NCBI GenBank assembly: GCA_022446985.1
Contig: JAKVBD010000012.1
Coordinates: 1 to 64,000 of the forward strand
Reading direction: 5' to 3'
From: Lentisphaerales bacterium
GTDB taxonomy: Bacteria > Verrucomicrobiota > Lentisphaeria > Lentisphaerales > Lentisphaeraceae
Length of the DNA: 64,000 nt
Below are positions 1-64,000 of this stretch, piece by piece; positions within the stretch are counted from its first letter, which is position 1; the number at the start of each line of letters is the position of its first letter. Under the pieces are notes generated by a model, which was not told where the DNA came from, searched no databases, and was given only the letters and a program-made list of their open reading frames with translations. The translations under genes and the position numbers were made by a program.

Positions 1-108
1 TTTTTTAAAGAGGGACCTCATATGTAACTATTGTTAATGGTCTCAAATATTGATGTTTAAAAATGGGAAAAGTTTAAATTTATAAAATGTCTTGAACAAA
101 ATGAACAA

Positions 109-480
109 ATGACAGGTAAAGCTCCCGCCATAATCAGTGTAGATGATGGCTATTGCTCCTGTGACAATTTGAATCATGCTACACAGAACGGAACCGCATT
201 GATCAGCTTCAGCGGCTCAAAAGATCGAAAGCTTTTGGGAGACAATGTTTATGAAAGTGAAAATTATCAACTGGCAAGAAATTTACGATCTATTTCTGAA
301 GCAGGAATTTCTAAACCCAAGAATTATCATAATCTTGCAAGATATACTGTCTGCGGAATCAAAAGAGTTTAGCAACAAACCCTCATAAAAGCAATTGGAT
401 TCAACTTTGAGAGGCTCTGTCAATACTATGCCAAAACCATGGGGAAGTCACCGCATAGTATGTCGGAGTGCATCAAGTAA
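109..480 (+). pseudogene. Remnant of a DDE transposase (3' part)
   Basis: Reading frame resembling the C-terminal part of a DDE-type transposase: an ISVDDGY stretch, then an Arg-Ser-rich segment with a conserved Glu (RSISEAG), then a GIKRV..QQTLIKAIGFNF tail of the kind that closes many IS transposases. A TAG codon at 370-372 interrupts it and the same frame continues to TAA at 478-480. The N-terminal half and inverted repeats are absent. The IS family is uncertain; ISNCY- or IS1182-like is a guess. The transposase-relic call rests on motif resemblance only. Confidence 0.6.
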
Positions 481-900
481 GTCTGCAACTTGATCATGTG
501 GAATATTCATTTTGCGTATGTCAATGTAGCCTTTGTAGTGGGCAACAAAATCATCCGAGGCATCATCGTAGTATTGATTACAGATTTTTTGTATTAAAGT
601 TTGTCGCGTTGGTTCTATATGGCTCTTAACTGATTCTCTCTTGTTTCAGCCTATAATCAATACTGCAAAAAGATAAACTAATCTTATACTTCTTAAATTA
701 TATCATCAAAAGTCTCTCTTTTCATGTACGACGCTATTTAATCCAGGCTTTTGATAATTAAAGCTTTTTCATTAAGAAAATATACAGCCGGAAACTTTTA
801 AATGAAAAAAGGCGCTTACTGTGCGGTCAGCTTCTGGGTGGTGTGTGTATTATGGAGTGATCTCCACTTAAAGGAACTGATGAGTTAGGGACTTGCGACA
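481..900. other. Non-coding stretch, possible gene relic
   Basis: No convincing gene. On the minus strand a frame of about 65 codons, ending with a TGA at 448-450 and containing the motif YYDDASDDFVAHYKGYID, is free of stops and looks protein-like, but it has no start codon or ribosome site. It may be another decayed gene tail. The remainder is AT-rich without visible structure. Confidence 0.3.
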
Positions 901-926
901 CGACTTTTTTAAAAATTATATATAAA

Positions 927-955
927 AATAGAGCCGGTACGAAGCCGGCTCTATT
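927..955 (-). terminator. Rho-independent terminator of the 1034-2272 gene
   Basis: Perfect 11-bp inverted repeat (AATAGAGCCGG / CCGGCTCTATT, loop of 7) followed on the minus strand by a T-rich run. It lies downstream of the minus-strand gene. Confidence 0.8.
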
Positions 956-1033
956 CATATGTGTGGTGTGTTATGAGATTCGTTTGATATATAAATTGTC
1001 ACAGAATTTGTTTTAGTGATAAATAGTGAAAAA

Positions 1034-2272
1034 TTATTTTACAGGTAATCGAGAATTCCTTTGAAAGTACTCAAAACCAATGGCCGAAGACAAGGCCGCT
1101 GAGCCAAATAAAAGTGGCGATAAATCGACGCCTTCAACTCTGTGAGCCTGCCAGTCTTTTAATTTTTCTGAATACCGCCAGGGAATCCGGCCCTCAGAGT
1201 ACTTGAAGAAAATAGCATTTTCAGATTGAGTAAGTTTTATGAAATCGTTTTTATATTCTTCTTTGAAAGGACTAAAAGCCATAATTACTGGTGCGTGAAC
1301 ATAAAGATCGGTATTTTTTCCAGGGTGATCGACGTTATAACCTTTTTTTGAGGCTCCGGCACTACTTCCCCAAAGGTAGCTTTTGGAGGTCTGAGAACTC
1401 CACCATTTTTTGTCTGCTTCCGCGGCGAGGAGACATTCTACTAGAAAACTTTTATCGTTGGCTCTATAAGGACTCAGGTAGAGAGGGAAAATAAAAGTGA
1501 ACAGTGGCAGCATGCGTTGTGGTAGATCAGATAAGACTTTTTTACCATTTAATTCAGCTCTCAGCCAATCCTCGGTGATTTTGACTGGTGGAGCTTGTGC
1601 TGACCATGAGCAGAGATCTGCCAGAATGAGGTACTCATTGAAAATTTTGGTAACAGCACTGGGCTTGCCATTTAAATCCTGCACCATGTAGTACTGACGG
1701 TTATTTTTCTTACAACTTTGCCAATTAACAGAAAATAACAGCTGATTAGCTAATTCGGAAATTATTTTATTTTCTTTGAATTCATTTCGACAAAAGTTGA
1801 CGCCGGTCATCAGCAGTGCCGTATCGATTGTGCTGAATTCACTTTTCCCTAAGCCGCTTTTAGCATTAAAGAAATGTCGGTACAAACCATTTTTATTGCG
1901 CTCCGGTTTTATGCTATCTTTTCCAAGCAGTGTTTTAAAAGTCGTAATGACTTTATTGGCTGCTCGAGGATCGATCTTAGCTTTATTGGCGATTGCCAGG
2001 GAGATTAAGCCGGCTCCAACACTGGCAGTGGAGACTGTAAAGTTTTTACTTTGGCGGTTTGGATTTTTGTACAGGGCATCGAGATACAGGCCATTGCCTG
2101 TTCTCATATACTCGTAAATTTTACAGGTATTTTGCAGTATATTGACAAAAATCTGATCTGATGGTTTATTGGCAGGATTCTGCTTCTCGGCTGTCACTTT
2201 GCAGGACAGTAAAAGTAGTATGATGAACTTAAGTGTGTTTTTTGTCATTTGTGTATGTTTGGTGATTTTCAT
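1034..2272 (-). CDS. Secreted alpha/alpha-barrel protein, glucoamylase/GH144-like
   Basis: Exported protein of about 410 residues. A hydrophobic signal segment (FIILLLLSCKVTA) suggests the true start is the second ATG, at 2248, which leaves an ordinary signal peptide; neither start has a clear ribosome site. The block NGLYRHFFNAKSG...SEFSTIDTALLMTGVNFC matches the signature of the PF10091/GH144 glucoamylase-like family, where the usual motif is close to GFYYHFLD...SELSTIDTALL. The C-terminal part (GRIPWRYSE, then VDLSPLLFGSAALS) also fits such an (alpha/alpha)6 barrel. A periplasmic role on beta-glucans or another polysaccharide is inference. It has its own terminator and is divergent from the sigma factor gene. 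Confidence 0.55.
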   Translation of the reverse strand: MKITKHTQMTKNTLKFIILLLLSCKVTAEKQNPANKPSDQIFVNILQNTCKIYEYMRTGNGLYLDALYKNPNRQSKNFTVSTASVGAGLISLAIANKAKIDPRAANKVITTFKTLLGKDSIKPERNKNGLYRHFFNAKSGLGKSEFSTIDTALLMTGVNFCRNEFKENKIISELANQLLFSVNWQSCKKNNRQYYMVQDLNGKPSAVTKIFNEYLILADLCSWSAQAPPVKITEDWLRAELNGKKVLSDLPQRMLPLFTFIFPLYLSPYRANDKSFLVECLLAAEADKKWWSSQTSKSYLWGSSAGASKKGYNVDHPGKNTDLYVHAPVIMAFSPFKEEYKNDFIKLTQSENAIFFKYSEGRIPWRYSEKLKDWQAHRVEGVDLSPLLFGSAALSSAIGFEYFQRNSRLPVK

Positions 2273-2349
2273 GAAAGAACAACGCCTTTGCGCTTCGCCT
2301 GTTTGACAGAATTCTTGATTTATGTGTGAATTTTAAATAGTTTATATGA

Positions 2350-2964
2350 ATGACAGATAAAAATAACAACGACGAATTCTGTAATACCCGGGAAACTCTT
2401 CTCATCCGTGTAAAAAATCAGCACGATGAAAACTCCTGGGAGGATTTTGTCTTCTACTACAAAAAATTCATTTATATCATTTGCCGGCGCATGGGATTAA
2501 ATCATCACGATGCCGAAGAGGTTGTGCAAAAGGTCTTACTTAAACTTTGGGACAAGCTTCCGAAGTTCGAGTACAATAAAGGAGATCGCTTTCGCGGTTG
2601 GCTTTGCATGGTGACAGGGAATACCGTAAAAGACTTCTTTCGCAGTTATAAAAGAGCCGAAGATAGAAAGATCAAAGCCGCAGAGTACGAGCACTGGAAT
2701 CCGGAAATTGTCACTCAGCCAGCTGTAAATAAGATGGTTTCCAAAGAGTGGGAAAATTACATCTCAAACATGGCTTTAGAGAATATACGTCCGAAATTCT
2801 CAGATAATGTTATCGATGTATTTTTGAAATCCAATCAGGGAAAGCCGGTAAAAGAACTCAGTGAGGAAATTGGCGTCCCGGTCAACACTATTTACGTTTA
2901 CGCCAAGCGCGTAAAAAATAAACTACACGAAGAGATCCGCCGACTTTGTCAAGAGCTTGACTGA
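2350..2964 (+). CDS. ECF-type RNA polymerase sigma factor
   Basis: 204-residue sigma-70 family protein. Region 2 is visible as HDENSWEDFVFYYKKFIYIICRR followed by the DAEEVVQKVLLKLWDKLPKF segment and the FRGWLCMVTGNTVKDFFR core-binding helix. The region 4 helix-turn-helix near the C-terminus includes VKELSEEIGVPVNTIYVYAKRVKNKL. It ends in TGATG, overlapping the next start by one base, so it is co-translated with the Ser/Thr kinase downstream. This pairing of an ECF sigma with a membrane kinase and an FGE-type protein is common in planctomycetes and Lentisphaera. No anti-sigma factor is visible, so the kinase may control it. That control is inference. Confidence 0.88.
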   Translation: MTDKNNNDEFCNTRETLLIRVKNQHDENSWEDFVFYYKKFIYIICRRMGLNHHDAEEVVQKVLLKLWDKLPKFEYNKGDRFRGWLCMVTGNTVKDFFRSYKRAEDRKIKAAEYEHWNPEIVTQPAVNKMVSKEWENYISNMALENIRPKFSDNVIDVFLKSNQGKPVKELSEEIGVPVNTIYVYAKRVKNKLHEEIRRLCQELD

Positions 2965-4871
2965 TGAGTAAAGAAGAGATCTCAGAAGACTTTTTTGATG
3001 GTCTACAGCCGCTTAATAATCATTTTGATGATGCTTTTGAAAATGAGCCTGAAGAAGGTTTGTTGATAGAAGAATTATCCCATATAAATAATCGCTATGA
3101 ACAAGGCGGTGAGATAGGGCGGGGTGGTATGAAACTCATTTCTTCTACGACGGATAAAATGACTTTACGTCAGGTGGCCAGAGCTTCTTTGAAGGAAGAA
3201 GACCCGCACCATGAAGATCGTTTTGTTAAAGAAGCCCGCTTAACTGCATCTCTCGAACACCCAAATATCATTCCGGTTTACGATCTTGGTCTGGAGAAGG
3301 GCGAGCCTTTTTTTACGATGAAATTGGTCGAAGGGGAAAACCTTTCGGACCTCATTCGCAAAATGAAAAATGAAGGTCTGAAAGTTCCGCTGCAGGAATT
3401 GATGCAGATATTTCTAAAGATCTGCGATGCAGTGGCCTTTGCTCATTCAAAGAAAGTAATTCATCTGGACCTGAAGCCAGCCAATATACGGCTAGGACAA
3501 TTCGGTGAAGTTATTGTTTGTGACTGGGGACTGGCAAAGATTATCGGTGAAGTAGAAGATGAAATCGACACCCTTAGTCTTGATCCGAATTTATACAATG
3601 ACATGACGCTCGACGGTATAGTGAAGGGCTCACCGGGTTATCTGGCTCCGGAGCAGGTGTCTAAAGATTTTGGTTCTAAAGATGAACTAACGGATATTTA
3701 TTCGCTGGGAGGCATTTTATACAGCCTTTTGACTTACCGGTCACCAACTCATGCCAAAGATTTAGATAAATGTCTCAAGCAGACAATTGCAGGAAATATA
3801 AGCAATCCTCTCGAGTATAATTCTAAGTTACCTCACAGTTTAATTGCTGTTGCTATGAAAGCATTGGGAACAGAAAAAAAATCGCGGTATGCTTCAGTAA
3901 CAGAATTGAGGCGGGACATAAATCGCTGGCTAAGCGGTTTTGCGACGGCTGCAGAAGATGCCGGGTTTTTAAAGGCAGTCTGGTTGTTGCTTAAGCGCCA
4001 CAAAGCGGTTTGTGGCTTACTGTTTTTTATAGTGCTTTTATCTGCAGTATTGACTGTGAAAATCATCGTCAATGAAAAGGCCGCATTAGAAGCAAGGGCT
4101 CTGTACTTACACGAAAAGGAGCAGAGTAAACAACAGGCGGTGGAAGATGTTCCCAGACTTTTAGAACTGGTGAAGCAAGGCTATAGGGACTATGACTTTG
4201 ACAGAGCTCTTGAATATGCAGCATTGGCGGTTAAAAAAAATCCAGCGTCAACATCAGCCTGGAGTATGAAAGGCCGAGTTCATCTTATGCGTCAGGAGTT
4301 TAATGCAGCGAGTCAAGCTTTTAGTCATTTAGAGGCTGGTGAACAACGACGTTTACGTGAGTTGGCAGAAGACTATGGTAAGCTAAAGAAGGATGATGAA
4401 TTTTTGTCGGTAGAACTACTCAAAGAATTTCTCATTCGATTGGCTCATATTCAGTATTCATATTTAATATGCGGTTATGTAGATAATAAATCACCGGACT
4501 TGAACTATCGACTTCAGGTCGGCTTGGTTTTTATGCAAGAGATCGTCAATCGACACATCGTTAACTGGGATTTCGACTATGAAATCAAAGATGGCTATGT
4601 AGAATTTGATTTCAGCAGAATGCAAAACCTTTATTCCTTGGCAGGAATCCGCAATTTACCGGTTAGAAAACTGAATATCGCCAATACAGCTGTTTCGCAG
4701 ACGATAGATGTTTTAAAAATGCCGCTAGAGGAAATCGACATATCCAACTCTCTCATTTTAGACCCAAGACCCATCGTAAAGATTGCTTCACTTAAAAGGA
4801 TAAAGATTCATAATACTCAATACCGCAAGATGAATTTCCCAGATAGGGTTGAAGTCATTAGAATTGAATAA
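2964..4871 (+). CDS. Membrane Ser/Thr protein kinase with displaced lysine, TPR and LRR-like tail
   Basis: 635 residues. The kinase domain spans about 45-325: glycine loop IGRGGMK (51-57), alpha-C glutamate E90 (FVKEARL), catalytic loop HLDLKPAN (167-174), DWG in place of DFG (187-189) and SPGYLAPEQ. The normal beta-3 lysine position (VARA, 71-74) holds Ala, while Lys57 sits in the glycine loop, an arrangement like WNK kinases. The RD arginine is Leu168. One transmembrane helix lies at about 347-367, followed outside by TPR-like helices (about 390-450) and a leucine-rich-repeat-like end (about 545-635). The start overlaps the sigma gene stop. It probably senses or scaffolds at the membrane and signals to the sigma factor; the substrate is unknown. 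Confidence 0.85.
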   Translation: MSKEEISEDFFDGLQPLNNHFDDAFENEPEEGLLIEELSHINNRYEQGGEIGRGGMKLISSTTDKMTLRQVARASLKEEDPHHEDRFVKEARLTASLEHPNIIPVYDLGLEKGEPFFTMKLVEGENLSDLIRKMKNEGLKVPLQELMQIFLKICDAVAFAHSKKVIHLDLKPANIRLGQFGEVIVCDWGLAKIIGEVEDEIDTLSLDPNLYNDMTLDGIVKGSPGYLAPEQVSKDFGSKDELTDIYSLGGILYSLLTYRSPTHAKDLDKCLKQTIAGNISNPLEYNSKLPHSLIAVAMKALGTEKKSRYASVTELRRDINRWLSGFATAAEDAGFLKAVWLLLKRHKAVCGLLFFIVLLSAVLTVKIIVNEKAALEARALYLHEKEQSKQQAVEDVPRLLELVKQGYRDYDFDRALEYAALAVKKNPASTSAWSMKGRVHLMRQEFNAASQAFSHLEAGEQRRLRELAEDYGKLKKDDEFLSVELLKEFLIRLAHIQYSYLICGYVDNKSPDLNYRLQVGLVFMQEIVNRHIVNWDFDYEIKDGYVEFDFSRMQNLYSLAGIRNLPVRKLNIANTAVSQTIDVLKMPLEEIDISNSLILDPRPIVKIASLKRIKIHNTQYRKMNFPDRVEVIRIE

Positions 4872-4924
4872 TTTGTCAAAGTGCTGAGACACAGCTGCGT
4901 TGTCCCAGTAAAAAAGGACATTAA

Positions 4925-6059
4925 ATGATTTTTAGACTGTTAGCTTTACTCTTTTTGCCACTGGCTGTTTCTGCTGAAGTTTTGACTCAGTGGTCAGGCG
5001 CGACAGAAGTTAATCAAAAATACACCAACTCACTTAAGATGGATTTGGTTTATATTCCTTCTGGTTCTTTTATGATGGGAAGTCCCGAAGGGGAAGCTTA
5101 CAGGACAAATGATGAAACACTTCACAAGGTTAATTTAACTCAGTCCTTTTTGATGGGAACGACCGAGGTAACTCAAGAACAGTTTCAGCAGGTGATGGAA
5201 CTGGGAATGAAAGAGTTAATCAGTCGTCGGCAACAAGAGGCAGATGCCGCTAAAGAGGCAGATAAAAAGTTGACTGCAGGTATGAGCTCGGCAGAGAAAA
5301 AAGCTTATCTCGCTAAAAAGAAGAAATTGGTCAATGAGATTAAGTATCCCGGTGGTCCAAGGCAGGCACCTAAAGTAAAAGCAACTCCTGAGCAAAAGGC
5401 TCAGCAAAAGATCACTCAAAAGGAAATTCAGGCCCTTAAAGAACAGTACAAGAATGATAAAAAGGCTGGTAAGCATATAGGTTTTGGGGCGAATTATCCC
5501 ATCGGTTTTGTCAGTTGGAGTGAAGCCGTGGAGTTTTGTCAGAAGCTTACAAAAATTGAACACGAGAAAGGCACGCTTCCTAAGGACTGGGTTTATCGAC
5601 TGCCTACAGATGCAGAGTGGGAGTATGCTTGCCGTGCTGGTTCACAAACGCCTGTATTCACTGGAGCGCAGCCAACAGTCATTGACCGAAAATCAATAGT
5701 TGAGTTTAAAGAATACGCTTGGTCAAATACGAATTCAGGCAATAAAACTCACCCGGTAGCTCAGTTAAAAGCAAGTCCTTGGTTACGACATCTATGACAA
5801 TGTAAGTGAGTGGACTCTGGATATCTATGCTCCTTACTCTTTAGATGAGGTGACAGATCCATTAGTATTGGAAGGAAAGGGGATGATGCGCGTTAATCGC
5901 GGTTTAAATTCGCACTGTACTATGACTGGCTTTCGCAGTGCCCACCGTAAAACAGGTGGCCCGAAAATGCCTTTTTACTCTTTCTTTGGATTTAGAGTTG
6001 TTTGTGCTCCATATAGTCAGAAGTACGATAATTTACCACACAACCATTCTAATCGTTAG
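4925..6059 (+). pseudogene. Frameshifted secreted FGE/SUMF1-domain protein
   Basis: The signal peptide (LLALLFLPLAVSA) is followed by an FGE-sulfatase fold: MDLVYIPSGSFMMGSPEGE, MGTTEVTQEQFQQVM, YPIGFVSWSEAVEFCQ, YRLPTDAEWEYACRAG. A charged coiled insertion of roughly 80 residues separates the first two blocks. The first frame stops at 5797 (ASPWLRHL then TGA). From about 5778 a second frame carries the continuation, LGYDIYDNVSEWTLD, and runs to TAG at 6057-6059 with the expected GFRSAHR end. One lost or gained base near 5772-5780 therefore breaks a gene of about 378 codons. It follows the kinase gene after 53 bp and probably belonged to the same operon. A sequencing error cannot be excluded. 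Confidence 0.8.
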
Positions 6060-6146
6060 AACTTTTATAGAATCTTGGCAAAAATCTTGTTTCCTGTAAG
6101 AACTCAGCATAATGTAACAGTATGCGGATAGTTACAGAGGGGATTT

Positions 6147-6504
6147 ATGGCCAAGATTCTGGTTATAGATGATAATGAAATATTATTTTAAACAACTTCT
6201 GAGACCCTGAAATTATCGGGTTACGAAGTGTTTGCGACAAGTAGTGCAGCAGAATTGAAAGATATGCTGCTGCAAAAAAGCTTTGATCATGGATATCATT
6301 ATGCTGGATATCGAAGCATTGGAGATTATCATGTATGCTAAAGAGAAGTACCCCGAACTCAAAGCCATCGCTATGACCGGCAAAGGCTCTGAAGAATCCG
6401 TCAATATCCTCGACGTTGCTTCAGGTATTGGAGCAGATGCCACTCTCAAAAAGCCTTTCTCTGGAGATACTCTTCTGAATGAAGTTAAGAGTGTTTTAGG
6501 GTAA
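6147..6504 (+). pseudogene. Broken response-regulator receiver domain
   Basis: Starts MAKILVIDDNEILF after a good ribosome site (AGAGGGG), then hits TAA at 6189-6191. The same frame continues with ETLKLSGYEVFATSSAAELKDML to about 6280. The rest of the receiver domain (IMDIIMLDIEALEII, AIAMTGKG, TLKKPFSG) lies in another frame, to 6504. A nonsense codon and a frameshift together make this a relic of a stand-alone CheY-like protein; the conserved Lys of the KP motif is still recognisable. Confidence 0.8.
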
Positions 6505-6857
6505 CTTTAGAATATAAGATGCGTTGTAGCTATTCTTAAGGCGCTTATTCCTACATTAAGCTTTCTTTTCTTAGACTATATATTCTCTGCGATTCTCACC
6601 GTGCTCAGTGTCATGAATTAAAATAGCTCACACAGAGAACGCTGAGCGACGCAGAGTGATGTCGTTTAAGAGATACATTGCTAAAGCCCCTTTTTAGAGA
6701 GTTCTACAAAGCTACGTTTTATGGGCGTGGATCTTTACTTGATCAACCACGAAGCTTTAGAAGGTTATGAAGGGAAGTAAAAGTAGCATTTTATCCGAAG
6801 TATGACGTCTTATAAGTTCCCGTAACGCAATATGAAATATCGTAGTGTATAAGCTGT
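6505..6857. repeat. Non-coding stretch with degenerate dispersed-repeat motifs
   Basis: No gene is visible. An imperfect inverted repeat pairs 6585-6612 (CTCTGCGATTCTCACC...) with 6629-6656 (CACAGAGAACGCTGAG...GCAGAG). At 6744-6777 there is a CAACCACGAAG...GAAGG stretch. Both resemble the CACAGAGAACGC/GACGCAGAG and AACCACGAAG intergenic repeats I recall from other environmental bacteria. Their copy number in this genome cannot be seen here. Confidence 0.4.
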
Positions 6858-6910
6858 GCAACAATTTGTTGCAAAATGGTTTTATTAAGTATATCTTATC
6901 TATTAAGATA
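6858..6910 (+). promoter_or_regulatory. Promoter and operator palindromes of the toxin-antitoxin operon
   Basis: A candidate -35 TTGCAA (6869-6874) is separated by 17 bp from -10 TATCTT (6892-6897). Two perfect palindromes flank or overlap it: GCAACA-ATT-TGTTGC (6858-6872) over the -35 box, and TATCTTA-TCTAT-TAAGATA (6892-6910) over the -10 box. The positions fit autorepression by the antitoxin or the toxin-antitoxin complex, as known for type II systems. Confidence 0.6.
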
Positions 6911-6934
6911 ACATATTCAATATGAGGAATACTT

Positions 6935-7159
6935 ATGAGCTCAATGTCAGCGCAAACCGTTCGTTTGTCCGGTCAATTTGTCAAGGACGCTAAAGCACAT
7001 GCAGCAGCAGAAGACAGGTCTATACCTAAGCAAATTGAGTATTGGGCGAAGATTGGCAGAATAGCCATCGATAATCCGGATTTACCTTATTCCTTTATTC
7101 AAGAACTTCTTATTGCTGACAACGAAGAGTCTGTGACAGACTTTGAGTTGACTCGATGA
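6935..7159 (+). CDS. ParD-like antitoxin
   Basis: 74 residues. The sequence SAQTVRLSGQFVKDAKAHAAAEDRS..KQIEYWAKIG..A..NPDLPYSFIQELLIA follows the ParD_like antitoxin family (PF11903), with an N-terminal ribbon-helix-helix for DNA binding and a C-terminal part that would wrap the toxin. A GAGGA ribosome site precedes the ATG. It overlaps the toxin gene by ATGA (7156-7159), which argues for translational coupling. It is probably autorepressed through the palindromes upstream. Confidence 0.85.
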   Translation: MSSMSAQTVRLSGQFVKDAKAHAAAEDRSIPKQIEYWAKIGRIAIDNPDLPYSFIQELLIADNEESVTDFELTR

Positions 7160-7422
7160 AACTCGAGTATAAGCCGAGATTCATAAAGGCCTATAAAAAG
7201 CTAACTAAAGATAAGCAAAAAGCAGTGACTGCTGCTGTGGATCAATTACTCGAAGATCCAACTTTAGGAATTCAGAAAAAAGGCGACCTTTCACATATAT
7301 TTGTCTATAAATTCAGATATCAACGTCAGGAATATTTGATTGGTTACACATACGATCCAGAAACGATGACTTTGGTGGCTGTCGGAGTACATGAGAATTT
7401 TTATAGAGATCTGAAGAGGTAA
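7156..7422 (+). CDS. RelE/ParE-family toxin
   Basis: 88 residues. The pattern KPRFIKAYKKLTKDKQKAVTAAVDQLLEDP..GIQKKGDLSHIFVYKFRYQRQEYLIGYTYD..TLVAVGVHENFYRDLKR is that of the RelE/ParE fold, including the C-terminal G.HENFYRDLK element. Whether it cleaves mRNA (RelE) or poisons gyrase (ParE) cannot be told. It is translationally coupled to the antitoxin gene. Next downstream, after 195 bp without a gene, is the ATPase pair. Confidence 0.85.
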   Translation: MKLEYKPRFIKAYKKLTKDKQKAVTAAVDQLLEDPTLGIQKKGDLSHIFVYKFRYQRQEYLIGYTYDPETMTLVAVGVHENFYRDLKR

Positions 7423-7538
7423 ATATATTAGGGATGTTCTGCATTAATAATTATAAAATATGAATCTAAAGTAAATTAGCTGACATTCTATCTTAGATAG
7501 GGTTACATATGGTTTAAGCCATTGATATATGACTAATT

Positions 7539-7566
7539 TTGACAAAAATAGACAATCTAGTATTGA
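7539..7566 (+). promoter_or_regulatory. Possible promoter of the ATPase operon
   Basis: TTGACA (7539-7544), 16 bp, then TATTGA (7561-7566), about 50 bp before the ATG at 7618. The -35 box is consensus and the -10 box is poor, so this is a weak candidate. Confidence 0.35.
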
Positions 7567-7617
7567 TTCTGCGTATCCTAACTATATTATTTCGGTCAAA
7601 GATTTACAGGATTTTGC

Positions 7618-8709
7618 ATGATAAAAAGCTTTGGGGCCAAGAATTTCGGTTGCTTTAAAGAGCAAGTTGATATTTCATTTGAGAATAAAGGGGAGATAGC
7701 AAATACACTTTGTATTGAAGGTGCAAACGGATCTGGTAAGACCACAGTTTTGAAGATCCTTGAATTCATAAATATATTTAACACTGATTCATTTACAAAA
7801 TTCGAAGCAAATTCTCCTATAAATATAACACCACACTTTCGATCGAAGGCTCCAATCTACCTTTACATTAATTTTATTTATAAAAATATTGATTACAAAT
7901 ATGAATTAACTGTAAAGAATTATGAAGTGGCGAAAGAGATTCTTTTCAGGAAGAAAACACCGAAATCCAGATTTTATACTGTTTTCCGAAGAGAGGGGAA
8001 TGAGATAATATCAACTCTTAAAGAGTTTGATAATCTTAAGACAATGAATCTAAGATCGAACGCATCTGTTATCAGTACGGCAAAACAGTATAATTTTAAA
8101 ATTGATGATCTGCATTATTTCTTTAATGATATCACATCAAATATATCAATAAAACAAGGGTATACAGAAAGGCATCTTAGTGATAGTTATAAAGAATTAT
8201 CTGAATTTCTACACAAGCGACCTAAATACACTAAAATTATTGAAGAGGTTTTAAAAGCATCAGATTTAGGAATAACAGCTTTAGAGATTGATGAGTTAGA
8301 TGTTGAAGGTGAAAAGGTTTATTTTCCTGTTTTTCATCACGGTGATTCTGGTGTATTAGGCTTTAACTCAGAGTCAAAAGGGACACAAACCCTATTCATG
8401 TCTCTTACACCCTACGTGATTACGAAAGTTTATGGGGGGATTTTAGTACATGATGAATTTGATGCTCATTTACATCACCTCTTATTACCTCGAATAATGG
8501 ATCTTATTAATAGGAATGATGCACAATTCATTTTCACAACTTTCAATATCGATATCATGGACAGTATGGGGAAATATAAAACCTACATTGTCGAAAAAGA
8601 GGATAACGAAAGTTATGCTTATAGACTTGATGAAATTAAGGGATTAAGAAATGATCGACCTATATCAAGTTATTATAAAAAAGGTTTGTTAGGAGGAGTT
8701 CCTAAGTGA
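7618..8709 (+). CDS. AAA15/OLD-like ABC-type ATPase, candidate defence protein
   Basis: 363 residues. The N-terminal FGAKNFGCFKEQVDISFE and Walker A GANGSGKT (35-42) are typical of the AAA_15/AAA_21 ATPases found in OLD, AbiL, RloA, Septu and PARIS systems. A signature-like SKGTQTLFMSL and Walker B ILVHDEFDAHLH follow. The switch position usually occupied by His (TTHN) reads TTFN here. There is no TOPRIM or other C-terminal nuclease. It overlaps the next gene by GTGA with a strong AGGAGG site inside its own end (8691-8696), so the two proteins are probably made together. An anti-phage or abortive-infection role is inferred from family and context (toxin-antitoxin neighbour, tRNA end). Confidence 0.75.
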   Translation: MIKSFGAKNFGCFKEQVDISFENKGEIANTLCIEGANGSGKTTVLKILEFINIFNTDSFTKFEANSPINITPHFRSKAPIYLYINFIYKNIDYKYELTVKNYEVAKEILFRKKTPKSRFYTVFRREGNEIISTLKEFDNLKTMNLRSNASVISTAKQYNFKIDDLHYFFNDITSNISIKQGYTERHLSDSYKELSEFLHKRPKYTKIIEEVLKASDLGITALEIDELDVEGEKVYFPVFHHGDSGVLGFNSESKGTQTLFMSLTPYVITKVYGGILVHDEFDAHLHHLLLPRIMDLINRNDAQFIFTTFNIDIMDSMGKYKTYIVEKEDNESYAYRLDEIKGLRNDRPISSYYKKGLLGGVPK

Positions 8710-9143
8710 GCTCCAAAAAAAGCAGAAGGTTAAATGCTCTTTCCAGAGGTTTAACTACTATAAAATACCAGAATGGTTGTGCTTTCAATTTCTACTATTT
8801 AGACTTAGAGCAAACCCCTGTAACTTATGATAACTTAAGTTTACTCATTGATCGTTTAAAGTTTCTATCTGAGCAGAAATTGGAACACTGGAGTTCTAGG
8901 CCTATTGCTGGCGGAAGAAGGGGACGAAATAGGTATTTCAAAAAACTCAACGACTTTACTTTCAGTAATTCTAATTTGACTCAACCAGCCAATGTAAGAG
9001 ATGATGTTGAATGGAGCCAGTTTTATATCGCACCAACATTTAGGCTTATTGGCTTTACTGAAAAAGTTGAAGCTGACCCGGATGCTATAGATATATTCTA
9101 TGTCGTTTTTATTGACCCCAGTCACGATTTTTATTCTCCTTAA
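8706..9143 (+). CDS. Unknown partner protein of the ATPase
   Basis: 145 residues from a GTG start, supported by AGGAGG 9 bp upstream and a 4-bp overlap with the ATPase gene. I do not recognise the family. The N-terminus is basic (SSKKSRRLNALSRGL). The C-terminus ends in alternating hydrophobic residues, DIFYVVFIDPSHDFYSP, a strand followed by a conserved-looking D..H..Y motif. There is no HNH, TOPRIM or PIN signature, so it is not the usual partner in Septu, PARIS or RloAB. It could be an effector, an RNA-binding protein or a regulator. It is the last gene before tRNA-Sec. Confidence 0.7.
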   Translation: MSSKKSRRLNALSRGLTTIKYQNGCAFNFYYLDLEQTPVTYDNLSLLIDRLKFLSEQKLEHWSSRPIAGGRRGRNRYFKKLNDFTFSNSNLTQPANVRDDVEWSQFYIAPTFRLIGFTEKVEADPDAIDIFYVVFIDPSHDFYSP

Positions 9144-9199
9144 CTCGGCTAGTAAACGAATCTTTTCACAAACGAAGGTTTCGTTATATTAACTTAAGT

Positions 9200-9294
9200 T
9201 GGCGGAGAGGGAAGGAATTGAACCTCCCAGGGCCGGTATTATCCAACCCCTACCGGTTTTGAAGACCGGTTGAAACACCAGTTTCGTCCTCTCT
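9200..9294 (-). tRNA. selC: tRNA-Sec (anticodon UCA)
   Basis: 95-nt tRNA on the minus strand with an unusually long variable arm (GGGGTTGGATAATACCGGCCC-type stem) and the anticodon stem-loop CCGGT-CTTCAAA-ACCGG; the anticodon TCA is at 9260-9262. The D arm GAAAC-TGGT-GTTTC, the T loop TTCAATT and encoded CCA at 9200-9202 agree with bacterial selenocysteine tRNA. The first acceptor pair looks like A-C in my alignment, so the exact 5' end could be off by one. It reads UGA as selenocysteine and implies selA, selB, selD and at least one selenoprotein outside the window. Confidence 0.88.
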
Positions 9295-9324
9295 ATAAGA
9301 AGTAGGTAGAAAGATTATAATAAT

Positions 9325-9348
9325 AAAAACCTTTTGTTAAAGGTTTTT
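9325..9348 (-). terminator. Terminator of the SNF2 gene
   Basis: Perfect 10-bp stem AAAAACCTTT / AAAGGTTTTT with a TGTT loop, just after the minus-strand SNF2 stop codon; the arm ends in a T run. Confidence 0.75.
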
Positions 9349-9362
9349 AAGATCAATAAACT

Positions 9363-11966
9363 TTACTTTTGCCAGGCACTTAATCTGGCTAGTGCCGATG
9401 CTAAGCGATCAATCACTTCATCATCGGCTATTTTGACAGTCAGTTCCAACTCACCTTGTTCATTTCTTCCGAAACGACTCAGCAGGTGTTTTCTGATCTC
9501 AGCCGGTACCTGAGCCGGTATATCCGAAGATGCCGGACTTGGTACTATATCTGCCAAAAAGTTAAGCGATTCAGCCAGTAATTGACCTGCCGATTTTGCC
9601 AGACCGTCTCTGTCAAGAGTGTTTATAGACACCACAGTTTCGGAATGGTGCCCGGATTTCTGAGAAGAAGTCAATAAAGTTTGCAGTTTTGTCCGCAGGT
9701 CGCCCATACCACCACTCATGCTGATTTCCGTAATGTCGGTTTCAGGATCGAGGGCAGCTGTGAACAGCTCCAGTTTTTTATCGAAGTTATTGAATAGTCT
9801 TTCTTCAATAGTATTAGCCGTTATAAGGTTGATCACATGTACCGGCTGATTTTGTCCGAGTCTATGAGCACGGGCATTGCGTTGCTCAATTCGCGCTGGG
9901 CTCCAGGGGATATCGACATTTATAACGGTGTCAGCCGATTGCAGGTTTAATCCTAAAGAAGCGGTATTGCCACAGAGAAGAACAGCACTTTCTGAGTTAT
10001 TGAACTTGTCAACGGTTAGATCTTTTTGGTTGGCATTCATCGTACCATCGATGCGATTGTAAACGATGCCTTTGCCATCTAAGGCACTGCTGATTTTATC
10101 GAGCATAAGGTTCCACTCAGAGAAAATAAGGACTTTTGATTTTGGGTGTGCCTCTAATTGTTCGAGAATATCTGTGATCTCTTTGAGTTTACCACCGTCA
10201 TCTTCGGCATCTTTATTAACCAAAGCTATACAATCAGCCGCCATTCGGCTTTCTGTCATGGCTTTACGCAAGCGCAGGATATCCATTTCACTCAAATGCT
10301 TCTTGGTAATCAGCATTTGCATCTGTTTACGGCTGGCGGTATCGAGAGCCAGTTGAGCTTCAGAAGGTGGAATGAAACGGTTTTCCGTAGAAAGTGGCGG
10401 TAGTTCTGGAAGAACATTTTGACGTGTTCTGCGAATGAGTACTTGACTCAGTTTTTCGCGCAGCTTATCGAGATTCTTGTATCCGGTTAAACGGCCTTTG
10501 TCATCTTTGACCTGATAGTCATCGAAGAATTGAAATGCCGGACCGAGTAAGCGATTATCGACAAAGTTGATAATCGAGAAGAGATCTTCAAGACGGTTTT
10601 CTAAAGGTGTACCAGAAAGCACCAGAGCATAAGTCGAACGCAGCGATTTAATCGCTTTACTGGTTTTCGATTCGTAGTTTTTGATGCGTTGGCCTTCATC
10701 GAGGATAATCATATCCCAGGCGAGACGCTCAACAAATGGTTTATCTTTAAGAATCTGCTCATAGTTACAAATGGTATAAAAAGCATTGCCATACTGTTCG
10801 CTGCGCTTTTCAGCTGAACCTTCTACAATGATAGCCTGTTTTTCGGTAAAACGAGAGATTTCTTTTTGCCATTGTCTTTTGAGTGAAGCCGGAGTGACAA
10901 CCAGGATTTTCTTTACCCCTGCCTGTTGCTGTAAAAATTCCGCAAAACCGATAGCCTGGATAGTTTTTCCTAAGCCCATATCATCGGCTATTACACAACG
11001 TCCGGCTTGTACGGCAAAGGCTATGCCATCGAGCTGATACGGTAGAAGAGGTTCTTTTAAAAGACTGGTGAGAAGAGGGTGACTCGCGGTATTGGCTCGT
11101 ATCCTTTGAACCTGGTCATTGATTCTCTGTTTGAAGAGGGCAGCATCGATAAACTCTGAAGCGTCCGGATAAATGACAACTTGGTATCCACTTGAAAGCG
11201 ATTGTTGAATAGCCTGGACCAGTGAGCCGATATCCTGAATGATATCTTTGGCGAAGGCTTCCAAGGCAGGAGGTGGATTTTCAGTTGGAAGCTCCACTTT
11301 AAGCTGAATCTCTTCGCCATAAGTTAAAAGTATAGTCGCATGCTTGCGAATGTAGACTGAGCTAAGAGCATCATCAGAAAACTTTTCTTTCAGTTTCTGG
11401 TGAGCAAAGATCAAGTGTTTACAAGTACCAAGGGTGTTGCACTTGAAGTCGGGGCAGGAACAGTAGGATTGACCTCGCTCGAGTCCTCGAATGGCAGCTC
11501 TGTAAGTTTTGCCCGAATTGTTGCTCAGAATACGGTAGTCGCCCCAAGGGCCGTCGCCTTCATTGGGGCCGATGAGTTGCATGTCTTCTTTCATGGCCCT
11601 TTCTTCCCGAAGGCTAAGAGCCTGTTTGATAATTTCACCGCCGGTTTTTTCGTCTGAATAAGGTGAGATATCTACTAATCCTAAAGCTTCCTTTTCTTCC
11701 AGAATTAGTGCTAGTGCAGCACCAAGATACTCTTGTTTAAAGAGAGTCTCGGTGCATGAAAACTGAAGACCATTCTCTGTTGCTGAGATAGTCACGTAGG
11801 CATCAGGAAGATTAATCCAAAAAATGTTTTGACCAAGAGATACCTGAGAGTCAATATCGATTTCATAAAAACCACCCTTTCTGAGGTGCTCCTCGCCGTT
11901 TTCTCCTAACAAGGCACAGGCTTTGTTATAAGTGAGAGCTGACAGTTCTTGTTTTAAGTTCTTCAT
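9363..11966 (-). CDS. SNF2-family helicase with SWIM zinc finger
   Basis: 867 residues. An N-terminal SWIM finger, Cys169-x-Cys171 ... Cys182-x-His184, precedes a SWI2/SNF2 ATPase: Walker A DDMGLGKT (about 328-335), DEGQ motif II, SGTPLENR motif III, and the helicase C lobe with VLIFSEWN, GNTASLGLNLQSAD and EQRNARAHRLGQ. Such proteins translocate on DNA and remodel nucleoprotein complexes, for example by displacing RNA polymerase. Its gene follows the CoaB-like gene by 12 bp on the same strand. The start follows an AAGGAAGAG site. Confidence 0.92.
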   Translation of the reverse strand: MKNLKQELSALTYNKACALLGENGEEHLRKGGFYEIDIDSQVSLGQNIFWINLPDAYVTISATENGLQFSCTETLFKQEYLGAALALILEEKEALGLVDISPYSDEKTGGEIIKQALSLREERAMKEDMQLIGPNEGDGPWGDYRILSNNSGKTYRAAIRGLERGQSYCSCPDFKCNTLGTCKHLIFAHQKLKEKFSDDALSSVYIRKHATILLTYGEEIQLKVELPTENPPPALEAFAKDIIQDIGSLVQAIQQSLSSGYQVVIYPDASEFIDAALFKQRINDQVQRIRANTASHPLLTSLLKEPLLPYQLDGIAFAVQAGRCVIADDMGLGKTIQAIGFAEFLQQQAGVKKILVVTPASLKRQWQKEISRFTEKQAIIVEGSAEKRSEQYGNAFYTICNYEQILKDKPFVERLAWDMIILDEGQRIKNYESKTSKAIKSLRSTYALVLSGTPLENRLEDLFSIINFVDNRLLGPAFQFFDDYQVKDDKGRLTGYKNLDKLREKLSQVLIRRTRQNVLPELPPLSTENRFIPPSEAQLALDTASRKQMQMLITKKHLSEMDILRLRKAMTESRMAADCIALVNKDAEDDGGKLKEITDILEQLEAHPKSKVLIFSEWNLMLDKISSALDGKGIVYNRIDGTMNANQKDLTVDKFNNSESAVLLCGNTASLGLNLQSADTVINVDIPWSPARIEQRNARAHRLGQNQPVHVINLITANTIEERLFNNFDKKLELFTAALDPETDITEISMSGGMGDLRTKLQTLLTSSQKSGHHSETVVSINTLDRDGLAKSAGQLLAESLNFLADIVPSPASSDIPAQVPAEIRKHLLSRFGRNEQGELELTVKIADDEVIDRLASALARLSAWQK

Positions 11967-11978
11967 ACTCTCTTCCTT

Positions 11979-12632
11979 TTAGATTCTCTTTGAAATTTCT
12001 TTGGCGAGTAGGTTACACATTTCCACTTTAGTGCGGGCTTCCTGGGATTGTCCACTTGGATCAATGACATAAGCAACGTGATTTTCGCCATCCATATGAT
12101 CCAGGTCATTGGCAACGATCAAATTGGCATTTGAAGCTTTAAGGCTGTTGATGGCGATGTCGTAAAGTTCTTCTTTAGTAAGTCCCACCTGAAGTTTGAA
12201 CTTTACCAGGAAAGTATTTGGTGCTTTTTCGCGAATTCTATCCACTAACTTGGCTGTTGGCTCGAGTGGAATGCTCAGATCATTTTTGCCAGATGGAGTC
12301 TTGCCATTATTGGCATTTCTGATTTTGTAATCAGAAACAGCCGAAGAGTGGATGACTATGTCGTAGGATTTTTCATCGAATTCAGTTTCGATAAGTTCAG
12401 CGAGATCATCGTAGTACCAGAATTGTTTGACGGTCATTTCTGTCCAGTCTTCTGCTGTGAACTTAGCACGGCCGGGGCCCATGAGAAGGGTAACGTCGGC
12501 ACCTAAGCCTTTAAAGTGTCTGGCAAAGCGCAGGCCGGTTTCACCAGAAAAGATTGAGGTCATGACGCGAACGCGATCCACTGCAGACCAGGTAGGGCCG
12601 GCAGTCACTAGAACTTTTTTTCCTTCGAACAT
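11979..12632 (-). CDS. CoaB-type phosphopantothenoylcysteine synthetase-like protein
   Basis: 217 residues, starting KKVLVTAGPTWSAVDRVRVMTS, the DFP/CoaB nucleotide-binding opening. The IVIHSSAVSDYKI block corresponds to the AAVADY motif, and FLVKFKLQ.G.TKEEL matches the K.K segment. Only the synthetase (CoaB) half is present; the flavin-dependent CoaC half of the usual CoaBC fusion is missing and must be encoded elsewhere if this enzyme ligates cysteine to 4'-phosphopantothenate. It could instead be a diverged flavoprotein-like paralogue. It lies upstream of the SNF2 gene in one transcription unit. Confidence 0.75.
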   Translation of the reverse strand: MFEGKKVLVTAGPTWSAVDRVRVMTSIFSGETGLRFARHFKGLGADVTLLMGPGRAKFTAEDWTEMTVKQFWYYDDLAELIETEFDEKSYDIVIHSSAVSDYKIRNANNGKTPSGKNDLSIPLEPTAKLVDRIREKAPNTFLVKFKLQVGLTKEELYDIAINSLKASNANLIVANDLDHMDGENHVAYVIDPSGQSQEARTKVEMCNLLAKEISKRI

Positions 12633-12662
12633 TATGTGTTCCGATTAAGGATTAAAATAAAA

Positions 12663-12682
12663 ACCCGGCATAAAAGCCGGGT
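12663..12682 (-). terminator. Terminator-like hairpin downstream of argG
   Basis: ACCCGGC / GCCGGGT stem with a 6-base loop, followed on the minus strand by a T run (complement of 12657-12662). It lies between argG and the CoaB-like gene and probably ends argG transcription. Confidence 0.65.
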
Positions 12683-12694
12683 AATTTTAAATTA

Positions 12695-12843
12695 TTCGGG
12701 ACCAGTCCCGAACCCTGTTGGGCGATGTTCGCCCAAACCCCCAATTTGAGGATACAGGTAAATCATTTCCTCGTCGAGGTTTGGAGCAGAGCTCCAATAG
12801 TAGGGGCTCTGCCCAAAACACCGATTAGGGGATGATCCCCTAA
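12695..12843. repeat. Array of short GC-rich hairpins
   Basis: Within 150 bp lie several short perfect inverted repeats with 1-4-base loops: 12695-12712 (TTCGGGA/TCCCGAA), 12718-12736 (TTGGGCGA/TCGCCCAA), 12769-12779 (CCTCG/CGAGG), 12781-12797 (TTGGAGC/GCTCCAA), 12804-12814 (GGGC/GCCC) and 12825-12843 (TTAGGGGA/TCCCCTAA). Four share the layout TT-GC core-loop-GC core-AA. This looks like a mosaic intergenic repeat element between argG and the next gene; no coding sequence is seen. Confidence 0.65.
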
Positions 12844-12858
12844 CAAACTCAATTCTTT

Positions 12859-14097
12859 TTACGAATCGCCTTCGAACTGACCAGCTTTCGCAAGAGCTTG
12901 TGCTTCAACGCTGATGATGTCGGCATAACCCTGAGAACTAACTGGGTTAAGGCCATCACTGGCTTCCATAGAAGAGTCTTCTTCATTGTAAAGCGAAGCT
13001 GCAACATCAGTCATGCTGACGAAGAAGATGTTACCTTTGTAAAGACCAAGTTTAACAGTACCAGATGCGCTAGCTGTCAAAGTGTTGATTGCTGCCTGAG
13101 CTGCTTTAGTTGACTCGTCGAAGTAACGGCCATCATAAACATTGTCAGAAATAACGCGACCCATTTGCTCGTAAATCGCACAAGCACGACGGTCAAGTGT
13201 AGCTTGAAGAATCTGCTGTAGACCCTGGTTAAGAACTTCCATGCCCGGAGCTTCATAAACACCGCGACTCTTAGTACCGATGATGCGGTTCTCAAGAGCG
13301 TTTTTCATCCAGATACCATTGCGACCACCAATTTCGTTAACTAGAGTCATAGCTTCGAATGGCGTTACCGCTTTACCGTTGATTTCAACAGCGTATCCAG
13401 CTTCATAGCGGATAGTGATTTCTTCGATTGAATCAGGAGCATCTTGAGGCCAAACACCCATAGTCGGCTCAACGATAAGACAAGAAGTTTCAAGGCTCTC
13501 CAGGTCTTCAGCTTCGTGAGAAAGACCAGCCAGGTTGGCGTCTGTAGAGTATTTTTTCTTCATGCCGATAACAGCAGGAATGTCGAACTGAGCCAGGTAG
13601 TCTGCCATTTCAGAACGTCCTGGGAATTCTTCGAGAAGATCTGGATCACGCCAAGGAGCGAAAACGTCCATTTCAGGAGCAAGAGACTGAGTGTAACGCT
13701 CGAAACGCATCTGGTCATTGCCACGACCTGTAGCACCATGAGCCAAAACGTTTACACCACGAGCTTTCATGGCTTTGATCAAACCCTGAACTGTAACAGC
13801 ACGAGCAATACCAGTAGTATTCCAGTAGCCGCCATCGTAAGTAGCGCTTGCTTTGATTGTTTCGAAACAGATGTTTGCCATCTCTTCTTTCAGGTCAACG
13901 ATAACAGTCTCGGCACCACAAGGTTCCATCTTTTTGATTACGTTGCTGATATCGTCTTCATCCGGCTGCGCCAGGTCTGCAGAGAAACAGATAACCTTGT
14001 AGCCTTCTTCCATAAGTTTTTTAGTAACAGTTTTACTGTCAAGACCACCGGAAATGCACATGCCGATTGTCTTATCTTTCAAATCTTTCAAAAACAT
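12859..14097 (-). CDS. argG: Argininosuccinate synthase
   Basis: 412 residues, the usual length. It joins citrulline and aspartate with ATP to make argininosuccinate in arginine synthesis. The PP-loop SGGLDS lies at the N-terminus (CISGGLDSKTV). The ATGRGNDQMRFE block, the aspartate/citrulline-binding DGGYWNTTGIARA region and FAPWRDP are all present. A long open frame on the opposite strand inside it is a codon-bias shadow. It stands alone, with terminator and hairpin array behind it and a divergent gene ahead. Confidence 0.96.
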   Translation of the reverse strand: MFLKDLKDKTIGMCISGGLDSKTVTKKLMEEGYKVICFSADLAQPDEDDISNVIKKMEPCGAETVIVDLKEEMANICFETIKASATYDGGYWNTTGIARAVTVQGLIKAMKARGVNVLAHGATGRGNDQMRFERYTQSLAPEMDVFAPWRDPDLLEEFPGRSEMADYLAQFDIPAVIGMKKKYSTDANLAGLSHEAEDLESLETSCLIVEPTMGVWPQDAPDSIEEITIRYEAGYAVEINGKAVTPFEAMTLVNEIGGRNGIWMKNALENRIIGTKSRGVYEAPGMEVLNQGLQQILQATLDRRACAIYEQMGRVISDNVYDGRYFDESTKAAQAAINTLTASASGTVKLGLYKGNIFFVSMTDVAASLYNEEDSSMEASDGLNPVSSQGYADIISVEAQALAKAGQFEGDS

Positions 14098-14198
14098 ATT
14101 TATTAGTCTCGTTTAATCACTCTGATTTTATGATCCTTAACGATAGGTCTCGCGCGATGAAAATCAATGTCTATTTTAAGACTTCGGTGTCAGTAAGT

Positions 14199-14226
14199 TT
14201 GACAGAGAAAACTCAGCTAATATACT
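14199..14226 (+). promoter_or_regulatory. Sigma-70-type promoter of the MazG-like gene
   Basis: TTGACA (14199-14204), 16-bp spacer, TATACT (14221-14226); transcription would start about 35 bases before the ATG at 14270. Confidence 0.65.
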
Positions 14227-14269
14227 AAGCGAAAGTACCTATCAATTTAACTCGAAATGGAAACGATTT

Positions 14270-14659
14270 ATGAGCTACTGCACTGAAGTTAAGCAATTCA
14301 GCGATGCCTGCAACGATGCAAACCCGACTAATCCTAAGTTGATGACTAAAGAAGCTATCGCTTTTATTCGCGAAATGGTCAATGACGAGTTGGATGAGCT
14401 GGAAGAAGCGACAAATACGATTGAGCAGGCAGATGCTCTGGTTGACGCTATTTACTACATTTGCGACACAGCAGTGCGCCATGGTTTGAACCTTGATCCG
14501 CTTTTCAAAATCGTCCACCGCGCCAACATGCAGAAAGTTGTTGATGGTAAAGTGATCCGCCGTGAAGATGGCAAGATTCTTAAGCCTGAAGGCTGGGAAG
14601 ATCCAGAGCCATACCTCAGAAGAGAAATGGAAAACCAGGATAAGAATGGTAGCTGGTAG
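14270..14659 (+). CDS. MazG-like / PRA-PH nucleotide pyrophosphohydrolase
   Basis: 129 residues of the all-alpha NTP-PPase superfamily. The metal-binding helices are visible as FIREMVNDELDELEEA (E..E.E pattern) and QADALVDAIYYI (D...D pattern). The later NMQKV...KPEGWEDPEP segment is typical of the phosphoribosyl-ATP pyrophosphatase-like / HAD-associated subgroup. It probably hydrolyses a nucleoside triphosphate or related pyrophosphate; the exact substrate is not known. Single gene with its own promoter and terminator. Confidence 0.8.
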   Translation: MSYCTEVKQFSDACNDANPTNPKLMTKEAIAFIREMVNDELDELEEATNTIEQADALVDAIYYICDTAVRHGLNLDPLFKIVHRANMQKVVDGKVIRREDGKILKPEGWEDPEPYLRREMENQDKNGSW

Positions 14660-14729
14660 GCCATTGGTGCTTTTTAGCAGTTAGCTGCTTTAGACTGGTT
14701 TGTAGGCTGACTACTTATTACTTTTTTAT

Positions 14730-14756
14730 GCCGCACTTCTGTAAAGAATGTGCGGC
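14730..14756 (+). terminator. Terminator after the MazG-like gene
   Basis: GCCGCAC / GTGCGGC stem extended inward by TCT/AGA, followed by TATTTATT. Placed 70 bp after the stop codon. Confidence 0.6.
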
Positions 14757-14856
14757 TATTTATTGCATTAAAAAGTTGCTGTATGATTTGAATTTTTGCC
14801 TAATGAATAAACTTTCTAAAACTAATTTAACGTAGTGTATTTGAAAGAGGGCAAAA

Positions 14857-16056
14857 ATGTTTTTAAGAATTTTCTTATTTTTATTTGTGGCAACAGCTTA
14901 CGGCAAGAAACCGGAAACTCCTGGTTCCCACAAAAATATAAAGTGCGATAATGGGTCTAAGTATACATTTAATGTTTTTATTCCCAAAGCTTATAGCAAG
15001 AACAAAGATAAACACTTTCCTGTTTTATATATTTCTTCACCGGGTGGTAAACCGAATTTTATGAAGCTCGAAAAGTGGGCTGATGAAAGAGGTTTTTTGC
15101 TGATTACTGTCAATGAGTCAAAAAATAAAATTCCCTGGGAGACTATTTTTAAGATTCAGGATGATGTTATGAGCAGTACTGAATACTTACGCAAGCATCA
15201 TTGCCTGCAGTTTGCCACTGGTTTTAGTGGCTCAGCCTGGGCCAGTGTCCACTTTGCGAATCGTTACCCAGAAAAAATTGCTGGGGTTTTCATGAATTGT
15301 CACAGCGGCAATGGAACTGTGCTTAAAGATAAAAGCTGTTCAGTTACTTTGGTGGCTGGAGAGAAAGATAAGATTCATGCGGCGTCCTATGTCGAGAGGG
15401 TTTATAAAGATTACAAAAAACGTGGTTTTCACACTAAATACGAAAATTTGCCTATGGGACATAGCTGGGCGCCTCTAAATAAAAAAATTGAATATTTAGA
15501 TTTCATGTACAGTTACCAAAAGTTTGCCAATAAAAATTTGACAAACCAGGAACTAATTTCTGCATATGAACAGCTTGAAAAAGTAGACATTAAAAGGATC
15601 TCAGAAGATCCAAACAAGAAAAAGGCCATGGGGCAATTAAAGAGTTTTTTAGCAGTCCCTAAACTCATGAAGTCAAAACTTGGCTTGAGAATTTATCAGG
15701 AGTGGGGCAAAGCTGCATTTCATTATATAAATGACCTGAAAGCAACAGACCCTGCAGCAGCTTACTTTTTTATAATGGATCCTGAAAATTCAGCGCTAAT
15801 AAAAAAGGCACCAAGTCAAGAAAAGTCGACAATTGCCGCACATTTAAGAGATTTACAAAGAAATAAGCTGGTCATTGCAGAAGTCAAAGCAGATAAGGAT
15901 TTTCAATACTATGTCCGCACCATGAAAAGAATTAAAGATAAAAAGGCCGCGGATCGTTTAATTCCTAAAATTGAAAAGTTTATCGATAAGTATCAAGGAA
16001 CTAAAGCAGTTGCAAAAGCAAAGGCTGCAATAGCCGACCTAAGAAAGGTTAAGTAG
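14857..16056 (+). CDS. Secreted alpha/beta-hydrolase (esterase-like)
   Basis: 399 residues with a signal peptide (FLRIFLFLFVATAYG). The first 230 residues form an esterase-like alpha/beta-hydrolase: FNVFIPKAY..., FPVLYISSPGG, nucleophile elbow GFSGSA, TLVAGEKDKIH (acid region) and MGHSW with the candidate catalytic His. The remaining 170 residues are Lys-rich helical repeats resembling a TPR-like tail of the kind often fused to planctomycete exported enzymes. A GAGGG ribosome site supports the start. Substrate unknown. Confidence 0.65.
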   Translation: MFLRIFLFLFVATAYGKKPETPGSHKNIKCDNGSKYTFNVFIPKAYSKNKDKHFPVLYISSPGGKPNFMKLEKWADERGFLLITVNESKNKIPWETIFKIQDDVMSSTEYLRKHHCLQFATGFSGSAWASVHFANRYPEKIAGVFMNCHSGNGTVLKDKSCSVTLVAGEKDKIHAASYVERVYKDYKKRGFHTKYENLPMGHSWAPLNKKIEYLDFMYSYQKFANKNLTNQELISAYEQLEKVDIKRISEDPNKKKAMGQLKSFLAVPKLMKSKLGLRIYQEWGKAAFHYINDLKATDPAAAYFFIMDPENSALIKKAPSQEKSTIAAHLRDLQRNKLVIAEVKADKDFQYYVRTMKRIKDKKAADRLIPKIEKFIDKYQGTKAVAKAKAAIADLRKVK

Positions 16057-16160
16057 TTAAAACCTTCTTATTGTCGCAGAAATGCTTTAATTGCCAATAA
16101 AAAGTTTGCTTCCAATATCGTACAACGTGTATGTAGATTTTATAGGGTATTGGAATTGCC

Positions 16161-16286
16161 GGGGAATATACTTTTCAACCGGATTTAATTCTCATGGATA
16201 TGAGAATACAAGATATGGATTGTATAGAGGCAACTCAAAAGATTAAGACTGGTAACTCTGTGCCTGTTATAGGTGTCACTTCATAA
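16161..16286 (+). pseudogene. Relic of a receiver domain (hybrid kinase tail)
   Basis: The frame reads FQPDLILMDMRIQDMDCIEATQKIK..NSVPVIGVTS then TAA at 16284-16286. This is the central part of a CheY-like receiver, with the phospho-acceptor Asp in LILMD. After the stop, VMKNEMTTIL and further fragments can still be followed to about 16380 with more stops. No start codon or kinase part remains. Confidence 0.7.
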
Positions 16287-16557
16287 GTAATGAAAAATGA
16301 GATGACAACGATTCTGGTACCTTAATCCTGCTTCGGTTCTTATGCCTGCACTCAAATTTTTAGGGTAACACCCAGAATCTTTACTTTCACAAATATAACA
16401 AATATAGGTGGTCCAGGGAGCATCTTTTGAGCCTGTTATAGGAAGTTTGTTTGGCAGCTTTTGTGTATCACAACTAATCATAAAAATGAATTAAAAGGTA
16501 GCAAAGTATTTATAATTAGTGCTCATGAAGTTTCTTATAATTGTTGCCTAAACTAGT
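16287..16557. other. Non-coding stretch between relics
   Basis: Holds the decayed continuation of the receiver domain and no intact gene, promoter or hairpin that I can support. Confidence 0.4.
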
Positions 16558-17299
16558 TTATTGTTGTTCTAGATATGTAAGGACTTCAGTTCGACAATGA
16601 TGACTATCTGCACGGAAAATTAGCTTTACATTTGAGAAACGTGTTCTTATTTTATCCACTATTCTTTTTAGAACTGTTCTGATTTATGTTCCTGAAGGCG
16701 TTTTCCCCGGGCGGAGAACTGTCGTAATTAATTGTCCTGTAATGCCATCATAAACATGAAAGGCATGAAGCTATAACCATCGGCGAAACCATTGAATAAC
16801 ACTATTTATTGATCTCCATAAACTCTATTTTCTGTAGGCTCCACATCTATTACTATAACCACAGGCTCTTCAGCAAAACTATTGAGAATAGTTATCGCAA
16901 ATAGCATTTGATACCCGAAGTAACTCTGGCCGCGATATAGAGTTTTCAAAGCGACTCATAGTAGGTTGAGAACTTAAAAGATTACCAAGCTTTTCCTTAC
17001 TGGAAATTTGAAATAAAGGATCATTTTTAAGCAAATCACAGTCTTCATGACCTGTAACTATTTGAAAGATACGCTGCTTAGAAAATTCTAGGAAAGAGTG
17101 CTTGGCGTAAGACTGATTCCGACTATCGATAAGAGAGGCGGAAAAGCTCTCAATCTAACCTGTATGCATCTCAACTTCACGAAGTAAAACAAGACCGCCA
17201 CCAGAACAGGTATTCGGCTCGGAGAAAAGAACCCCAATTCTTTGGATCTATAGAGCTAAAAGGAAAGGGAGCTTCTTGGAAATTATTTGTTGAATCCAT
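16558..17299 (-). pseudogene. Decayed IS1380-family transposase (N-terminal half)
   Basis: Read on the minus strand from an ATG at 17297-17299, pieces in several frames match IS1380 transposases: HEDCDLLKNDPLFQI, SQPTMSRFENS.SRPELLR, then HAFHVYDGITGQLITTVLRPGKTPSGT and RIVDKIRTRFSNVKLIFRADSHHCRTEVL. At least four stops and frameshifts break it, and the C-terminal half is missing. Just upstream, 17306-17319 and 17350-17364 form a near-perfect inverted repeat (AAATGTTGTTT...), which may be an IS end or a simple hairpin. No intact terminal repeats flank it. Confidence 0.75.
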
Positions 17300-17460
17300 A
17301 AATTAAAATGTTGTTTGTTATGGTTTTCATATCGTTATTTAAACTTACCAACAAAACAACATTTCTCTTTTACTCTCGATCATTTTCTAAAGCGGTTTTA
17401 AAGTTTATGAATTATTCAGCCTAAATTAATAATTTTTTTAGTTAAAGGTAAGGTATTGTA

Positions 17461-17488
17461 AAAAGCCCGCCAAAAAAAATCAGCGGGT
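17461..17488 (-). terminator. Terminator of the DUF1501 gene
   Basis: CCCGC / GCGGG stem with a 12-base loop, followed on the minus strand by TTTTT; 26 bp after the stop codon. Confidence 0.7.
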
Positions 17489-17513
17489 TATTCCCCTCAG
17501 AGGTCAATAAGTT

Positions 17514-18998
17514 TCATGCTAAAACGTCCTCGATGACATGACCATGAACTACAGTTAGCCTCTGTTCAAGACCGTTGTGGTAGTAGGAGAGTCTTTCGTG
17601 ATCGAGTCCAAGGAGATGTAGGATGGTGGCATTGAAGTCAAAGATCTCAACCGGCTTTTCGGCACAATTGAAACCCCAGGCATCGCTACTGCCATAAGAG
17701 TAGCCTTTCTTAACTCCAGCACCAGCAAGGAAACAAGTGAATGAATTCGGGTTGTGGTCACGGCCGGTACCATTTGCCTGTAAGAATGGCATGCGACCGA
17801 ACTCTGTACACCAAACAACGAGTACGTCGTCCAACATGCCACGGCGTTTCATGTCGCGAATCAATGCGGCAGTTGGCTGATCCATGATATCCGCCTGTTG
17901 CTGGTGAGTATCTTTGATATTGTTGTGAGAGTCCCAGTTGTTGATTCCATTTGGAGTATTGGCTCCATTGTAAAGTTCAACGACACGAACGCCTTGTTCT
18001 AAAAGACGGCGAGCGAGAATACAGTTTCTGGCATAGGCACTTTTAGTTTTATTACTGCTATTTGCACCATATTCATCAATTATGTACTCAGGTTCTGCAT
18101 CAATATTTGAGACTTCTGGAATAGACATCTGCATCTTTCCGGCAAGTTCGTAACTGGCAATACGAGCAGCCAAGTCGGTATCGCCTGGGAATTTCTCCAG
18201 ATGTTTCTCATTGAGAAACTTTAATATGTCATTGGTTTTTTTTTCAGACTTGTTAGTTATAGACTTTGGTAACTTAAGGTTAGAAGGCAAAGTATTAGCA
18301 CTAAAATCGGTACCTTGGTAAGCAGCCGGAAGAAAGCCTGAGCCCCAATTGTTTTTACCAGAACGAGGTCTACCGCGTGGATCATTGATTGCCACAAATG
18401 CTGGTAGGTTTTGATTTTCTGTACCTAGAGCATAACTAATCCAGGCACCGCGCGACGGAAAGCCTTCAAAAGTTGAACCGGTGTTGAAGAAGTTTTCTCC
18501 CTGTGGGTGGGCACTTGTCTTCGTTGTCATGGAGTGAATGAAGCAAAGATCATCAGCCATTTCACCAAGATGAGGAACAAGTTCAGAAACCATTTTGCCG
18601 GACTTGCCACGAGGTTTGAAGTCCCAGAATGGTTTGGCGATATTACCGGTAGGACCTTCGAATGTGACAGCCGGAATACCAGGAGGCTTTTTGCCGTGGA
18701 ATTTATAAAGATCCGGTTTGTAGTCAAAAGTATCGACATGACTCACTGCGCCAGGACAGTAGACAACAAGAACCTGTTTGGCTTTGCCCTGATAATGACC
18801 ACGTCTAGCAGAGTAAGGTTCTTCTGGGTTTATTTTCGGTCTGATTGGTGTTTTCGCCTCCCCGGAAGCACCGAGTAGGTTTTGCTGACCAAGAAGACTA
18901 ATGAGGCCAAGAGAGCCAAAGACTCCACCTGTTTGGCCTAAGAATTTGCGGCGATTAAGAAGATTACGACCGTTATTTGAAATATTGAATGGATTCAT
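17514..18998 (-). CDS. DUF1501 protein with Tat-type signal
   Basis: 494 residues. A twin-arginine leader (NRRKFLGQTGGVFGSLGLISLLG) precedes a sulfatase-like DUF1501 domain with CPGAVSHVDTFDYKP, DLCFIHSM, ARRLLEQGVRVVELY and WCTEFGRMP. Members are exported and nearly always encoded beside a DUF1549/DUF1553 protein, as here, 14 bp downstream of it. GGGGGAGG sits just before the ATG. A role in extracellular polymer use is suspected for the family, but the activity is not established. Confidence 0.92.
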   Translation of the reverse strand: MNPFNISNNGRNLLNRRKFLGQTGGVFGSLGLISLLGQQNLLGASGEAKTPIRPKINPEEPYSARRGHYQGKAKQVLVVYCPGAVSHVDTFDYKPDLYKFHGKKPPGIPAVTFEGPTGNIAKPFWDFKPRGKSGKMVSELVPHLGEMADDLCFIHSMTTKTSAHPQGENFFNTGSTFEGFPSRGAWISYALGTENQNLPAFVAINDPRGRPRSGKNNWGSGFLPAAYQGTDFSANTLPSNLKLPKSITNKSEKKTNDILKFLNEKHLEKFPGDTDLAARIASYELAGKMQMSIPEVSNIDAEPEYIIDEYGANSSNKTKSAYARNCILARRLLEQGVRVVELYNGANTPNGINNWDSHNNIKDTHQQQADIMDQPTAALIRDMKRRGMLDDVLVVWCTEFGRMPFLQANGTGRDHNPNSFTCFLAGAGVKKGYSYGSSDAWGFNCAEKPVEIFDFNATILHLLGLDHERLSYYHNGLEQRLTVVHGHVIEDVLA

Positions 18999-19012
18999 GT
19001 TACCTCCCCCGA

Positions 19013-21646
19013 TTACTGAATGAAGACAAATTCGTTACTGTTAACTAGAGCTCGGCAAAGGATATTCATCCCTTCTGTTTGTAGTACTTGAAGGCTCATT
19101 TTGAGCTCATCGGTTTCTGGCTGCCTGTTATAGATGGTTTGGAAAAGTTTTTTGACAGAAGCTTTTTTGTCAGATGAATGAACTTTATTTGCCAGGATAC
19201 CACACTGAGTTTCGATAAACTTACTATTCATCAGGTTTAGAGCCTGAAGTGGAGTTGTAGACGACGGTCTTTTGGAAAGAACCTGTCCACAATCGGGGAA
19301 GTCGAATGCTGTGAACATACGGTCATCAATGCCACGCATTCTTTCCTGATAGATCATTCGGCGCCAAGTACTTTCGCTGTGGTTGTCTACGACTTCCCAT
19401 AGAGCGTATCTTTTCTTTGTATTGTGAATGCGGTAACTGATACCACCGACTTTTGTGTCGAGTGAAGCAGACAGCTTAAGAACTGAGTCGCGTAAAACTT
19501 CAGCTTCCGCTCTTCTTGGAGGAAATCGCCATAGAAGTCTTGAGTTTGCATCTACTTTTTGAGCGGCGACGATTGGTTTGTTATCCTGCTTGAAAGCCTT
19601 TGAGTGAACAAACATTCTAAGCATGCTTTTAACTGACCATTCTTTATCCATAAAGTCAGTGGCTAGATAATCTAAAAGTTCAGGATGTGATGGTTTAGCT
19701 CCGGCATTGCCAAAATCAGACAGTGTCGAGACCAGACCTGTTCCAAAGGTGTGGTGCCAAAGGCGGTTAACCATAACTCTTGAAGTCAGCGGGTTTTCTT
19801 TAGATGCCAACCATTGAGCGAATTTCATTCTTCTTTCTTTATCTGGTGTGTCGCTACTCATGTTAAGAGATTTGGTAATTTCTGTCATAGTACCAGGAAC
19901 AACTTCAGCTCCCAGGCTATTTGGGCTACCGCGTAGTAGGACATGACTCTTCACAGGCTCGATAAAACGGCCGATGAATTCGTACTGAACACCTTCATTT
20001 CTGTGGCGCTTGATTAGAGCATCAATTGCTTTAAGTGCTCTTGCAGAGTGAATAGCTTTAGTGAGCATGATCCAATTCCCATCCAGTTCTTGGATCTCAA
20101 CTTTGAAGTTAGGGACACCGCCTGCAAGTTTTGGCCAGATTTCGTAGTTAGTATTATTAATCTTCTTTCTGTCAGTACTGATGTTTAAGTAGCTGACATC
20201 TGTTGGTTTGTCGAAAGTGAAAGTCAAATGACCTTTTTGTTTGGCCGGTACTTGTCCACGCATGGCGAAGAAGTTACCAATTTCGCCATCGGTCAATTTG
20301 CTGATTTCAGCACGAGGACCAGTCATGTTTGTTGAGATATTTGTCAAATCGGTAATTTCATCGCCGTTTGGAGCATGGAAATTGATTTCATCGATGTTTA
20401 CTCTCTTACCACCAAAAGTCAGGCGCATACCTTTGATCTTTTTATTGGCGATGTGAACCTGAACACTTTCGAACCAGTTCTCCATCCAGACTTTAGATTT
20501 AATTTTTTTTCTATGAGACTGAATTTCAGCCATGATTGCTTTGCTGTTTTTAACTGCAGGAGCATGGTCTGCAAGTTCTGGCTTGCGGATACCAAACTCA
20601 ACTCCCTGGAAGTTAGCTAAAATTGAGTAGTAGTCTTTGATATTGATTGGATCGAACTTGTGAGTGTGGCAGCGAGCGCAACTAAGAGTCATGCCCATCA
20701 TGGATGCCCCTACAGTAGACAAAAGCTGGTCTAGTCTGTCGTAGCGTGCTTCTTTAATAGCAAATGGTTCTTGACCTACAGTTGCAGGAGGAACATGTGG
20801 ACCTGCAACCATAAAACCAGTTGCTCTCGGAAATCCAGTTTGGTCACCAGCAAGTTGATCAATAATGAAGTTGTCGTATGGCTTATCTTTGTTAAAGGAG
20901 TTGACAACATAGTCGCGATATTTCCAGGAATTATTGCGGTAAAGATTACTTTCAGAACCACTGGTTTCTGACCAGCGAATAGCATCTAGCCAATGCTGAG
21001 CCCAGCGTTCACCGTATTGCTTTGAGGCTAAAAGCTCTTCAACTTTATCAGAATACGCTTTCTCAGGATTGACGTTCCACGCTTGTTGGAAGCTCGCAGC
21101 TTCTTCTGAAGTTGGAAGTAGACCTGTTAAAATAACCTGTAAGCGGCGTAGGAGTGTAGAAGAGTCTGCTTGATTGCTGAATGTTAAGCCTTTGTCAGCC
21201 AGTTTCTTTTCAAGGAAGGCATCGACTGGATTTCCTTTTGCAGGAACAGTAGGCTTTGAAACAGGCTTGAGTGACCAAAGGGTTTCACCTTTTTCGATCT
21301 TTTTCTCTGGCATTTTAGCGCCTTCTTTGATCCACTGAGAAATAAGAGCGATTTGATCTTTGGTCAGTGGATCGCCTTTAGGAGGCATGATCTCGTCGTG
21401 ATCTTCATCTAAAGATATAAGTTTGATCAAGGTGCTTTTCTCTGGATTACCAGGAACCACAGTTGGCTCTCCAAGGTCACCACCTTTAAGTAAGTTCTCT
21501 CTAAGGTCTAATCTCAAATCTGATTTCTGTTTTTTCTCACCGTGGCATTTAGCGCAGCGGTCATCAAAAATAGGCTTGATATCTTTTACGAAATCAACAG
21601 CTTGCAGACAGTTGACCGTAAAGAAGAATAAAATTAAAAATCTCAC
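19013..21646 (-). CDS. PSD1/PSCyt1-type protein (cytochrome c, DUF1549, DUF1553)
   Basis: About 877 residues, exported (RFLILFFFTVNCLQA). A c-type haem motif CAKCHG opens the mature protein, followed by the PSCyt1-typical LRENLLKGG, MPPKG and LISQWI. DUF1549 (WAQHWLDAIRWSE..., a second CARCHTHKFDPI haem-like motif) and DUF1553 (NPLTSRVMVNRLWHH, LGLVSTLSDFG-type, STTPLQALNLMNS) follow. I place the start at the GTG at 21646, which has GGAG 9 bp upstream, rather than the ATG at 21661, which has none. It is the first gene of the pair with the DUF1501 protein. The family is a hallmark of Planctomycetes, Verrucomicrobia and Lentisphaerae. Confidence 0.92.
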   Translation of the reverse strand: MRFLILFFFTVNCLQAVDFVKDIKPIFDDRCAKCHGEKKQKSDLRLDLRENLLKGGDLGEPTVVPGNPEKSTLIKLISLDEDHDEIMPPKGDPLTKDQIALISQWIKEGAKMPEKKIEKGETLWSLKPVSKPTVPAKGNPVDAFLEKKLADKGLTFSNQADSSTLLRRLQVILTGLLPTSEEAASFQQAWNVNPEKAYSDKVEELLASKQYGERWAQHWLDAIRWSETSGSESNLYRNNSWKYRDYVVNSFNKDKPYDNFIIDQLAGDQTGFPRATGFMVAGPHVPPATVGQEPFAIKEARYDRLDQLLSTVGASMMGMTLSCARCHTHKFDPINIKDYYSILANFQGVEFGIRKPELADHAPAVKNSKAIMAEIQSHRKKIKSKVWMENWFESVQVHIANKKIKGMRLTFGGKRVNIDEINFHAPNGDEITDLTNISTNMTGPRAEISKLTDGEIGNFFAMRGQVPAKQKGHLTFTFDKPTDVSYLNISTDRKKINNTNYEIWPKLAGGVPNFKVEIQELDGNWIMLTKAIHSARALKAIDALIKRHRNEGVQYEFIGRFIEPVKSHVLLRGSPNSLGAEVVPGTMTEITKSLNMSSDTPDKERRMKFAQWLASKENPLTSRVMVNRLWHHTFGTGLVSTLSDFGNAGAKPSHPELLDYLATDFMDKEWSVKSMLRMFVHSKAFKQDNKPIVAAQKVDANSRLLWRFPPRRAEAEVLRDSVLKLSASLDTKVGGISYRIHNTKKRYALWEVVDNHSESTWRRMIYQERMRGIDDRMFTAFDFPDCGQVLSKRPSSTTPLQALNLMNSKFIETQCGILANKVHSSDKKASVKKLFQTIYNRQPETDELKMSLQVLQTEGMNILCRALVNSNEFVFIQ

Positions 21647-21821
21647 AGAATCTCCATACACTATTTGGTTTGTTTGCAGCTTTACTCCCGTTGCCGCTTG
21701 AACCTAACGGGGTGTTATAAAGAAAATATAATTTTTTTGGAGATGAGATACCAATTTTCTTGCTAAGTAGATCCAGGGGTGTCTTGGATGTTATATTTTA
21801 CCATATTTGATATTGGCTGTA

Positions 21822-21851
21822 TTGATGTTTTTGATATATTTTTGATATAAA
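21822..21851 (+). promoter_or_regulatory. Possible promoter of the esterase gene
   Basis: TTGATG (21822-21827), 18 bp, TATAAA (21846-21851), about 75 bp before the start, in an AT-rich stretch with repeated TTTGATAT motifs. Weak candidate. Confidence 0.35.
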
Positions 21852-21927
21852 GTAACGGGAGCCTGTAACAGGCCGTAATTTTCTTTCTTCTATAGCTGAT
21901 CGATTAACTGAAAGATTAAGGAAATGT

Positions 21928-22734
21928 GTGATGTTGAGGCTTTGTTTAGCTTTTCTCTTTTGTTTGACTTCTTTGTATGCATCTGAAACTACGGTGGTTG
22001 AGGTTCCCAGTACCTCTATGAAGAAGAATGTAAATGTCAGTGTAGTTCTTCCTGATTCATATGAAGGAGGGGATAAGAAATACCCTGTTGTTTATTTGCT
22101 TCATGGTTATAGAAATAATCATACAAACTGGCCCCGGCATGTGACTAAGTTAGTAGACGAGTATCAGGTTATCGCTATATGTGCCGATGGTAATAAAGAC
22201 AGTTGGTACTTTGATTCTCCAATGAGAGAGGATTATCGCTACGAGACTTTCTTTACTGAAGAATTAATAAGCTTCGTAGATCAGAATTACCGTACGATAG
22301 CTAAAAGAGAGAAGCGTGCCATCGGCGGAGTCAGCATGGGCGGTCATGGGGCCATGTATCTCGCGTTGAGAAATACCGATGTTTATGGTGCTGTAGCGAG
22401 TATGAGTGGCGGTCTTGATATACGTCCATTTTATCGTGGTTATGCGATAAAGACTCATCTCGGGAATTTTAAGTCTGACCCAGCATTATTTGAGGAACAC
22501 ACGGCCATTAATCAAATTAAAAATATCAAAAATGGAGAGATAGAAATTTTTCTTGATTGTGGATTGGGTGATTTCTTTTTAGATGTCAACCGAGTATTCG
22601 TAAAAGAATTAAAAGCACAGTCAATCAGTCATTTCTATGAGGAAAGAGAGGGGAGTCATGGCTGGCACTTCTGGAAAGACTCTATAAGGCTGCACATGAA
22701 ATTATTCGATACTTACTTTAAGGAAAGTAATTAA
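21928..22734 (+). CDS. Secreted esterase (putative esterase PF00756, EstD/FrmB-like)
   Basis: 268 residues with a signal peptide (CLAFLFCLTSLYA). Alpha/beta-hydrolase of the esterase D family: YPVVYLLHGYRNN (oxyanion region), nucleophile elbow GGVSMGGHGA and C-terminal SHGWHFW with the catalytic His. It probably cleaves acyl esters, for example on polysaccharides. A bulged hairpin at 22757-22785 (CACGGGGA/TCCCCTGTG) after the gene may terminate it. It stands alone, facing away from the PSD1 pair. Confidence 0.85.
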   Translation: MMLRLCLAFLFCLTSLYASETTVVEVPSTSMKKNVNVSVVLPDSYEGGDKKYPVVYLLHGYRNNHTNWPRHVTKLVDEYQVIAICADGNKDSWYFDSPMREDYRYETFFTEELISFVDQNYRTIAKREKRAIGGVSMGGHGAMYLALRNTDVYGAVASMSGGLDIRPFYRGYAIKTHLGNFKSDPALFEEHTAINQIKNIKNGEIEIFLDCGLGDFFLDVNRVFVKELKAQSISHFYEEREGSHGWHFWKDSIRLHMKLFDTYFKESN

Positions 22735-22876
22735 GAACACACCTCCAACTGCTTTACACGGGGAGAATGTCTAAGTTCCCCTGTGAACCAAACTGCTTAT
22801 ATTTAAAATCTATATCTTCTTGAATTGACCTTTTATGTAGAGGCGATAAACTGCGGCAGCAAAATGGATTAGAACT

Positions 22877-23182
22877 ATGGAAGATAAAGTAGAATTGACC
22901 GGTAAGCAGAAAAAATATCTGCGTGGTTTAGGGAATCGCCTTGAGACTAAGGTTGTCATTGGTCATGGTGGTTTAAGCGATAATTGCCTTAAAAATATAG
23001 ATGGCACTCTTTTAAACGATGAATTGGCTAAGATACGTCTTCAACCGGCGTCGGGTTTGGACAGGCATGAAGCAGCTGAAAAAATTACCGAGCTGACAGA
23101 TTCTCATTTAATTAAAGTGTTTGGCAGCACGATTTTAATCTATCGTGAGAATGCCGAAAACAAGCAAATAAAACTGCCGTAA
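22877..23182 (+). CDS. yhbY: YhbY-like CRM-domain RNA-binding protein
   Basis: 101 residues. The CRM fold of ribosome-assembly proteins is visible in LTGKQKKYLRGLGNRLETKVVIGHGGLSDN, which carries the GxxG-type loop. The later HEAAEKITELTDSHLIKVFGSTILIYR corresponds to the family C-terminus (usually ...V.IIGR..VLYR). In bacteria it associates with pre-50S ribosomes. It lies 110 bp ahead of carA. Confidence 0.88.
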   Translation: MEDKVELTGKQKKYLRGLGNRLETKVVIGHGGLSDNCLKNIDGTLLNDELAKIRLQPASGLDRHEAAEKITELTDSHLIKVFGSTILIYRENAENKQIKLP

Positions 23183-23292
23183 ATCGGCTTGTTAAAAATT
23201 CTTTAAACGAAACATGTCAAGTGAGTGGAAATGGCACGATTGTCCGGTACATTCCCCTAAAACTTTAGACGAGAAGGTTATAAAATTAGCTA

Positions 23293-24456
23293 ATGAGCAA
23301 GTGGAACTGGAAGGAAAAAAGAGAAAAGCCAGCCTTTTTGGCGCTTGAAGATGGAACAATTTACCGCGGCTACTCTGTAGGTGCTCCTGTAGACAAAGTA
23401 GGTGAGTCTGTTTTTAATACGGGTTTAACTGGATACCAGGAAATTTTATCTGATCCATCATATGCCGGTCAATTTATCAATATGACTTATCCTGAGATCG
23501 GTAACTACGGTACAACAACTGTTGATATGGAATCACGCCAGACTTTCTGTAATGGCTTTATTCTTCACTCAGACAACCAACCAAGTAACTTCCGTAACCA
23601 AGACTCTCTTGCTGAATTTTTAATTAAGAACGATATACCGGCTATCGCTGGTATCGACACAAGAGCTTTGACTCTTAAACTTCGCACAGACGGTGCTATG
23701 AAGTCTTTTATGTGTGTTTCCAGTGAAGTTTCTGAAGAAGAAGCAGTTGCCAAAGCAAAAGCATGGGAAGGCTTGGAAGGGCAAGACTATGCAGCAAAAG
23801 TTACTTGCTCTGAAACTTTCGAGTGGGATCCAGATGGTAGCAATACTACTGGCTGGGGTATCACTGATTCACTACCTGAGACTGATATTCACATAGTTGC
23901 TTACGACTTTGGTGTTAAATACAATATCCTTCGTGGCCTTCGTCGCCAGGGAATGAAAGTTACAGTAGTTCCAGCTAAGACTCCAGCTTCTGAAGTTATA
24001 GCGATGAACCCAGATGGTGTTTTCCTTTCTAACGGTCCAGCTGACCCTCAGGCAGTAACTTATGCTATCGAAGCAGCCAGAGAAATTCTTGGCAAGAAAC
24101 CAATGATGGGTATCTGTCTTGGTCACCAGATTCTAGGTCTTGCTTGTGGTGCGAAAACTTACAAAATGAAGTTCGGTCACCATGGTTGTAATCACCCGGT
24201 TCAAGATCTTGAAACTAAGAAGATCGAAATTACTTCTCAGAACCACAACTTCGCAATTGACTACGATTCAGTCAATGAAGAAGAACTTGAAGTAACTCAC
24301 GTGAATCTGAATGACAATACTGTTGCTGGTATTAAGCACAAGAAATTCCCAATGTTTGCTATTCAGTATCACCCGGAAGCAGCTCCTGGCCCACACGACC
24401 CTTATTACTTATTTGAAAGGTTCAGAAACTTGATTCTTGAAAATAAACCTGCTTAA
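23293..24456 (+). CDS. carA: Carbamoyl-phosphate synthase small subunit
   Basis: 387 residues, the standard size. This glutaminase subunit frees ammonia from glutamine for carbamoyl-phosphate synthesis, feeding arginine and pyrimidine pathways. The N-terminal domain (PAFLALEDGTIYRG, FNTGLTGYQEILSDPSY) is followed by a class I amidotransferase domain with the nucleophile GICLGHQILGLA and the His-Glu pair in QYHPEAAPGP. carB is not next to it. Codon use is strongly biased towards one set, as in well-expressed genes. It ends in a strong terminator. Confidence 0.96.
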   Translation: MSKWNWKEKREKPAFLALEDGTIYRGYSVGAPVDKVGESVFNTGLTGYQEILSDPSYAGQFINMTYPEIGNYGTTTVDMESRQTFCNGFILHSDNQPSNFRNQDSLAEFLIKNDIPAIAGIDTRALTLKLRTDGAMKSFMCVSSEVSEEEAVAKAKAWEGLEGQDYAAKVTCSETFEWDPDGSNTTGWGITDSLPETDIHIVAYDFGVKYNILRGLRRQGMKVTVVPAKTPASEVIAMNPDGVFLSNGPADPQAVTYAIEAAREILGKKPMMGICLGHQILGLACGAKTYKMKFGHHGCNHPVQDLETKKIEITSQNHNFAIDYDSVNEEELEVTHVNLNDNTVAGIKHKKFPMFAIQYHPEAAPGPHDPYYLFERFRNLILENKPA

Positions 24457-24479
24457 TCTGCAGTGATTATATAGATTTT

Positions 24480-24507
24480 AAAACCGGCTATAGAGCCGGT
24501 TTTTTTG
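24480..24507 (+). terminator. Terminator of carA
   Basis: AAAACCGGCT / AGCCGGTTTT, 10-bp perfect stem with ATAG loop and a run of seven or more T. Confidence 0.92.
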
Positions 24508-24529
24508 TGCCTGGATTGGATTGATTTTT

Positions 24530-24546
24530 ACCGGCGAGCCGCCGGT
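24530..24546. repeat. Short hairpin ACCGGC-GAGCC-GCCGGT
   Basis: Perfect 6-bp inverted repeat in the non-coding stretch after carA, similar in style to the hairpins downstream of argG. Confidence 0.4.
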
Positions 24547-24586
24547 GGTCCGAGGTGAGGGGGTATTTTTTCAGACATGAATAGCA

Positions 24587-24713
24587 AGATTGGTATTAGA
24601 TGTACAAGAGTTTTTTTTATTGATGAGTTGGTGTATGGCCTTGTTTAGGATCTTTTAGACAAGATTGACGAGATTGGTATTAGATGTACAAGAGTTTTTT
24701 TATTGATGGGTTG
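24587..24713. repeat. Spaced direct repeat of 43-44 bp
   Basis: Copy 1 at 24587-24630 and copy 2 at 24671-24713 share AGATTGGTATTAGATGTACA and the following AGAGTTTTTTTATTGATGnGTTG, differing by one base and one T. The start-to-start distance is 84 bp. They lie in 334 bp without a gene between the carA terminator and the decayed prepilin paralogue. Confidence 0.8.
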
Positions 24714-24793
24714 CTTATTATCTTTGGATATGATTGCTAAGGCGATGGCGTTAGTGAATATGAAGATTAGTAGAGTTTAACTATTATAAAGAA

Positions 24794-24819
24794 AGGACTG
24801 CACCTTTTGATACAGTCCT
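24794..24819 (-). terminator. Terminator-like hairpin of the decayed prepilin gene
   Basis: AGGACTG / CAGTCCT stem with a 12-base loop and a T-rich stretch beyond it on the minus strand. Confidence 0.5.
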
Positions 24820-24840
24820 AATAAGCATTTTGGATGGTTT

Positions 24841-26025
24841 TTATCTTTCTGGGGTGCGAGTGACTAAAATGACCAGATCCAGGAAGTCAGCCGCGCTGCT
24901 CTCCATGTTTGTCGTTCCCAATTCGAAGAGAATGATAATTTCATTACCTTCAAGAACTATGTTTCCTTCGTCATCGATAAAATCTTTGAGGAAGCTTTCA
25001 AGGTCACCTTGATCGAGACAACCTTCAATATTTGGGACAGGGGCATCGTTGACTAGAATTATAGTTTTTGTTGAGTTGTGGTCATCAACTTCCATATACT
25101 CAGTCCAGTGAGACTCATAGTCACCGGATTTTTTTGTACTGTTTTTTTTCATAATGCCGCCTCGGTAACAATTGTTGTCCCTGCCTCATAAATGTTGTCT
25201 GGAGTGTAAGAGTGCTGACTGTCATTGTTGACATTACCGGTCATTGCACTGTCGTAATCTCCAAACATTTCTGGAGTAGTATTGGTACCGCTGGGTGAGG
25301 CTATCTGGAACTAGATCGCTACTGGCATGTCGTAGCGGTCGCCGTATGATATAGCTGAACTAATGACTTGAAAATTGATGCGGACATTTTCCTTTATAGT
25401 TATGGTGTGATCATCGACATCGAAATCCGGTGTATCATCTGGATCACCGTTAGTATTTACTGGATCAGGAGAAGGTATATCTGTTGGGTCATTTGAAGAA
25501 GGGCTACTTTTCCAGATGTTGATGCAATTGTACCTTCATCTGGGAATAGAGTCATGATATTTGGAGACCCATTGTGATTACTTAGTTTTTTTATTAAATA
25601 TAATGGAACTGTCACTAACGGCATAAGCAAATTCGTTGTCTAGGATAAGTTGACTTAAGTAATATGTCCCAGGGACATAATAATAGCTGGATTTATCAGT
25701 TAATTCACTCATGTCAGCATCGCTATAAGAAGGACAGGTAAAAATATCGAGGCCTCCAGACATGTAGTCTTCAACAAATGAGAAGTTATTTATAGTGGCT
25801 TTACCTGAATTGAAGTCAGATTTCCAGGTACTTGTGTAAGGAAGGTTAGATTGGTCTTTTCTGAAGAGCTCTGTCATATATGATATTTACTTGATGTTAC
25901 TTTTACAAGTAATGTCTTCGGAAATTTCATAGCTATACTTAAAGTATGGCTCCACCCGGGAGCGCCATTATAGCAATCACCACTATGACTGCGATGAGAG
26001 TGAAGTGTTTCTGTTTAATGTTCCA
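24841..26025 (-). pseudogene. Decayed paralogue of the prepilin-like gene
   Basis: Three parts can be followed on the minus strand. The N-terminus (FTLIAVIVVIAIMALPG, 25950-26020) is the hydrophobic prepilin helix. A middle frame at 25578-25877 carries TELFRKDQSNLPYTSTWKSDF and FTCPSY. The C-terminal frame at 24841-25152 carries YMEVDD, PNIEGCLDQGDLESFL and IIILFELGTTNMESSAADF. These correspond in order to the intact gene at 26303-27595. Frameshifts and stops separate them, including one near 25310. It is a tandem duplicate in decay. Confidence 0.85.
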
Positions 26026-26256
26026 ACCAGTTTTTTTGTTCCTTAATCAAAAGTGATAGGAGTATAAAGTTTTCTTGAACTTTTTGGTTTGGGTTGCAAT
26101 ATTTTTATAATAAGATAGTTATGAATAATGTATGACCTTTTTTCCTTTTGGAAATGTATTAAAAAAGGGCAGTAATTCTAACTTATGTGTATGGGGATTA
26201 TAACGTGTTAAATTATTATATGTTGTTTATGAGTTGTTTGAGTGCTTTGTAAAAGA

Positions 26257-26282
26257 AAAACCGGTTCGTAAGAACCGGTTTT
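26257..26282 (-). terminator. Terminator of the prepilin-like gene
   Basis: AAAACCGGTTC / GAACCGGTTTT, 11-bp perfect stem, GTAA loop, T run on the minus strand; 20 bp after the stop codon. Confidence 0.88.
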
Positions 26283-26302
26283 AGAGAAGGCTACAATTGT
26301 TT

Positions 26303-27595
26303 TTATTTAGCTGGGACGAATGTTACCAGGATGACCAGATCTTGGAAATCGGCTGCACTGCTACTCATATTTGTGGTTCCGAGTTCGAAGAGGATGATAA
26401 CTTGATTTTCACCAAGATTAACTGTTCCGTCTTCGTTAATGTAGCCATCGAGGAAGCTTTCAACATCGCCTTGATCGAGGTAACCGTCGATGTTTGGAAC
26501 AGTATCACCATTGCTTAGTACTTTAGTATTGGTTGTGTTACTGTCGTCAACTTCCATATAAACTCTCCAGTGAGAGGAAGAATCTCCGCTTAGAGAAGAG
26601 CGTCTCTTTTTCCATGAGGTTGCTTCAGTCTCGATAACGGTACCTGCAGTATAAGTACTGTCTGGCGTATAAGTCTGCTGCTCGCCATTATTTACATTGC
26701 CATCAACTGCATTACCATAGTCTCCGAAAACTGGAGTCGCCGCTGAATTGCCATCAGGAGAAGTGATTTGGAACTGGGTTGTAACAGCCATGTCGTACTG
26801 ACCGCCATATGAAATTGCCGCTCCCAGAACGGTATAGATTGCGGTAGCCTCTTCATCGAGTGTTATAGTATCGGCATCAATTGTGATATCGACTTTGTCA
26901 TCAGCTTGAGCATCATTATCATCCGCTTGCGTATCCACTTGGTCTGCATTGTCTACGTTTGCTTGATCATTGGTTTCAGCTATTGCAACTTCAGGAAGAT
27001 TTACGATGTTTGCACCATCTAGATCGAGTAGGTTACTGTCACCTACGGAAGATATCGTACCAGATTTGCCTTCTAGGAGGGCATCATTGTCATCGTCTCT
27101 ATATAGGTAGGCAATGTTAACTTTGCCATTGTGATGAGAATCAGATTTGTCGTAGATAATGCCATTTTGGCTGGCGATAAGTTCATTGGCCCGAGTAGCG
27201 TCTATGCCATATTTTGCGGCATCATCAATATTCTTGGCGAGTTGAGCGCCATTGGCAACATAGTAGTAACTGGTATTGTGGGTCAGTTGTGAATGCTGAG
27301 TTACTTCGTAGTCATCAGAGCCAGGGCACTTAAAGATATTTAAGGCATTTCCTTCATCGAGATAATCTTTAGCGTAAGAAAAGTCAGTCATCCAGATTTC
27401 GGAGTAGGGGAGACTACCATGATCTTTTCTGTATAATTCAGTGACATCTCTAATTTGGTCGATGTTACTCATGCATGTTGCCTGTATGGCGATCTCTTTA
27501 CTTGCTTTTACAGAGGAAACGATTATGGATCCTAGAGTTGCTGATACCGCAATTACAGCTAGTGTTTCGATCATGGAGAAGTATCGGTTTTTCAT
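26303..27595 (-). CDS. Type IV prepilin-like (H/T-pseudopilin) surface protein
   Basis: 430 residues. The N-terminal KNRYFSMIETLAVIAVSATLGSIIVSSVKAS is a prepilin-type cleavage/methylation segment with the usual Glu in SMIETLAV. It is followed by a helix with CMSNIDQIRDVTELYRKDHGSLPYSE, the pattern of Lentisphaera and Verrucomicrobia DUF1559-like secreted pseudopilins. Cys pairs (CMSN, FKCPG) are present. An Asp/Asn/Gln-rich acidic linker lies at about 205-240 and a beta-rich C-terminal domain follows. Probably assembled or exported by a type II/IV-like system; function unknown. Its decayed tandem copy lies downstream. Confidence 0.72.
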   Translation of the reverse strand: MKNRYFSMIETLAVIAVSATLGSIIVSSVKASKEIAIQATCMSNIDQIRDVTELYRKDHGSLPYSEIWMTDFSYAKDYLDEGNALNIFKCPGSDDYEVTQHSQLTHNTSYYYVANGAQLAKNIDDAAKYGIDATRANELIASQNGIIYDKSDSHHNGKVNIAYLYRDDDNDALLEGKSGTISSVGDSNLLDLDGANIVNLPEVAIAETNDQANVDNADQVDTQADDNDAQADDKVDITIDADTITLDEEATAIYTVLGAAISYGGQYDMAVTTQFQITSPDGNSAATPVFGDYGNAVDGNVNNGEQQTYTPDSTYTAGTVIETEATSWKKRRSSLSGDSSSHWRVYMEVDDSNTTNTKVLSNGDTVPNIDGYLDQGDVESFLDGYINEDGTVNLGENQVIILFELGTTNMSSSAADFQDLVILVTFVPAK

Positions 27596-27928
27596 TTCTA
27601 ATCCCAGTTGTTGATTTAATTAAATGTTACCAAGCATAATTTGGGGACAGAAAAGTTTTTTGAGTTGTAAATCATTTTTATTCAATATTTTATGTATTTT
27701 GTTGATCTTTGCGTTCTAGTTGGGTGTTTTAATATTGTACATGTGAGTGTACTATTCTCATACTTGTTTTGGTTTTGTCTTGCAAAATCTTTTTTGAGAA
27801 GATGGAGTTACCTCTTTATTGATTTTGAGAAGGGTATAGGTGGCTAAGATTAGTTTTTAGTCTAAGATATAAAAAAGGTCGCAACGTGTAGCCTAATTTA
27901 AAATATTAATTAAGGATAAGATATTCTT
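27596..27928. other. Non-coding AT-rich stretch
   Basis: Upstream of the prepilin-like gene. It must hold that gene's promoter, but I see no clear pair of boxes, repeat or small ORF. Confidence 0.4.
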
Positions 27929-28159
27929 TTATTTGGTGATGTTATTGTTACCATTACCACCTTCTATGTTGTCATCACCCGCACCACCATTAATGGTGTC
28001 GTCACACCATATATCGTCATTTCCTGCACCAGCCAGGATTGTATCGTTACCTGAGCCGGACTCTATGTAGTCATCGCCATATCCACCGACGATGTAAACG
28101 TCTAATTTAACTCCTGAACCTACTTGGCAGTAATGGTTACCGCCTCCAAGGCACAGTAT
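27929..28159 (-). pseudogene. Fragment of an RTX (calcium-binding nonapeptide repeat) protein
   Basis: An open minus-strand frame of 76 codons ends at TAA (27929-27931) and reads VGGYGDDYIESGSGNDTI, LAGAGNDDIW, INGGAGDDNIEGGNGNNNI. These are GGxGxDxxx repeats, which bind calcium in secreted RTX proteins. No start codon, export signal or body remains. The call is a truncated relic. Confidence 0.75.
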
Positions 28160-28356
28160 CTAACAGAAAGTGACCAACTGTCCTATTTCCGCTGAAGCAT
28201 TACAAATGAGCTGATAGTAAAATAACCCATATAAAATTCTAAAGAGCCTAAGATAATGAGTGTTGTCTATTAATTTCAATTGTTAAAAAATTAATATCAG
28301 TATTAAATTGCCAACGAAGAAATTTTACAGACAGATTTAAGATAAAGAGATTTGAG

Positions 28357-28569
28357 ATGTCAGAAAAAATAAATATAGACTTTAAAGATTTGAGTTATAT
28401 GGCGAGTGAAGCTTTAGATTTCTTTTCAGAGGAAATTCGTCAGGGGAATAATATTTTGGTGAAGAAGTCCGACAAGATATTGGAGTTTTCAAGTATTCGC
28501 GATTGGGATAAGTTTTTGATTGACTCTGGAATTGTTAAGCGGGAAATTAAGAAAGATATTCGCATTTAA
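28357..28569 (+). CDS. Small hypothetical protein
   Basis: 70 residues, starting MSEKINIDFKDLSYMASEALDFF, followed by basic and charged segments and no membrane helix or known motif. A weak AAAGAGA precedes the ATG. Its stop overlaps the end of the convergent histidine kinase gene by 4 bp. I do not recognise it; the amphipathic, evenly charged composition favours a real protein. Confidence 0.5.
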   Translation: MSEKINIDFKDLSYMASEALDFFSEEIRQGNNILVKKSDKILEFSSIRDWDKFLIDSGIVKREIKKDIRI

Positions 28570-29903
28570 ATGTGAAAGTTGCTTATCGACTTTGAAAGCT
28601 TAAGCTCAAACGAAAAGGTAGATCCTTCATTGCTTTGACTACTGACCTTAAGGCTGCTCCCAAGTGTTTCTACAGCTAATGATGCCAGGGCCAGGCCTAT
28701 GCCCATGCCTTCAAAACTTCTGGTTGTACTGGGATCTTCTTGAGTGAACGGTTGACACAGGAAGTTGAAGTTTTCAGCATTGAAGCCAATGCCGGTGTCT
28801 TTCATTTTGAATTCAATGTGACTTAGATCGTTATCTTCAGAGATAAGGTCTGCAGTTAGTTCTATGTGTCCTTGATGGGTAAATTTAATGGCGTTCGAAA
28901 GCAGCTTTTGCAGGATGAGGACTAGTAGTTTTACGTCAAAATAAAAGAGTTGTTCAAGTGAAGGGGAATACAGCAGTTTGATGTTTAAGCCTTTTTGAAC
29001 AGCATAAGCTTCTTCGCGTTGAACGGTGGTATTTAATACCTCCGGGATGGATCCGGGGCCTGGTGATAGTCTTTCGTCAGAGCTCTTTAGTTTTACATAA
29101 GTCAGCAAATCGTCGATTAAAGAGATTATTAATGAAGCACTCTTTGAGGCAGTGGATATATAATCTCTATGAATGGGAATGAGGTTTTCTGAATCTCTCA
29201 TAAGATCCAGTAGACCGATGATTGCATTTAGCGGAGTTCGGAACTCGTGACTGATATTTGCCAACATATGCTTGCGGGTCACTTCCATGATTGATGCTTT
29301 ATGAAGGGCGTCATCGAGGGCGAATTTATTCTTTTTTACTTCTTCCTGCAGGTAACTAACTTCACAGTGAAGTCTTTGGCACTTTTGCTGTAATGATAAA
29401 AAATGGCCGGTTTTGCGTAGAAGAACAGAAAGTAAAGGGGAAACAGTTTCGGTTGTTTCGAGAATGTTTTCCGAATGGATGCCAATGAACATACCGAGGA
29501 TTTTATTTTTGGAATGAAGAGCATGGAGGATTATATAGCCGGATTTATCTTCAAGTGGTACAGGTAGGCAGTTTTTAATTTTTAGAGCTTTAGCAAAGGC
29601 TCTTTGCTCAACTTTGGCGTCAACTTCTTTCTGAATAAAATCTTTGTCGTGGGTACCTCTATTGAAGCTGATATCAAATGACGTCGAGTCATCGAGATTC
29701 ATAAAGGCGATTGTTGTGAAATCGATAAAATGATTCAGGTGATCACAGGTGACATGATAAATGTCGTCAATTTTGGTCTTTTCAGAAATATCGGTAAAGT
29801 AGGATTCAAAGGAGTTGATTTCACTAAGAGCAATAAGAGTACGACGGTTTTCCTGTTCTAAAAATGAAATTCTTTTCTCATACCAGTGTGAGTCTTTTTG
29901 CAT
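28566..29903 (-). CDS. Cytoplasmic sensor histidine kinase with GAF-like domain
   Basis: 445 residues without a membrane segment. The N-terminal 190 residues look GAF-like (DDIYHVTCDHLNHFIDFTTIAFM..., LPVPLEDKSGYIILHAL). A coiled linker leads to HisKA with the phospho-acceptor in ANISHEFRTPLNAIIG and an HATPase domain (KLLSNAIKFT, DTGIGF, GMGIGLALASLA). No receiver domain is attached. It is the last gene of a three-gene unit, 2 bp after the HDOD gene. Input signal and partner regulator unknown. Confidence 0.88.
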   Translation of the reverse strand: MQKDSHWYEKRISFLEQENRRTLIALSEINSFESYFTDISEKTKIDDIYHVTCDHLNHFIDFTTIAFMNLDDSTSFDISFNRGTHDKDFIQKEVDAKVEQRAFAKALKIKNCLPVPLEDKSGYIILHALHSKNKILGMFIGIHSENILETTETVSPLLSVLLRKTGHFLSLQQKCQRLHCEVSYLQEEVKKNKFALDDALHKASIMEVTRKHMLANISHEFRTPLNAIIGLLDLMRDSENLIPIHRDYISTASKSASLIISLIDDLLTYVKLKSSDERLSPGPGSIPEVLNTTVQREEAYAVQKGLNIKLLYSPSLEQLFYFDVKLLVLILQKLLSNAIKFTHQGHIELTADLISEDNDLSHIEFKMKDTGIGFNAENFNFLCQPFTQEDPSTTRSFEGMGIGLALASLAVETLGSSLKVSSQSNEGSTFSFELKLSKSISNFHI

Positions 29904-29905
29904 TT

Positions 29906-30748
29906 TCAGCTCAGAAACGTTGATGTAATTTCAGAAAATTGTTCTTTGAGCTCTATGAAAGACTCTTCCAGACCAAGGACTGTTAGTTGAAGTTGTTCCA
30001 TTTGTGCATCTGTAAAATTAGGGGTGTAAAAGTCTCCATTGTTCCCCAGGCCGACAGTTTGAATGACTGTGTGTGCAAGTCTGATAAGGTGGCACTCTTG
30101 ACTGTACTGAGTTTTTTCAGGACTTAGGTAGTTTGAAGAAATTTCATTTATGGCTTGTGGAATATTCCAGGCGTTCATGAGAGCTCTGTTGACTGCAAGG
30201 TGGTTAAAGCCAAAAACTTTTGTTTCGGCTTCAGTCATGGATATACTTTCCTGTTGATTTAATTCGTGGCACTTTACGTAGTCGTCAGGTTCAGCAATAG
30301 CCATCAACAGCTTGCCAATATTGTGCAATAAACCACCGACAAAAATTCGTTCGCTATAGGAACCTTTTGATTGCGAAGCGAGTATTTTTGCTTCAAGGCC
30401 ACAAGCCAGGCTGAATTTCCAGAAGTCTTCTAATGTAAATGGTGCACATTTCTGTTTGTTGAAAAGGTTAATTATTGAATGTGTCAGCACGAGGTCGTTG
30501 AGTTGCTGCATACCGATGATAACAATCGCTTGAGGTATATCTTCGATTTCATGAGGAAATCCGTAAAAGGCGCTGTTGACCATTTTGAGAACTTTAAGAG
30601 TTAATGCAGGATCCTGGCTGATTATTCGACTGATAATGCCAGTTGTGCAACTGGGGCTGTTGATGGCTTCATTCAGTTTGTGATAGACAGAGGGCAAGGT
30701 TGCCAAATCGGGGCATTTGTCGATTAAGGCTTCCGGGCTGAGTGTCAT
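29906..30748 (-). CDS. HDOD-domain signalling protein
   Basis: 280 residues. The HDOD fold (an HD-related domain without hydrolase residues) is visible in LPSVYHKLNEAINSP...ISRIISQDPALTLKVLKMVNSAFYGFP and the QAIVIIGMQQLNDLVLTHSI block. FVGGLLHNIGKLLMA and WNIPQAI follow. Such proteins act in two-component or c-di-GMP networks. It overlaps the upstream 111-residue gene by ATGA and precedes the histidine kinase gene, so the three are probably one signalling unit. Confidence 0.9.
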   Translation of the reverse strand: MTLSPEALIDKCPDLATLPSVYHKLNEAINSPSCTTGIISRIISQDPALTLKVLKMVNSAFYGFPHEIEDIPQAIVIIGMQQLNDLVLTHSIINLFNKQKCAPFTLEDFWKFSLACGLEAKILASQSKGSYSERIFVGGLLHNIGKLLMAIAEPDDYVKCHELNQQESISMTEAETKVFGFNHLAVNRALMNAWNIPQAINEISSNYLSPEKTQYSQECHLIRLAHTVIQTVGLGNNGDFYTPNFTDAQMEQLQLTVLGLEESFIELKEQFSEITSTFLS

Positions 30749-31080
30749 GCTTGATCCCTTTTAGCAGAGTGTTCTACAAAAGTTTTCTTTAGAAAACTGC
30801 AAAGTTGAGACTGTTGATCGAGATATTTGAATTTTTCATTGGCTGTTTCCAGCAGAGAGTCAACGGTTTTAGAGGGGAATTGTGCTTTTAAGTAATCAAG
30901 GTTAAGAGTGTATGTGGCATCTTTAATGTCGATTTCGTAAACACCCCACATTTTAAGTAAAGTGATATGGCTGTCAGAGATATCTTCATTGGCACGAATC
31001 AAGGTATGTCCATGCTGGTCGACAACTTCTGAGTTTGTTGTCATGCCGGCTTTAAGCTGGTTTATACCTAATTTTGCCAT
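30745..31080 (-). CDS. Small protein resembling the N-terminal domain of HD-GYP proteins
   Basis: 111 residues: INQLKAGMTTNSEVVDQHGHTLIRANEDISDSHITLLKMWGVYEIDI. This is the short beta-rich module that usually precedes an HD-GYP domain (LKPGMVLAEDV...G..LL..G..LT..HI..L..WGV..V). Here it stands alone and is translationally coupled (ATGA) to an HDOD protein, as if a single ancestral protein were split. Role: probably a partner or regulator of the HDOD protein. Confidence 0.65.
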   Translation of the reverse strand: MAKLGINQLKAGMTTNSEVVDQHGHTLIRANEDISDSHITLLKMWGVYEIDIKDATYTLNLDYLKAQFPSKTVDSLLETANEKFKYLDQQSQLCSFLKKTFVEHSAKRDQA

Positions 31081-31204
31081 TTGGAATTTAACCTTTTTAT
31101 CTTGCTGAGTTGATAATTTTACAACAGAAGATATTGGGAGTCAATAGCATTATTTAAAATTAAACTTCAGTTTATATGAGCTTAATAATTTACTTTATCT
31201 CTCT

Positions 31205-31246
31205 AAAAAACAACGGCTTATTTTTTTGTAGTACCTGTTGTTTTTT
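31205..31246 (-). terminator. Terminator of the MMPL-HtrA operon
   Basis: AAAAAACAAC / GTTGTTTTTT inverted repeat with a 22-base loop, 18 bp beyond the HtrA-like stop codon; the final arm ends in a T run on the minus strand. Confidence 0.5.
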
Positions 31247-31263
31247 ATGAGTTTGAACTTGCA

Positions 31264-32340
31264 CTAGTTTGAGGAGAGCTTCAGTGGTGTTTTTTCAAGC
31301 TTATTGCCACGGATAAAGGAGATCGTGACTTCATCGCCAATTTTGTAATTGTCCATGGTATGATAAAGGTCATTTATGGTATTGATCTCATAGTCGTCAA
31401 CTTTTAGGAGTATGTCCCCGAAGTACAGTCTTCCCCAGCGATCTCTGGAAATACCTTTTAAGCCTGCGTCTTTAGCATTCTGGTTGGTTACGGTGCGTAT
31501 GGCGAGACCTTGACTTAATCGTGCTCTTGGTTCTATTTCTATGCCGATTGTCGGGCGAATCTCTTTGCCGTACTTTATAAGTTGCGGCACAATTCTGTTT
31601 ATGGTATCGACTGGTACGGCAAAGCCAAGGCCTGCACTAGTACCTGATTGACTGATTATTGCGGTATTTATGCCGATAAGTTTTCCATTTGATGCGATTA
31701 ACGGGCCACCGGAATTTCCTGGATTGATTGAGGCGTCGGTTTGAATAATATCGTGTATTTCAACTCCCCAGTGTCCATCAATTTTGCGATCAAGGGCAGA
31801 AATAATTCCAGTTGTCAGGGTGTTGTCGAGACCAAAGGGATTACCCAGGGCGATAGTTTTCTGACCGACCATGAGGTTATGAGATTCTCCAGTTGGTATG
31901 GGTTTGAGGAGTTTTGATGGAGCATCAATTTTTAAAACAGCGATGTCTTTTCTTGGAGCCCAGCCAACTACGACTGCCGGGTACTGAATGTTATCTGCAT
32001 TTATAGAAACAAAGATTTTATTGGTATTTTGAATGACATGAAAGTTCGTGACTATATGACCATTTTTGTCCCATATGAATCCAGAGCCTCCATTTGGCTC
32101 TTCATTTGAAGCCAAAAAAGGTTGATTGCTTTTGATGCAAGTAACGTTGACGACTGAAGGCGCAATTTGATTGTAGATGTTTATGTTATTTACTTCATCT
32201 GGAAGGAGGTTATTCACTTCCTCAAAAGTCGGTTGAGGAAGTTGGAGGACTTGTGGCGTGAGTGTTGATTTTACATAAAGTGATGTGAAGTAGATACAGC
32301 TGCAAACAATAGCAATGAGTAAAATAATTTTTTCTTTCAT
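31264..32340 (-). CDS. HtrA/Deg-like S1C serine protease, membrane-anchored
   Basis: 358 residues with one N-terminal anchor (IILLIAIVCSCIYFTSLYV). The trypsin-like domain has the catalytic triad His101 (TNFHVI), Asp132 (RKDIAVLKID) and Ser210 (NPGNSGGPLI). One PDZ domain follows (about 255-355: IGIEIEPRARLS..., GDILLKVDDYEI). It acts outside the membrane in protein quality control or regulated proteolysis. It follows the MMPL transporter gene by 15 bp, so it may service that export system. Confidence 0.92.
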   Translation of the reverse strand: MKEKIILLIAIVCSCIYFTSLYVKSTLTPQVLQLPQPTFEEVNNLLPDEVNNINIYNQIAPSVVNVTCIKSNQPFLASNEEPNGGSGFIWDKNGHIVTNFHVIQNTNKIFVSINADNIQYPAVVVGWAPRKDIAVLKIDAPSKLLKPIPTGESHNLMVGQKTIALGNPFGLDNTLTTGIISALDRKIDGHWGVEIHDIIQTDASINPGNSGGPLIASNGKLIGINTAIISQSGTSAGLGFAVPVDTINRIVPQLIKYGKEIRPTIGIEIEPRARLSQGLAIRTVTNQNAKDAGLKGISRDRWGRLYFGDILLKVDDYEINTINDLYHTMDNYKIGDEVTISFIRGNKLEKTPLKLSSN

Positions 32341-32355
32341 AGTAAATAGACCTTT

Positions 32356-34629
32356 TTAGTCTTCACGTTTGAATAAGGCGTTTTTATGCATCCTTAATAG
32401 GACTGGTAACAAAATTAATGTGCAAAGCAGAGCGAAAGTGAGTGAAGTTGTACCGAGTATACCAAAGGTTTGTACAGGTGGAAATGGAGCCAGGTAGAGG
32501 AGGCTAAGACTGGCCGAAAGAATGAGGCTTGTGCAAATAATCGGCTTCGATTTCTGTTTTAGGGTAATGCTTAAGGACTCATAAAAGTTTTTCTTTGTGT
32601 CTAATTGCTTTTTAAAGTAACAGATGAAGTGAATCGAGTCATCGACACAAATTCCCAGGATGATAGGGGCAACCATGACATTTATTGAATTCAGAGAAAC
32701 TTTACACATAGCCATAACTCCAAAAAGTAGTGCCAGTGGGACAGTGTTCACTAAAGTAGCGATGAAGGCCAGTTTTAAAGATCTCCAGATAATGATGAAG
32801 AGAACAAAAATTGAGATGAGGCTGCCTGCCAAACTATAGATTTGGCTTTTGACAATTTTCCTATCCGATGCCAGGAGTGAGTGAAGACCATTTTTAACGA
32901 TTACCTGTACGCCATCGGGAGCCATAGAGTTTGCTGTTTCAAGGACTTTGTTGATGATGGCCAGAAAGTCTGCAGAAGGCAGGTCTTTAGTCCTTATGAA
33001 TAAAGTTGTTTCTGAAAGGTCTTCATTTTGAAGAATGTTTTGAAAGGGGAATTTTTGACTATTGATGATTTTGCTGTAAAAACTGGCTTGAAGTGGGGGC
33101 GGAAAGACATCGCCAATACTGTAGTTATCGGCTAAGAAAAGCTGATGAATCACGGTATACAATTGTGAATAGCTATAGGCACTGTTGATTGCAGGGAAGG
33201 TTAGGATTTTTTGTCTAAAATCGTGACAGAATTTAAGGGCCTTGTAGCTTTGGACTTGTCCTGGCGCTGGCGTTTTAACTACCAGTTCAAAAACATTGAC
33301 TCCGCCGATTTCATTGTCGATAAGTTCGATTGATTGGCGAGTAGTACTTTTAGGGTGAAGGAACTCTTTGGTTCTAACGTCTATTTCTATATCTTTAATG
33401 AGGGCAATACTAATGGCACTTAAAGCGAGCAAGAAGTATGAAACGAGTTGAGCGATTTTCAGGAAACGGGGATTACTTGAGCTATTTAATTGGTCTGTAG
33501 GTTCATGAACTGATTTATTCGAACAGGTTCTTGAGATGAGATAAGGCGGCAAAAAGGTTAAAGCAAAGACTGCGAGAAGGGCTTGAATACCTATGGTTCC
33601 TACGGTTTTAATAACGGCGATTTCACTGAAGTGGAGGGTGGCCAGTCCAATACCTGTGGAGAGCATCGCCAATGTTGAAGGAAATAGTGTAGTTGAAAGA
33701 CTTTTATGGAAAGATGCACTTAAGCTTTGGTCTGTAGAAATATGTCTTTTGAAGACAGAGTAGAAGTGAGTTAAAAAAGTAAGCTGAATAGCAGAGATAA
33801 GGGGAATGACGATAAAGGTGTAGACGTTTATGTCGGCATAATTGAAGTAAAAAATGAGCGGGAAAATCAGGAGACCGCAAATTTGATTGCAGGTCATCAG
33901 TAAAAGTATGCTTAAGGACTTAAAGACAAGGAAGATAATTAAGCTGGAAATGACGATGCTTAGGATGGTGTAGCGAATTAAAAAGTCTGTAGTCATTTGG
34001 TAAAACTCGGTAGTGACAAATGGTTCGCTTAGAAAATTAAACTCTATGCCTTGGTCTGAGAATCTTTGCAGGCCCTGGATAGTTAATTGTTTGGTCTGCT
34101 GCTTTTCTTTAAGAGTGTTTAAGCTTTCGCTTAAAACCGCCATGATCATAGCGTATTTAGCGTCTGCAGAGACAAGGATGTTTTTGGTCATCGGGTAAGA
34201 TGTCGCAAAAGCGGCTAATTTTTGCCATTCTTCAGTCGTTTTGGGAAGCGTATCAATAAATGGTTCAATTTTAATCATTTTCCGGATGTCGAGGCTAAAG
34301 CCGTGGCGAACGGGTCTGCCAGAGTGGGTGAGACTTTTTATGTCTTTTAGATGAGGCAATGATGCCAAAGATTCGCTTATATCGTAGAGGGTTTGAGAAC
34401 CTTTATTGCTAAAGAGGTTAGGAATTTTAGCAATAAGAACTACGGCATTTTTACTATCAAAGGCTTCGTTGAACTTTTGGTAAGAAGCTTTAGCCCGCTG
34501 ATCGTTTTCCATAACCTGTTGAATGGATGAGTTGAGCTTCATTTGTTTGAAGCTCCAAAAGGAAGCAGGGATTAGTAGAGCCAGTACAATAAGGCAAATT
34601 AGTATAAAGGGAGTAGATTTCTTGACCAC
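32356..34629 (-). CDS. MMPL/RND-family exporter
   Basis: 757 residues from a GTG start. Topology is that of an MMPL-type transporter: one N-terminal helix, a large outer loop, five clustered helices (YTILSIVISSLIIFLVFKSLSILLLM...), then the same arrangement again (KSQIYSLAGSLISIFVLFIIIWRSLKLAF..., APIILGICVDDSIHFICYFKK with an Asp pair in the fourth helix of the second half). Such proteins use the proton gradient to move lipids or hydrophobic compounds. It is the first gene of a pair with the HtrA-like protease. Confidence 0.88.
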   Translation of the reverse strand: MVKKSTPFILICLIVLALLIPASFWSFKQMKLNSSIQQVMENDQRAKASYQKFNEAFDSKNAVVLIAKIPNLFSNKGSQTLYDISESLASLPHLKDIKSLTHSGRPVRHGFSLDIRKMIKIEPFIDTLPKTTEEWQKLAAFATSYPMTKNILVSADAKYAMIMAVLSESLNTLKEKQQTKQLTIQGLQRFSDQGIEFNFLSEPFVTTEFYQMTTDFLIRYTILSIVISSLIIFLVFKSLSILLLMTCNQICGLLIFPLIFYFNYADINVYTFIVIPLISAIQLTFLTHFYSVFKRHISTDQSLSASFHKSLSTTLFPSTLAMLSTGIGLATLHFSEIAVIKTVGTIGIQALLAVFALTFLPPYLISRTCSNKSVHEPTDQLNSSSNPRFLKIAQLVSYFLLALSAISIALIKDIEIDVRTKEFLHPKSTTRQSIELIDNEIGGVNVFELVVKTPAPGQVQSYKALKFCHDFRQKILTFPAINSAYSYSQLYTVIHQLFLADNYSIGDVFPPPLQASFYSKIINSQKFPFQNILQNEDLSETTLFIRTKDLPSADFLAIINKVLETANSMAPDGVQVIVKNGLHSLLASDRKIVKSQIYSLAGSLISIFVLFIIIWRSLKLAFIATLVNTVPLALLFGVMAMCKVSLNSINVMVAPIILGICVDDSIHFICYFKKQLDTKKNFYESLSITLKQKSKPIICTSLILSASLSLLYLAPFPPVQTFGILGTTSLTFALLCTLILLPVLLRMHKNALFKRED

Positions 34630-34718
34630 GGTTTAAGTCTTGTGGAGTTTATTCTCTATAAGGAATATATAGATAGAAGGTTGTAATTAAAGTTTAAAAC
34701 TTAAGCAAGGCACAAAAA

Positions 34719-34747
34719 AGGCCGCAAAGTTTGCGGCCTTAAAAATT
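34719..34747 (-). terminator. Terminator of the DUF1737 gene
   Basis: AAGGCCGCAAA / TTTGCGGCCTT, near-perfect 11-bp stem with almost no loop, flanked by A and T runs on both sides; it may work in both directions. Confidence 0.8.
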
Positions 34748-34761
34748 TTTACGAGATGGGA

Positions 34762-35004
34762 TTAGCTGTCTTTATTCTCTTCTTCTTTAGAAGCTTTTTC
34801 AGTACCTTCCTCATCTTCTTCTACCATGACGTACTGAACAGTCACTTCACGTGTAATAGCCTGGTAAAGGTGTACTAAACCGCCTTCTGGTTCCTGGTGT
34901 GACCATGGGTTACCGTGAAGCTGCCAGCCATCGTTCATACACTGACTTACCATTTCGTCGAACGGTTGTCCTTCAAGGTTGAAAACGACTTTATACTCTT
35001 TCAT
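34762..35004 (-). CDS. DUF1737-domain protein
   Basis: 80 residues from the ATG at 35004, chosen because GGAAAGGAA lies just upstream; an in-frame ATG at 35034 has no such site. MKEYKVVFNLEGQPFDEMVSQCMNDGWQLHGN...GLVHLYQAI is the DUF1737 pattern. The C-terminus is very acidic (EEDEEGTEKASKEEENKDS). Function unknown; cytoplasmic. Confidence 0.75.
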   Translation of the reverse strand: MKEYKVVFNLEGQPFDEMVSQCMNDGWQLHGNPWSHQEPEGGLVHLYQAITREVTVQYVMVEEDEEGTEKASKEEENKDS

Positions 35005-35153
35005 TTTTTCCTTTCCTTCCAAGCTGATATTCAAGTTTAAAGATAATTCTAGTCTAGCATTGCTTTGGTAAAATGTAATCTAAAATGAAAATAAATTTCA
35101 TTTTTGGCAATTAGAATCTGACAAAACCACTTTTACAGATTTTAAATAAGGTT

Positions 35154-36734
35154 CTACTTTTTAGTAGCGAACTTGTTTAGGTAAATAACCAGTCTTAAGC
35201 CGGCATAAGTAGGAGCGTTTTGTCTTTCGACTCTAGCACGGTAGGCTGAACGGCACTCAGCTTCGGTAAAGTAAAAGGCGCCCCCACGCAATACATAGTA
35301 AGAATGGTTGTTTCTGGCAGCATCATTCCGCACCCATAATTCTTCATTTGGATCCCACTCGGTATTTGAGTTTTTGTCGTAGTAAAAAAGACCGTTCTTA
35401 GCGCCTTTGGCACCTTCGGGGATTTTTTTAGCAAACATAAGAATTTCTTTGTCTATTCCTGGATCAAAAACGTTAAGAGATCCTTCACTAAGGTGGTCTT
35501 TCCAGATAGCTTCATGATTATCATATTTATCATTGTTGTTTGTATCGTGGTAACAAAGGTCGAGGTTTGAGCCAATTGTTCTGGTTGGTACATTGAAGTT
35601 ATCGAGAGGAGTGATGAGGTTTTCCGGGTATTCTCCATCGTAGAGAGGTGTATCCCATGAACTGTCTTTTATTTTAATGTTGGCAGCTTTGGCCTGTTGC
35701 ATAGTTATACCGGCATATTGATTTTCATTGCAGGCATATATAAAGAAAGGAGTTCGAGTCCATTCTATGGCGTTGCCGTGCATGTCAAAGAGACCAAAAG
35801 CATTTGGTAAGCGACTTCCTACTGGTTCAACATTGTGAGTTCGAGTATTTGAGCGGTAAACAGCATAATCATCGATGGCAATCCTAGGGCCAAATGAGTA
35901 GTCACCTTCAGTTCCCGCGCGGCAGCTGTATTCCCACTCATTTTCAGAAATAAGGTAGTATCTGTAGCCAGAATCTTTGTCCAGGCTTCGATTGATCATC
36001 TGTATAAAAGTTAAACAGTCATTTAAGCTAACGCCAGTAACCGGATTATTTTTAATTTTTGTGCTGTTATGGGGAAGGTTGCCCATAACTTTTTGCCATT
36101 GTTCAACGGTAACTTCATATTTACCGACATAGACAGGCCTCTTAACTTCATTGAAGTGTTGAAATTCAACATCGCTTGGATCATCATCTTTCTTGGGGCT
36201 ACCCATAAGAAACTTTCCAGGAGGAATTAGGCGGAAAGCCATGTTGTACTTATCATTTATTTCTAATGGCAGATTAAACTTTTCTACTGAGGCTTTTTGA
36301 TTTGCAACAGCTTGTATGGCACCAGGCCCGATAAGTTTAGACTCTGGAACTTTTGCGTAGTGGCTTTCTTCTGCAGGAAGAAGGCCAAAAGGTAGTTCAT
36401 TATTTGCTGGATTTTGGGCTAATTCGCCTTTGGCAGCAATTTTGGGGACTGATCTTGGGTCTATGCCACCACTTAAGCGGTCTGCTTTATTTCTAAAGTG
36501 AGTTATACTTGCCAAAACCAGAACGATTCCTACCAAACCCAAGGCGAGAACTTTAACCGGTGATTTGGTGTGCATCTTGATTTTTTCTTCAAGTTGCTCT
36601 TTGGCAAGCTTTTCTTTGAGCTCGGTCGATTTTTTCTTAAGTGATTGTAATTGCTCAGGTTTTATTTTACTTTTAAGATCAAGCTTTGAAGGCTTGTTTT
36701 GCTCAGGTTTTTTTTTGATTTTCTCTTCAGGCAT
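35154..36734 (-). CDS. Membrane-anchored FGE/SUMF1-domain protein with calcium-loop insertions
   Basis: 526 residues. A Lys/Glu-rich coiled N-terminus (about 1-60) precedes one membrane helix (VLALGLVGIVLVLASITHF, about 62-82). The C-terminal FGE domain has AFRLIPPGKFLMGSP, YEVTVEQWQKVMG, VSLNDCLTFIQMI, EWEYSCRAG, FGLFDMHGNAIEWT and LRGGAFYFTEAECRSAYR. Two insertions carry EF-hand-like loops, DTNNNDKYDNHE and DKNSNTEWDPNEELW. The Cys pair of genuine sulfatase-activating FGE is not evident, so it is more likely a binding or non-canonical member. It follows the LptF/G-like gene by 73 bp. Confidence 0.8.
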   Translation of the reverse strand: MPEEKIKKKPEQNKPSKLDLKSKIKPEQLQSLKKKSTELKEKLAKEQLEEKIKMHTKSPVKVLALGLVGIVLVLASITHFRNKADRLSGGIDPRSVPKIAAKGELAQNPANNELPFGLLPAEESHYAKVPESKLIGPGAIQAVANQKASVEKFNLPLEINDKYNMAFRLIPPGKFLMGSPKKDDDPSDVEFQHFNEVKRPVYVGKYEVTVEQWQKVMGNLPHNSTKIKNNPVTGVSLNDCLTFIQMINRSLDKDSGYRYYLISENEWEYSCRAGTEGDYSFGPRIAIDDYAVYRSNTRTHNVEPVGSRLPNAFGLFDMHGNAIEWTRTPFFIYACNENQYAGITMQQAKAANIKIKDSSWDTPLYDGEYPENLITPLDNFNVPTRTIGSNLDLCYHDTNNNDKYDNHEAIWKDHLSEGSLNVFDPGIDKEILMFAKKIPEGAKGAKNGLFYYDKNSNTEWDPNEELWVRNDAARNNHSYYVLRGGAFYFTEAECRSAYRARVERQNAPTYAGLRLVIYLNKFATKK

Positions 36735-36807
36735 AAGAAATCTCAGTTAAATCGTATTAAAGATATAGTATGTGGACTAAATGATAAAATCAACAAAAGT
36801 GATAAAT

Positions 36808-37890
36808 TTATTTTTTCAGGCAGAGGGATGCTCCCAGGAGTAAAAAGCCTAATGTCGGAACGGAACCAGCTACGAACGCCGGTAAGACTCCTGAATTACC
36901 CATTGCTTGAAAGAGCTGCATAACGACATAGTAGCCAATCATTATGCCAATTGCTTTTGCTGAGGATGTCATGGCTCCTTGACGCTGTTGAGTGATTGAC
37001 AGAGGAATACCTAGAAGAACAGAGAGCATGCAGGCAAATGGAGTGAATATCATAGAATAATATTTAACATCCATTATGCGTATTTCGGAAGGAGAAAATT
37101 GAATGTTAGATTTCTGTCTTCGGGAGATTTCTGTTAATGTCAGGTGTTGGTTGAGGTTGTGATACTCTTTCATTTTGACGGGGTCGTCTTTAAGGTCTTT
37201 AAGCGTCAGCTCTTCGAGGTTTTCGGGCGCAGAAGGGAACCATTCTTTTGAAAATGTAGTGCGTATAAGGTTTTTGAATTGCCAACCTTTTGCTTCTGTG
37301 AATTCTCCTTTAGCAGCATCAACCGTCCAAAGTGGTTTACCTTCTATGTCGTGTTGGGCCAGAGAGATTTTGGAAAAGCCTTGTTCTTCAAATGTCAGGT
37401 TCCAGATGCGTTTACCTTCGTCACTGTCGACAGAAAAGCACAGAGATTGGTTATCGGCTTTGTCGCCGGTCATTAAAACTTCCAGGCGCTTGACTTCATT
37501 ATCAAAGAAACCTTGAAAGTGTTCATTGGAAATAAATAAAACACAAGACATACAAAGAGATAAAGCAACTGCGGGTATACTCATTTGAGCAATAGATATA
37601 CCTGAGCTGCGGATAGCACTGATTTCATTATGTCTATTTAAGTTTGAGAAACTGTACATGGTACCGAGCAGAAGTGACATCGGTAAAATCAAAGGGATTT
37701 TCTCAGGAAGAAGATACATAAAGTAGAGGAAGATATCAAAGTAACTTTTATGGTCGAGCAGATCGCTCAGGTCATCTTGGATATCAGCTATAAAAAAGAG
37801 AAACAAGAATCCAAAAAAACAACAGCAAAAGGGCAGTAAAATCTGTCTGAGGATGTGACGGGCAAGAATCCCGTACAAATGAATTGTCAT
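36808..37890 (-). CDS. LptF/LptG-family permease
   Basis: 360 residues: six membrane helices in a 3+3 arrangement with a large periplasmic domain between (about 110-270). The N-terminus YGILARHILRQILLPFCCCFFGFLFLFF and the RHNEISAIRSSGISIAQM motif are those of the lipopolysaccharide-transport permeases YjgP/YjgQ. With LptB it would extract LPS from the inner membrane. The partner permease gene is not in the window. It lies 9 bp after the RDD gene. Confidence 0.88.
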   Translation of the reverse strand: MTIHLYGILARHILRQILLPFCCCFFGFLFLFFIADIQDDLSDLLDHKSYFDIFLYFMYLLPEKIPLILPMSLLLGTMYSFSNLNRHNEISAIRSSGISIAQMSIPAVALSLCMSCVLFISNEHFQGFFDNEVKRLEVLMTGDKADNQSLCFSVDSDEGKRIWNLTFEEQGFSKISLAQHDIEGKPLWTVDAAKGEFTEAKGWQFKNLIRTTFSKEWFPSAPENLEELTLKDLKDDPVKMKEYHNLNQHLTLTEISRRQKSNIQFSPSEIRIMDVKYYSMIFTPFACMLSVLLGIPLSITQQRQGAMTSSAKAIGIMIGYYVVMQLFQAMGNSGVLPAFVAGSVPTLGFLLLGASLCLKK

Positions 37891-37899
37891 TAAAAAATA

Positions 37900-38547
37900 T
37901 TATCCCAGCTTCACTTTGACGACACGAATACCGGCTAAGGTTTCGTGTAGTCCTTTGTTGAATATATAAATCAACACAGGCGCCAAGGGCAATGTAAGTA
38001 AAAAGAATAATGCAGAAAAGGCTGCTCTACCTACTAGGACAGGATCACCAAGGGTTCCTCCGCGGATCACCATTATTCCAAAAAACCAATATCCAAACGA
38101 CTGTGCTTTGTAGCCGAGTGTCAATCCATAATAAAGTATCGGTATGGCAACACAAAGCCCCAGAAAAATAGAGCTAATCTGAGTTTCATCAAGACTGCTG
38201 CCGAACTGTTTTAGTAGATTATGAGAAAGTACTAATGCTGCACAGATTACGAGAAGGTCTAAAAAGAAAGCCATAATGCGGTAATTTATACTGGGAGCTT
38301 CAACCATACTGGCAGAGCGATGCAGGTTTTTGGTGATGTGTGACTTATTGTCGGTGAATGCACCTTCAGTTTCTTTGAATGTTTTAGCCAGGATAGGGAT
38401 TTTTTCAGCGTTCTTAAATGACTTAACCATGGCGTTGCGAACCTGAGATTCTTTGGAGATAGTTCCATCTTTTGCCAGGTTGATTAAATGTTCTTCGGAT
38501 ACCGGGCCGGTCTCATTGCCCTTTGAGTCCTGATAGTAGTATTCCAT
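37900..38547 (-). CDS. RDD-family membrane protein with N-terminal GYF_2 domain
   Basis: 215 residues from the ATG at 38547, preceded by AAAGAAG; upstream in-frame codons look like an extension without a site. MEYYYQDSKGNETGPVSEEHLINLAKDGTISKESQVRN is the bacterial GYF_2 domain (WYY...G...GP...L..L...G.I). After a linker comes an RDD domain with four helices (YRIMAFFLDLLVICAALVL..., GKKLLG-like GYWFFGIMVIRGGTLGDPVLVGRAAFSALF). Function unknown; possibly transport or envelope assembly. Confidence 0.82.
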   Translation of the reverse strand: MEYYYQDSKGNETGPVSEEHLINLAKDGTISKESQVRNAMVKSFKNAEKIPILAKTFKETEGAFTDNKSHITKNLHRSASMVEAPSINYRIMAFFLDLLVICAALVLSHNLLKQFGSSLDETQISSIFLGLCVAIPILYYGLTLGYKAQSFGYWFFGIMVIRGGTLGDPVLVGRAAFSALFFLLTLPLAPVLIYIFNKGLHETLAGIRVVKVKLG

Positions 38548-38678
38548 AATGCACTTCTTTAAATGAGTTTCTCTTAAGATAGTCATAGTTAAAAATTTGC
38601 AAAGTTGCATCAGTTGAAATCTAATTAATGTTCAGTAACTTCATGGGATAAAAAAACAGTATGTAGGTCAAGCACAGA

Positions 38679-39374
38679 TTGGAACCCATTGAAGAATACA
38701 CTTTAAAGGTAAATAGCAGTAAAAACCTTTTGATTCAGTTTTCTTTGCTAAGAGGAGTTGACTTTATTTCGTGGAGTCTTTGTGCGTTTTATTGTTTCGG
38801 CCTATTTACTTTTCAAGATATTTATTACACTAGCTTTCCTTACTTAATCATGATTCCTTTGCTATCGTTGATTTATGGCGCTTTCCTCTTACCTGATGGC
38901 TTTCTAGAAGACAAGAATTGGCGAACGATTGTGACTAAGTTGCGTTGTTACTCTTTGGTGTGTGGCTTGAACTTTCCTTTTGTAATTTTTATTCAAATGT
39001 CAGATAAAAACAAGTACTTTGCTATTTGCTGTGGATTGGTAATTTATTCTTTTGTTCAAATTCTATTGTCAATTTCGGAGCTGAGTCACAAGGTCGCAGC
39101 TCGTTATGAAGAGCCAGTACTGGCTTCGGAAGGACGATTGGGAGTACGGATGATTTACATTTTTACATTACTGTCGGTAGTGGCCATGCTGCTTTACATG
39201 ACGAATCCAGGGTTTTTGAGAGAGTTGAAGTACAGCGGTTACCTGGATGCAGCTTTAAAGGTTATGGCGTTATTTTTAGTATTCCCTCTTATTTTTCCGG
39301 TAACCTTGTTGTTCCGTATAAAGTTTTCATTGCTTAAAAAACACAAAGAAGAAATAAAAAATAATTATGAGTAA
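38679..39374 (+). CDS. Hypothetical integral membrane protein
   Basis: 231 residues from a TTG start with a weak AGG upstream; other starts are possible. About six hydrophobic segments can be seen, including FISWSLCAFYCFGLFTF, LIMIPLLSLIYGAFLLP, FAICCGLVIYSFVQILL and MIYIFTLLSVVAMLLYM. No family is recognised. It overlaps pyrF by 8 bp and is probably co-transcribed with it. Confidence 0.65.
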   Translation: MEPIEEYTLKVNSSKNLLIQFSLLRGVDFISWSLCAFYCFGLFTFQDIYYTSFPYLIMIPLLSLIYGAFLLPDGFLEDKNWRTIVTKLRCYSLVCGLNFPFVIFIQMSDKNKYFAICCGLVIYSFVQILLSISELSHKVAARYEEPVLASEGRLGVRMIYIFTLLSVVAMLLYMTNPGFLRELKYSGYLDAALKVMALFLVFPLIFPVTLLFRIKFSLLKKHKEEIKNNYE

Positions 39375-40059
39375 GACTGAATTAATCGTTGCCCTGGATG
39401 TTAACTCTGTTGCTCAGGCAGAAGCTTTAGTAGATGAAATTGGCCCAGAGGTTCTTTGGTATAAGATTGGTAAGCAGCTTTTTACAAGAGAAGGTGTTGG
39501 TGCTTTAGAGATGTTAAAAGGTAAGGGAAAGAAAATATTTCTTGACCTTAAATTCCACGACATACCGAATACTGTTGCTCAGGCGGTAAAGTCGGCTTTG
39601 AGTATAGGCGCGGATATGGTCAATTTTCATGCTTCAGGTGGAAGTGAAATGATTCGTAAGACTGTGGAAGTTAATGGTGCGGAACATCCAGATGCTTTAT
39701 TGATTGCTGTAACCGTACTTACCAGCATGGATCAAGAAGCGTTGGCTGAGCTTGGTGTTGCCGGAAATCCTGCCGAGGTAGTTGAAAGATTTGCGAAATT
39801 GGCTAAATCCAGTGGCGCTCATGGCGTTGTTTGTTCTGCTCTGGAAATAGATTTGGTTAAAAATGCCTGTGGTCAGGATTTTAAACTGATTGTTCCAGGA
39901 ATTCGTCCGGTAGGCTCTTCTGTTGATGATCAAAAGCGTATAATGACACCAGCTCAAGCAAGTGAGAAGGGGGCTGATTATATAGTCGTAGGTCGACCAA
40001 TTACTAAAGCTGAGGATAAGCAAAAAGCTGCTGCTGCAGTTTTAGCAGAACTGGCTTAA
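39367..40059 (+). CDS. pyrF: Orotidine 5'-phosphate decarboxylase
   Basis: 230 residues, type 1 length. It converts OMP to UMP in pyrimidine synthesis. The TIM-barrel landmarks are clear: LIVALDV at the start, active-site FLDLKFHDIPNTVAQAV (Lys and Asp), DMVNFHASGG, VVCSALE, and the phosphate-binding VPGIRPVGSS...GADYIVVGRPIT. Overlaps the end of the membrane-protein gene. Confidence 0.96.
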   Translation: MSKTELIVALDVNSVAQAEALVDEIGPEVLWYKIGKQLFTREGVGALEMLKGKGKKIFLDLKFHDIPNTVAQAVKSALSIGADMVNFHASGGSEMIRKTVEVNGAEHPDALLIAVTVLTSMDQEALAELGVAGNPAEVVERFAKLAKSSGAHGVVCSALEIDLVKNACGQDFKLIVPGIRPVGSSVDDQKRIMTPAQASEKGADYIVVGRPITKAEDKQKAAAAVLAELA

Positions 40060-40063
40060 GCTA

Positions 40064-42445
40064 CTATTTATTGGAGCTGTGATTCCTTTCGAGGCGTCGC
40101 AGCTCTTTATTGAAAAGATCGATAATTTCTTGTTCTTCCTCTGAGAACTTTTGTATTTCCGCCTCGATAATTTTTGAGGAGTTCTTCTTCAAACTTTCTT
40201 CGCTTTGACTATAATCACTGTCCATCTTTTGTTTATCGACTTTCAAGATGAATTGCTGTTGTGAAGTATCTTCGGGATCATTTACAGTCTTGGCTTCTAT
40301 AACGACATCTTGCTTATCATTGAGAGTTATTTTTTCTATTTCCTTCTTTTTTAAATTGCGTAGAGCTTGTTCGTTATTGAGCTCATTGGACTCCAACGGT
40401 TGTTCATTATTATTTTGTGAAACGGTAGCCGGGGCATCATTTTGTGTTTCAGGAGAGAAGTCTTGCTGGCTGTTTGAGCTTTGTTTTGCCGCTTGTTGAC
40501 TGTTTGATTTTTGTTTTGCCGCTTGCTGACTGTTTGAGCTTTGTTTCGCCGCTTGTTGTTCCTGGCTTGAATGATTGCTTTTAGCTTCAGCGTTTTGGTT
40601 TGGCTGGTGGTTTTCTTTTGTTGGAGCGTTGTCTTTATTATTTATAGATTTTTGGGTGTTTTGTACAGGATTTTGTGAGTTCTTAGACTGAGGCTCATTC
40701 TTTTGAGAGAGTGATTGTTTCTCTTGAGATTGAGAAGGGGGCGTCGGTTTTTGATTTAGATTTTGTGTATTTGAGTTAGGATCAACTTTTTTTGAATTTT
40801 CTGAAATACTATTTGATTCTGTTTGGACTTTAGGAAGATTTTTTTCTGCAACTCCTATTTGCTCTGTTGTTTCTAATTCTTGAGAGTCAGCTTGTTGTTT
40901 TAGGCGCTGACGGATGCTTTCAGAAGATTCCCTTTTACCATATTCTTTATCGATTGCCGCAAATTTATATTTTTTATAACTGCTGCTTTGAGAAGCTTTT
41001 AGCGCTATGATCAGAGGTTTGGAAATAGATCTTGGATCTTTTGAAGGTTTGAAATCGTTGGCAATCAGATTAATGACGAGATGGTCGTTATACTTGTTTT
41101 TAATTTTTGAAAGGTCGAGGCTGTATGAACCTATAATGGAGGTAGAATTGACGTAATTGTGAAGTTGAATTTCCTTGGAAGTTCCGGCGTATTTTAGTTG
41201 ATACTGAAGTTTAATATTTTTTAGCATCAGGTCATCGGTGCACGCGTATTTGATCGTTATCTGGTTATCGTTGAGATAAAGGTGATTTTCTTTTGTTTGA
41301 GTCATTCCCACTTTAGGGGGGAGGTCTTTTGAAGTATGAATTGGAAAGTCTGGTGTTTCGTACGTTTTGTTTTTGGCGGTAATTTTGAATCTATAAGTGC
41401 CGCTTTGGTTAATTTGAAAAGCGTCACGGGTAAAGGCTTTATCGTAGTTAACTTCAAGAGGGAAGTAGTTATTTTCCCAGAAGAGTTCAACATTTGTGAC
41501 TTTTTGATCAAACTGCAGATGGAATTTAACCTGACTTTTAGCCAGGGCCTGGATAATTTTTGTATTTTGTTCTTTTCCGGCAGAGCCTATGTACTGAGGC
41601 GGTGTAATTCTCGCTGAAAAGTTTCTAATTTCCGGCTTCCTGGTAAAGTTGACAGTTCTATTAAGTATTTCCGCATCTCCAAGAAAGATGTCGTAGTTGA
41701 GGCTTTGGCCAATTGCCGGTAAGGAGCAAGTGTATTTATGTTCGGCATTTTTAATGAGTTTATATTCTTCAATGTTATTTTTCCCGGAGCGCAGGCGAAT
41801 GTAACCATCTTGGGGAGAGTGCCCTGAAGAATGAATCGTAAGTCGCCAGTTTTTTTCAACATAAAGTTCAGAATTATCAATAGGGCTTACATTTTGAATT
41901 CTTGTCTTAGATGGGGCTGGAGCATTAGCGATGGGGGCATATAAACGTGCGACTGATAGAGAAACAGGTTTAATCGTTGCCATAGAGTATAAACCGATTA
42001 TTGAGAGTAGGGCCAAAGTTACTTTCAGCAGTTGTTTAAGCTCTTTTGTATATGTTATTTTTGGTTTAAGTTTTCTGAACTCGTCGAGAATGGCCTGTTC
42101 TGTTTTAGGTAGTGTATGAAGGTCAGAAAGAAGACTGAATAATTTGTTTTTTAGTGAAGGGTATTTGTTCTCAAGTTTTTGGGCGATATAAAGTAGATTC
42201 AGTTTTTTTGTTAGATTTTTATAGAGATGGTAAGAGAAGTAAATGATTGGTGCTAGAAAGCAGATAAGGAAAATTGTAGCACGGGCTGTTTTTTGAAGAT
42301 GGAAATTGTGGTCGACAAGAATGAAAATTAAGTGCCATGAAATGATATAAATCAGGCATTTGATAGAGTGGAGTAAGAGCTCGTTCAAGGACGACTGACG
42401 AGCAGTTCTTCTTAAATGCTGCTGTATGTTTAAACCCTTATTCAT
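40064..42445 (-). CDS. Large membrane protein with Gln/Asn/Ser-rich repeat region (DUF4175-like)
   Basis: 793 residues. Two membrane helices near the N-terminus (about 28-44 and 53-76) and one near 140-160 are followed by immunoglobulin-like beta segments (FSARITPPQYIG, KVGMTQTKENHLYL...). A low-complexity Gln/Asn/Ser/Lys region of about 190 residues follows, and a charged C-terminus. The overall plan resembles the DUF4175 proteins of planctomycetes, which sit in aerotolerance/BatA-like clusters; this is only a resemblance. It follows the 42477-43544 kinase gene by 31 bp and may be its substrate or partner. Confidence 0.55.
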   Translation of the reverse strand: MNKGLNIQQHLRRTARQSSLNELLLHSIKCLIYIISWHLIFILVDHNFHLQKTARATIFLICFLAPIIYFSYHLYKNLTKKLNLLYIAQKLENKYPSLKNKLFSLLSDLHTLPKTEQAILDEFRKLKPKITYTKELKQLLKVTLALLSIIGLYSMATIKPVSLSVARLYAPIANAPAPSKTRIQNVSPIDNSELYVEKNWRLTIHSSGHSPQDGYIRLRSGKNNIEEYKLIKNAEHKYTCSLPAIGQSLNYDIFLGDAEILNRTVNFTRKPEIRNFSARITPPQYIGSAGKEQNTKIIQALAKSQVKFHLQFDQKVTNVELFWENNYFPLEVNYDKAFTRDAFQINQSGTYRFKITAKNKTYETPDFPIHTSKDLPPKVGMTQTKENHLYLNDNQITIKYACTDDLMLKNIKLQYQLKYAGTSKEIQLHNYVNSTSIIGSYSLDLSKIKNKYNDHLVINLIANDFKPSKDPRSISKPLIIALKASQSSSYKKYKFAAIDKEYGKRESSESIRQRLKQQADSQELETTEQIGVAEKNLPKVQTESNSISENSKKVDPNSNTQNLNQKPTPPSQSQEKQSLSQKNEPQSKNSQNPVQNTQKSINNKDNAPTKENHQPNQNAEAKSNHSSQEQQAAKQSSNSQQAAKQKSNSQQAAKQSSNSQQDFSPETQNDAPATVSQNNNEQPLESNELNNEQALRNLKKKEIEKITLNDKQDVVIEAKTVNDPEDTSQQQFILKVDKQKMDSDYSQSEESLKKNSSKIIEAEIQKFSEEEQEIIDLFNKELRRLERNHSSNK
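40465..40560 (-). repeat. 30-bp coding tandem repeat (QQAAKQ[SK]SNS)
   Basis: About three copies of a 30-bp unit inside the Gln-rich part of the large membrane protein, encoding QQAAKQSSNS, QQAAKQKSNS and QQAAKQSSNS. Copy-number variation through slippage is plausible. Confidence 0.75.
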
Positions 42446-42476
42446 AAGATCAGTTTAAGTCATAGACTGCTGAAAA

Positions 42477-43544
42477 TTAAAAGAATTGTGTAAAGAATTG
42501 CTTCATAACAGAAAGAAACTTTTTCAGGCCCATAAAGTAAAGAGTCAGGCCCACTGCAGCTCCGGCAGTTAAACCGGAAAGAATAACCATTTTTCTCAGA
42601 TTGCTTTTAATTGTCGTATTTCTGACGATAGTTTTATCGATATTTACCGGTTCAACTTTCTTTTTGTTGTTTGCCTCAAGTGTCGTCAGTATTTTTTTGA
42701 TTAATGGTTTTCGCTTTTTGCAGAAACCACTGGTTTGCGATAACACTGAGCAAAATTCTTTAGTTGTGGGAAAGCGTTCTTCCGGATTGGCGCAAAGACA
42801 CTTTTCTAGAAAATCCATGGTGTCTTGGGGGAGTTCAGCAATGACTCTAACAGATTTTTTCATTCTCGTTTCGACAAGTTCTATGAATTCAAAGTTACGC
42901 TTCATGCGGTGGGCGTCTTTTCTGGTTAGCATGCGGTACATGATGAGTGCCAGTGAATAAATGTCGGCTCGGCAGTCCGCAGACTTTGAGCCACAGATTT
43001 GTTCGGGGGCCATGTAGAGTGGTGTTCCCACGGCTGTGCCGGTTTTGGTGAGATTCGTTCCAAGGTCACGGGTAACGCCGTAGTCCATAATTTTTACCTG
43101 GCCAGTTTTAGTCACCATGATATTATCTGGTTTTAGGTCGCGGTGAATGAAGTTATTGAGATGGAAGCTGCCTAATGCATTGGCTAATTCATAGGTGATG
43201 GCCGTTGATTCTTCGTTTGAGAAAGGGCCCATCTTGTTGATCATATCGTGCAGAGTAACACCAGGGATGTATTCCATGATGATCGTCCAAGCTCCGTCAT
43301 GCTTAAAAAGTTCAATCATTTCGACAAAGGCTTTGTTTGACTTCATCTTTTGACCGATGCTGAACTCTTGCTTGAAACGTTCGACAGTTTTGCGTTCGCG
43401 CATGAGATGACGGTGGAGAACTTTGGCAGCAAACTTTTTTTTATTTTTTTCTACAAGATAAACTGTCGCCATGCCGCCACTGCCTAAGGCCCGGCCGACG
43501 ATTTGGTAATCACCAATAGCTTTATTCTTGTTGTTTGCTGCCAT
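42477..43544 (-). CDS. Ser/Thr protein kinase, tail-anchored
   Basis: 355 residues. The kinase domain (about 13-275) has glycine loop GSGGMATVY, catalytic Lys41 (FAAKVL), HRDLKPDN with Asp136, DYG with Asp154 in place of DFG, and TPLYMAPEQ. One membrane helix near the C-terminus (MVILSGLTAGAAVGLTLYFMG) anchors it, with almost nothing outside. It lies between the biotin carboxylase and the large membrane protein on the same strand, with gaps of 37 and 31 bp, so the three are likely one operon. Substrates unknown. Confidence 0.92.
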   Translation of the reverse strand: MAANNKNKAIGDYQIVGRALGSGGMATVYLVEKNKKKFAAKVLHRHLMRERKTVERFKQEFSIGQKMKSNKAFVEMIELFKHDGAWTIIMEYIPGVTLHDMINKMGPFSNEESTAITYELANALGSFHLNNFIHRDLKPDNIMVTKTGQVKIMDYGVTRDLGTNLTKTGTAVGTPLYMAPEQICGSKSADCRADIYSLALIMYRMLTRKDAHRMKRNFEFIELVETRMKKSVRVIAELPQDTMDFLEKCLCANPEERFPTTKEFCSVLSQTSGFCKKRKPLIKKILTTLEANNKKKVEPVNIDKTIVRNTTIKSNLRKMVILSGLTAGAAVGLTLYFMGLKKFLSVMKQFFTQFF

Positions 43545-43581
43545 TTCACTCCTGAAACGGGGACATGGCCCGTAGAATTTT

Positions 43582-45219
43582 TTAGTGGAAATCGTGGTCG
43601 TAGAAGTTATTTACAGCTTCAGCGACAACAGGGTTGTTATAACGGTTTTCTTTGCCGTAGTTCTCATCGAAGAATGGTACGAACTTCTCAAGGAACTCTT
43701 TACGGATTTCATCCATAGTCTCTGAGTTGTAGTTGCGATCGATGAATTTTGGGTGACTGATCACGAATAACTGGTGAGGTATATTGTGACGGAACTCATG
43801 ACCTTCAACGATAAACTCAGAAAGACCTCGGAAGAGAGCTTCTACAGCTTCTTGTCTGTCATGGCCACGACCAACGATCTTCGCAAACATTGGGTCAAAA
43901 CTTGTGATAGTATTACCGCTTGTTACGTAACCATAGTGACGGATACGGTCAGTTCTTTCTGGACGCCAGTAACGGTCAATTTTCTTACCGCCAAGTGGGC
44001 CAAAGTTTGGATCGTATGGGTCAAGGTTGGTAATACGCGCTTCAATGGAGTGACCCATTGTAGAGATTTCTTCCTGCTTAAGGATGATTGGTGCACCAAA
44101 AGCGTGGAGGATTTGAGCTCGCAGTAAGTCAACGCCAGTCGCAGCGTTTGAAACCGGGTGCTCTACCTGAATACGAGTATTCATTTCAAGGAAGTAAAGT
44201 TTTTCAGCTTGTTCGTCGTAGATACATTCTAGTGTAGCTACAGAGTCAAGTTTACACTCACGAGCCAGGTTTGGTGCTGCATCGATCATTTTCTGTAGCT
44301 GTTCAGCAGCAACAGGATCTTGCTCTTTGATACCTTCAGGTGATAGGAATTCTTCGATTTCTTTCTGGTGATTTCTCATGAGAGTACATTCACGACCAAA
44401 GAAAGTCAGGTCTCTGAACATCTGAATTTCATAGTGACGAGAAACTTCGATATTCAGTTCCATTACGTAGTGTGAAGGCCAACCAAGGCTGGCAGAAATC
44501 TGTTGAACTTTTTCAAACTTATCCGGTAGGTCTTCAGCCCCCTGGAAGACAATCTGCCCACGGCCACCACCACCGGCAACGGCCTTTAGTCTGAAACGAC
44601 GATCTTTTAATTCCGGATTGGCTTTGATGATTTTTGAGTGAGCTGCCAGAGCATCTTCAAGAGTGCGAATGTCGCCTTCTCCAGGAACAACCTGAAGACC
44701 GGCTCTTACTGCTAAATCTCTTGCTGAGTCTTTAGGCCCCATCATAGATTGTGGAGTATGTCCTGGGCCGATGAAGATATAACCTTCATCTATGCAGTTT
44801 TTGACGAAGTCAGGATCTTCTGAAAGCATACCATAACCAGGGTGAACACCTATTTGGAAGTTGCCTTTGCCAAACATTCTTTCTGCTTCATTGCGGATAT
44901 TATCAAACGCAGTGAAAAGAATTGGAATGTCCATGTAAGGAGTCGTTGCTCTGCCTTGGGCTCTTTCTTCAGCACTGAAATTGTCCGGGCCGATACACAT
45001 TTTGAATTCAGACTGGTGTACATAACCGTACTGGCGGTCACCAGTTGTGTGGATTGCCCCAGTGAATACAGCAGGGTGCATGTTTTCTTTAGCAGCTCTT
45101 AGCGTGTCATTTGCGATCTCACCACGGTTACAGGAGATAACAAAACATGGTTTATCCATAGGAATCTGACCGGTAATACGAACAGCTTCCCCGTATATTC
45201 TTTTAGAGTTTTGCGGCAT
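43582..45219 (-). CDS. accC: Biotin carboxylase (acetyl-CoA/acyl-CoA carboxylase subunit)
   Basis: 545 residues, somewhat longer than the usual 450. It carboxylates biotin with ATP and bicarbonate for malonyl-CoA synthesis or a related carboxylase. Landmarks: VISCNRGEIA at the start, VHPGYGMLSED, the ATP-grasp glycine loop AVAGGGGRG, and EMNTRIQVEHPVSNAATGVDL with the catalytic Arg/Glu region. The C-terminal extension after the biotin-carboxylase C domain is unusual. No accB or carboxyltransferase gene is nearby, so it could serve another biotin enzyme. Confidence 0.88.
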   Translation of the reverse strand: MPQNSKRIYGEAVRITGQIPMDKPCFVISCNRGEIANDTLRAAKENMHPAVFTGAIHTTGDRQYGYVHQSEFKMCIGPDNFSAEERAQGRATTPYMDIPILFTAFDNIRNEAERMFGKGNFQIGVHPGYGMLSEDPDFVKNCIDEGYIFIGPGHTPQSMMGPKDSARDLAVRAGLQVVPGEGDIRTLEDALAAHSKIIKANPELKDRRFRLKAVAGGGGRGQIVFQGAEDLPDKFEKVQQISASLGWPSHYVMELNIEVSRHYEIQMFRDLTFFGRECTLMRNHQKEIEEFLSPEGIKEQDPVAAEQLQKMIDAAPNLARECKLDSVATLECIYDEQAEKLYFLEMNTRIQVEHPVSNAATGVDLLRAQILHAFGAPIILKQEEISTMGHSIEARITNLDPYDPNFGPLGGKKIDRYWRPERTDRIRHYGYVTSGNTITSFDPMFAKIVGRGHDRQEAVEALFRGLSEFIVEGHEFRHNIPHQLFVISHPKFIDRNYNSETMDEIRKEFLEKFVPFFDENYGKENRYNNPVVAEAVNNFYDHDFH

Positions 45220-45463
45220 TCATTGGCCTCTTATATGAAAAGTATTGAACAATTATTGAAGGAGTCGGGCATAACCCTCCACCACTAAATTAAAAAATCT
45301 GCTATAATAAAACTTATTGTCAGGCGATTTCTACTGTTCGGCTTCATTTTCAATACATTTTGGAGATAGCTGAGCAGAGAACTTTTTTTTATTAGAAAAA
45401 TTTGCAGCAGTTTTATGATTTTAGGGATTCAGAATATGCAAATTTCAGCCAATAAAGGAGAAG

Positions 45464-45760
45464 GGGAGAGCTGGTGGATTTTATAGCCGAGTGCTGGGCT
45501 TTAAAAATTCAACCAGACCTGAAAGCTTAAGTAAGATTCCAGAATTATGGTTAGAAATGTGACAGTTCCAAATCCACATAAGAGAGGAATATAGTGAAGA
45601 GCGTCTACACTCAAGCAATCTCGAGGGGCTATAAAATCGGCGCGAGAAACTCGACTCTATTGGGATTGAGATTATTTCAGGTATAGAAATCCCAGGTATA
45701 ACAAGATTCGAGTTTCTTGATCCTTTTGGAAATAGAATTGAGATACTTGAGCTTCAATAA
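45464..45760 (+). pseudogene. Decayed VOC/glyoxalase-family gene
   Basis: A frame reads GGFYSRVLGFKNSTRPESL, WLEM-stop-QFQIHIREE, LEGL-stop-N, then LDSIGIEIISGIEIPGITRFEFLDPFGNRIEILELQ and TAA at 45758-45760. FYSRVLGF and RFEFLDPFGNRIEILE are the two ends of a vicinal-oxygen-chelate domain. A TGA and a TAA interrupt it and the N-terminus is degraded. The TGA is not at a position where selenocysteine would be expected. Confidence 0.7.
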
Positions 45761-45779
45761 CTCAAGTATCTCAACCGGG

Positions 45780-47402
45780 TTACAGATTATCTTCAGCGTT
45801 GTGGACCAAAGGAGTTCCTTCAACCACATCATCTTTTTTGTAGGAAACCTCATGAATCAATTTCCCCTCGTTATTTTTCAGTGACAATTTATCGCCGCCA
45901 TTGTTGAGGTTAATTGATGACTCAGCCAATTCTAGACGAATTGTTTCTCCAGGCTTAAGGGTATGATTGAGTTTGAGTTCGTAATTCTCCTGATCAGATA
46001 AAGTCCAATTAATCAATTGCACTTCAGCATCACCAATGTTGTGTAGTTCAATCCACTCTCTACCGTTATCATAGCCCTGTGGGTCAATCATCATAGATTT
46101 TATAAAGATTTCAGCTTTAGGTTCCTGAAGTGGTTGGAGTATTTCTAAGTCGTTTTCCAGTATTATTTTTTCTGTTATGTCATGAATTACTGGAGTAGAT
46201 TCACTTTGAACTTTTTTCTTACTGTCTTTTAACATGGGTAGGGAGTAAAAATAGGAGACAAGAGCAAAGGCAGTAAGGAAGCTTATGGAAAGTAACCAGT
46301 GTAGTAGGCTAGCTTCGCCTTTTTCTGAGATCTCATTGGAATTTCTGACGGGTAGTTTGGCTTCCATTTGAGAAGGTGCTGGAGTGAAGAGATCCTGTGA
46401 TGCAGTATTTGTGTCGACGACAGTTTTCACTTTTTGAAGGTCAGTTTTTAGGCTGTCGTAATCGGCATACCTGTCTTCTGGAGATTTCTGCAGCATTTTT
46501 AAAATTATACTACTAATTTCTCTTGGAAGTTCGGGCGCTAATTTGGCTGGATCTGCAGCGGGTTCATCGACGTGCATCTGACAGATTTCCTGAGCTGTTC
46601 TGGCTTTGTACACATAATGCCCGGTTACCATATGGTAGAAGACGGCTCCGAGGCTGTAGATATCGCTGCGAAAATCCTGCTTGGTATCTAAAAGTTGCTC
46701 AGGTGAAATGTAGTGAGGACTGCCTTTGATGGTGTCCGAATCTTCTGGCTGAATGGCATATTCTGGAAGGGCAAGACCAAGGTCTGTGAGCTTAACCTCG
46801 CCTTCGTGTGTGATCATTATGTTATCCGGTTTTATATCCCTGTGTACCAGTCTTTCCTTATTCCAGGCATAATTCAGGGCCGCTACGACCTGTAAGATGA
46901 TATCTACTGATTTTCTTGGACTCATTCGCCACTTTTCATGTAGGATTTCTTTTAGGGATTTACCGTCTACATATTCCATGGCGTAGTAGTAGATATGATC
47001 TTCCTCACCGATTGCATAGCACTGAGTGATATTTGGATGATTGAGCTTTCCAGCTAAACGACCTTCCTGCATAAGTTCATGGAGGTAGGTTTCCTCGGAA
47101 AGGATGCGATCATGAAGAATCTTGACCGCGCAGTATCTGTCAAGTGACATATGGTAAGCCAAAAAGACTGTGCCACAACCGCCAGAGCCTATCTCGTTTT
47201 GTAAAACAAAGTCTGCGATGACTACAGAAGGAGCAAAGCGAGATTTAGGAACTATGTGGTACTCTCCACAAGAGTGACACTGGACAGGTTTACCGCCATC
47301 CTCTGGTTGAGCAGAGATGACTGCTTTGCAGTGGTGGCAATAAACCTTAAGTAACTGCAGGTCTATATGATAATCTGTATCAAATGAGCCCATTTTAATC
47401 AT
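45780..47402 (-). CDS. Ser/Thr kinase with zinc ribbon and extracellular lamin-tail domain
   Basis: 540 residues. An N-terminal zinc ribbon (Cys22-x2-Cys25 ... Cys42-x2-Cys45) precedes a kinase domain (about 63-325) with glycine loop IGSGGCGTVF, Lys94 (CAVKIL), HRDIKPDN with Asp190, DLG at 207 and SPHYISPEQ. One membrane helix lies at about 367-390. Outside it, residues 430-528 form a lamin-tail (LTD) beta sandwich: EWIELHNIGDAEVQLINWTLSD, LKPGETIRL, NNGGDKLSLKNNEGKLIHEVSY. The start codon overlaps the stop of the PstS-like gene (TAATG), so the two are translationally coupled. LTD modules often bind at surfaces; the ligand is unknown. Confidence 0.9.
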   Translation of the reverse strand: MIKMGSFDTDYHIDLQLLKVYCHHCKAVISAQPEDGGKPVQCHSCGEYHIVPKSRFAPSVVIADFVLQNEIGSGGCGTVFLAYHMSLDRYCAVKILHDRILSEETYLHELMQEGRLAGKLNHPNITQCYAIGEEDHIYYYAMEYVDGKSLKEILHEKWRMSPRKSVDIILQVVAALNYAWNKERLVHRDIKPDNIMITHEGEVKLTDLGLALPEYAIQPEDSDTIKGSPHYISPEQLLDTKQDFRSDIYSLGAVFYHMVTGHYVYKARTAQEICQMHVDEPAADPAKLAPELPREISSIILKMLQKSPEDRYADYDSLKTDLQKVKTVVDTNTASQDLFTPAPSQMEAKLPVRNSNEISEKGEASLLHWLLSISFLTAFALVSYFYSLPMLKDSKKKVQSESTPVIHDITEKIILENDLEILQPLQEPKAEIFIKSMMIDPQGYDNGREWIELHNIGDAEVQLINWTLSDQENYELKLNHTLKPGETIRLELAESSINLNNGGDKLSLKNNEGKLIHEVSYKKDDVVEGTPLVHNAEDNL

Positions 47403-48595
47403 TATCTATTCAGCTTCTTCATTTCTTGAGCTGCGATGTAAGCATTAACCGGGAAGTAACCGTCTTTACGAACGATTGCCTGGCCCTGCTGACTGTAAAC
47501 ATACTTGATGAACTCTTTTTGGAGCTCAGTTGGTTTAGTGCCTGGTTTGATGTTAAGGGTAAGATATAAACTACGAGTCAGTGGGTAGTCACCACTGAAT
47601 GCATTGACTTCACTAGGTTTGAAGAATTTACTGGCGATATTTTCCGAAAGAGCCAAGGTTGCTACTTTTGGAGATTTATAAGCCACACCACTGTAACCAA
47701 TGGCAAATTTGTCTTTTGCAACAGAGTTTACAACTTCTTCTGAACCAACAAGGTTTTTGTTTGTAGACTTGTATTTACCTTTAAGTAGAACTTTTTTCTG
47801 AAATAAAGCATATGTTCCAGAAGCTGAGTTACGTGAGTAAACTTTGATTGGAGCTTTAGCCCATTCGCCTTTAAGGCCAAGTTGCCCCCAAGTCGTGATG
47901 TTGGAACCACCACGCTTCATTTCAGCAGAGAAAATAGCGTCCAGCTGCTGAAGAGTAATTCCAGTCTTTACTAGTGGATTTTCAGGGTGAATGAATACAG
48001 CAAGACTGTCTACTGCAACACGAACCTGAACTGGTTCATAACCGAATTTACCTTTGAACTTTGCGATCTCTGTAGTCTTCAGTGGGCGACTCATAGGCCC
48101 GATGTTGGATTTATTTTCTAATAGAGCAGGTACTGCAGTAGAAGAACCTTTTCCTTCGTGGCTGAATCTAAGATTCGGGTGGAATGATCTGAATTCTTTT
48201 TCCCACATTAACATCATGCGGTCCATACTGTCAGAACCAATAGAACGAAGTTGTAGGCTTTGTGGTTTTGCAGTGTAGTTCGTAAGGTTGAGGCCCAATT
48301 TTGCAGGTTGAGCTGCTACTGTTTGAACTTTGGCAACCGGAGCAACAGGTATAGGAGGTTGTGCAGGTGCAGCAGGAGATGGTTTCTTGTTGATGATCAT
48401 GTTGACCATCTGCACAGCTTCCTGTTCAGAAATAATGCCATCTTTTTTCATCTGCATGATTTTAGCAATCTTGTCTGTTTCTGAAACTTGATGAGCTTTG
48501 GTCTGCTGCTGTGGCTTATTGTAGTAATGGTGATTCTGGCAGGATGTTAATGCAACTCCTGCAGTTGCTAAGCTTAGCAATAATTTTGTCTTCAT
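47402..48595 (-). CDS. PstS-like phosphate-binding lipoprotein with SHOCT-like segment
   Basis: 397 residues. The lipobox LTSC at the N-terminus gives a lipoprotein. A short helical segment, KIMQMKKDGIISEQEAVQMVNMI, resembles SHOCT. A PstS-type periplasmic binding domain follows (about 115-395): IGSDSMDRMMLMWEKEFRSFHPNLRF, GKGSSTAVPALLENKSNIGPMSR, RNSASGTYALF, and the IAGYSGV-like IGYSGVAYK. It is clearly a paralogue of the PstS at 54488-55450. It sits between the caspase-like/FGE gene (9 bp upstream) and the kinase gene. Likely a phosphate sensor for that kinase rather than a transporter subunit; this is inference. Confidence 0.88.
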   Translation of the reverse strand: MKTKLLLSLATAGVALTSCQNHHYYNKPQQQTKAHQVSETDKIAKIMQMKKDGIISEQEAVQMVNMIINKKPSPAAPAQPPIPVAPVAKVQTVAAQPAKLGLNLTNYTAKPQSLQLRSIGSDSMDRMMLMWEKEFRSFHPNLRFSHEGKGSSTAVPALLENKSNIGPMSRPLKTTEIAKFKGKFGYEPVQVRVAVDSLAVFIHPENPLVKTGITLQQLDAIFSAEMKRGGSNITTWGQLGLKGEWAKAPIKVYSRNSASGTYALFQKKVLLKGKYKSTNKNLVGSEEVVNSVAKDKFAIGYSGVAYKSPKVATLALSENIASKFFKPSEVNAFSGDYPLTRSLYLTLNIKPGTKPTELQKEFIKYVYSQQGQAIVRKDGYFPVNAYIAAQEMKKLNR

Positions 48596-48604
48596 TCTAT
48601 TTCC

Positions 48605-50476
48605 TTATTTTTGAAGTTCGAGCACGATTCTAAAGCCAATACTTTGTGAAGTAACACTTGGGCTGTATTCCCAGCGATTGGCTGAGCGGGCTTTAATAGC
48701 AGGGTCATCAAATGAACCTCCACGGACTATCTTCATGTCCAACTCATTCTCTGAGGCAAAATCTTCGCTTGGACCTTGAGGGTCTTTTGTTTTTTGAGCA
48801 TCATAAGTGAAGCTCCAGTCACTGCACCACTCCCAGACATTTCCGTGCATGTCATGTAGCCCCCATGCGTTAGCTGGCTTTGAGGCGCATTTGTCAGGGG
48901 TGGATAAGTTATTTTCTTTAGTGAGGGCCTGATCAGTGCTTATTGTCCTACCGGTATTGAATGACAATTGGTTGCCGGCTCTACAGGCATACTCCCACTC
49001 AGCTTCAGTAGGAAGGCGATAAGTTAAGCCTTCTTGTTTTGAAAGCGCCTTGCAGAATTTAACAGCTTCTTCCCATGATACGCGGATTGGGTTATTGGCT
49101 ATACGTACAAGAGACTCATCATTGGCATGAACACCTTGTTCTGGTTTGTAGTTCATGCCCATAACCTGACGGAAATGGTCTTCTGTAATCTCACAAGCGC
49201 TCATGTAGAAACTTTTAGAGATTGTTATGTTGCGTTGATTTTCGTCCCACTCTCTGCCTTCTTCACCTTCTGGGCTTCCCATCATGAATTGTCCAGCTGG
49301 TATGTAGACCATGTCAATCATTTTAGAATTTTTAAAATTGTAGCCGGTGTAGCCATACTTCATTCTCATGTCTGGTTTTAAGGTTATTAGGGACTTAATG
49401 ATACCTTTATTTACTTGAGAATTTGGAGTCTCAGCAATTGTTGCAGTGAGGTTTGAGACTATATCTGAGTGGACTTTTTTGATGATGTCTGATGATTTCA
49501 GGTAAAGCTCAGAGGATTTTTTGAAGTCCTTTACAGAGAAAGCATTTTGAGCTGTCTTAAGGTTAGTTTGTAAGGTCTCCCACTGTGGGTGACTATAGAT
49601 TTCCAGAGTTTCACTTTTTAGCTCTTTCGCAAGATTATTGAACTTGTTTTCAACAGCAATAGATTTGCACTTTTGAAAGGAGCTTAAAGTTTGTTTCCAC
49701 TTGAAGTAATCTTTTACTGAATTTTCCAATTTCGCAGAGTTTGATATCCTGAATTTGATGACTGCAGCAGTAAAGAGATCTGAAGCATATTTATGTGCCC
49801 CGGCTCTTTTAGCCGCTTCCTGTTCTTCTATACATAGTTCTTTGAGTCGGTTTATTTCATCCGGTCCAATATTAACAACCCTGCCTGAAATTAAGTAATT
49901 ATTTTTATACAGATCTTCTAATAGTGGTTGACGCCAGTTGGAAATTGGTGATTGAAATAATTTTATAGCTTGTAATGAATCCTGTTGTATATTGAGAAGA
50001 ATGGCAGCGCCGTTATAATTAATAAAGCTTTTTTGAAATGCTTTTTTGATTTTATCTGTAATGGGGGTCGCAGACTGTATGATTAGCATTGCAGGATTGG
50101 ATGCTAAGTCATTGGCTGATAAATAGCTTAGGTTTTTTCCTGGATGACTTTCTGGAAGGGATATATAGAGTCGGTCATTTATGACTTTTATATGTGAGGA
50201 AATATAAATCAGTAATTTTTGCTTTTTTACCTTCAGAGCTTCTTTTGTGTTTTTGAGTGAAGGGAAGTAGCGAGTGCCATCTTTGCTATTGTCCAGTTTA
50301 ACTATTGGGAAGTGACCGCCATAGGTAGTGTAAATATTACGTATGAATTCATTTGGTTTTGCAGTTGTAATCTCCGGGTAATGAGCAAATTCGCTAATGT
50401 CTAGAATGATGGCGTTTTCTGCTTTAATGGAAATGAATGATAGTATCAGGCTAATTGCAAGTATTGCAGCTTTCAA
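48605..50476 (-). CDS. Secreted protein: degenerate caspase-like domain fused to FGE domain
   Basis: 623 residues with a signal peptide (ILAISLILSFISIKA). Residues about 20-190 have the order of a caspase/peptidase C14 fold: a first strand AIILDISEF, KLLIYISSHIKVINDRLYISLPE where GHG would stand, and MLIIQSATPI where the catalytic DxC usually lies. Both catalytic residues would be missing. A helical linker follows, and an FGE domain from about 385 (MIDMVYIPAGQFMMGSPEGEEG, EITEDHFRQVMG, VSWEEAVKFCKALS, YRLPTEAEWEYACRAG, WGLHDMHGNVWEWCSDW, VRGGSFDD). First gene of the operon with the PstS-like lipoprotein and kinase. The caspase reading is tentative; the FGE domain is certain. Confidence 0.75.
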   Translation of the reverse strand: MKAAILAISLILSFISIKAENAIILDISEFAHYPEITTAKPNEFIRNIYTTYGGHFPIVKLDNSKDGTRYFPSLKNTKEALKVKKQKLLIYISSHIKVINDRLYISLPESHPGKNLSYLSANDLASNPAMLIIQSATPITDKIKKAFQKSFINYNGAAILLNIQQDSLQAIKLFQSPISNWRQPLLEDLYKNNYLISGRVVNIGPDEINRLKELCIEEQEAAKRAGAHKYASDLFTAAVIKFRISNSAKLENSVKDYFKWKQTLSSFQKCKSIAVENKFNNLAKELKSETLEIYSHPQWETLQTNLKTAQNAFSVKDFKKSSELYLKSSDIIKKVHSDIVSNLTATIAETPNSQVNKGIIKSLITLKPDMRMKYGYTGYNFKNSKMIDMVYIPAGQFMMGSPEGEEGREWDENQRNITISKSFYMSACEITEDHFRQVMGMNYKPEQGVHANDESLVRIANNPIRVSWEEAVKFCKALSKQEGLTYRLPTEAEWEYACRAGNQLSFNTGRTISTDQALTKENNLSTPDKCASKPANAWGLHDMHGNVWEWCSDWSFTYDAQKTKDPQGPSEDFASENELDMKIVRGGSFDDPAIKARSANRWEYSPSVTSQSIGFRIVLELQK

Positions 50477-50566
50477 GTCTATGTTTCCTTATCTTTTTTG
50501 CCAATTTAGGAGATATAAGCACATATGCCGAATCGAAGTTGGTTAAGCTTGAGTTTAATATTTCCT

Positions 50567-50597
50567 ACAACTATTAAAAAATTATTAACTAGGTTAA
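50567..50597 (-). promoter_or_regulatory. Candidate Pho box of the caspase/FGE-PstS-kinase operon
   Basis: On the minus strand three direct units run towards the gene: TTAACCTAG (9), TTAATAATTTT (11) and TTAATAGTTGT (11). The last two repeat at the 11-bp spacing of PhoB/PhoP boxes, and the 9-11-11 layout is the same as at 54279-54309. The site ends about 90 bp before the start codon; a TATTAA that could serve as -10 follows. Confidence 0.5.
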
Positions 50598-50692
50598 TAA
50601 ATGGTTGTATTTGTTGTGAGGTTTATTTTTGGGGAAATTCCGGTTTTTATTTCTGGAGGTGAATCAATTTGCATTATTATGAAGAAAAAAAA

Positions 50693-50721
50693 TTGCCCAA
50701 ACAGTAAAACGTAAATATAGT
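50693..50721 (+). promoter_or_regulatory. Sigma-70-type promoter of the small lipoprotein gene
   Basis: TTGCCC (50693-50698), 17-bp spacer, TATAGT (50716-50721), about 55 bp before the ATG. Confidence 0.6.
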
Positions 50722-50775
50722 GGTACGGAATGCCTCGAGAGAGGTACTTAAAATAAACCTATAAAGGAAATAATC

Positions 50776-50922
50776 ATGGCTAAAAGTTTTATTAAAGCTC
50801 TATGTGTAGCAGTTGCTGCTACTGGTGTAGTTCTATCTGCTGGTTGTAGTTCTTGCTGTGGCGATTGCTCTGACAAACCGAAAGAGTGTTCTACTAAAAA
50901 GTGTGATTCTGACAAGAAGTAA
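50776..50922 (+). CDS. Small Cys-rich lipoprotein
   Basis: 48 residues: MAKSFIKALCVAVAATGVVL, then lipobox LSAGC, then a short tail with five further Cys among Lys, Asp and Ser (CSSCCGD-type clusters). AAAGGAAA precedes the ATG and a promoter and terminator flank it, so it is a complete monocistronic gene despite its size. The mature part could bind metal or form disulfides; small lipoproteins of this type are common in the PVC group, with unknown function. Confidence 0.8.
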   Translation: MAKSFIKALCVAVAATGVVLSAGCSSCCGDCSDKPKECSTKKCDSDKK

Positions 50923-50947
50923 TAATCAGCTTTTAGTTAGATTGTCA

Positions 50948-50981
50948 TGGGCTGTCATACATATGTGCAGCCCACGTTTTT
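50948..50981 (+). terminator. Terminator of the small lipoprotein gene
   Basis: TGGGCTG / CAGCCCA stem, 13-base loop, then CGTTTTT. Confidence 0.8.
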
Positions 50982-50996
50982 AGTTATATAAGTTAA

Positions 50997-52202
50997 TCAT
51001 GGTAGTGATGAAGTCATTAGTGACTCGCAACCCTTTATGAAATTCTCGAGAAGCTGAACGCCAAATTTAGGGTGGTTTCGGCACAATTGTCGATACCTGT
51101 CTGTCTCTAAATAAATAACTTTACACTTTTCACCGGCTATGTAGGTAAACTTCTCTTTTTTCTCCATCATCAGTGAATATTGGCCAAAAAACTGTTTGCG
51201 TTTAAGTGTGCCAATACGCTTATCATCATTGTAAACCTCTACAGTACCTTTCAGCACAATGAATAGTCCATGAGGGCACCGGCCCATATCGCATATAATT
51301 TCGTCTTTATCTATTTCATAAGTATCTACAGAGTTAATTAAGCGATTGATACGAGTGAAGTTCATGTCTTTAAATAGAAAGTTATCGAAGATGCTAAGAT
51401 CATTTAGGAGTTCTTCTTTATCTTCACAGAAATCTTCATAGGATTCCTCTTCAAGAGTACAGTTGATTAATATACAGGTTATGTTGTCACGTCCTCCGCG
51501 ATTGTTGGCAAGTTCTATGAGATCTTTAAGTACTATTTCCGGGTCTTGTCGGATAATTGGTAGAAACTCTATGGATTTACTGATGTTATTATAGAGGCCG
51601 TCAGAACAAAGAAGGAGTTGGTCTCCCGGTAATAGGTCAAATAGCATGGTGTCCGCTTCGACTGTTTGACTGAAGCCGATTGATTTTTTAAGGATGCTAT
51701 CGAAGCGGTAGGCTGTTACTGCTCTATGTGATGAAATACTGCGTTCACGGATTTCATGGCCAACGGTATGGTCTTCAGTAATTTGGTAAACTTCACTGTT
51801 TCTAGCCAGATAAAGTCTCGAATCACCGACATGGCCAAGTAGTGCTTTACTGTTTAAGATTAGAACGGCAGTGAAAGTTGTGGACATGCCATCTAGTTCA
51901 GGCTGCTTTTGGCCTTCGAGGTAAACTGTTTTACAAGCATTCAGAACAGCACTTTGCATGAGGCTGTGAATGAGGGCATCGTTATTTCCGAGGCAGAAAT
52001 ACTCTTCAATAATATGCTTGTTGGCCTCTATATACTCAGAACAGGTTTCGGCAGCCATTTTAGAAGCGACTTCACCGCCATTGCCACCACCGACACCATC
52101 ACAGACTATATAAAGTCCGAGTTCTTCATTGATTAAATAAAAGTCTTCGTTGTTATCGCGAATGATTCCAACATCGCTGATTCCCGAACCCTTAGTTTGC
52201 AT
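50997..52202 (-). CDS. PP2C-type phosphatase fused to a cyclic-nucleotide-binding domain
   Basis: 401 residues, cytoplasmic. The PPM/PP2C domain (about 1-245) has all metal-binding motifs: RDNNEDF (15-21), CDGVGGGNGG (34-43), GHVGDSR, LCSDGLYNNI and GGRDNIT. It would remove phosphate from Ser/Thr of kinase targets. Residues about 275-395 are a cNMP-binding beta barrel (DEIICDMGRCPHGLFIVLKGTVEVY, LKRKQFFGQYSLM), although the phosphate-binding cassette lacks the usual RAATVxA Arg. Allosteric control by a cyclic nucleotide, or a structural role, is inferred. A 35-bp palindrome stands 6 bp before the start codon. Confidence 0.9.
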   Translation of the reverse strand: MQTKGSGISDVGIIRDNNEDFYLINEELGLYIVCDGVGGGNGGEVASKMAAETCSEYIEANKHIIEEYFCLGNNDALIHSLMQSAVLNACKTVYLEGQKQPELDGMSTTFTAVLILNSKALLGHVGDSRLYLARNSEVYQITEDHTVGHEIRERSISSHRAVTAYRFDSILKKSIGFSQTVEADTMLFDLLPGDQLLLCSDGLYNNISKSIEFLPIIRQDPEIVLKDLIELANNRGGRDNITCILINCTLEEESYEDFCEDKEELLNDLSIFDNFLFKDMNFTRINRLINSVDTYEIDKDEIICDMGRCPHGLFIVLKGTVEVYNDDKRIGTLKRKQFFGQYSLMMEKKEKFTYIAGEKCKVIYLETDRYRQLCRNHPKFGVQLLENFIKGCESLMTSSLP

Positions 52203-52208
52203 GTCGAC

Positions 52209-52243
52209 CTATAATTAACATTATTGAATAATGTTAATTATAG
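52209..52243. promoter_or_regulatory. Perfect 35-bp palindrome upstream of the PP2C gene
   Basis: CTATAATTAACATTATT, one central base, then its exact reverse complement AATAATGTTAATTATAG. It fills most of the 68-bp gap between the Na/Pi gene and the PP2C gene and includes the AGG that should act as ribosome site for PP2C. It could be an operator, a translation-blocking hairpin or a terminator for the upstream gene; no T run follows on the minus strand. It contains TTAACATTATT as an inverted pair, similar to the TTAACA units near pstS. Confidence 0.8.
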
Positions 52244-52270
52244 ACAACGAAGGCTTAAAAATGAAGGTGC

Positions 52271-54196
52271 TTACGAGTTTCTTTTATTTGCCTTACTTTC
52301 AATGACGTGGACAAGGATATTATTTATCTTGCGGTAGGCATTGATTACATCGGAGTAAGTCGTGCTCAGAAGTGGAGGCATCTTCTCATTTGAAATGCGA
52401 TCCATATGTTTAGCGCGGAGTTTCTTGATGTGAATAACAAGAGATTCACTTTGAGATATTGACTCTGTGAACAGTTGCGCCAGATCAGTCTCTTTCTCGT
52501 GAACTTTTTCGTATTGTTTAACAACAAGTTTATGAAGGTCTTTGATCTCTTCTTTTTGTTCAGGGCTTAAAGATAGGCCATTATCCTCAAGTCTGAGTAA
52601 GAACTTCTGTAGTTGCATGACGTAGTCAGAGATAGATTCATACTCATCTGCTAAAAGAATTTGTTTTTTGGCTTCTTCAGTTTGCTCATGTGAAAGAGTT
52701 CCCGAAAGAACATCAGTCAGGAATTTTGTGATTTCAGTCTGAACAACGTCGAGTATGTTTTCACCTTCAAAGATCTTTTCTGCATTCTTCTTCTTACACT
52801 TATCAAGAGACTGCTCAAGAAGGTTAAGCATGTCACGTGTTTTGTCATTCATTTTGTCAATTTCAAATGCACTTTGTTCAATAGCGGCAAAAGATGAATC
52901 GTAGATCTGGAAGTCTAGGTGAGTAAGGTACTGACCTTCACCTTTTTGACGAGCAACAAATTTGTTTAGAATATTGGCTGCAATTCCAGTGAATGGTAGG
53001 AAGATAATTACGTTTGTGATGTTGAAAATGGAGTGAACCATTGCGATGGCACCAGTGACATTTATGTAATTCTCTTTGCCATCGACCATCTGAACAGCAT
53101 TTATGTCAGAAATTCCCATGAAGTTATCCATGACATAGTGAATGAATTCGAGGTAGGGGTGGAATATCGCGGTGATCCATATAACTCCCACCATGTTAAA
53201 GAAGACGTGGAAGTAAGCGGCTTTTTTGGCATTCGAGGATGAGCCGATTGAAGCTAGAAAGGCAGTAATAGTTGTACCGATGTTTTCACCCAGTACAAGA
53301 GCTGCTGCAGTTTCGAAGTTAATTGCGCCGGTTACGGCAAGTGCAATAGTTATACCTAGAGTTGCAGAGGAAGATTGGACAATAACTGTGAGTACACAGC
53401 CAACAAAAGCACATTTTAGAAGACCCCAATAAGTAGAAGCGTCGAATTGTAGGAATGCTGCTTCAAAAGCCTGAACTTCTTTAATTGGTTTGAAGCCATT
53501 CTTCATAAGTTCAAGACCGAAGAATATCATACCAATACCCATGACGGCAAGAGCGAAGTATTTTACACTTTCTTTTCTATTAAACAGGTATACAAAGGCA
53601 GATATACCGAGAATAGGAAGTCCCCACTTACCAATTTTAAGGAAAAGAACCCAACCGGTGATTGTCGTACCGATATTTGCACCAAGGATTATACCAATCG
53701 CCTGATTAAGTTCCATTATGGTACTATTAACAAAACCAACGGCCATAACAGTTGTCACTGAACTTGATTGAACAAGAAGGGTAACCATGACCCCAACACC
53801 ACAAGCCATAAAACGGTTATCTGTTACGGCTTTGATTAATTTTTTGAGACTATTTCCGGCAATTGTTTGTAAGCCGTCTGACATGTAGCGCATACCGAGG
53901 AGGAATATCCCTAATCCGCCAATTAGGTTGAAAACCATCGTAGTGATCAGCTTTGAGTCAACTTCTTTGTATTTTTTGTCGCTTGAAGATGTTTTTTGTT
54001 CTTTTTTAGTTGTCTCAGATTTTGGATTGTTAATTAAATTAATATTAACAGAAGTATTTGACTGGATATTAGTCTTTACTGAATCTTTACTGACTTCAAT
54101 GCCAGCGTTTTTTTCTGCATTTTGTGCATAAATAGGAGAAATTAAGGTGAAGTTAAGTACAAAAAGTACTAAACTCAGAATTCTCTTAATATTCAT
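52271..54196 (-). CDS. Na+/phosphate cotransporter (NptA/YjbB family) with PhoU-like tail
   Basis: 641 residues with a signal-like N-terminus (LSLVLFVLNFTLISPIYA). About nine membrane helices follow, with the duplicated QSSS motifs of the PF02690 family (LLVQSSSVTTVMAVGF and VIVQSSSATLGITIAL) and GANIGTT/GENIGTT. The C-terminal 210 residues are helical and PhoU-like (SAFEIDKMNDKTRDMLNLLEQ...). It imports or exports phosphate with sodium. It is divergent from pstS, with a shared 290-bp control region full of TTAA repeats. Confidence 0.9.
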   Translation of the reverse strand: MNIKRILSLVLFVLNFTLISPIYAQNAEKNAGIEVSKDSVKTNIQSNTSVNINLINNPKSETTKKEQKTSSSDKKYKEVDSKLITTMVFNLIGGLGIFLLGMRYMSDGLQTIAGNSLKKLIKAVTDNRFMACGVGVMVTLLVQSSSVTTVMAVGFVNSTIMELNQAIGIILGANIGTTITGWVLFLKIGKWGLPILGISAFVYLFNRKESVKYFALAVMGIGMIFFGLELMKNGFKPIKEVQAFEAAFLQFDASTYWGLLKCAFVGCVLTVIVQSSSATLGITIALAVTGAINFETAAALVLGENIGTTITAFLASIGSSSNAKKAAYFHVFFNMVGVIWITAIFHPYLEFIHYVMDNFMGISDINAVQMVDGKENYINVTGAIAMVHSIFNITNVIIFLPFTGIAANILNKFVARQKGEGQYLTHLDFQIYDSSFAAIEQSAFEIDKMNDKTRDMLNLLEQSLDKCKKKNAEKIFEGENILDVVQTEITKFLTDVLSGTLSHEQTEEAKKQILLADEYESISDYVMQLQKFLLRLEDNGLSLSPEQKEEIKDLHKLVVKQYEKVHEKETDLAQLFTESISQSESLVIHIKKLRAKHMDRISNEKMPPLLSTTYSDVINAYRKINNILVHVIESKANKRNS

Positions 54197-54218
54197 ATAT
54201 TCTCAGTTTATTAAGTTC

Positions 54219-54305
54219 TTAACAATAGAAAAATCGCCTTAATAATTAGCTGCGAAAATTAATAAACTAGTCGAAAAGTTAATAAAATTAACACTATCTT
54301 AATAA
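54219..54305. promoter_or_regulatory. Array of five TTAAnAA motifs at exactly 20-bp spacing
   Basis: TTAACAA at 54219, then TTAATAA at 54239, 54259, 54279 and 54299: five units with identical 20-bp starts, i.e. on nearly the same DNA face. The sequences between them differ. It lies directly upstream of the Na/Pi gene and 180 bp before pstS. An additional TTAACACTATC at 54288 makes an 11-bp step to the last unit. It looks like a multi-site binding platform, most likely for the phosphate regulator. Confidence 0.75.
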
Positions 54306-54359
54306 TTGAGCTTATTTTTAACATTTACTTAAAAAATGAGCCCTTTACCGAATCGAATG

Positions 54360-54392
54360 TTAATGGAAGTTTAATCGCAGTTTGACTGATTG
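54360..54392 (+). promoter_or_regulatory. Pho box of pstS
   Basis: Three contiguous 11-bp direct repeats: TTAATGGAAGT, TTAATCGCAGT and TTGACTGATTG. PhoB/PhoP-type regulators bind exactly such 11-bp tandem units in place of a -35 box. An AT-rich TGGATAAAAAT, which could supply the -10 element, follows about 5 bp later; the pstS ATG is 96 bp downstream. Confidence 0.7.
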
Positions 54393-54487
54393 GATATTGG
54401 ATAAAAATCTACCCACGGCACTTTAGGTGCATCAGGAAACCGGAAAGGTATCCAATCTCAAAACATATAAATTAAGGTAAAACTGAA

Positions 54488-55450
54488 ATGAAAAAAACAT
54501 TAGCTGCTGTTATCTCCATCTTAGCAATGGTTGGTATGCTTAAAGCTGAAACTGTAAAAGTTGATGCTGGACTAACTGAATATAAGCCTGTTCCAGGTGT
54601 ATCTGGTACTCTTAACAGTATCGGTTCTGACACACTAAATAACATGATGACTCTTTGGGCAGAAGCTTTCAAGAGACTTTACCCTAACGTAACTATCCAG
54701 ATTGAAGGTAAAGGTTCTTCTACTGCTCCTCCAGCACTTATCGAAGGTTCTTCACAGCTAGGTCCTATGAGCCGTGAGATGAAGTCTTCTGAAGTTGACG
54801 TTTTCGAAAAAAGATTTGGTTACAAGCCAACTAAAATCGGTGTCGCTATTGATGCACTTGCTGTATTCGTTCACAAAGACAATCCAATTAAAGGTATGAG
54901 CCTTGTTGCCATCGACGCTGCTTTTTCTTCTACTTACAAACTAGGTGGTAAAGATGTTAAAACTTGGGGCGATCTTGGTCTAGACGGTTCTTTCAAAGAC
55001 AAAGCTGTTTCTCTATATGGTCGTAACAGTGCTTCTGGTACTTACGGTTTCTTCCTAAAAGTTGCTCTAGGTAAAGGTTCTTTCAAAACAACTGTTAAAG
55101 AACAGCCTGGTTCTGCTGCAGTAGTTAACTCTATCGCTAACGACATCTCTGGTGTTGGTTACTCTGGTATCGGTTACAAAACTTCTGGTGTTAGAGCTCT
55201 TCCTCTTTCTAAAGAAGGTAACAGCTACAACGAACCAACTCTTGGCAACTGCCTAAACAAATCTTACCCGCTAGCTCGTATTCTTAACATCTATGTCAAC
55301 AAGAAGCCTAGCCAGAAACTAGACAAACTTACTACTGAGTTTATCAAGTTCGCTCTTTCAAAGCAGGGTCAGAAAATCGTTGCTAAAGACGGTTACTACC
55401 CACTACCAGCCGCTGCTGCGAAAGCATTTATTTCTGCTGTCGAGAAATAA
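54488..55450 (+). CDS. pstS: Phosphate ABC transporter, periplasmic binding protein
   Basis: 320 residues with a signal peptide (LAAVISILAMVGMLKA). Phosphate-binding signatures are SIGSDTLNNMMTLWAEAF, GKGSSTAPPALIEGSSQLGPMSR, YGRNSASGTYGFFLKVA and GVGYSGIGYK. Codon use is markedly biased, as for a very highly expressed protein. A strong hairpin between it and pstC would keep PstS in excess over the membrane subunits. Controlled by the Pho box upstream. Confidence 0.95.
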   Translation: MKKTLAAVISILAMVGMLKAETVKVDAGLTEYKPVPGVSGTLNSIGSDTLNNMMTLWAEAFKRLYPNVTIQIEGKGSSTAPPALIEGSSQLGPMSREMKSSEVDVFEKRFGYKPTKIGVAIDALAVFVHKDNPIKGMSLVAIDAAFSSTYKLGGKDVKTWGDLGLDGSFKDKAVSLYGRNSASGTYGFFLKVALGKGSFKTTVKEQPGSAAVVNSIANDISGVGYSGIGYKTSGVRALPLSKEGNSYNEPTLGNCLNKSYPLARILNIYVNKKPSQKLDKLTTEFIKFALSKQGQKIVAKDGYYPLPAAAAKAFISAVEK

Positions 55451-55472
55451 GAATCAGTAGCTGATTCAATCC

Positions 55473-55506
55473 AGGGTTCGTCATTTATGTACGAACCCTT
55501 TTTTTT
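55473..55506 (+). terminator. Intra-operon terminator/attenuator between pstS and pstC
   Basis: AGGGTTCGT / ACGAACCCT stem, 9-base loop, run of eight T. It ends 12 bp before pstC, so partial read-through must supply the rest of the operon unless pstC has its own promoter. Confidence 0.88.
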
Positions 55507-55517
55507 AACAATTCGGA

Positions 55518-57806
55518 ATGAAAATGGACCAAACAGAAAAATATCAAATTTCCAAATGGACTCTCTTCGTTGACAGTTTTATGTCGAAATTCATAACTGT
55601 CGGGGGGTTATCGGTTATCGGTGCCGTACTACTGATTGTATTCTTTATAGGTAAAGAGGTTGTTCCTCTACTAGAAGAAGCTCAAGTTTCTCCAGAAGAA
55701 ACTATCCAACTGCCTAAAGTCCAAATCGAAGACATCGCTGTTGATGAATGGACCGCTCTTCCGACTGTTATTACTAAAAACTCTCTATACGTTGTTAATC
55801 GTGAGAAAGACAACGAAGTTACAAAGAAAGATTTTAAACTTGAAGGCAATAGCCTAATTACTGCTCTCCAATACGATCAGGAAAAACAACTGATTGCTCT
55901 TGGAAATGACAAGGGAAATATTTCTCTGGTCGACATCTCTTACTCAAAAGAATTCCTCGATGAATACGATAATGGTAAACAAAAAAGTAATACCATTTTT
56001 TCTGTCTCTCAAAAGCCTTACCTAAGCCTCTCAGAAGATGGCGGCAAAATCGTTAAGATTGCTGCAAATCAGAGCGATACCCGAAAAATTGTTGCTGCTG
56101 TTGTTGAAAAAGACAATAAACAAAAATTTCTAGTTGTTACCCTCAAGCAGTCAGTTGATCTTTTTGGTAACGTTTCCGATGACTTAGCTATTGACCAGCG
56201 TCTTGACTTTACAGATAAAGTTAAAGGTCGGATTGATAAACTTATTATTTCCAGTCAGGCCGATTCAGTCCTTGTTTCAACTAGCGATGGCATGGTTTAC
56301 TCTTTTACAACTAAAAGCGGTAAAATGGAGTTCAGTAACTCATTTCAGCCTTTTAAAGATGAAGCCGATAAGAACATCCAGTCCATGAATTACATATTCG
56401 GCAGTAGTTCAATAGTTTTTACTAACAAAGCCGGCCGTATTCTTGGTTACTCTCTTTATAAACCAAGCAAAGATATGCCACGCCTTTTTGGCCTGACTAA
56501 AACAGATTTCGAAAATATCGATGGTGGTGCTGAAGTATTTACCCGCAGCTTAAGAAATAAGTCTTTCTTAGTGAGTAACGGCCCAAATATTAAGCTTATG
56601 TATAACACCAGTCAGGCTTTGAACTGGTCTGCTAAGATGGACTACAATATCAAGCACTCGATCATTTCAGGTAAGTATGATAAAATGCTTCTTGTGGATG
56701 ACCAAAGTAATCTTAATATTCTCAAACTTTCAGACCCACACCCGGAAGCCAGTTTAAAAACTTATTTCACAAAAGTCTGGTACGAAGGCCAAGCTGAACC
56801 TCGTTATATCTGGTCTTCTACTGGTGGCACAGAGGAAGCTGAGAAAAAACTTTCCATGATGCCACTCATTTTTGGCACTTTAAAAGCAACTTTTTATGCG
56901 ATGCTTTTTGCGATGCCAATTGCCATTCTTGCAGCTATCTATACTTCACAGTTCTTACCTCCAAACTGGAAGACAATCATCAAACCATTGATGGAAGTTA
57001 TGGCCTCATTGCCATCAGTTATCATCGGTTACCTGGCAGCGATTATTCTGGCTCCGGTAGTTGAGCATAAAGTTCCATCCATAATGATGGTTATTACTTT
57101 CGTACCTTTATCCGCTTTGATTATGGGTGCGACTTGGAATAATCTTCCTCCAAACATCCGCTTTAAGTGTAAAGGCGGCATGGAATTTGTTTTCTTTGCA
57201 CCGGTTTTGGTTTTCATGGCTTACATTGGCTGGCAGCTTGGTCCGGTAATAGAGAGTATATTCTTTACAATAGTTGATTCACAGGGACGTGAAATTGCCA
57301 GCTTCCCTCGTTGGTGGAGCGAAGTCGTAGGTCTTGAGCACACTCAGAAAAATGCCATGGTCGTTGGTTTTGCTATGGGCTTCGCAGTTATCCCAATCAT
57401 CTTTACTATTGCTGAAGATTCACTGAGTAATGTGCCAAAGTCATTAACATCAGCTTCTCTTGCATGTGGCGCCAGTCGCTGGCAGACTACATGGAGAGTT
57501 GTACTGCCAACTGCATCTGCCGGTATTTTCTCAGCTTGTATGATCGGTCTTGGTCGTGCTGTCGGTGAAACGATGATTGTACTTTGTGCGGCAGGTGGTA
57601 CCGGCCTTATGGAAATGAATATGTTCAACGGTATGAGAACTCTTTCTCTTAACCTTGCAACAGAGATGCCGGAAGCAGCCAAAGAGGGAACACTCTACAG
57701 GACGCTCTTCCTGGGTGCCGTTATTCTGTTCGCTTTGACATTTGTTATTAACACTATTGCTGAAGTTATTCGTCAGCACATTAGAAATAAATATAAGACG
57801 GTTTAA
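55518..57806 (+). CDS. pstC: Phosphate ABC transporter permease, enlarged
   Basis: 762 residues, more than twice the E. coli protein. After a first helix (about 25-52) comes a periplasmic domain of about 400 residues with repeated beta-propeller-like strands (ITALQYDQEKQLIALGNDKGNISLVDI, VLVSTSDGMVYSFTTKSGKMEF). The canonical permease follows from about 450 (LKATFYAMLFAMPIAILAAIYTSQF, MEVMASLPSVIIGYLAAIIL) with the EAA loop CGASRWQTTWRVVLPTASAGIFSA. This enlarged form is also known in some proteobacteria. Start at 55518 or the ATG two codons later. Confidence 0.92.
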   Translation: MKMDQTEKYQISKWTLFVDSFMSKFITVGGLSVIGAVLLIVFFIGKEVVPLLEEAQVSPEETIQLPKVQIEDIAVDEWTALPTVITKNSLYVVNREKDNEVTKKDFKLEGNSLITALQYDQEKQLIALGNDKGNISLVDISYSKEFLDEYDNGKQKSNTIFSVSQKPYLSLSEDGGKIVKIAANQSDTRKIVAAVVEKDNKQKFLVVTLKQSVDLFGNVSDDLAIDQRLDFTDKVKGRIDKLIISSQADSVLVSTSDGMVYSFTTKSGKMEFSNSFQPFKDEADKNIQSMNYIFGSSSIVFTNKAGRILGYSLYKPSKDMPRLFGLTKTDFENIDGGAEVFTRSLRNKSFLVSNGPNIKLMYNTSQALNWSAKMDYNIKHSIISGKYDKMLLVDDQSNLNILKLSDPHPEASLKTYFTKVWYEGQAEPRYIWSSTGGTEEAEKKLSMMPLIFGTLKATFYAMLFAMPIAILAAIYTSQFLPPNWKTIIKPLMEVMASLPSVIIGYLAAIILAPVVEHKVPSIMMVITFVPLSALIMGATWNNLPPNIRFKCKGGMEFVFFAPVLVFMAYIGWQLGPVIESIFFTIVDSQGREIASFPRWWSEVVGLEHTQKNAMVVGFAMGFAVIPIIFTIAEDSLSNVPKSLTSASLACGASRWQTTWRVVLPTASAGIFSACMIGLGRAVGETMIVLCAAGGTGLMEMNMFNGMRTLSLNLATEMPEAAKEGTLYRTLFLGAVILFALTFVINTIAEVIRQHIRNKYKTV

Positions 57807-57812
57807 TCATTC

Positions 57813-59651
57813 ATGGCTAAAAAACAATCAAATAAACCGAAAGGCGATGCCTGGGTTTGGGTAACTTCTCTAGGGCTTTCCACAGGCCTGCTGATGGTTA
57901 CAGCAATCCTTCTTTACATACTCGTTCAGGGTGTTGCTGCTTTCTGGCCTAAGAATATCGCTCAGGTTACAGTTTCTGAAAAATCAGAGACAACTATCCA
58001 TGGTGCTAGAACTATGGCGGGTGTTATTGTTAAGGATCAGGTAAAGACTAAAGAGATAAATAATGAATTTGTCGATGTCAACGAAATTCAGATGTTCGTT
58101 GCTAACCGTGATCTTTATAACTTCTCATTTATCTATGTCGATAAAAAAGAAATCCTTGAGACGACTTACCCTAAAGACCTCATGCTTCTTGAGCGTCTGA
58201 ATGACAGTAAAGCTATCGTCTTGCGAAAAGAAATTATCAAAGCCGATGGTACAAAGATTTCTTTTGATGATGCGTCGTTCCAATCAGAGCTGGATAAGCT
58301 AGTGGCTGAAGCCGTAGCTCTTCGCGAGAAAGCTTTAGATTTGCAAGTTGGACCTATCTCTAAAGTAGTTAAGCGAAACAAACACCTTGTAGTTGATCAG
58401 TATCCACACTATGAGACACTAAAATACAATAACGAAACGATTAAAAATATCGAAGCTTATAGAGATGCAATTGAAAACCTGGACAAGATTTCAATTGGTT
58501 TCCTAGCGATGACAGAAGAGCAACAGAAAAAATTCTCTGGAAGTGAATTTTATCTTAAGCAGTACAGAGAAGCTCAGGCAAAATTACAAGCGAAAGGTGG
58601 CGAGGCCTTTAAAGAATATGAAGCTTTGCAGGTGACTATTGCTAAAGGTAAACTTGAGGAAAATAATCTTGTTGCGCAAGTTTCTGAAATTCAGAAAGAA
58701 TTGCATCAGCACAGTATGACTTACACCACGGCGTCTGGTTATGAGGGTAAAGTCAGTATTGGAAATGTCATTCACTACCTTTACCCGAACCGCCTTTCTG
58801 GTAGTGAGAAATTTGGCATGTTCTTTTCAAATGCCTGGAGTTTCTTAACTGAAGAGCCTCGTCACGCCAATACTGAAGGCGGTATATTCCCGGCAATAGT
58901 CGGTACACTTATGATGACTATTCTTATGTGTATCTTCGTAACACCTTTCGGAGTGATCGCAGCTATTTTCCTTCATGAGTATGCTAAGCAAGGACCGGTT
59001 GTCAGAGTTGTTCGAATTGCCATCAACAACCTCGCTGGTGTTCCATCAATTGTTTACGGCGCTTTTGGTTTAGCCTTTTTCGTAACTTATGTTGGTGGAT
59101 CCATCGATAAGCTATTCTATGGAGACTGGGTAAACTCAGGCAACGGCGCCATGTTCGGTACCGGTGGTATGCTTTGGGCCTCACTCACACTGGCTCTTCT
59201 GACAGTGCCGGTTGTGATCGTTGCAACAGAAGAAGCACTAGCAGCAGTTCCTCGCGGTATTCGCGAAGGTGCTCTTGGTTGTGGTGCTTCTAAGTGGCAG
59301 ATGATTAAAACGGTTGTTCTGCCGGCTTGTGCACCTGGTATTATTACCGGTATGATCCTGGCCATGGCACGCGGAGCAGGTGAAGTTGCACCACTTATGC
59401 TTGTTGGTGTTGCAGATATTGCTTCTGAATTGCCCATTGACACAGCCGCGCCATTTGGCCTTGAAAGAAAATTCCTGCACTTAGGTTACAATATTTACCA
59501 CGTAGGATTTAAATCAGTCGACTCTGAAGCGACGAAACCACTAGTGTTTGCAACGACACTATTACTCATAACAATTGTTGCACTACTTAACCTTACCGGT
59601 ATAATCATTCGCCAGCGCTTGAAGAAGAAGTATGCGTCCGGGGCGTTTTAG
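57813..59651 (+). CDS. pstA: Phosphate ABC transporter permease, enlarged
   Basis: 612 residues. One N-terminal helix ([22 protein letters not shown]), then about 330 residues of charged periplasmic, partly coiled sequence, then the permease core ([47 protein letters not shown]) with EAA loop [24 protein letters not shown]. It pairs with PstC; both carry large outer domains. 6 bp after pstC, 11 bp before pstB. Confidence 0.92.
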
Positions 59652-59662
59652 GAGATTTTAAG

Positions 59663-60484
59663 ATGACAGATAATACAATAGTACAAGAGAAAGTTATGGA
59701 CACCGTAAATACTGCAGAGAAAGCCGAAGAGAAGACACTTATCGGCATTAAAGATTACGATTTCTTTTACGGTGATAAACAAGTTTTATTTGATGTAAAT
59801 ATGGACATCCCAGAGAAGCAGATCGTATCATTTATCGGTCCTTCAGGCTGTGGTAAATCGACTCTTCTTAGAAACATTAACCGTATGAATGACCTGGTCG
59901 ATGGCGTTCGTCATAATGGTGATATCGCTATAAATGGCCAGAGTAATTACGATCCACACCTGGATGTTATCAGCCTTCGTCGACGTGTTGGTATGGTATT
60001 CCAGAAGTCGAATCCATTCCCAAAATCAATTTATGAAAATGTAGTTTACGGTCTAAGAATCGCCGGTGTTAAAAATAAAGCTGTTCTTGATGAAGCTGTT
60101 GAGAGAAGTTTAAAAGCTTCTTTCCTCTGGGAAGAAGTGAAAGACAGGCTTAAAGACAGTGCTCTTGGCCTTTCCGGTGGTCAGATGCAGCGTCTATGTA
60201 TTGCCCGTGCAATTGCCAGTGGTCCTGAAATCATTCTTATGGACGAGCCTTGTTCAGCACTTGACCCGATCGCTACTTTAAAGATCGAAGAACTGATTCA
60301 CGAGCTTAAGAAAAAATACACTATCGTCATTGTTACACACAGCATGCAGTAGGCATCGAGGGTCTCAGATAAGACAGCATTTTTCTATCTGGGAAAATTA
60401 ATCGAGTATTCTGATACACAGGAACTGTTCAGTACTCCAAAAGAAAAGAAAACAGAAGACTACATCAGTGGTCGATTTGGGTAA
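59663..60484 (+). pseudogene. pstB: Phosphate ABC transporter ATPase interrupted by one amber codon
   Basis: 273 codons if read through. All ATPase motifs are intact: Walker [10 protein letters not shown], signature [15 protein letters not shown], Walker [12 protein letters not shown] and the switch THSMQ. Codon 230 (60350-60352) is TAG where the family has a second Gln (HNMQQA), consistent with a single C-to-T change in CAG. The frame then continues without other damage, [22 protein letters not shown]...[10 protein letters not shown], to TAA at 60482-60484. The truncated product lacks about 44 residues. TAG is an ordinary stop elsewhere here (for example phoB and the MazG-like gene), so general reassignment is unlikely. 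A recent nonsense mutation or a sequencing error are the main options. Confidence 0.88.
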
Positions 60485-60490
60485 TATATT

Positions 60491-61195
60491 ATGATAACAC
60501 ATATGCATAGAGAAATCAGTCGTCTGAAAAATGGGCTTTTGGAATTGAGTACTGAAGTAGAAAAAAGTATAAGCTGTGCAGCAAGAGCACTGGATACCTT
60601 TGATGAAACATTGGCTCTTGAAGTCATTAAGAATGATTCACGTATCAACGACCTTGAAGTAAATATCGAAGAAGACAGTCTGAAGATCTTAGCTTTATAC
60701 CAGCCAGTGGCACATGACCTTCGTGTTGTTGTTGCTGTTTTGAAGATCAATAATGACCTTGAAAGAATTGGTGACCTGGCTGTAAATATCTGTCGTTACA
60801 TACTGAAAATCAAAGAATATGGCATAATTCCGGTATCTTCTAACTTTAAGCCTATGTTCGATGTATGTTTAGACATGGTTAGAAAGTGTTTGGATTCATT
60901 CCTTAAAGAAGACTTGACTCTGGCTTCTGAAGTTTGTGAGAAAGATAAAATAGTTGATGGTTATAACATCAAGATCATCAAAGAGATCCAACAGGATCTT
61001 CAGGATAAGGCAAATGTTCAGCCGGTAAATTCACTTCTTTTCATGCTGTCAGTTGTCCGTACAGTTGAAAGAATTGGTGATTTTGCCACAAATATTGCTG
61101 AAGATGTTTACTACATGGTAAGTGGACAAATTGTCAGGCATCATGCAGAAGAGTTCCTAACACCGAATACAGGAGTAAGCAATGATGAAAGATAA
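60491..61195 (+). CDS. phoU: Phosphate signalling complex protein PhoU
   Basis: 234 residues made of two three-helix bundles. The metal-binding repeats are seen as AARALDTFDETLALEVIKNDSRINDLEVNIEE ... NNDLERIGDLAVNI and again VEKDKIVDGYN... VERIGDFATNIAEDVYYMVSG. It links PstB to PhoR and represses the Pho regulon when phosphate is plentiful. It overlaps phoB by 14 bp. Confidence 0.95.
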   Translation: MITHMHREISRLKNGLLELSTEVEKSISCAARALDTFDETLALEVIKNDSRINDLEVNIEEDSLKILALYQPVAHDLRVVVAVLKINNDLERIGDLAVNICRYILKIKEYGIIPVSSNFKPMFDVCLDMVRKCLDSFLKEDLTLASEVCEKDKIVDGYNIKIIKEIQQDLQDKANVQPVNSLLFMLSVVRTVERIGDFATNIAEDVYYMVSGQIVRHHAEEFLTPNTGVSNDER

Positions 61196-61880
61196 AAAGA
61201 TTATGGTTGTGGATGATGAAGCGGATATCCGTGAATTAATCCGCTTTAATCTGGAGAAAGAAGGCTTTGAAGTCGTCTCTGTTTCAGATGGTGAGACAGC
61301 TTTGGAAGAAGCCAGGCTGCGTCAGCCGGATTTAATACTTTTAGATGTTATGTTGCCGGGAATTGATGGCGTTGAAGTATGCTTCAAATTAAAGTCAGAT
61401 GTTGCTTTTAAATCGATTCCAATAGTTATGCTTTCTGCTAAGTCAGATGAATCTGATCAGCTTGTTGGCCTGAAAATTGGTGCAGATGACTACCTGGTTA
61501 AGCCATTCAGCCCTAAAGTTCTTGTCGCTAAAATCGGTGCTATTCTTAGACGTGGCGATGTTGTCTCAAGTAGCAGTGTAGATGAAGAGCCGGTGATTCG
61601 TTTTAAAGGTCTATATATGAATCCAAATGATTTCTCAGTCTCTTATAAAGAAGCTCCTCTTAAACTAACTGCAGTTGAATATAAAATTCTCTACTTCCTT
61701 GCCAGAAAGCCGGGACGCGTCTATACTCGTGAGCGCATTATAGAACAGGTTCGTGGGGACGATGTGATTATTACTGGTAGAACGGTAGATGTTCACATAC
61801 TTTCACTCCGCCGTAAACTTGGTGATGCTGCCGATTTAATCGAAACAGTACGTGGAATAGGTTACAAAGTACAGGAATAG
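61182..61880 (+). CDS. phoB: Phosphate regulon response regulator
   Basis: 232 residues, OmpR/PhoB family. Receiver domain: VVDDEADIRELI, acceptor Asp in LILLDVMLPGIDG, Thr/Ser in VMLSAKSDES, Lys in DYLVKPFSP. The C-terminal winged helix (LTAVEYKILYFLARKPGRVYTRERI, RTVDVHILSLRRKLGD...IETVRGIGYKV) binds Pho boxes. AGGAG precedes the double ATG start. It lies between phoU and phoR and probably acts at the TTAA repeats near pstS. Confidence 0.93.
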   Translation: MMKDKKIMVVDDEADIRELIRFNLEKEGFEVVSVSDGETALEEARLRQPDLILLDVMLPGIDGVEVCFKLKSDVAFKSIPIVMLSAKSDESDQLVGLKIGADDYLVKPFSPKVLVAKIGAILRRGDVVSSSSVDEEPVIRFKGLYMNPNDFSVSYKEAPLKLTAVEYKILYFLARKPGRVYTRERIIEQVRGDDVIITGRTVDVHILSLRRKLGDAADLIETVRGIGYKVQE

Positions 61881-61881
61881 G

Positions 61882-63627
61882 ATGCACCTTAAAAGCCTGT
61901 TTAGCTGGTTTTTTAGTAAGTTAGTTTTTGTTCTCGTTCTTATCTCTTTTGTTCTTTCTTTGAGTAAAAGCAGTAAAGAGTACAAAAGTGAATTACTTAA
62001 AGTTGAGTCGGATTTATTTCGTAAATCAGCTGAAATAATTGGTAGTCGGAACTTTAATCCTGCTAGTTATGTAAATTATAAAATTACTCTTATCGCCAAC
62101 GATGGAAGTGTTATAAGCAGCTCTTCATTTGGTGCAGGAGCCTCTTTTGCCGAGGTTGATGATTTTCAAAGAGCTCTTAAAGGTGAAGTCTTCACCAAAG
62201 TAAAACACGACCAGGGAGTTAAACACCAAATTCTTTGGTCTCCCACAGAAGTCGATGGCAAGCGTCAGGTCGTTAGTGTCGATGTTGAAGTCGATGTTTC
62301 TTATGCAGGAATTCTTGCTTCAAATCTTATCATCAATCTTATACTGGCTACTATACTTGGGTTTATACTGACTCGAATTCTAGCACAACCCCTGGAAGAT
62401 ACTCTTACAAAGTCTACTCAGGATATCAACAGCATTAAAGATGAAAGGTTTTATGTATCCAGTGATGACCTTGAAACTATAGAAACGACCGATCTTTCAC
62501 AATCTATAATTGACCTTTCAAAGAAGGTTAATGAAGAGTACCAACGACTGAGAGAAGACGTCAGTCAGTGGAAAGTCTTTTTCTCAACACTTCCTCGTGG
62601 ACTTTTAGCTATTGATAGCGAGCGCACAATAATTAATTGTAACCAAAACTCACTGGATATGATTAGTTTACAAAATTCCTCAGTTGACGAGTCCATTGGG
62701 ACGACTGTCATGGCTGCTTTTCGAAATGCGGATTTGAATAGTATAACCCGTGATTTTTTTGAAAGTGCTGAAACAATTAAAGATTATGAGTTTGAACAGG
62801 TTGTTGAAGATATCATTGAAACTTTCAAAATCGTTTGTGTTGAGCTTAGCCTTCAAAATAAGGAAGACAGTCCTGGAGCTTTGGTAATTATTGAAAATAT
62901 CACGTCTTTGCGACGTCTGGAAAATATGCGTAAAGACTTCGTTGCCAACGTATCGCACGAGCTTAAGACTCCGATTGCCATAATCGGCGGCTTTGTAGAG
63001 ACTCTAAAAGATTGTGCTGATGACCCAGACAGTACTTTGCGTTTTCTGGAAATTATCGAAAAAAATACCGCTCGTCTTACAACAGTAATCGATGATTTGC
63101 TGAATCTGTCGAAACTTGAGCAAAATGAAATGTTGATCAAGAAAGACTTCGAAGTGCGACCTATAGAAGAAACAGTCCGTTCAGCAGTGGATGTCTGTAG
63201 CTATGAGGCCAGTAAAAAGGGTATAAACTTAATTCAGAATCTTGAGGATTCGAAATATTATAAAGATGGTGACATGTATGCGAATCACCGGCTTCTGGAG
63301 CAGTCCATTCGCAACCTGGTCGAAAATGCGATTCGCTACTCACCAGAAAACTCAGACGTTGTTATTGTTGCTAAGAAGCAGCTGGAAAGTATAGAAATAA
63401 AAGTGACTGATAGTGGCCCCGGAATTGCCGAGGAGCATCAGACGAAAATTTTTGAGCGCTTTTACCGGGTAGATAAATCACGGGATCGCCAAACAGGGGG
63501 ATCCGGTCTTGGTTTGGCCATAGTGAAGCACATATTAAGAATCCACAATGGCAACATAAGTGTGACATCTGAAGAAGGTAAGGGCAGTGAGTTTACTCTA
63601 AGTATACCTTACGCAACTGCCCCCTAA
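61882..63627 (+). CDS. phoR: Phosphate regulon sensor histidine kinase
   Basis: 581 residues. Two membrane helices (about 10-30 and 145-170) enclose an outer domain of about 115 residues. A HAMP-like linker, a PAS domain (about 225-340: LPRGLLAIDSERTIINCNQNSLDMI), HisKA with FVANVSHELKTPIAIIGGF, and HATPase (NLVENAIRYSPENS, DSGPGI, GSGLGLAIVKHIL) follow. The sensing loop is larger than in E. coli PhoR. Starts 1 bp after the phoB stop. Confidence 0.93.
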   Translation: MHLKSLFSWFFSKLVFVLVLISFVLSLSKSSKEYKSELLKVESDLFRKSAEIIGSRNFNPASYVNYKITLIANDGSVISSSSFGAGASFAEVDDFQRALKGEVFTKVKHDQGVKHQILWSPTEVDGKRQVVSVDVEVDVSYAGILASNLIINLILATILGFILTRILAQPLEDTLTKSTQDINSIKDERFYVSSDDLETIETTDLSQSIIDLSKKVNEEYQRLREDVSQWKVFFSTLPRGLLAIDSERTIINCNQNSLDMISLQNSSVDESIGTTVMAAFRNADLNSITRDFFESAETIKDYEFEQVVEDIIETFKIVCVELSLQNKEDSPGALVIIENITSLRRLENMRKDFVANVSHELKTPIAIIGGFVETLKDCADDPDSTLRFLEIIEKNTARLTTVIDDLLNLSKLEQNEMLIKKDFEVRPIEETVRSAVDVCSYEASKKGINLIQNLEDSKYYKDGDMYANHRLLEQSIRNLVENAIRYSPENSDVVIVAKKQLESIEIKVTDSGPGIAEEHQTKIFERFYRVDKSRDRQTGGSGLGLAIVKHILRIHNGNISVTSEEGKGSEFTLSIPYATAP

Positions 63628-63633
63628 ATTGGC

Positions 63634-64000
63634 TTAAGCTCGAAGTAGCTCTTTCAGTTCCTGGGCAGATAGCTGTCCAGGTGCGGCTGAGTCATCGAGA
63701 TAGCCATAAGTTAAACAGGACCCTTGTGTTGGGAATCCGACTCTGGTTTTAACGCCATGCTCACCCATGCCAATGAGACAGATGCTTTCATTATTCAGGA
63801 AAGTGGCCAGTCTTTGTACATCTTCATCAGAGTGACTGAAAACTGCCAGTTTAACGATGTCAATCTGCCAGTCTTTACCTTGTGAAATAAGATCAGAGAT
63901 TTCCTCGTTTTCAGGTGTTTTCTCATAGTCGTGAAAAGAACCGACAACAACGATATCTTGCGAGAAATCACTTCTCGAGTTTGAAGCGAATAATTCACTC
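63634..64000 (-). CDS. aroD: 3-Dehydroquinate dehydratase, type I (partial)
   Basis: The 3' end of a gene running off the window: about 121 residues read on the minus strand to TAA (63634-63636). VVGSFHDYEKTP carries the catalytic His, IDIVKLAVFSHSDEDVQRL the Schiff-base Lys, CLIGMGEHGVKTRVGFPTQGSCLTYGYLDDSAAPGQLSA the C-terminal signature. It dehydrates 3-dehydroquinate in the shikimate pathway. Convergent with phoR, 6 bp apart. Confidence 0.93.
   Translation of the reverse strand, partial: SELFASNSRSDFSQDIVVVGSFHDYEKTPENEEISDLISQGKDWQIDIVKLAVFSHSDEDVQRLATFLNNESICLIGMGEHGVKTRVGFPTQGSCLTYGYLDDSAAPGQLSAQELKELLRA

Follow-up and report, generated by a model that had tools for sequence, protein, structure and literature searches.

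A predicted extended Pho operator with a 20-bp ladder of half-sites between nptA and the pst operon of a Lentisphaeraceae bacterium

Five copies of the word TTAAYAA, set at steps of exactly 20 bp, lie between a divergent Na/Pi symporter gene and pstS in the 64 kb of a Lentisphaeraceae genome analyzed here (the window). We consider it likely, with a probability of about 0.7, that this ladder makes up the promoter-distal portion of an extended PhoB operator common to the divergent nptA and to pstSCAB-phoU-phoB-phoR, TTAAYAA being the predicted PhoB half-site. A distal extension of the operator is the most likely reading because the word matches the half-site of relatives, because 11-bp pairs accompany it, and because of the conservation of the region and the operon that it precedes. 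The initial annotation had reported the five words between the transporter gene and pstS, and all of them were found at the positions that it gave (Table 1).

The gene order is the divergent symporter gene, then pstS-pstC-pstA-pstB-phoU-phoB-phoR, and the DNA-binding domain of the phoB-type regulator has its best PDB match in E. coli PhoB (3t72, 1qqi, and 1gxp). The closest locus to the window is that of a sister species (L034, MAG S10.bin.24), with a PstS identity of 87%. The PstB frame of the window has only 229 aa, against 273 aa in L034, because of an in-frame TAG at 60350-60352; L034 has a glutamine codon there, the similarity resumes beyond the TAG, and the TAG is either a sequencing error or a genuine nonsense change. 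A PP2C-type phosphatase gene (50997-52202), apparently fused to a cyclic-nucleotide-binding-like domain as judged by eye, adjoins nptA, as does a homologue in L034 (2486-3697).

Table 1. Coordinates of the ladder, the predicted Pho boxes, and the surrounding genes in the 64-kb window.
Feature	Coordinates	Strand	Remarks
Half-sites 50597, 50588, 50577 (9+11=20), upstream of second pstS-type operon	50571..50597	-	Best (0,9,20) triple in 64 kb
Na/Pi symporter gene, nptA-type, divergent	52271..54196	-	NF037997 and TIGR00704 above cut-off
Ladder unit 1, TTAACAA	54219..54225	+	Half-site matrix p=0.00012; 6/7 identical in L034
Ladder unit 2, TTAATAA	54239..54245	+	Matrix p=0.00095; 6/7 identical in L034 (TTAACAA there)
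Ladder unit 3, TTAATAA	54259..54265	+	Matrix p=0.00095; not conserved in L034 (3/7)
Ladder unit 4, TTAATAA	54279..54285	+	Matrix p=0.00095; TTCATAA in L034; 54288 half-site 9 bp on
Ladder unit 5, TTAATAA	54299	+	Second half of 11-bp pair 54288/54299
11-bp Pho box pair TTAACAC-TATC-TTAATAA	54288..54305	+	Same distance from pstS start in L034
11-bp Pho box pair TTAACAT-TTAC-TTAAAAA	54318..54335	+	Spacing kept in L034 (TTAATAT/TTAATAA)
Promoter-proximal Pho box, 11-bp repeats TTAATGG / TTAATCG / TTGACTG (54360/54371/54382)	54360..54388	+	Aligns with pstS promoters of L008, L009, L014, L034
Conserved TATTGGATAAAA, candidate -10 region of pst promoter	54395..54406	+	Identical in L034; putative function
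pstS	54488..55450	+	TIGR02136 above cut-off
pstC-like permease gene	55518..57806	+	TIGR02138 195.4 bits, cut-off 196.45
pstA	57813..59651	+	TIGR00974 above cut-off
pstB, frame broken by in-frame TAG	59663..60352	+	TIGR00972 325 bits, positions 2-204 of 248
phoU	60491..61195	+	TIGR02135 above cut-off
phoB-type response regulator gene, presumed binder	61182..61880	+	Best NCBIfam model PhoB TIGR02154, 241.8 bits, below 296.2 cut-off
phoR/pnpS-type histidine kinase gene	61882..63627	+	NF046044 332.7 bits, TIGR02966 269.7 bits, both below cut-off

The pattern TTAAYAA-N13-TTAAYAA has four tandem matches in the ladder against 0.05 expected from shuffles of the window (0 of 100 reached four), and only one further match was found elsewhere in the 6.34-Mb genome. 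When all 4-mers were considered at steps of 9-45 bp, the ladder was the sole arithmetic progression of at least five members in the 64 kb, with 0.1 expected per locally matched Markov shuffle of the window; given 7-11 sites placed at random in 110-165 bp, the probability of five in progression is about 0.0002-0.002. These statistics are post hoc, the pattern itself having prompted the tests, but their margin is comfortable and the ladder is a real feature of the DNA. As had also been noted, the bases between the units are not conserved from unit to unit, which the comparison of the spacers bears out.

The initial annotation set the 20-bp step against the 11 bp of known Pho boxes. The step itself is confirmed, but the contrast is misleading because the region holds normal 11-bp pairs and unit 5 belongs to one of them (54288/54299). 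Further TTAA half-sites, which that annotation had missed, start at 54288, 54318, 54329, 54360, and 54371 and are paired at exactly 11 bp. Direct repeats of a word of about 7 bp at the spacing of a Pho box are thus present at 54288/54299, 54318/54329, and 54360/54371/54382, and the last of these lie near the promoter of the phosphate-uptake operon, just upstream of the conserved TATTGGATAAAA. A half-site matrix was built from 28 half-sites in the promoters of relatives, with the window and the sister sequences left out, and scanned over the 64 kb. It matches all five ladder units on the plus strand (p<0.001 for each) and also 54288, 54318, 54360, and 54371; at +/-11 bp, units 1-4 have no matrix-matching partner and only unit 5 has one (54288). 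Scanned at steps of 9-24 bp, the pst region scores 24.3 at 20 bp (at 54219), 15.9 at 11 bp (at 54360, the best 11-bp run of the region, as good a run being found in 0 of 558 tiles of the window), and 12.8 at 19 bp (through 54299/54318), in each case above all 558 tiles.

The same word is found at the phosphate genes of relatives. In the pstS promoters of other Lentisphaeraceae (L008, L009, L011, and L014), TTAACA/TTAAT repeats with a spacing of exactly 11 bp lie a short way upstream of the gene, the nptA promoters of two Lentisphaeraceae genomes (L140 and L141) have 11-bp Pho boxes of their own, and porin-pstS operons in another family of the same class (L175 and L176) have 11-bp TTAAC/TTAAY half-sites. 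Scored with a leave-one-out matrix, the relatives have their peak at 11 bp (L140 and L141 score also at 22 bp), and none of those examined peaks at 20 bp. The comparison yields TTAACAWNNNN, repeated at 11 bp, as a working consensus, which is near the cyanobacterial box. Our literature search found no text that pairs "Lentisphaera" with "Pho box" and, for Verrucomicrobia, only one paper, in which the mentions are few.

Pho boxes in general have been described as 11-nt direct repeats of a word that varies by species (PMC4415409). The cyanobacterial SphR Pho box consists of three copies of CTTAACCT, each of 8 bp and followed by a 3-bp linker to make 11-bp repeats (PMC1906773). It resembles the box of the window in having almost the same word (TTAAC/TTAAT) in 11-bp direct repeats upstream of pst genes; it is bound by a PhoB orthologue (PMC1906773), whereas binding in the window is predicted from sequence, and the window differs by its extra 20-bp ladder upstream and belongs to an unrelated phylum (Lentisphaerota). 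The E. coli PhoB box, with CTGTCAT in 11-nt direct repeat units (PMC4415409), shares with the window tandem half-sites at 11 bp immediately before the -10 region, as well as head-to-tail binding and control by PhoB/PhoR (both predicted in the window), but it has another word, and its tandem 11-nt units imply a dimer pitch of 22 bp versus the 20 bp of the ladder. In the "complex" PHO operators of Streptomyces, direct-repeat units vary between promoters in conservation, number, and organization, as those of the window do; their word is GTTCACC, and the text consulted describes no 20-bp ladder (PMC4415409). The Pho operator is a known general kind, of which a 20-bp pitch would be a possible variant in an operator of unusual length.

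The intergenic regions of the window and L034 align without large gaps. Over 54211-54344, half-site positions are identical in 46 of 56 cases (82%) and spacer positions in 34 of 78 (44%), with p=5e-6 for the difference. Ladder units 1-4 by themselves give 21/28 and 28/49, a contrast that is not significant (p=0.09). The three 11-bp pairs or triples are kept in L034 at identical spacing, while units 1, 2, and 4 are each kept with one substitution (unit 4 being degenerate), unit 3 is lost, and the ladder steps become 19, 39, and 20 bp. The 11-bp pairs are thus clearly constrained and the ladder partly so, but its exact register is not. The step scan of L034 gives the 11-bp signal again and no strong 20-bp run. 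It also gives a run at 24 bp with a comparable score, an illustration of how a region rich in half-sites can produce runs of this sort. When relatives were compared, as the initial annotation had proposed, the exact 20-bp spacing was kept neither in L034 nor in any other relative examined.

That the exact spacing is a coincidence, Pho half-sites having fallen in register, is a real possibility, if not the outcome we expect, and one that is compatible with PhoB sites. The register drifts in L034, and it was the pattern that prompted the search. On the other hand, five sites in progression are improbable for the number of sites present (p ~0.0002-0.002), and a 9+11=20 arrangement recurs at a second promoter in the window but at no other place in the 64 kb. 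Within the ladder, the half-sites 54279-54288-54299 are spaced by 9 and 11 bp, and so are three half-sites upstream of a second pstS-type operon. As (0,9,20) triples these score 21.6 in the pst region and 22.3 at the second pstS-type promoter, the next best in the 64 kb scoring 12.1, and the same two places hold the two densest half-site clusters of the window. The recurrence fits 11-bp dimers predicted to repeat every 20 bp. A third (0,9,20) candidate at 28306, with a far lower score and no phosphate gene nearby, was discarded. In G002, the homologue of the second pstS-type promoter lacks a clear run at either 11 or 20 bp.

The OmpR operator of ompF and ompC is made of contiguous 20-bp sites, each of two 10-bp half-sites. 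The ladder is like it in belonging to the same regulator superfamily, in the 20-bp pitch of successive dimers, and in weaker half-sites completed by cooperativity (both proposed for the ladder), but it has half-sites at 11+9 instead of 10+10 bp and a PhoB-type regulator. An operator of the OmpR type proper was rejected, the half-sites lying at 9+11 bp at both promoters (54279/54288/54299 and 50597/50588/50577), and the best triples of the window include no (0,10,20) triple from the pst region. The second pstS-type operon (45780-50476) encodes, in the order also seen in G002 (L206), a protein whose C-terminal domain is formylglycine-enzyme-like, a PstS-like binding protein, and a Ser/Thr kinase; the binding protein and the kinase are apparently cotranscribed, which points to a unit of phosphate-linked signalling.

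The ladder could also be an operator of the divergent nptA and not of pstS, which is a variant of the PhoB reading and not exclusive of it. Since TTAA is its own reverse complement, a 20-bp ladder exists on the minus strand too and ends at the nptA promoter, unit 1 being just 23 bp from the nptA start codon; the Pho boxes at nptA in L140 and L141 also agree with such a role. All five units, however, have the consensus bases outside the TTAA core (Y in position 5 and A in positions 6-7) on the plus strand, and minus-strand matches within the ladder are limited to 54262, 54282, and 54291, with lower scores, so that we regard an operator of nptA alone as somewhat doubtful.

If the ladder is the distal part of a shared PhoB operator, phosphate starvation would lead phosphorylated PhoB, encoded by the pst operon itself, to bind the 11-bp repeats that adjoin the pstS -10 region (54360-54388) together with both 11-bp pairs farther upstream (54318 and 54288), from which further dimers may spread cooperatively along the ladder. 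Each 20-bp step would then hold one consensus and one degenerate half-site, 11 bp apart within a dimer and with 9 bp between dimers; the supposed partners between units 1-4 have no match to the half-site matrix. Filling of the ladder would raise the occupancy at pst and would probably also control nptA. The initial annotation had proposed a distinct binding mode of the phosphate regulator: the link to that regulator is well supported by the word, the neighbours, the operon, and the relatives, and the distinct 20-bp mode is possible. The recurrence of 9+11 at the second pstS-type promoter argues for a 20-bp pitch; its absence from the relatives examined and the lack of enrichment in the genome argue against it. 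The broader proposal, that PhoB dimers in this Lentisphaeraceae genus polymerize with a pitch of 20 bp (11 bp inside a dimer and 9 bp from one dimer to the next), that one consensus half-site per dimer suffices in long operators, and that the two divergent phosphate-uptake systems are under the control of one ladder, seems rather improbable to us. The ladder makes a clean test case for PhoB assembly at a 20-bp versus a 22-bp dimer pitch and for reading through degenerate half-sites. The annotated placement of the five sites on one face of the helix is only approximate: it holds at 10.0 bp per turn, but with 10.5 bp per turn each 20-bp step turns the next site by about 34 degrees, which adds up to 137 degrees over the ladder, and 22-bp steps would rotate the sites equally in the opposite direction.

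A decayed tandem duplication, in which slippage around units 2-4 copied a 20-bp unit two or three times and the spacers then drifted, would leave a period that has no significance for binding in itself. In 54239-54285, Tandem Repeats Finder detects a repeat of period 20 with 2.4 copies, 80% matches, and 16% indels (a weak score), and spacers 2 and 3 have TAG..CGAAAA in common (p=0.08). Over all five units, however, the spacers resemble one another no more than shuffled spacers do, and the distance from unit 2 to the 54288 site is 48 bp in L034 versus 49 bp in the window, a near equality that speaks against a recent gain of 20 bp. We judge such an origin quite unlikely. A platform for a second factor unrelated to PhoB, such as a nucleoid protein or curved DNA, as the initial annotation had also offered, is very improbable and found no support: the region is AT-rich with four A-tracts of 4-5 bp (54229, 54255, 54274, and 54284), but these are irregularly spaced (26, 19, and 10 bp), the word of the ladder is the one that forms the Pho half-site in relatives, and other AT-rich gaps show no enrichment of 20-bp pairs.

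The scan for TTAAYAA(N13) repeats that the annotation had called for gave 20-bp pairs outside the ladder at background level only (for TTAAYAW, 3 of the 77 other pairs over 16 spacings), and accordingly the pattern is not frequent in other AT-rich gaps of the genome. Whatever its nature, the role of the ladder is local to phosphate-uptake promoters. Exact 11-bp TTAAYA pairs number 13 in the genome against 12 in a reversed control, so the strict word alone defines no regulon. A 54-bp profile of the pst promoter was set aside, its best matches beyond the training sites being weak (E 0.01 or above); one of these weak matches precedes a putative porin gene in G002. Pho boxes were not found at PhoD-family genes, an alkaline phosphatase (PF00245) is absent, and the Porin_O_P model gave nothing convincing. 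The other genomic 20-bp TTAAYAA pair was rejected as a phosphate promoter: it lies in an AT-rich intergenic region (L127:2440-2720; G000 C239:104940-105220) with the DnaA-box-like words GTGGATAAC and TTATCAACA and is a candidate for a replication-origin region. A possible Pho box, TTAACACAGCT TTAAATGGTCT TTTAATG, precedes a radical SAM gene that lies 13 kb from pst in the sister species (L153 centre, G001 C151:28684).
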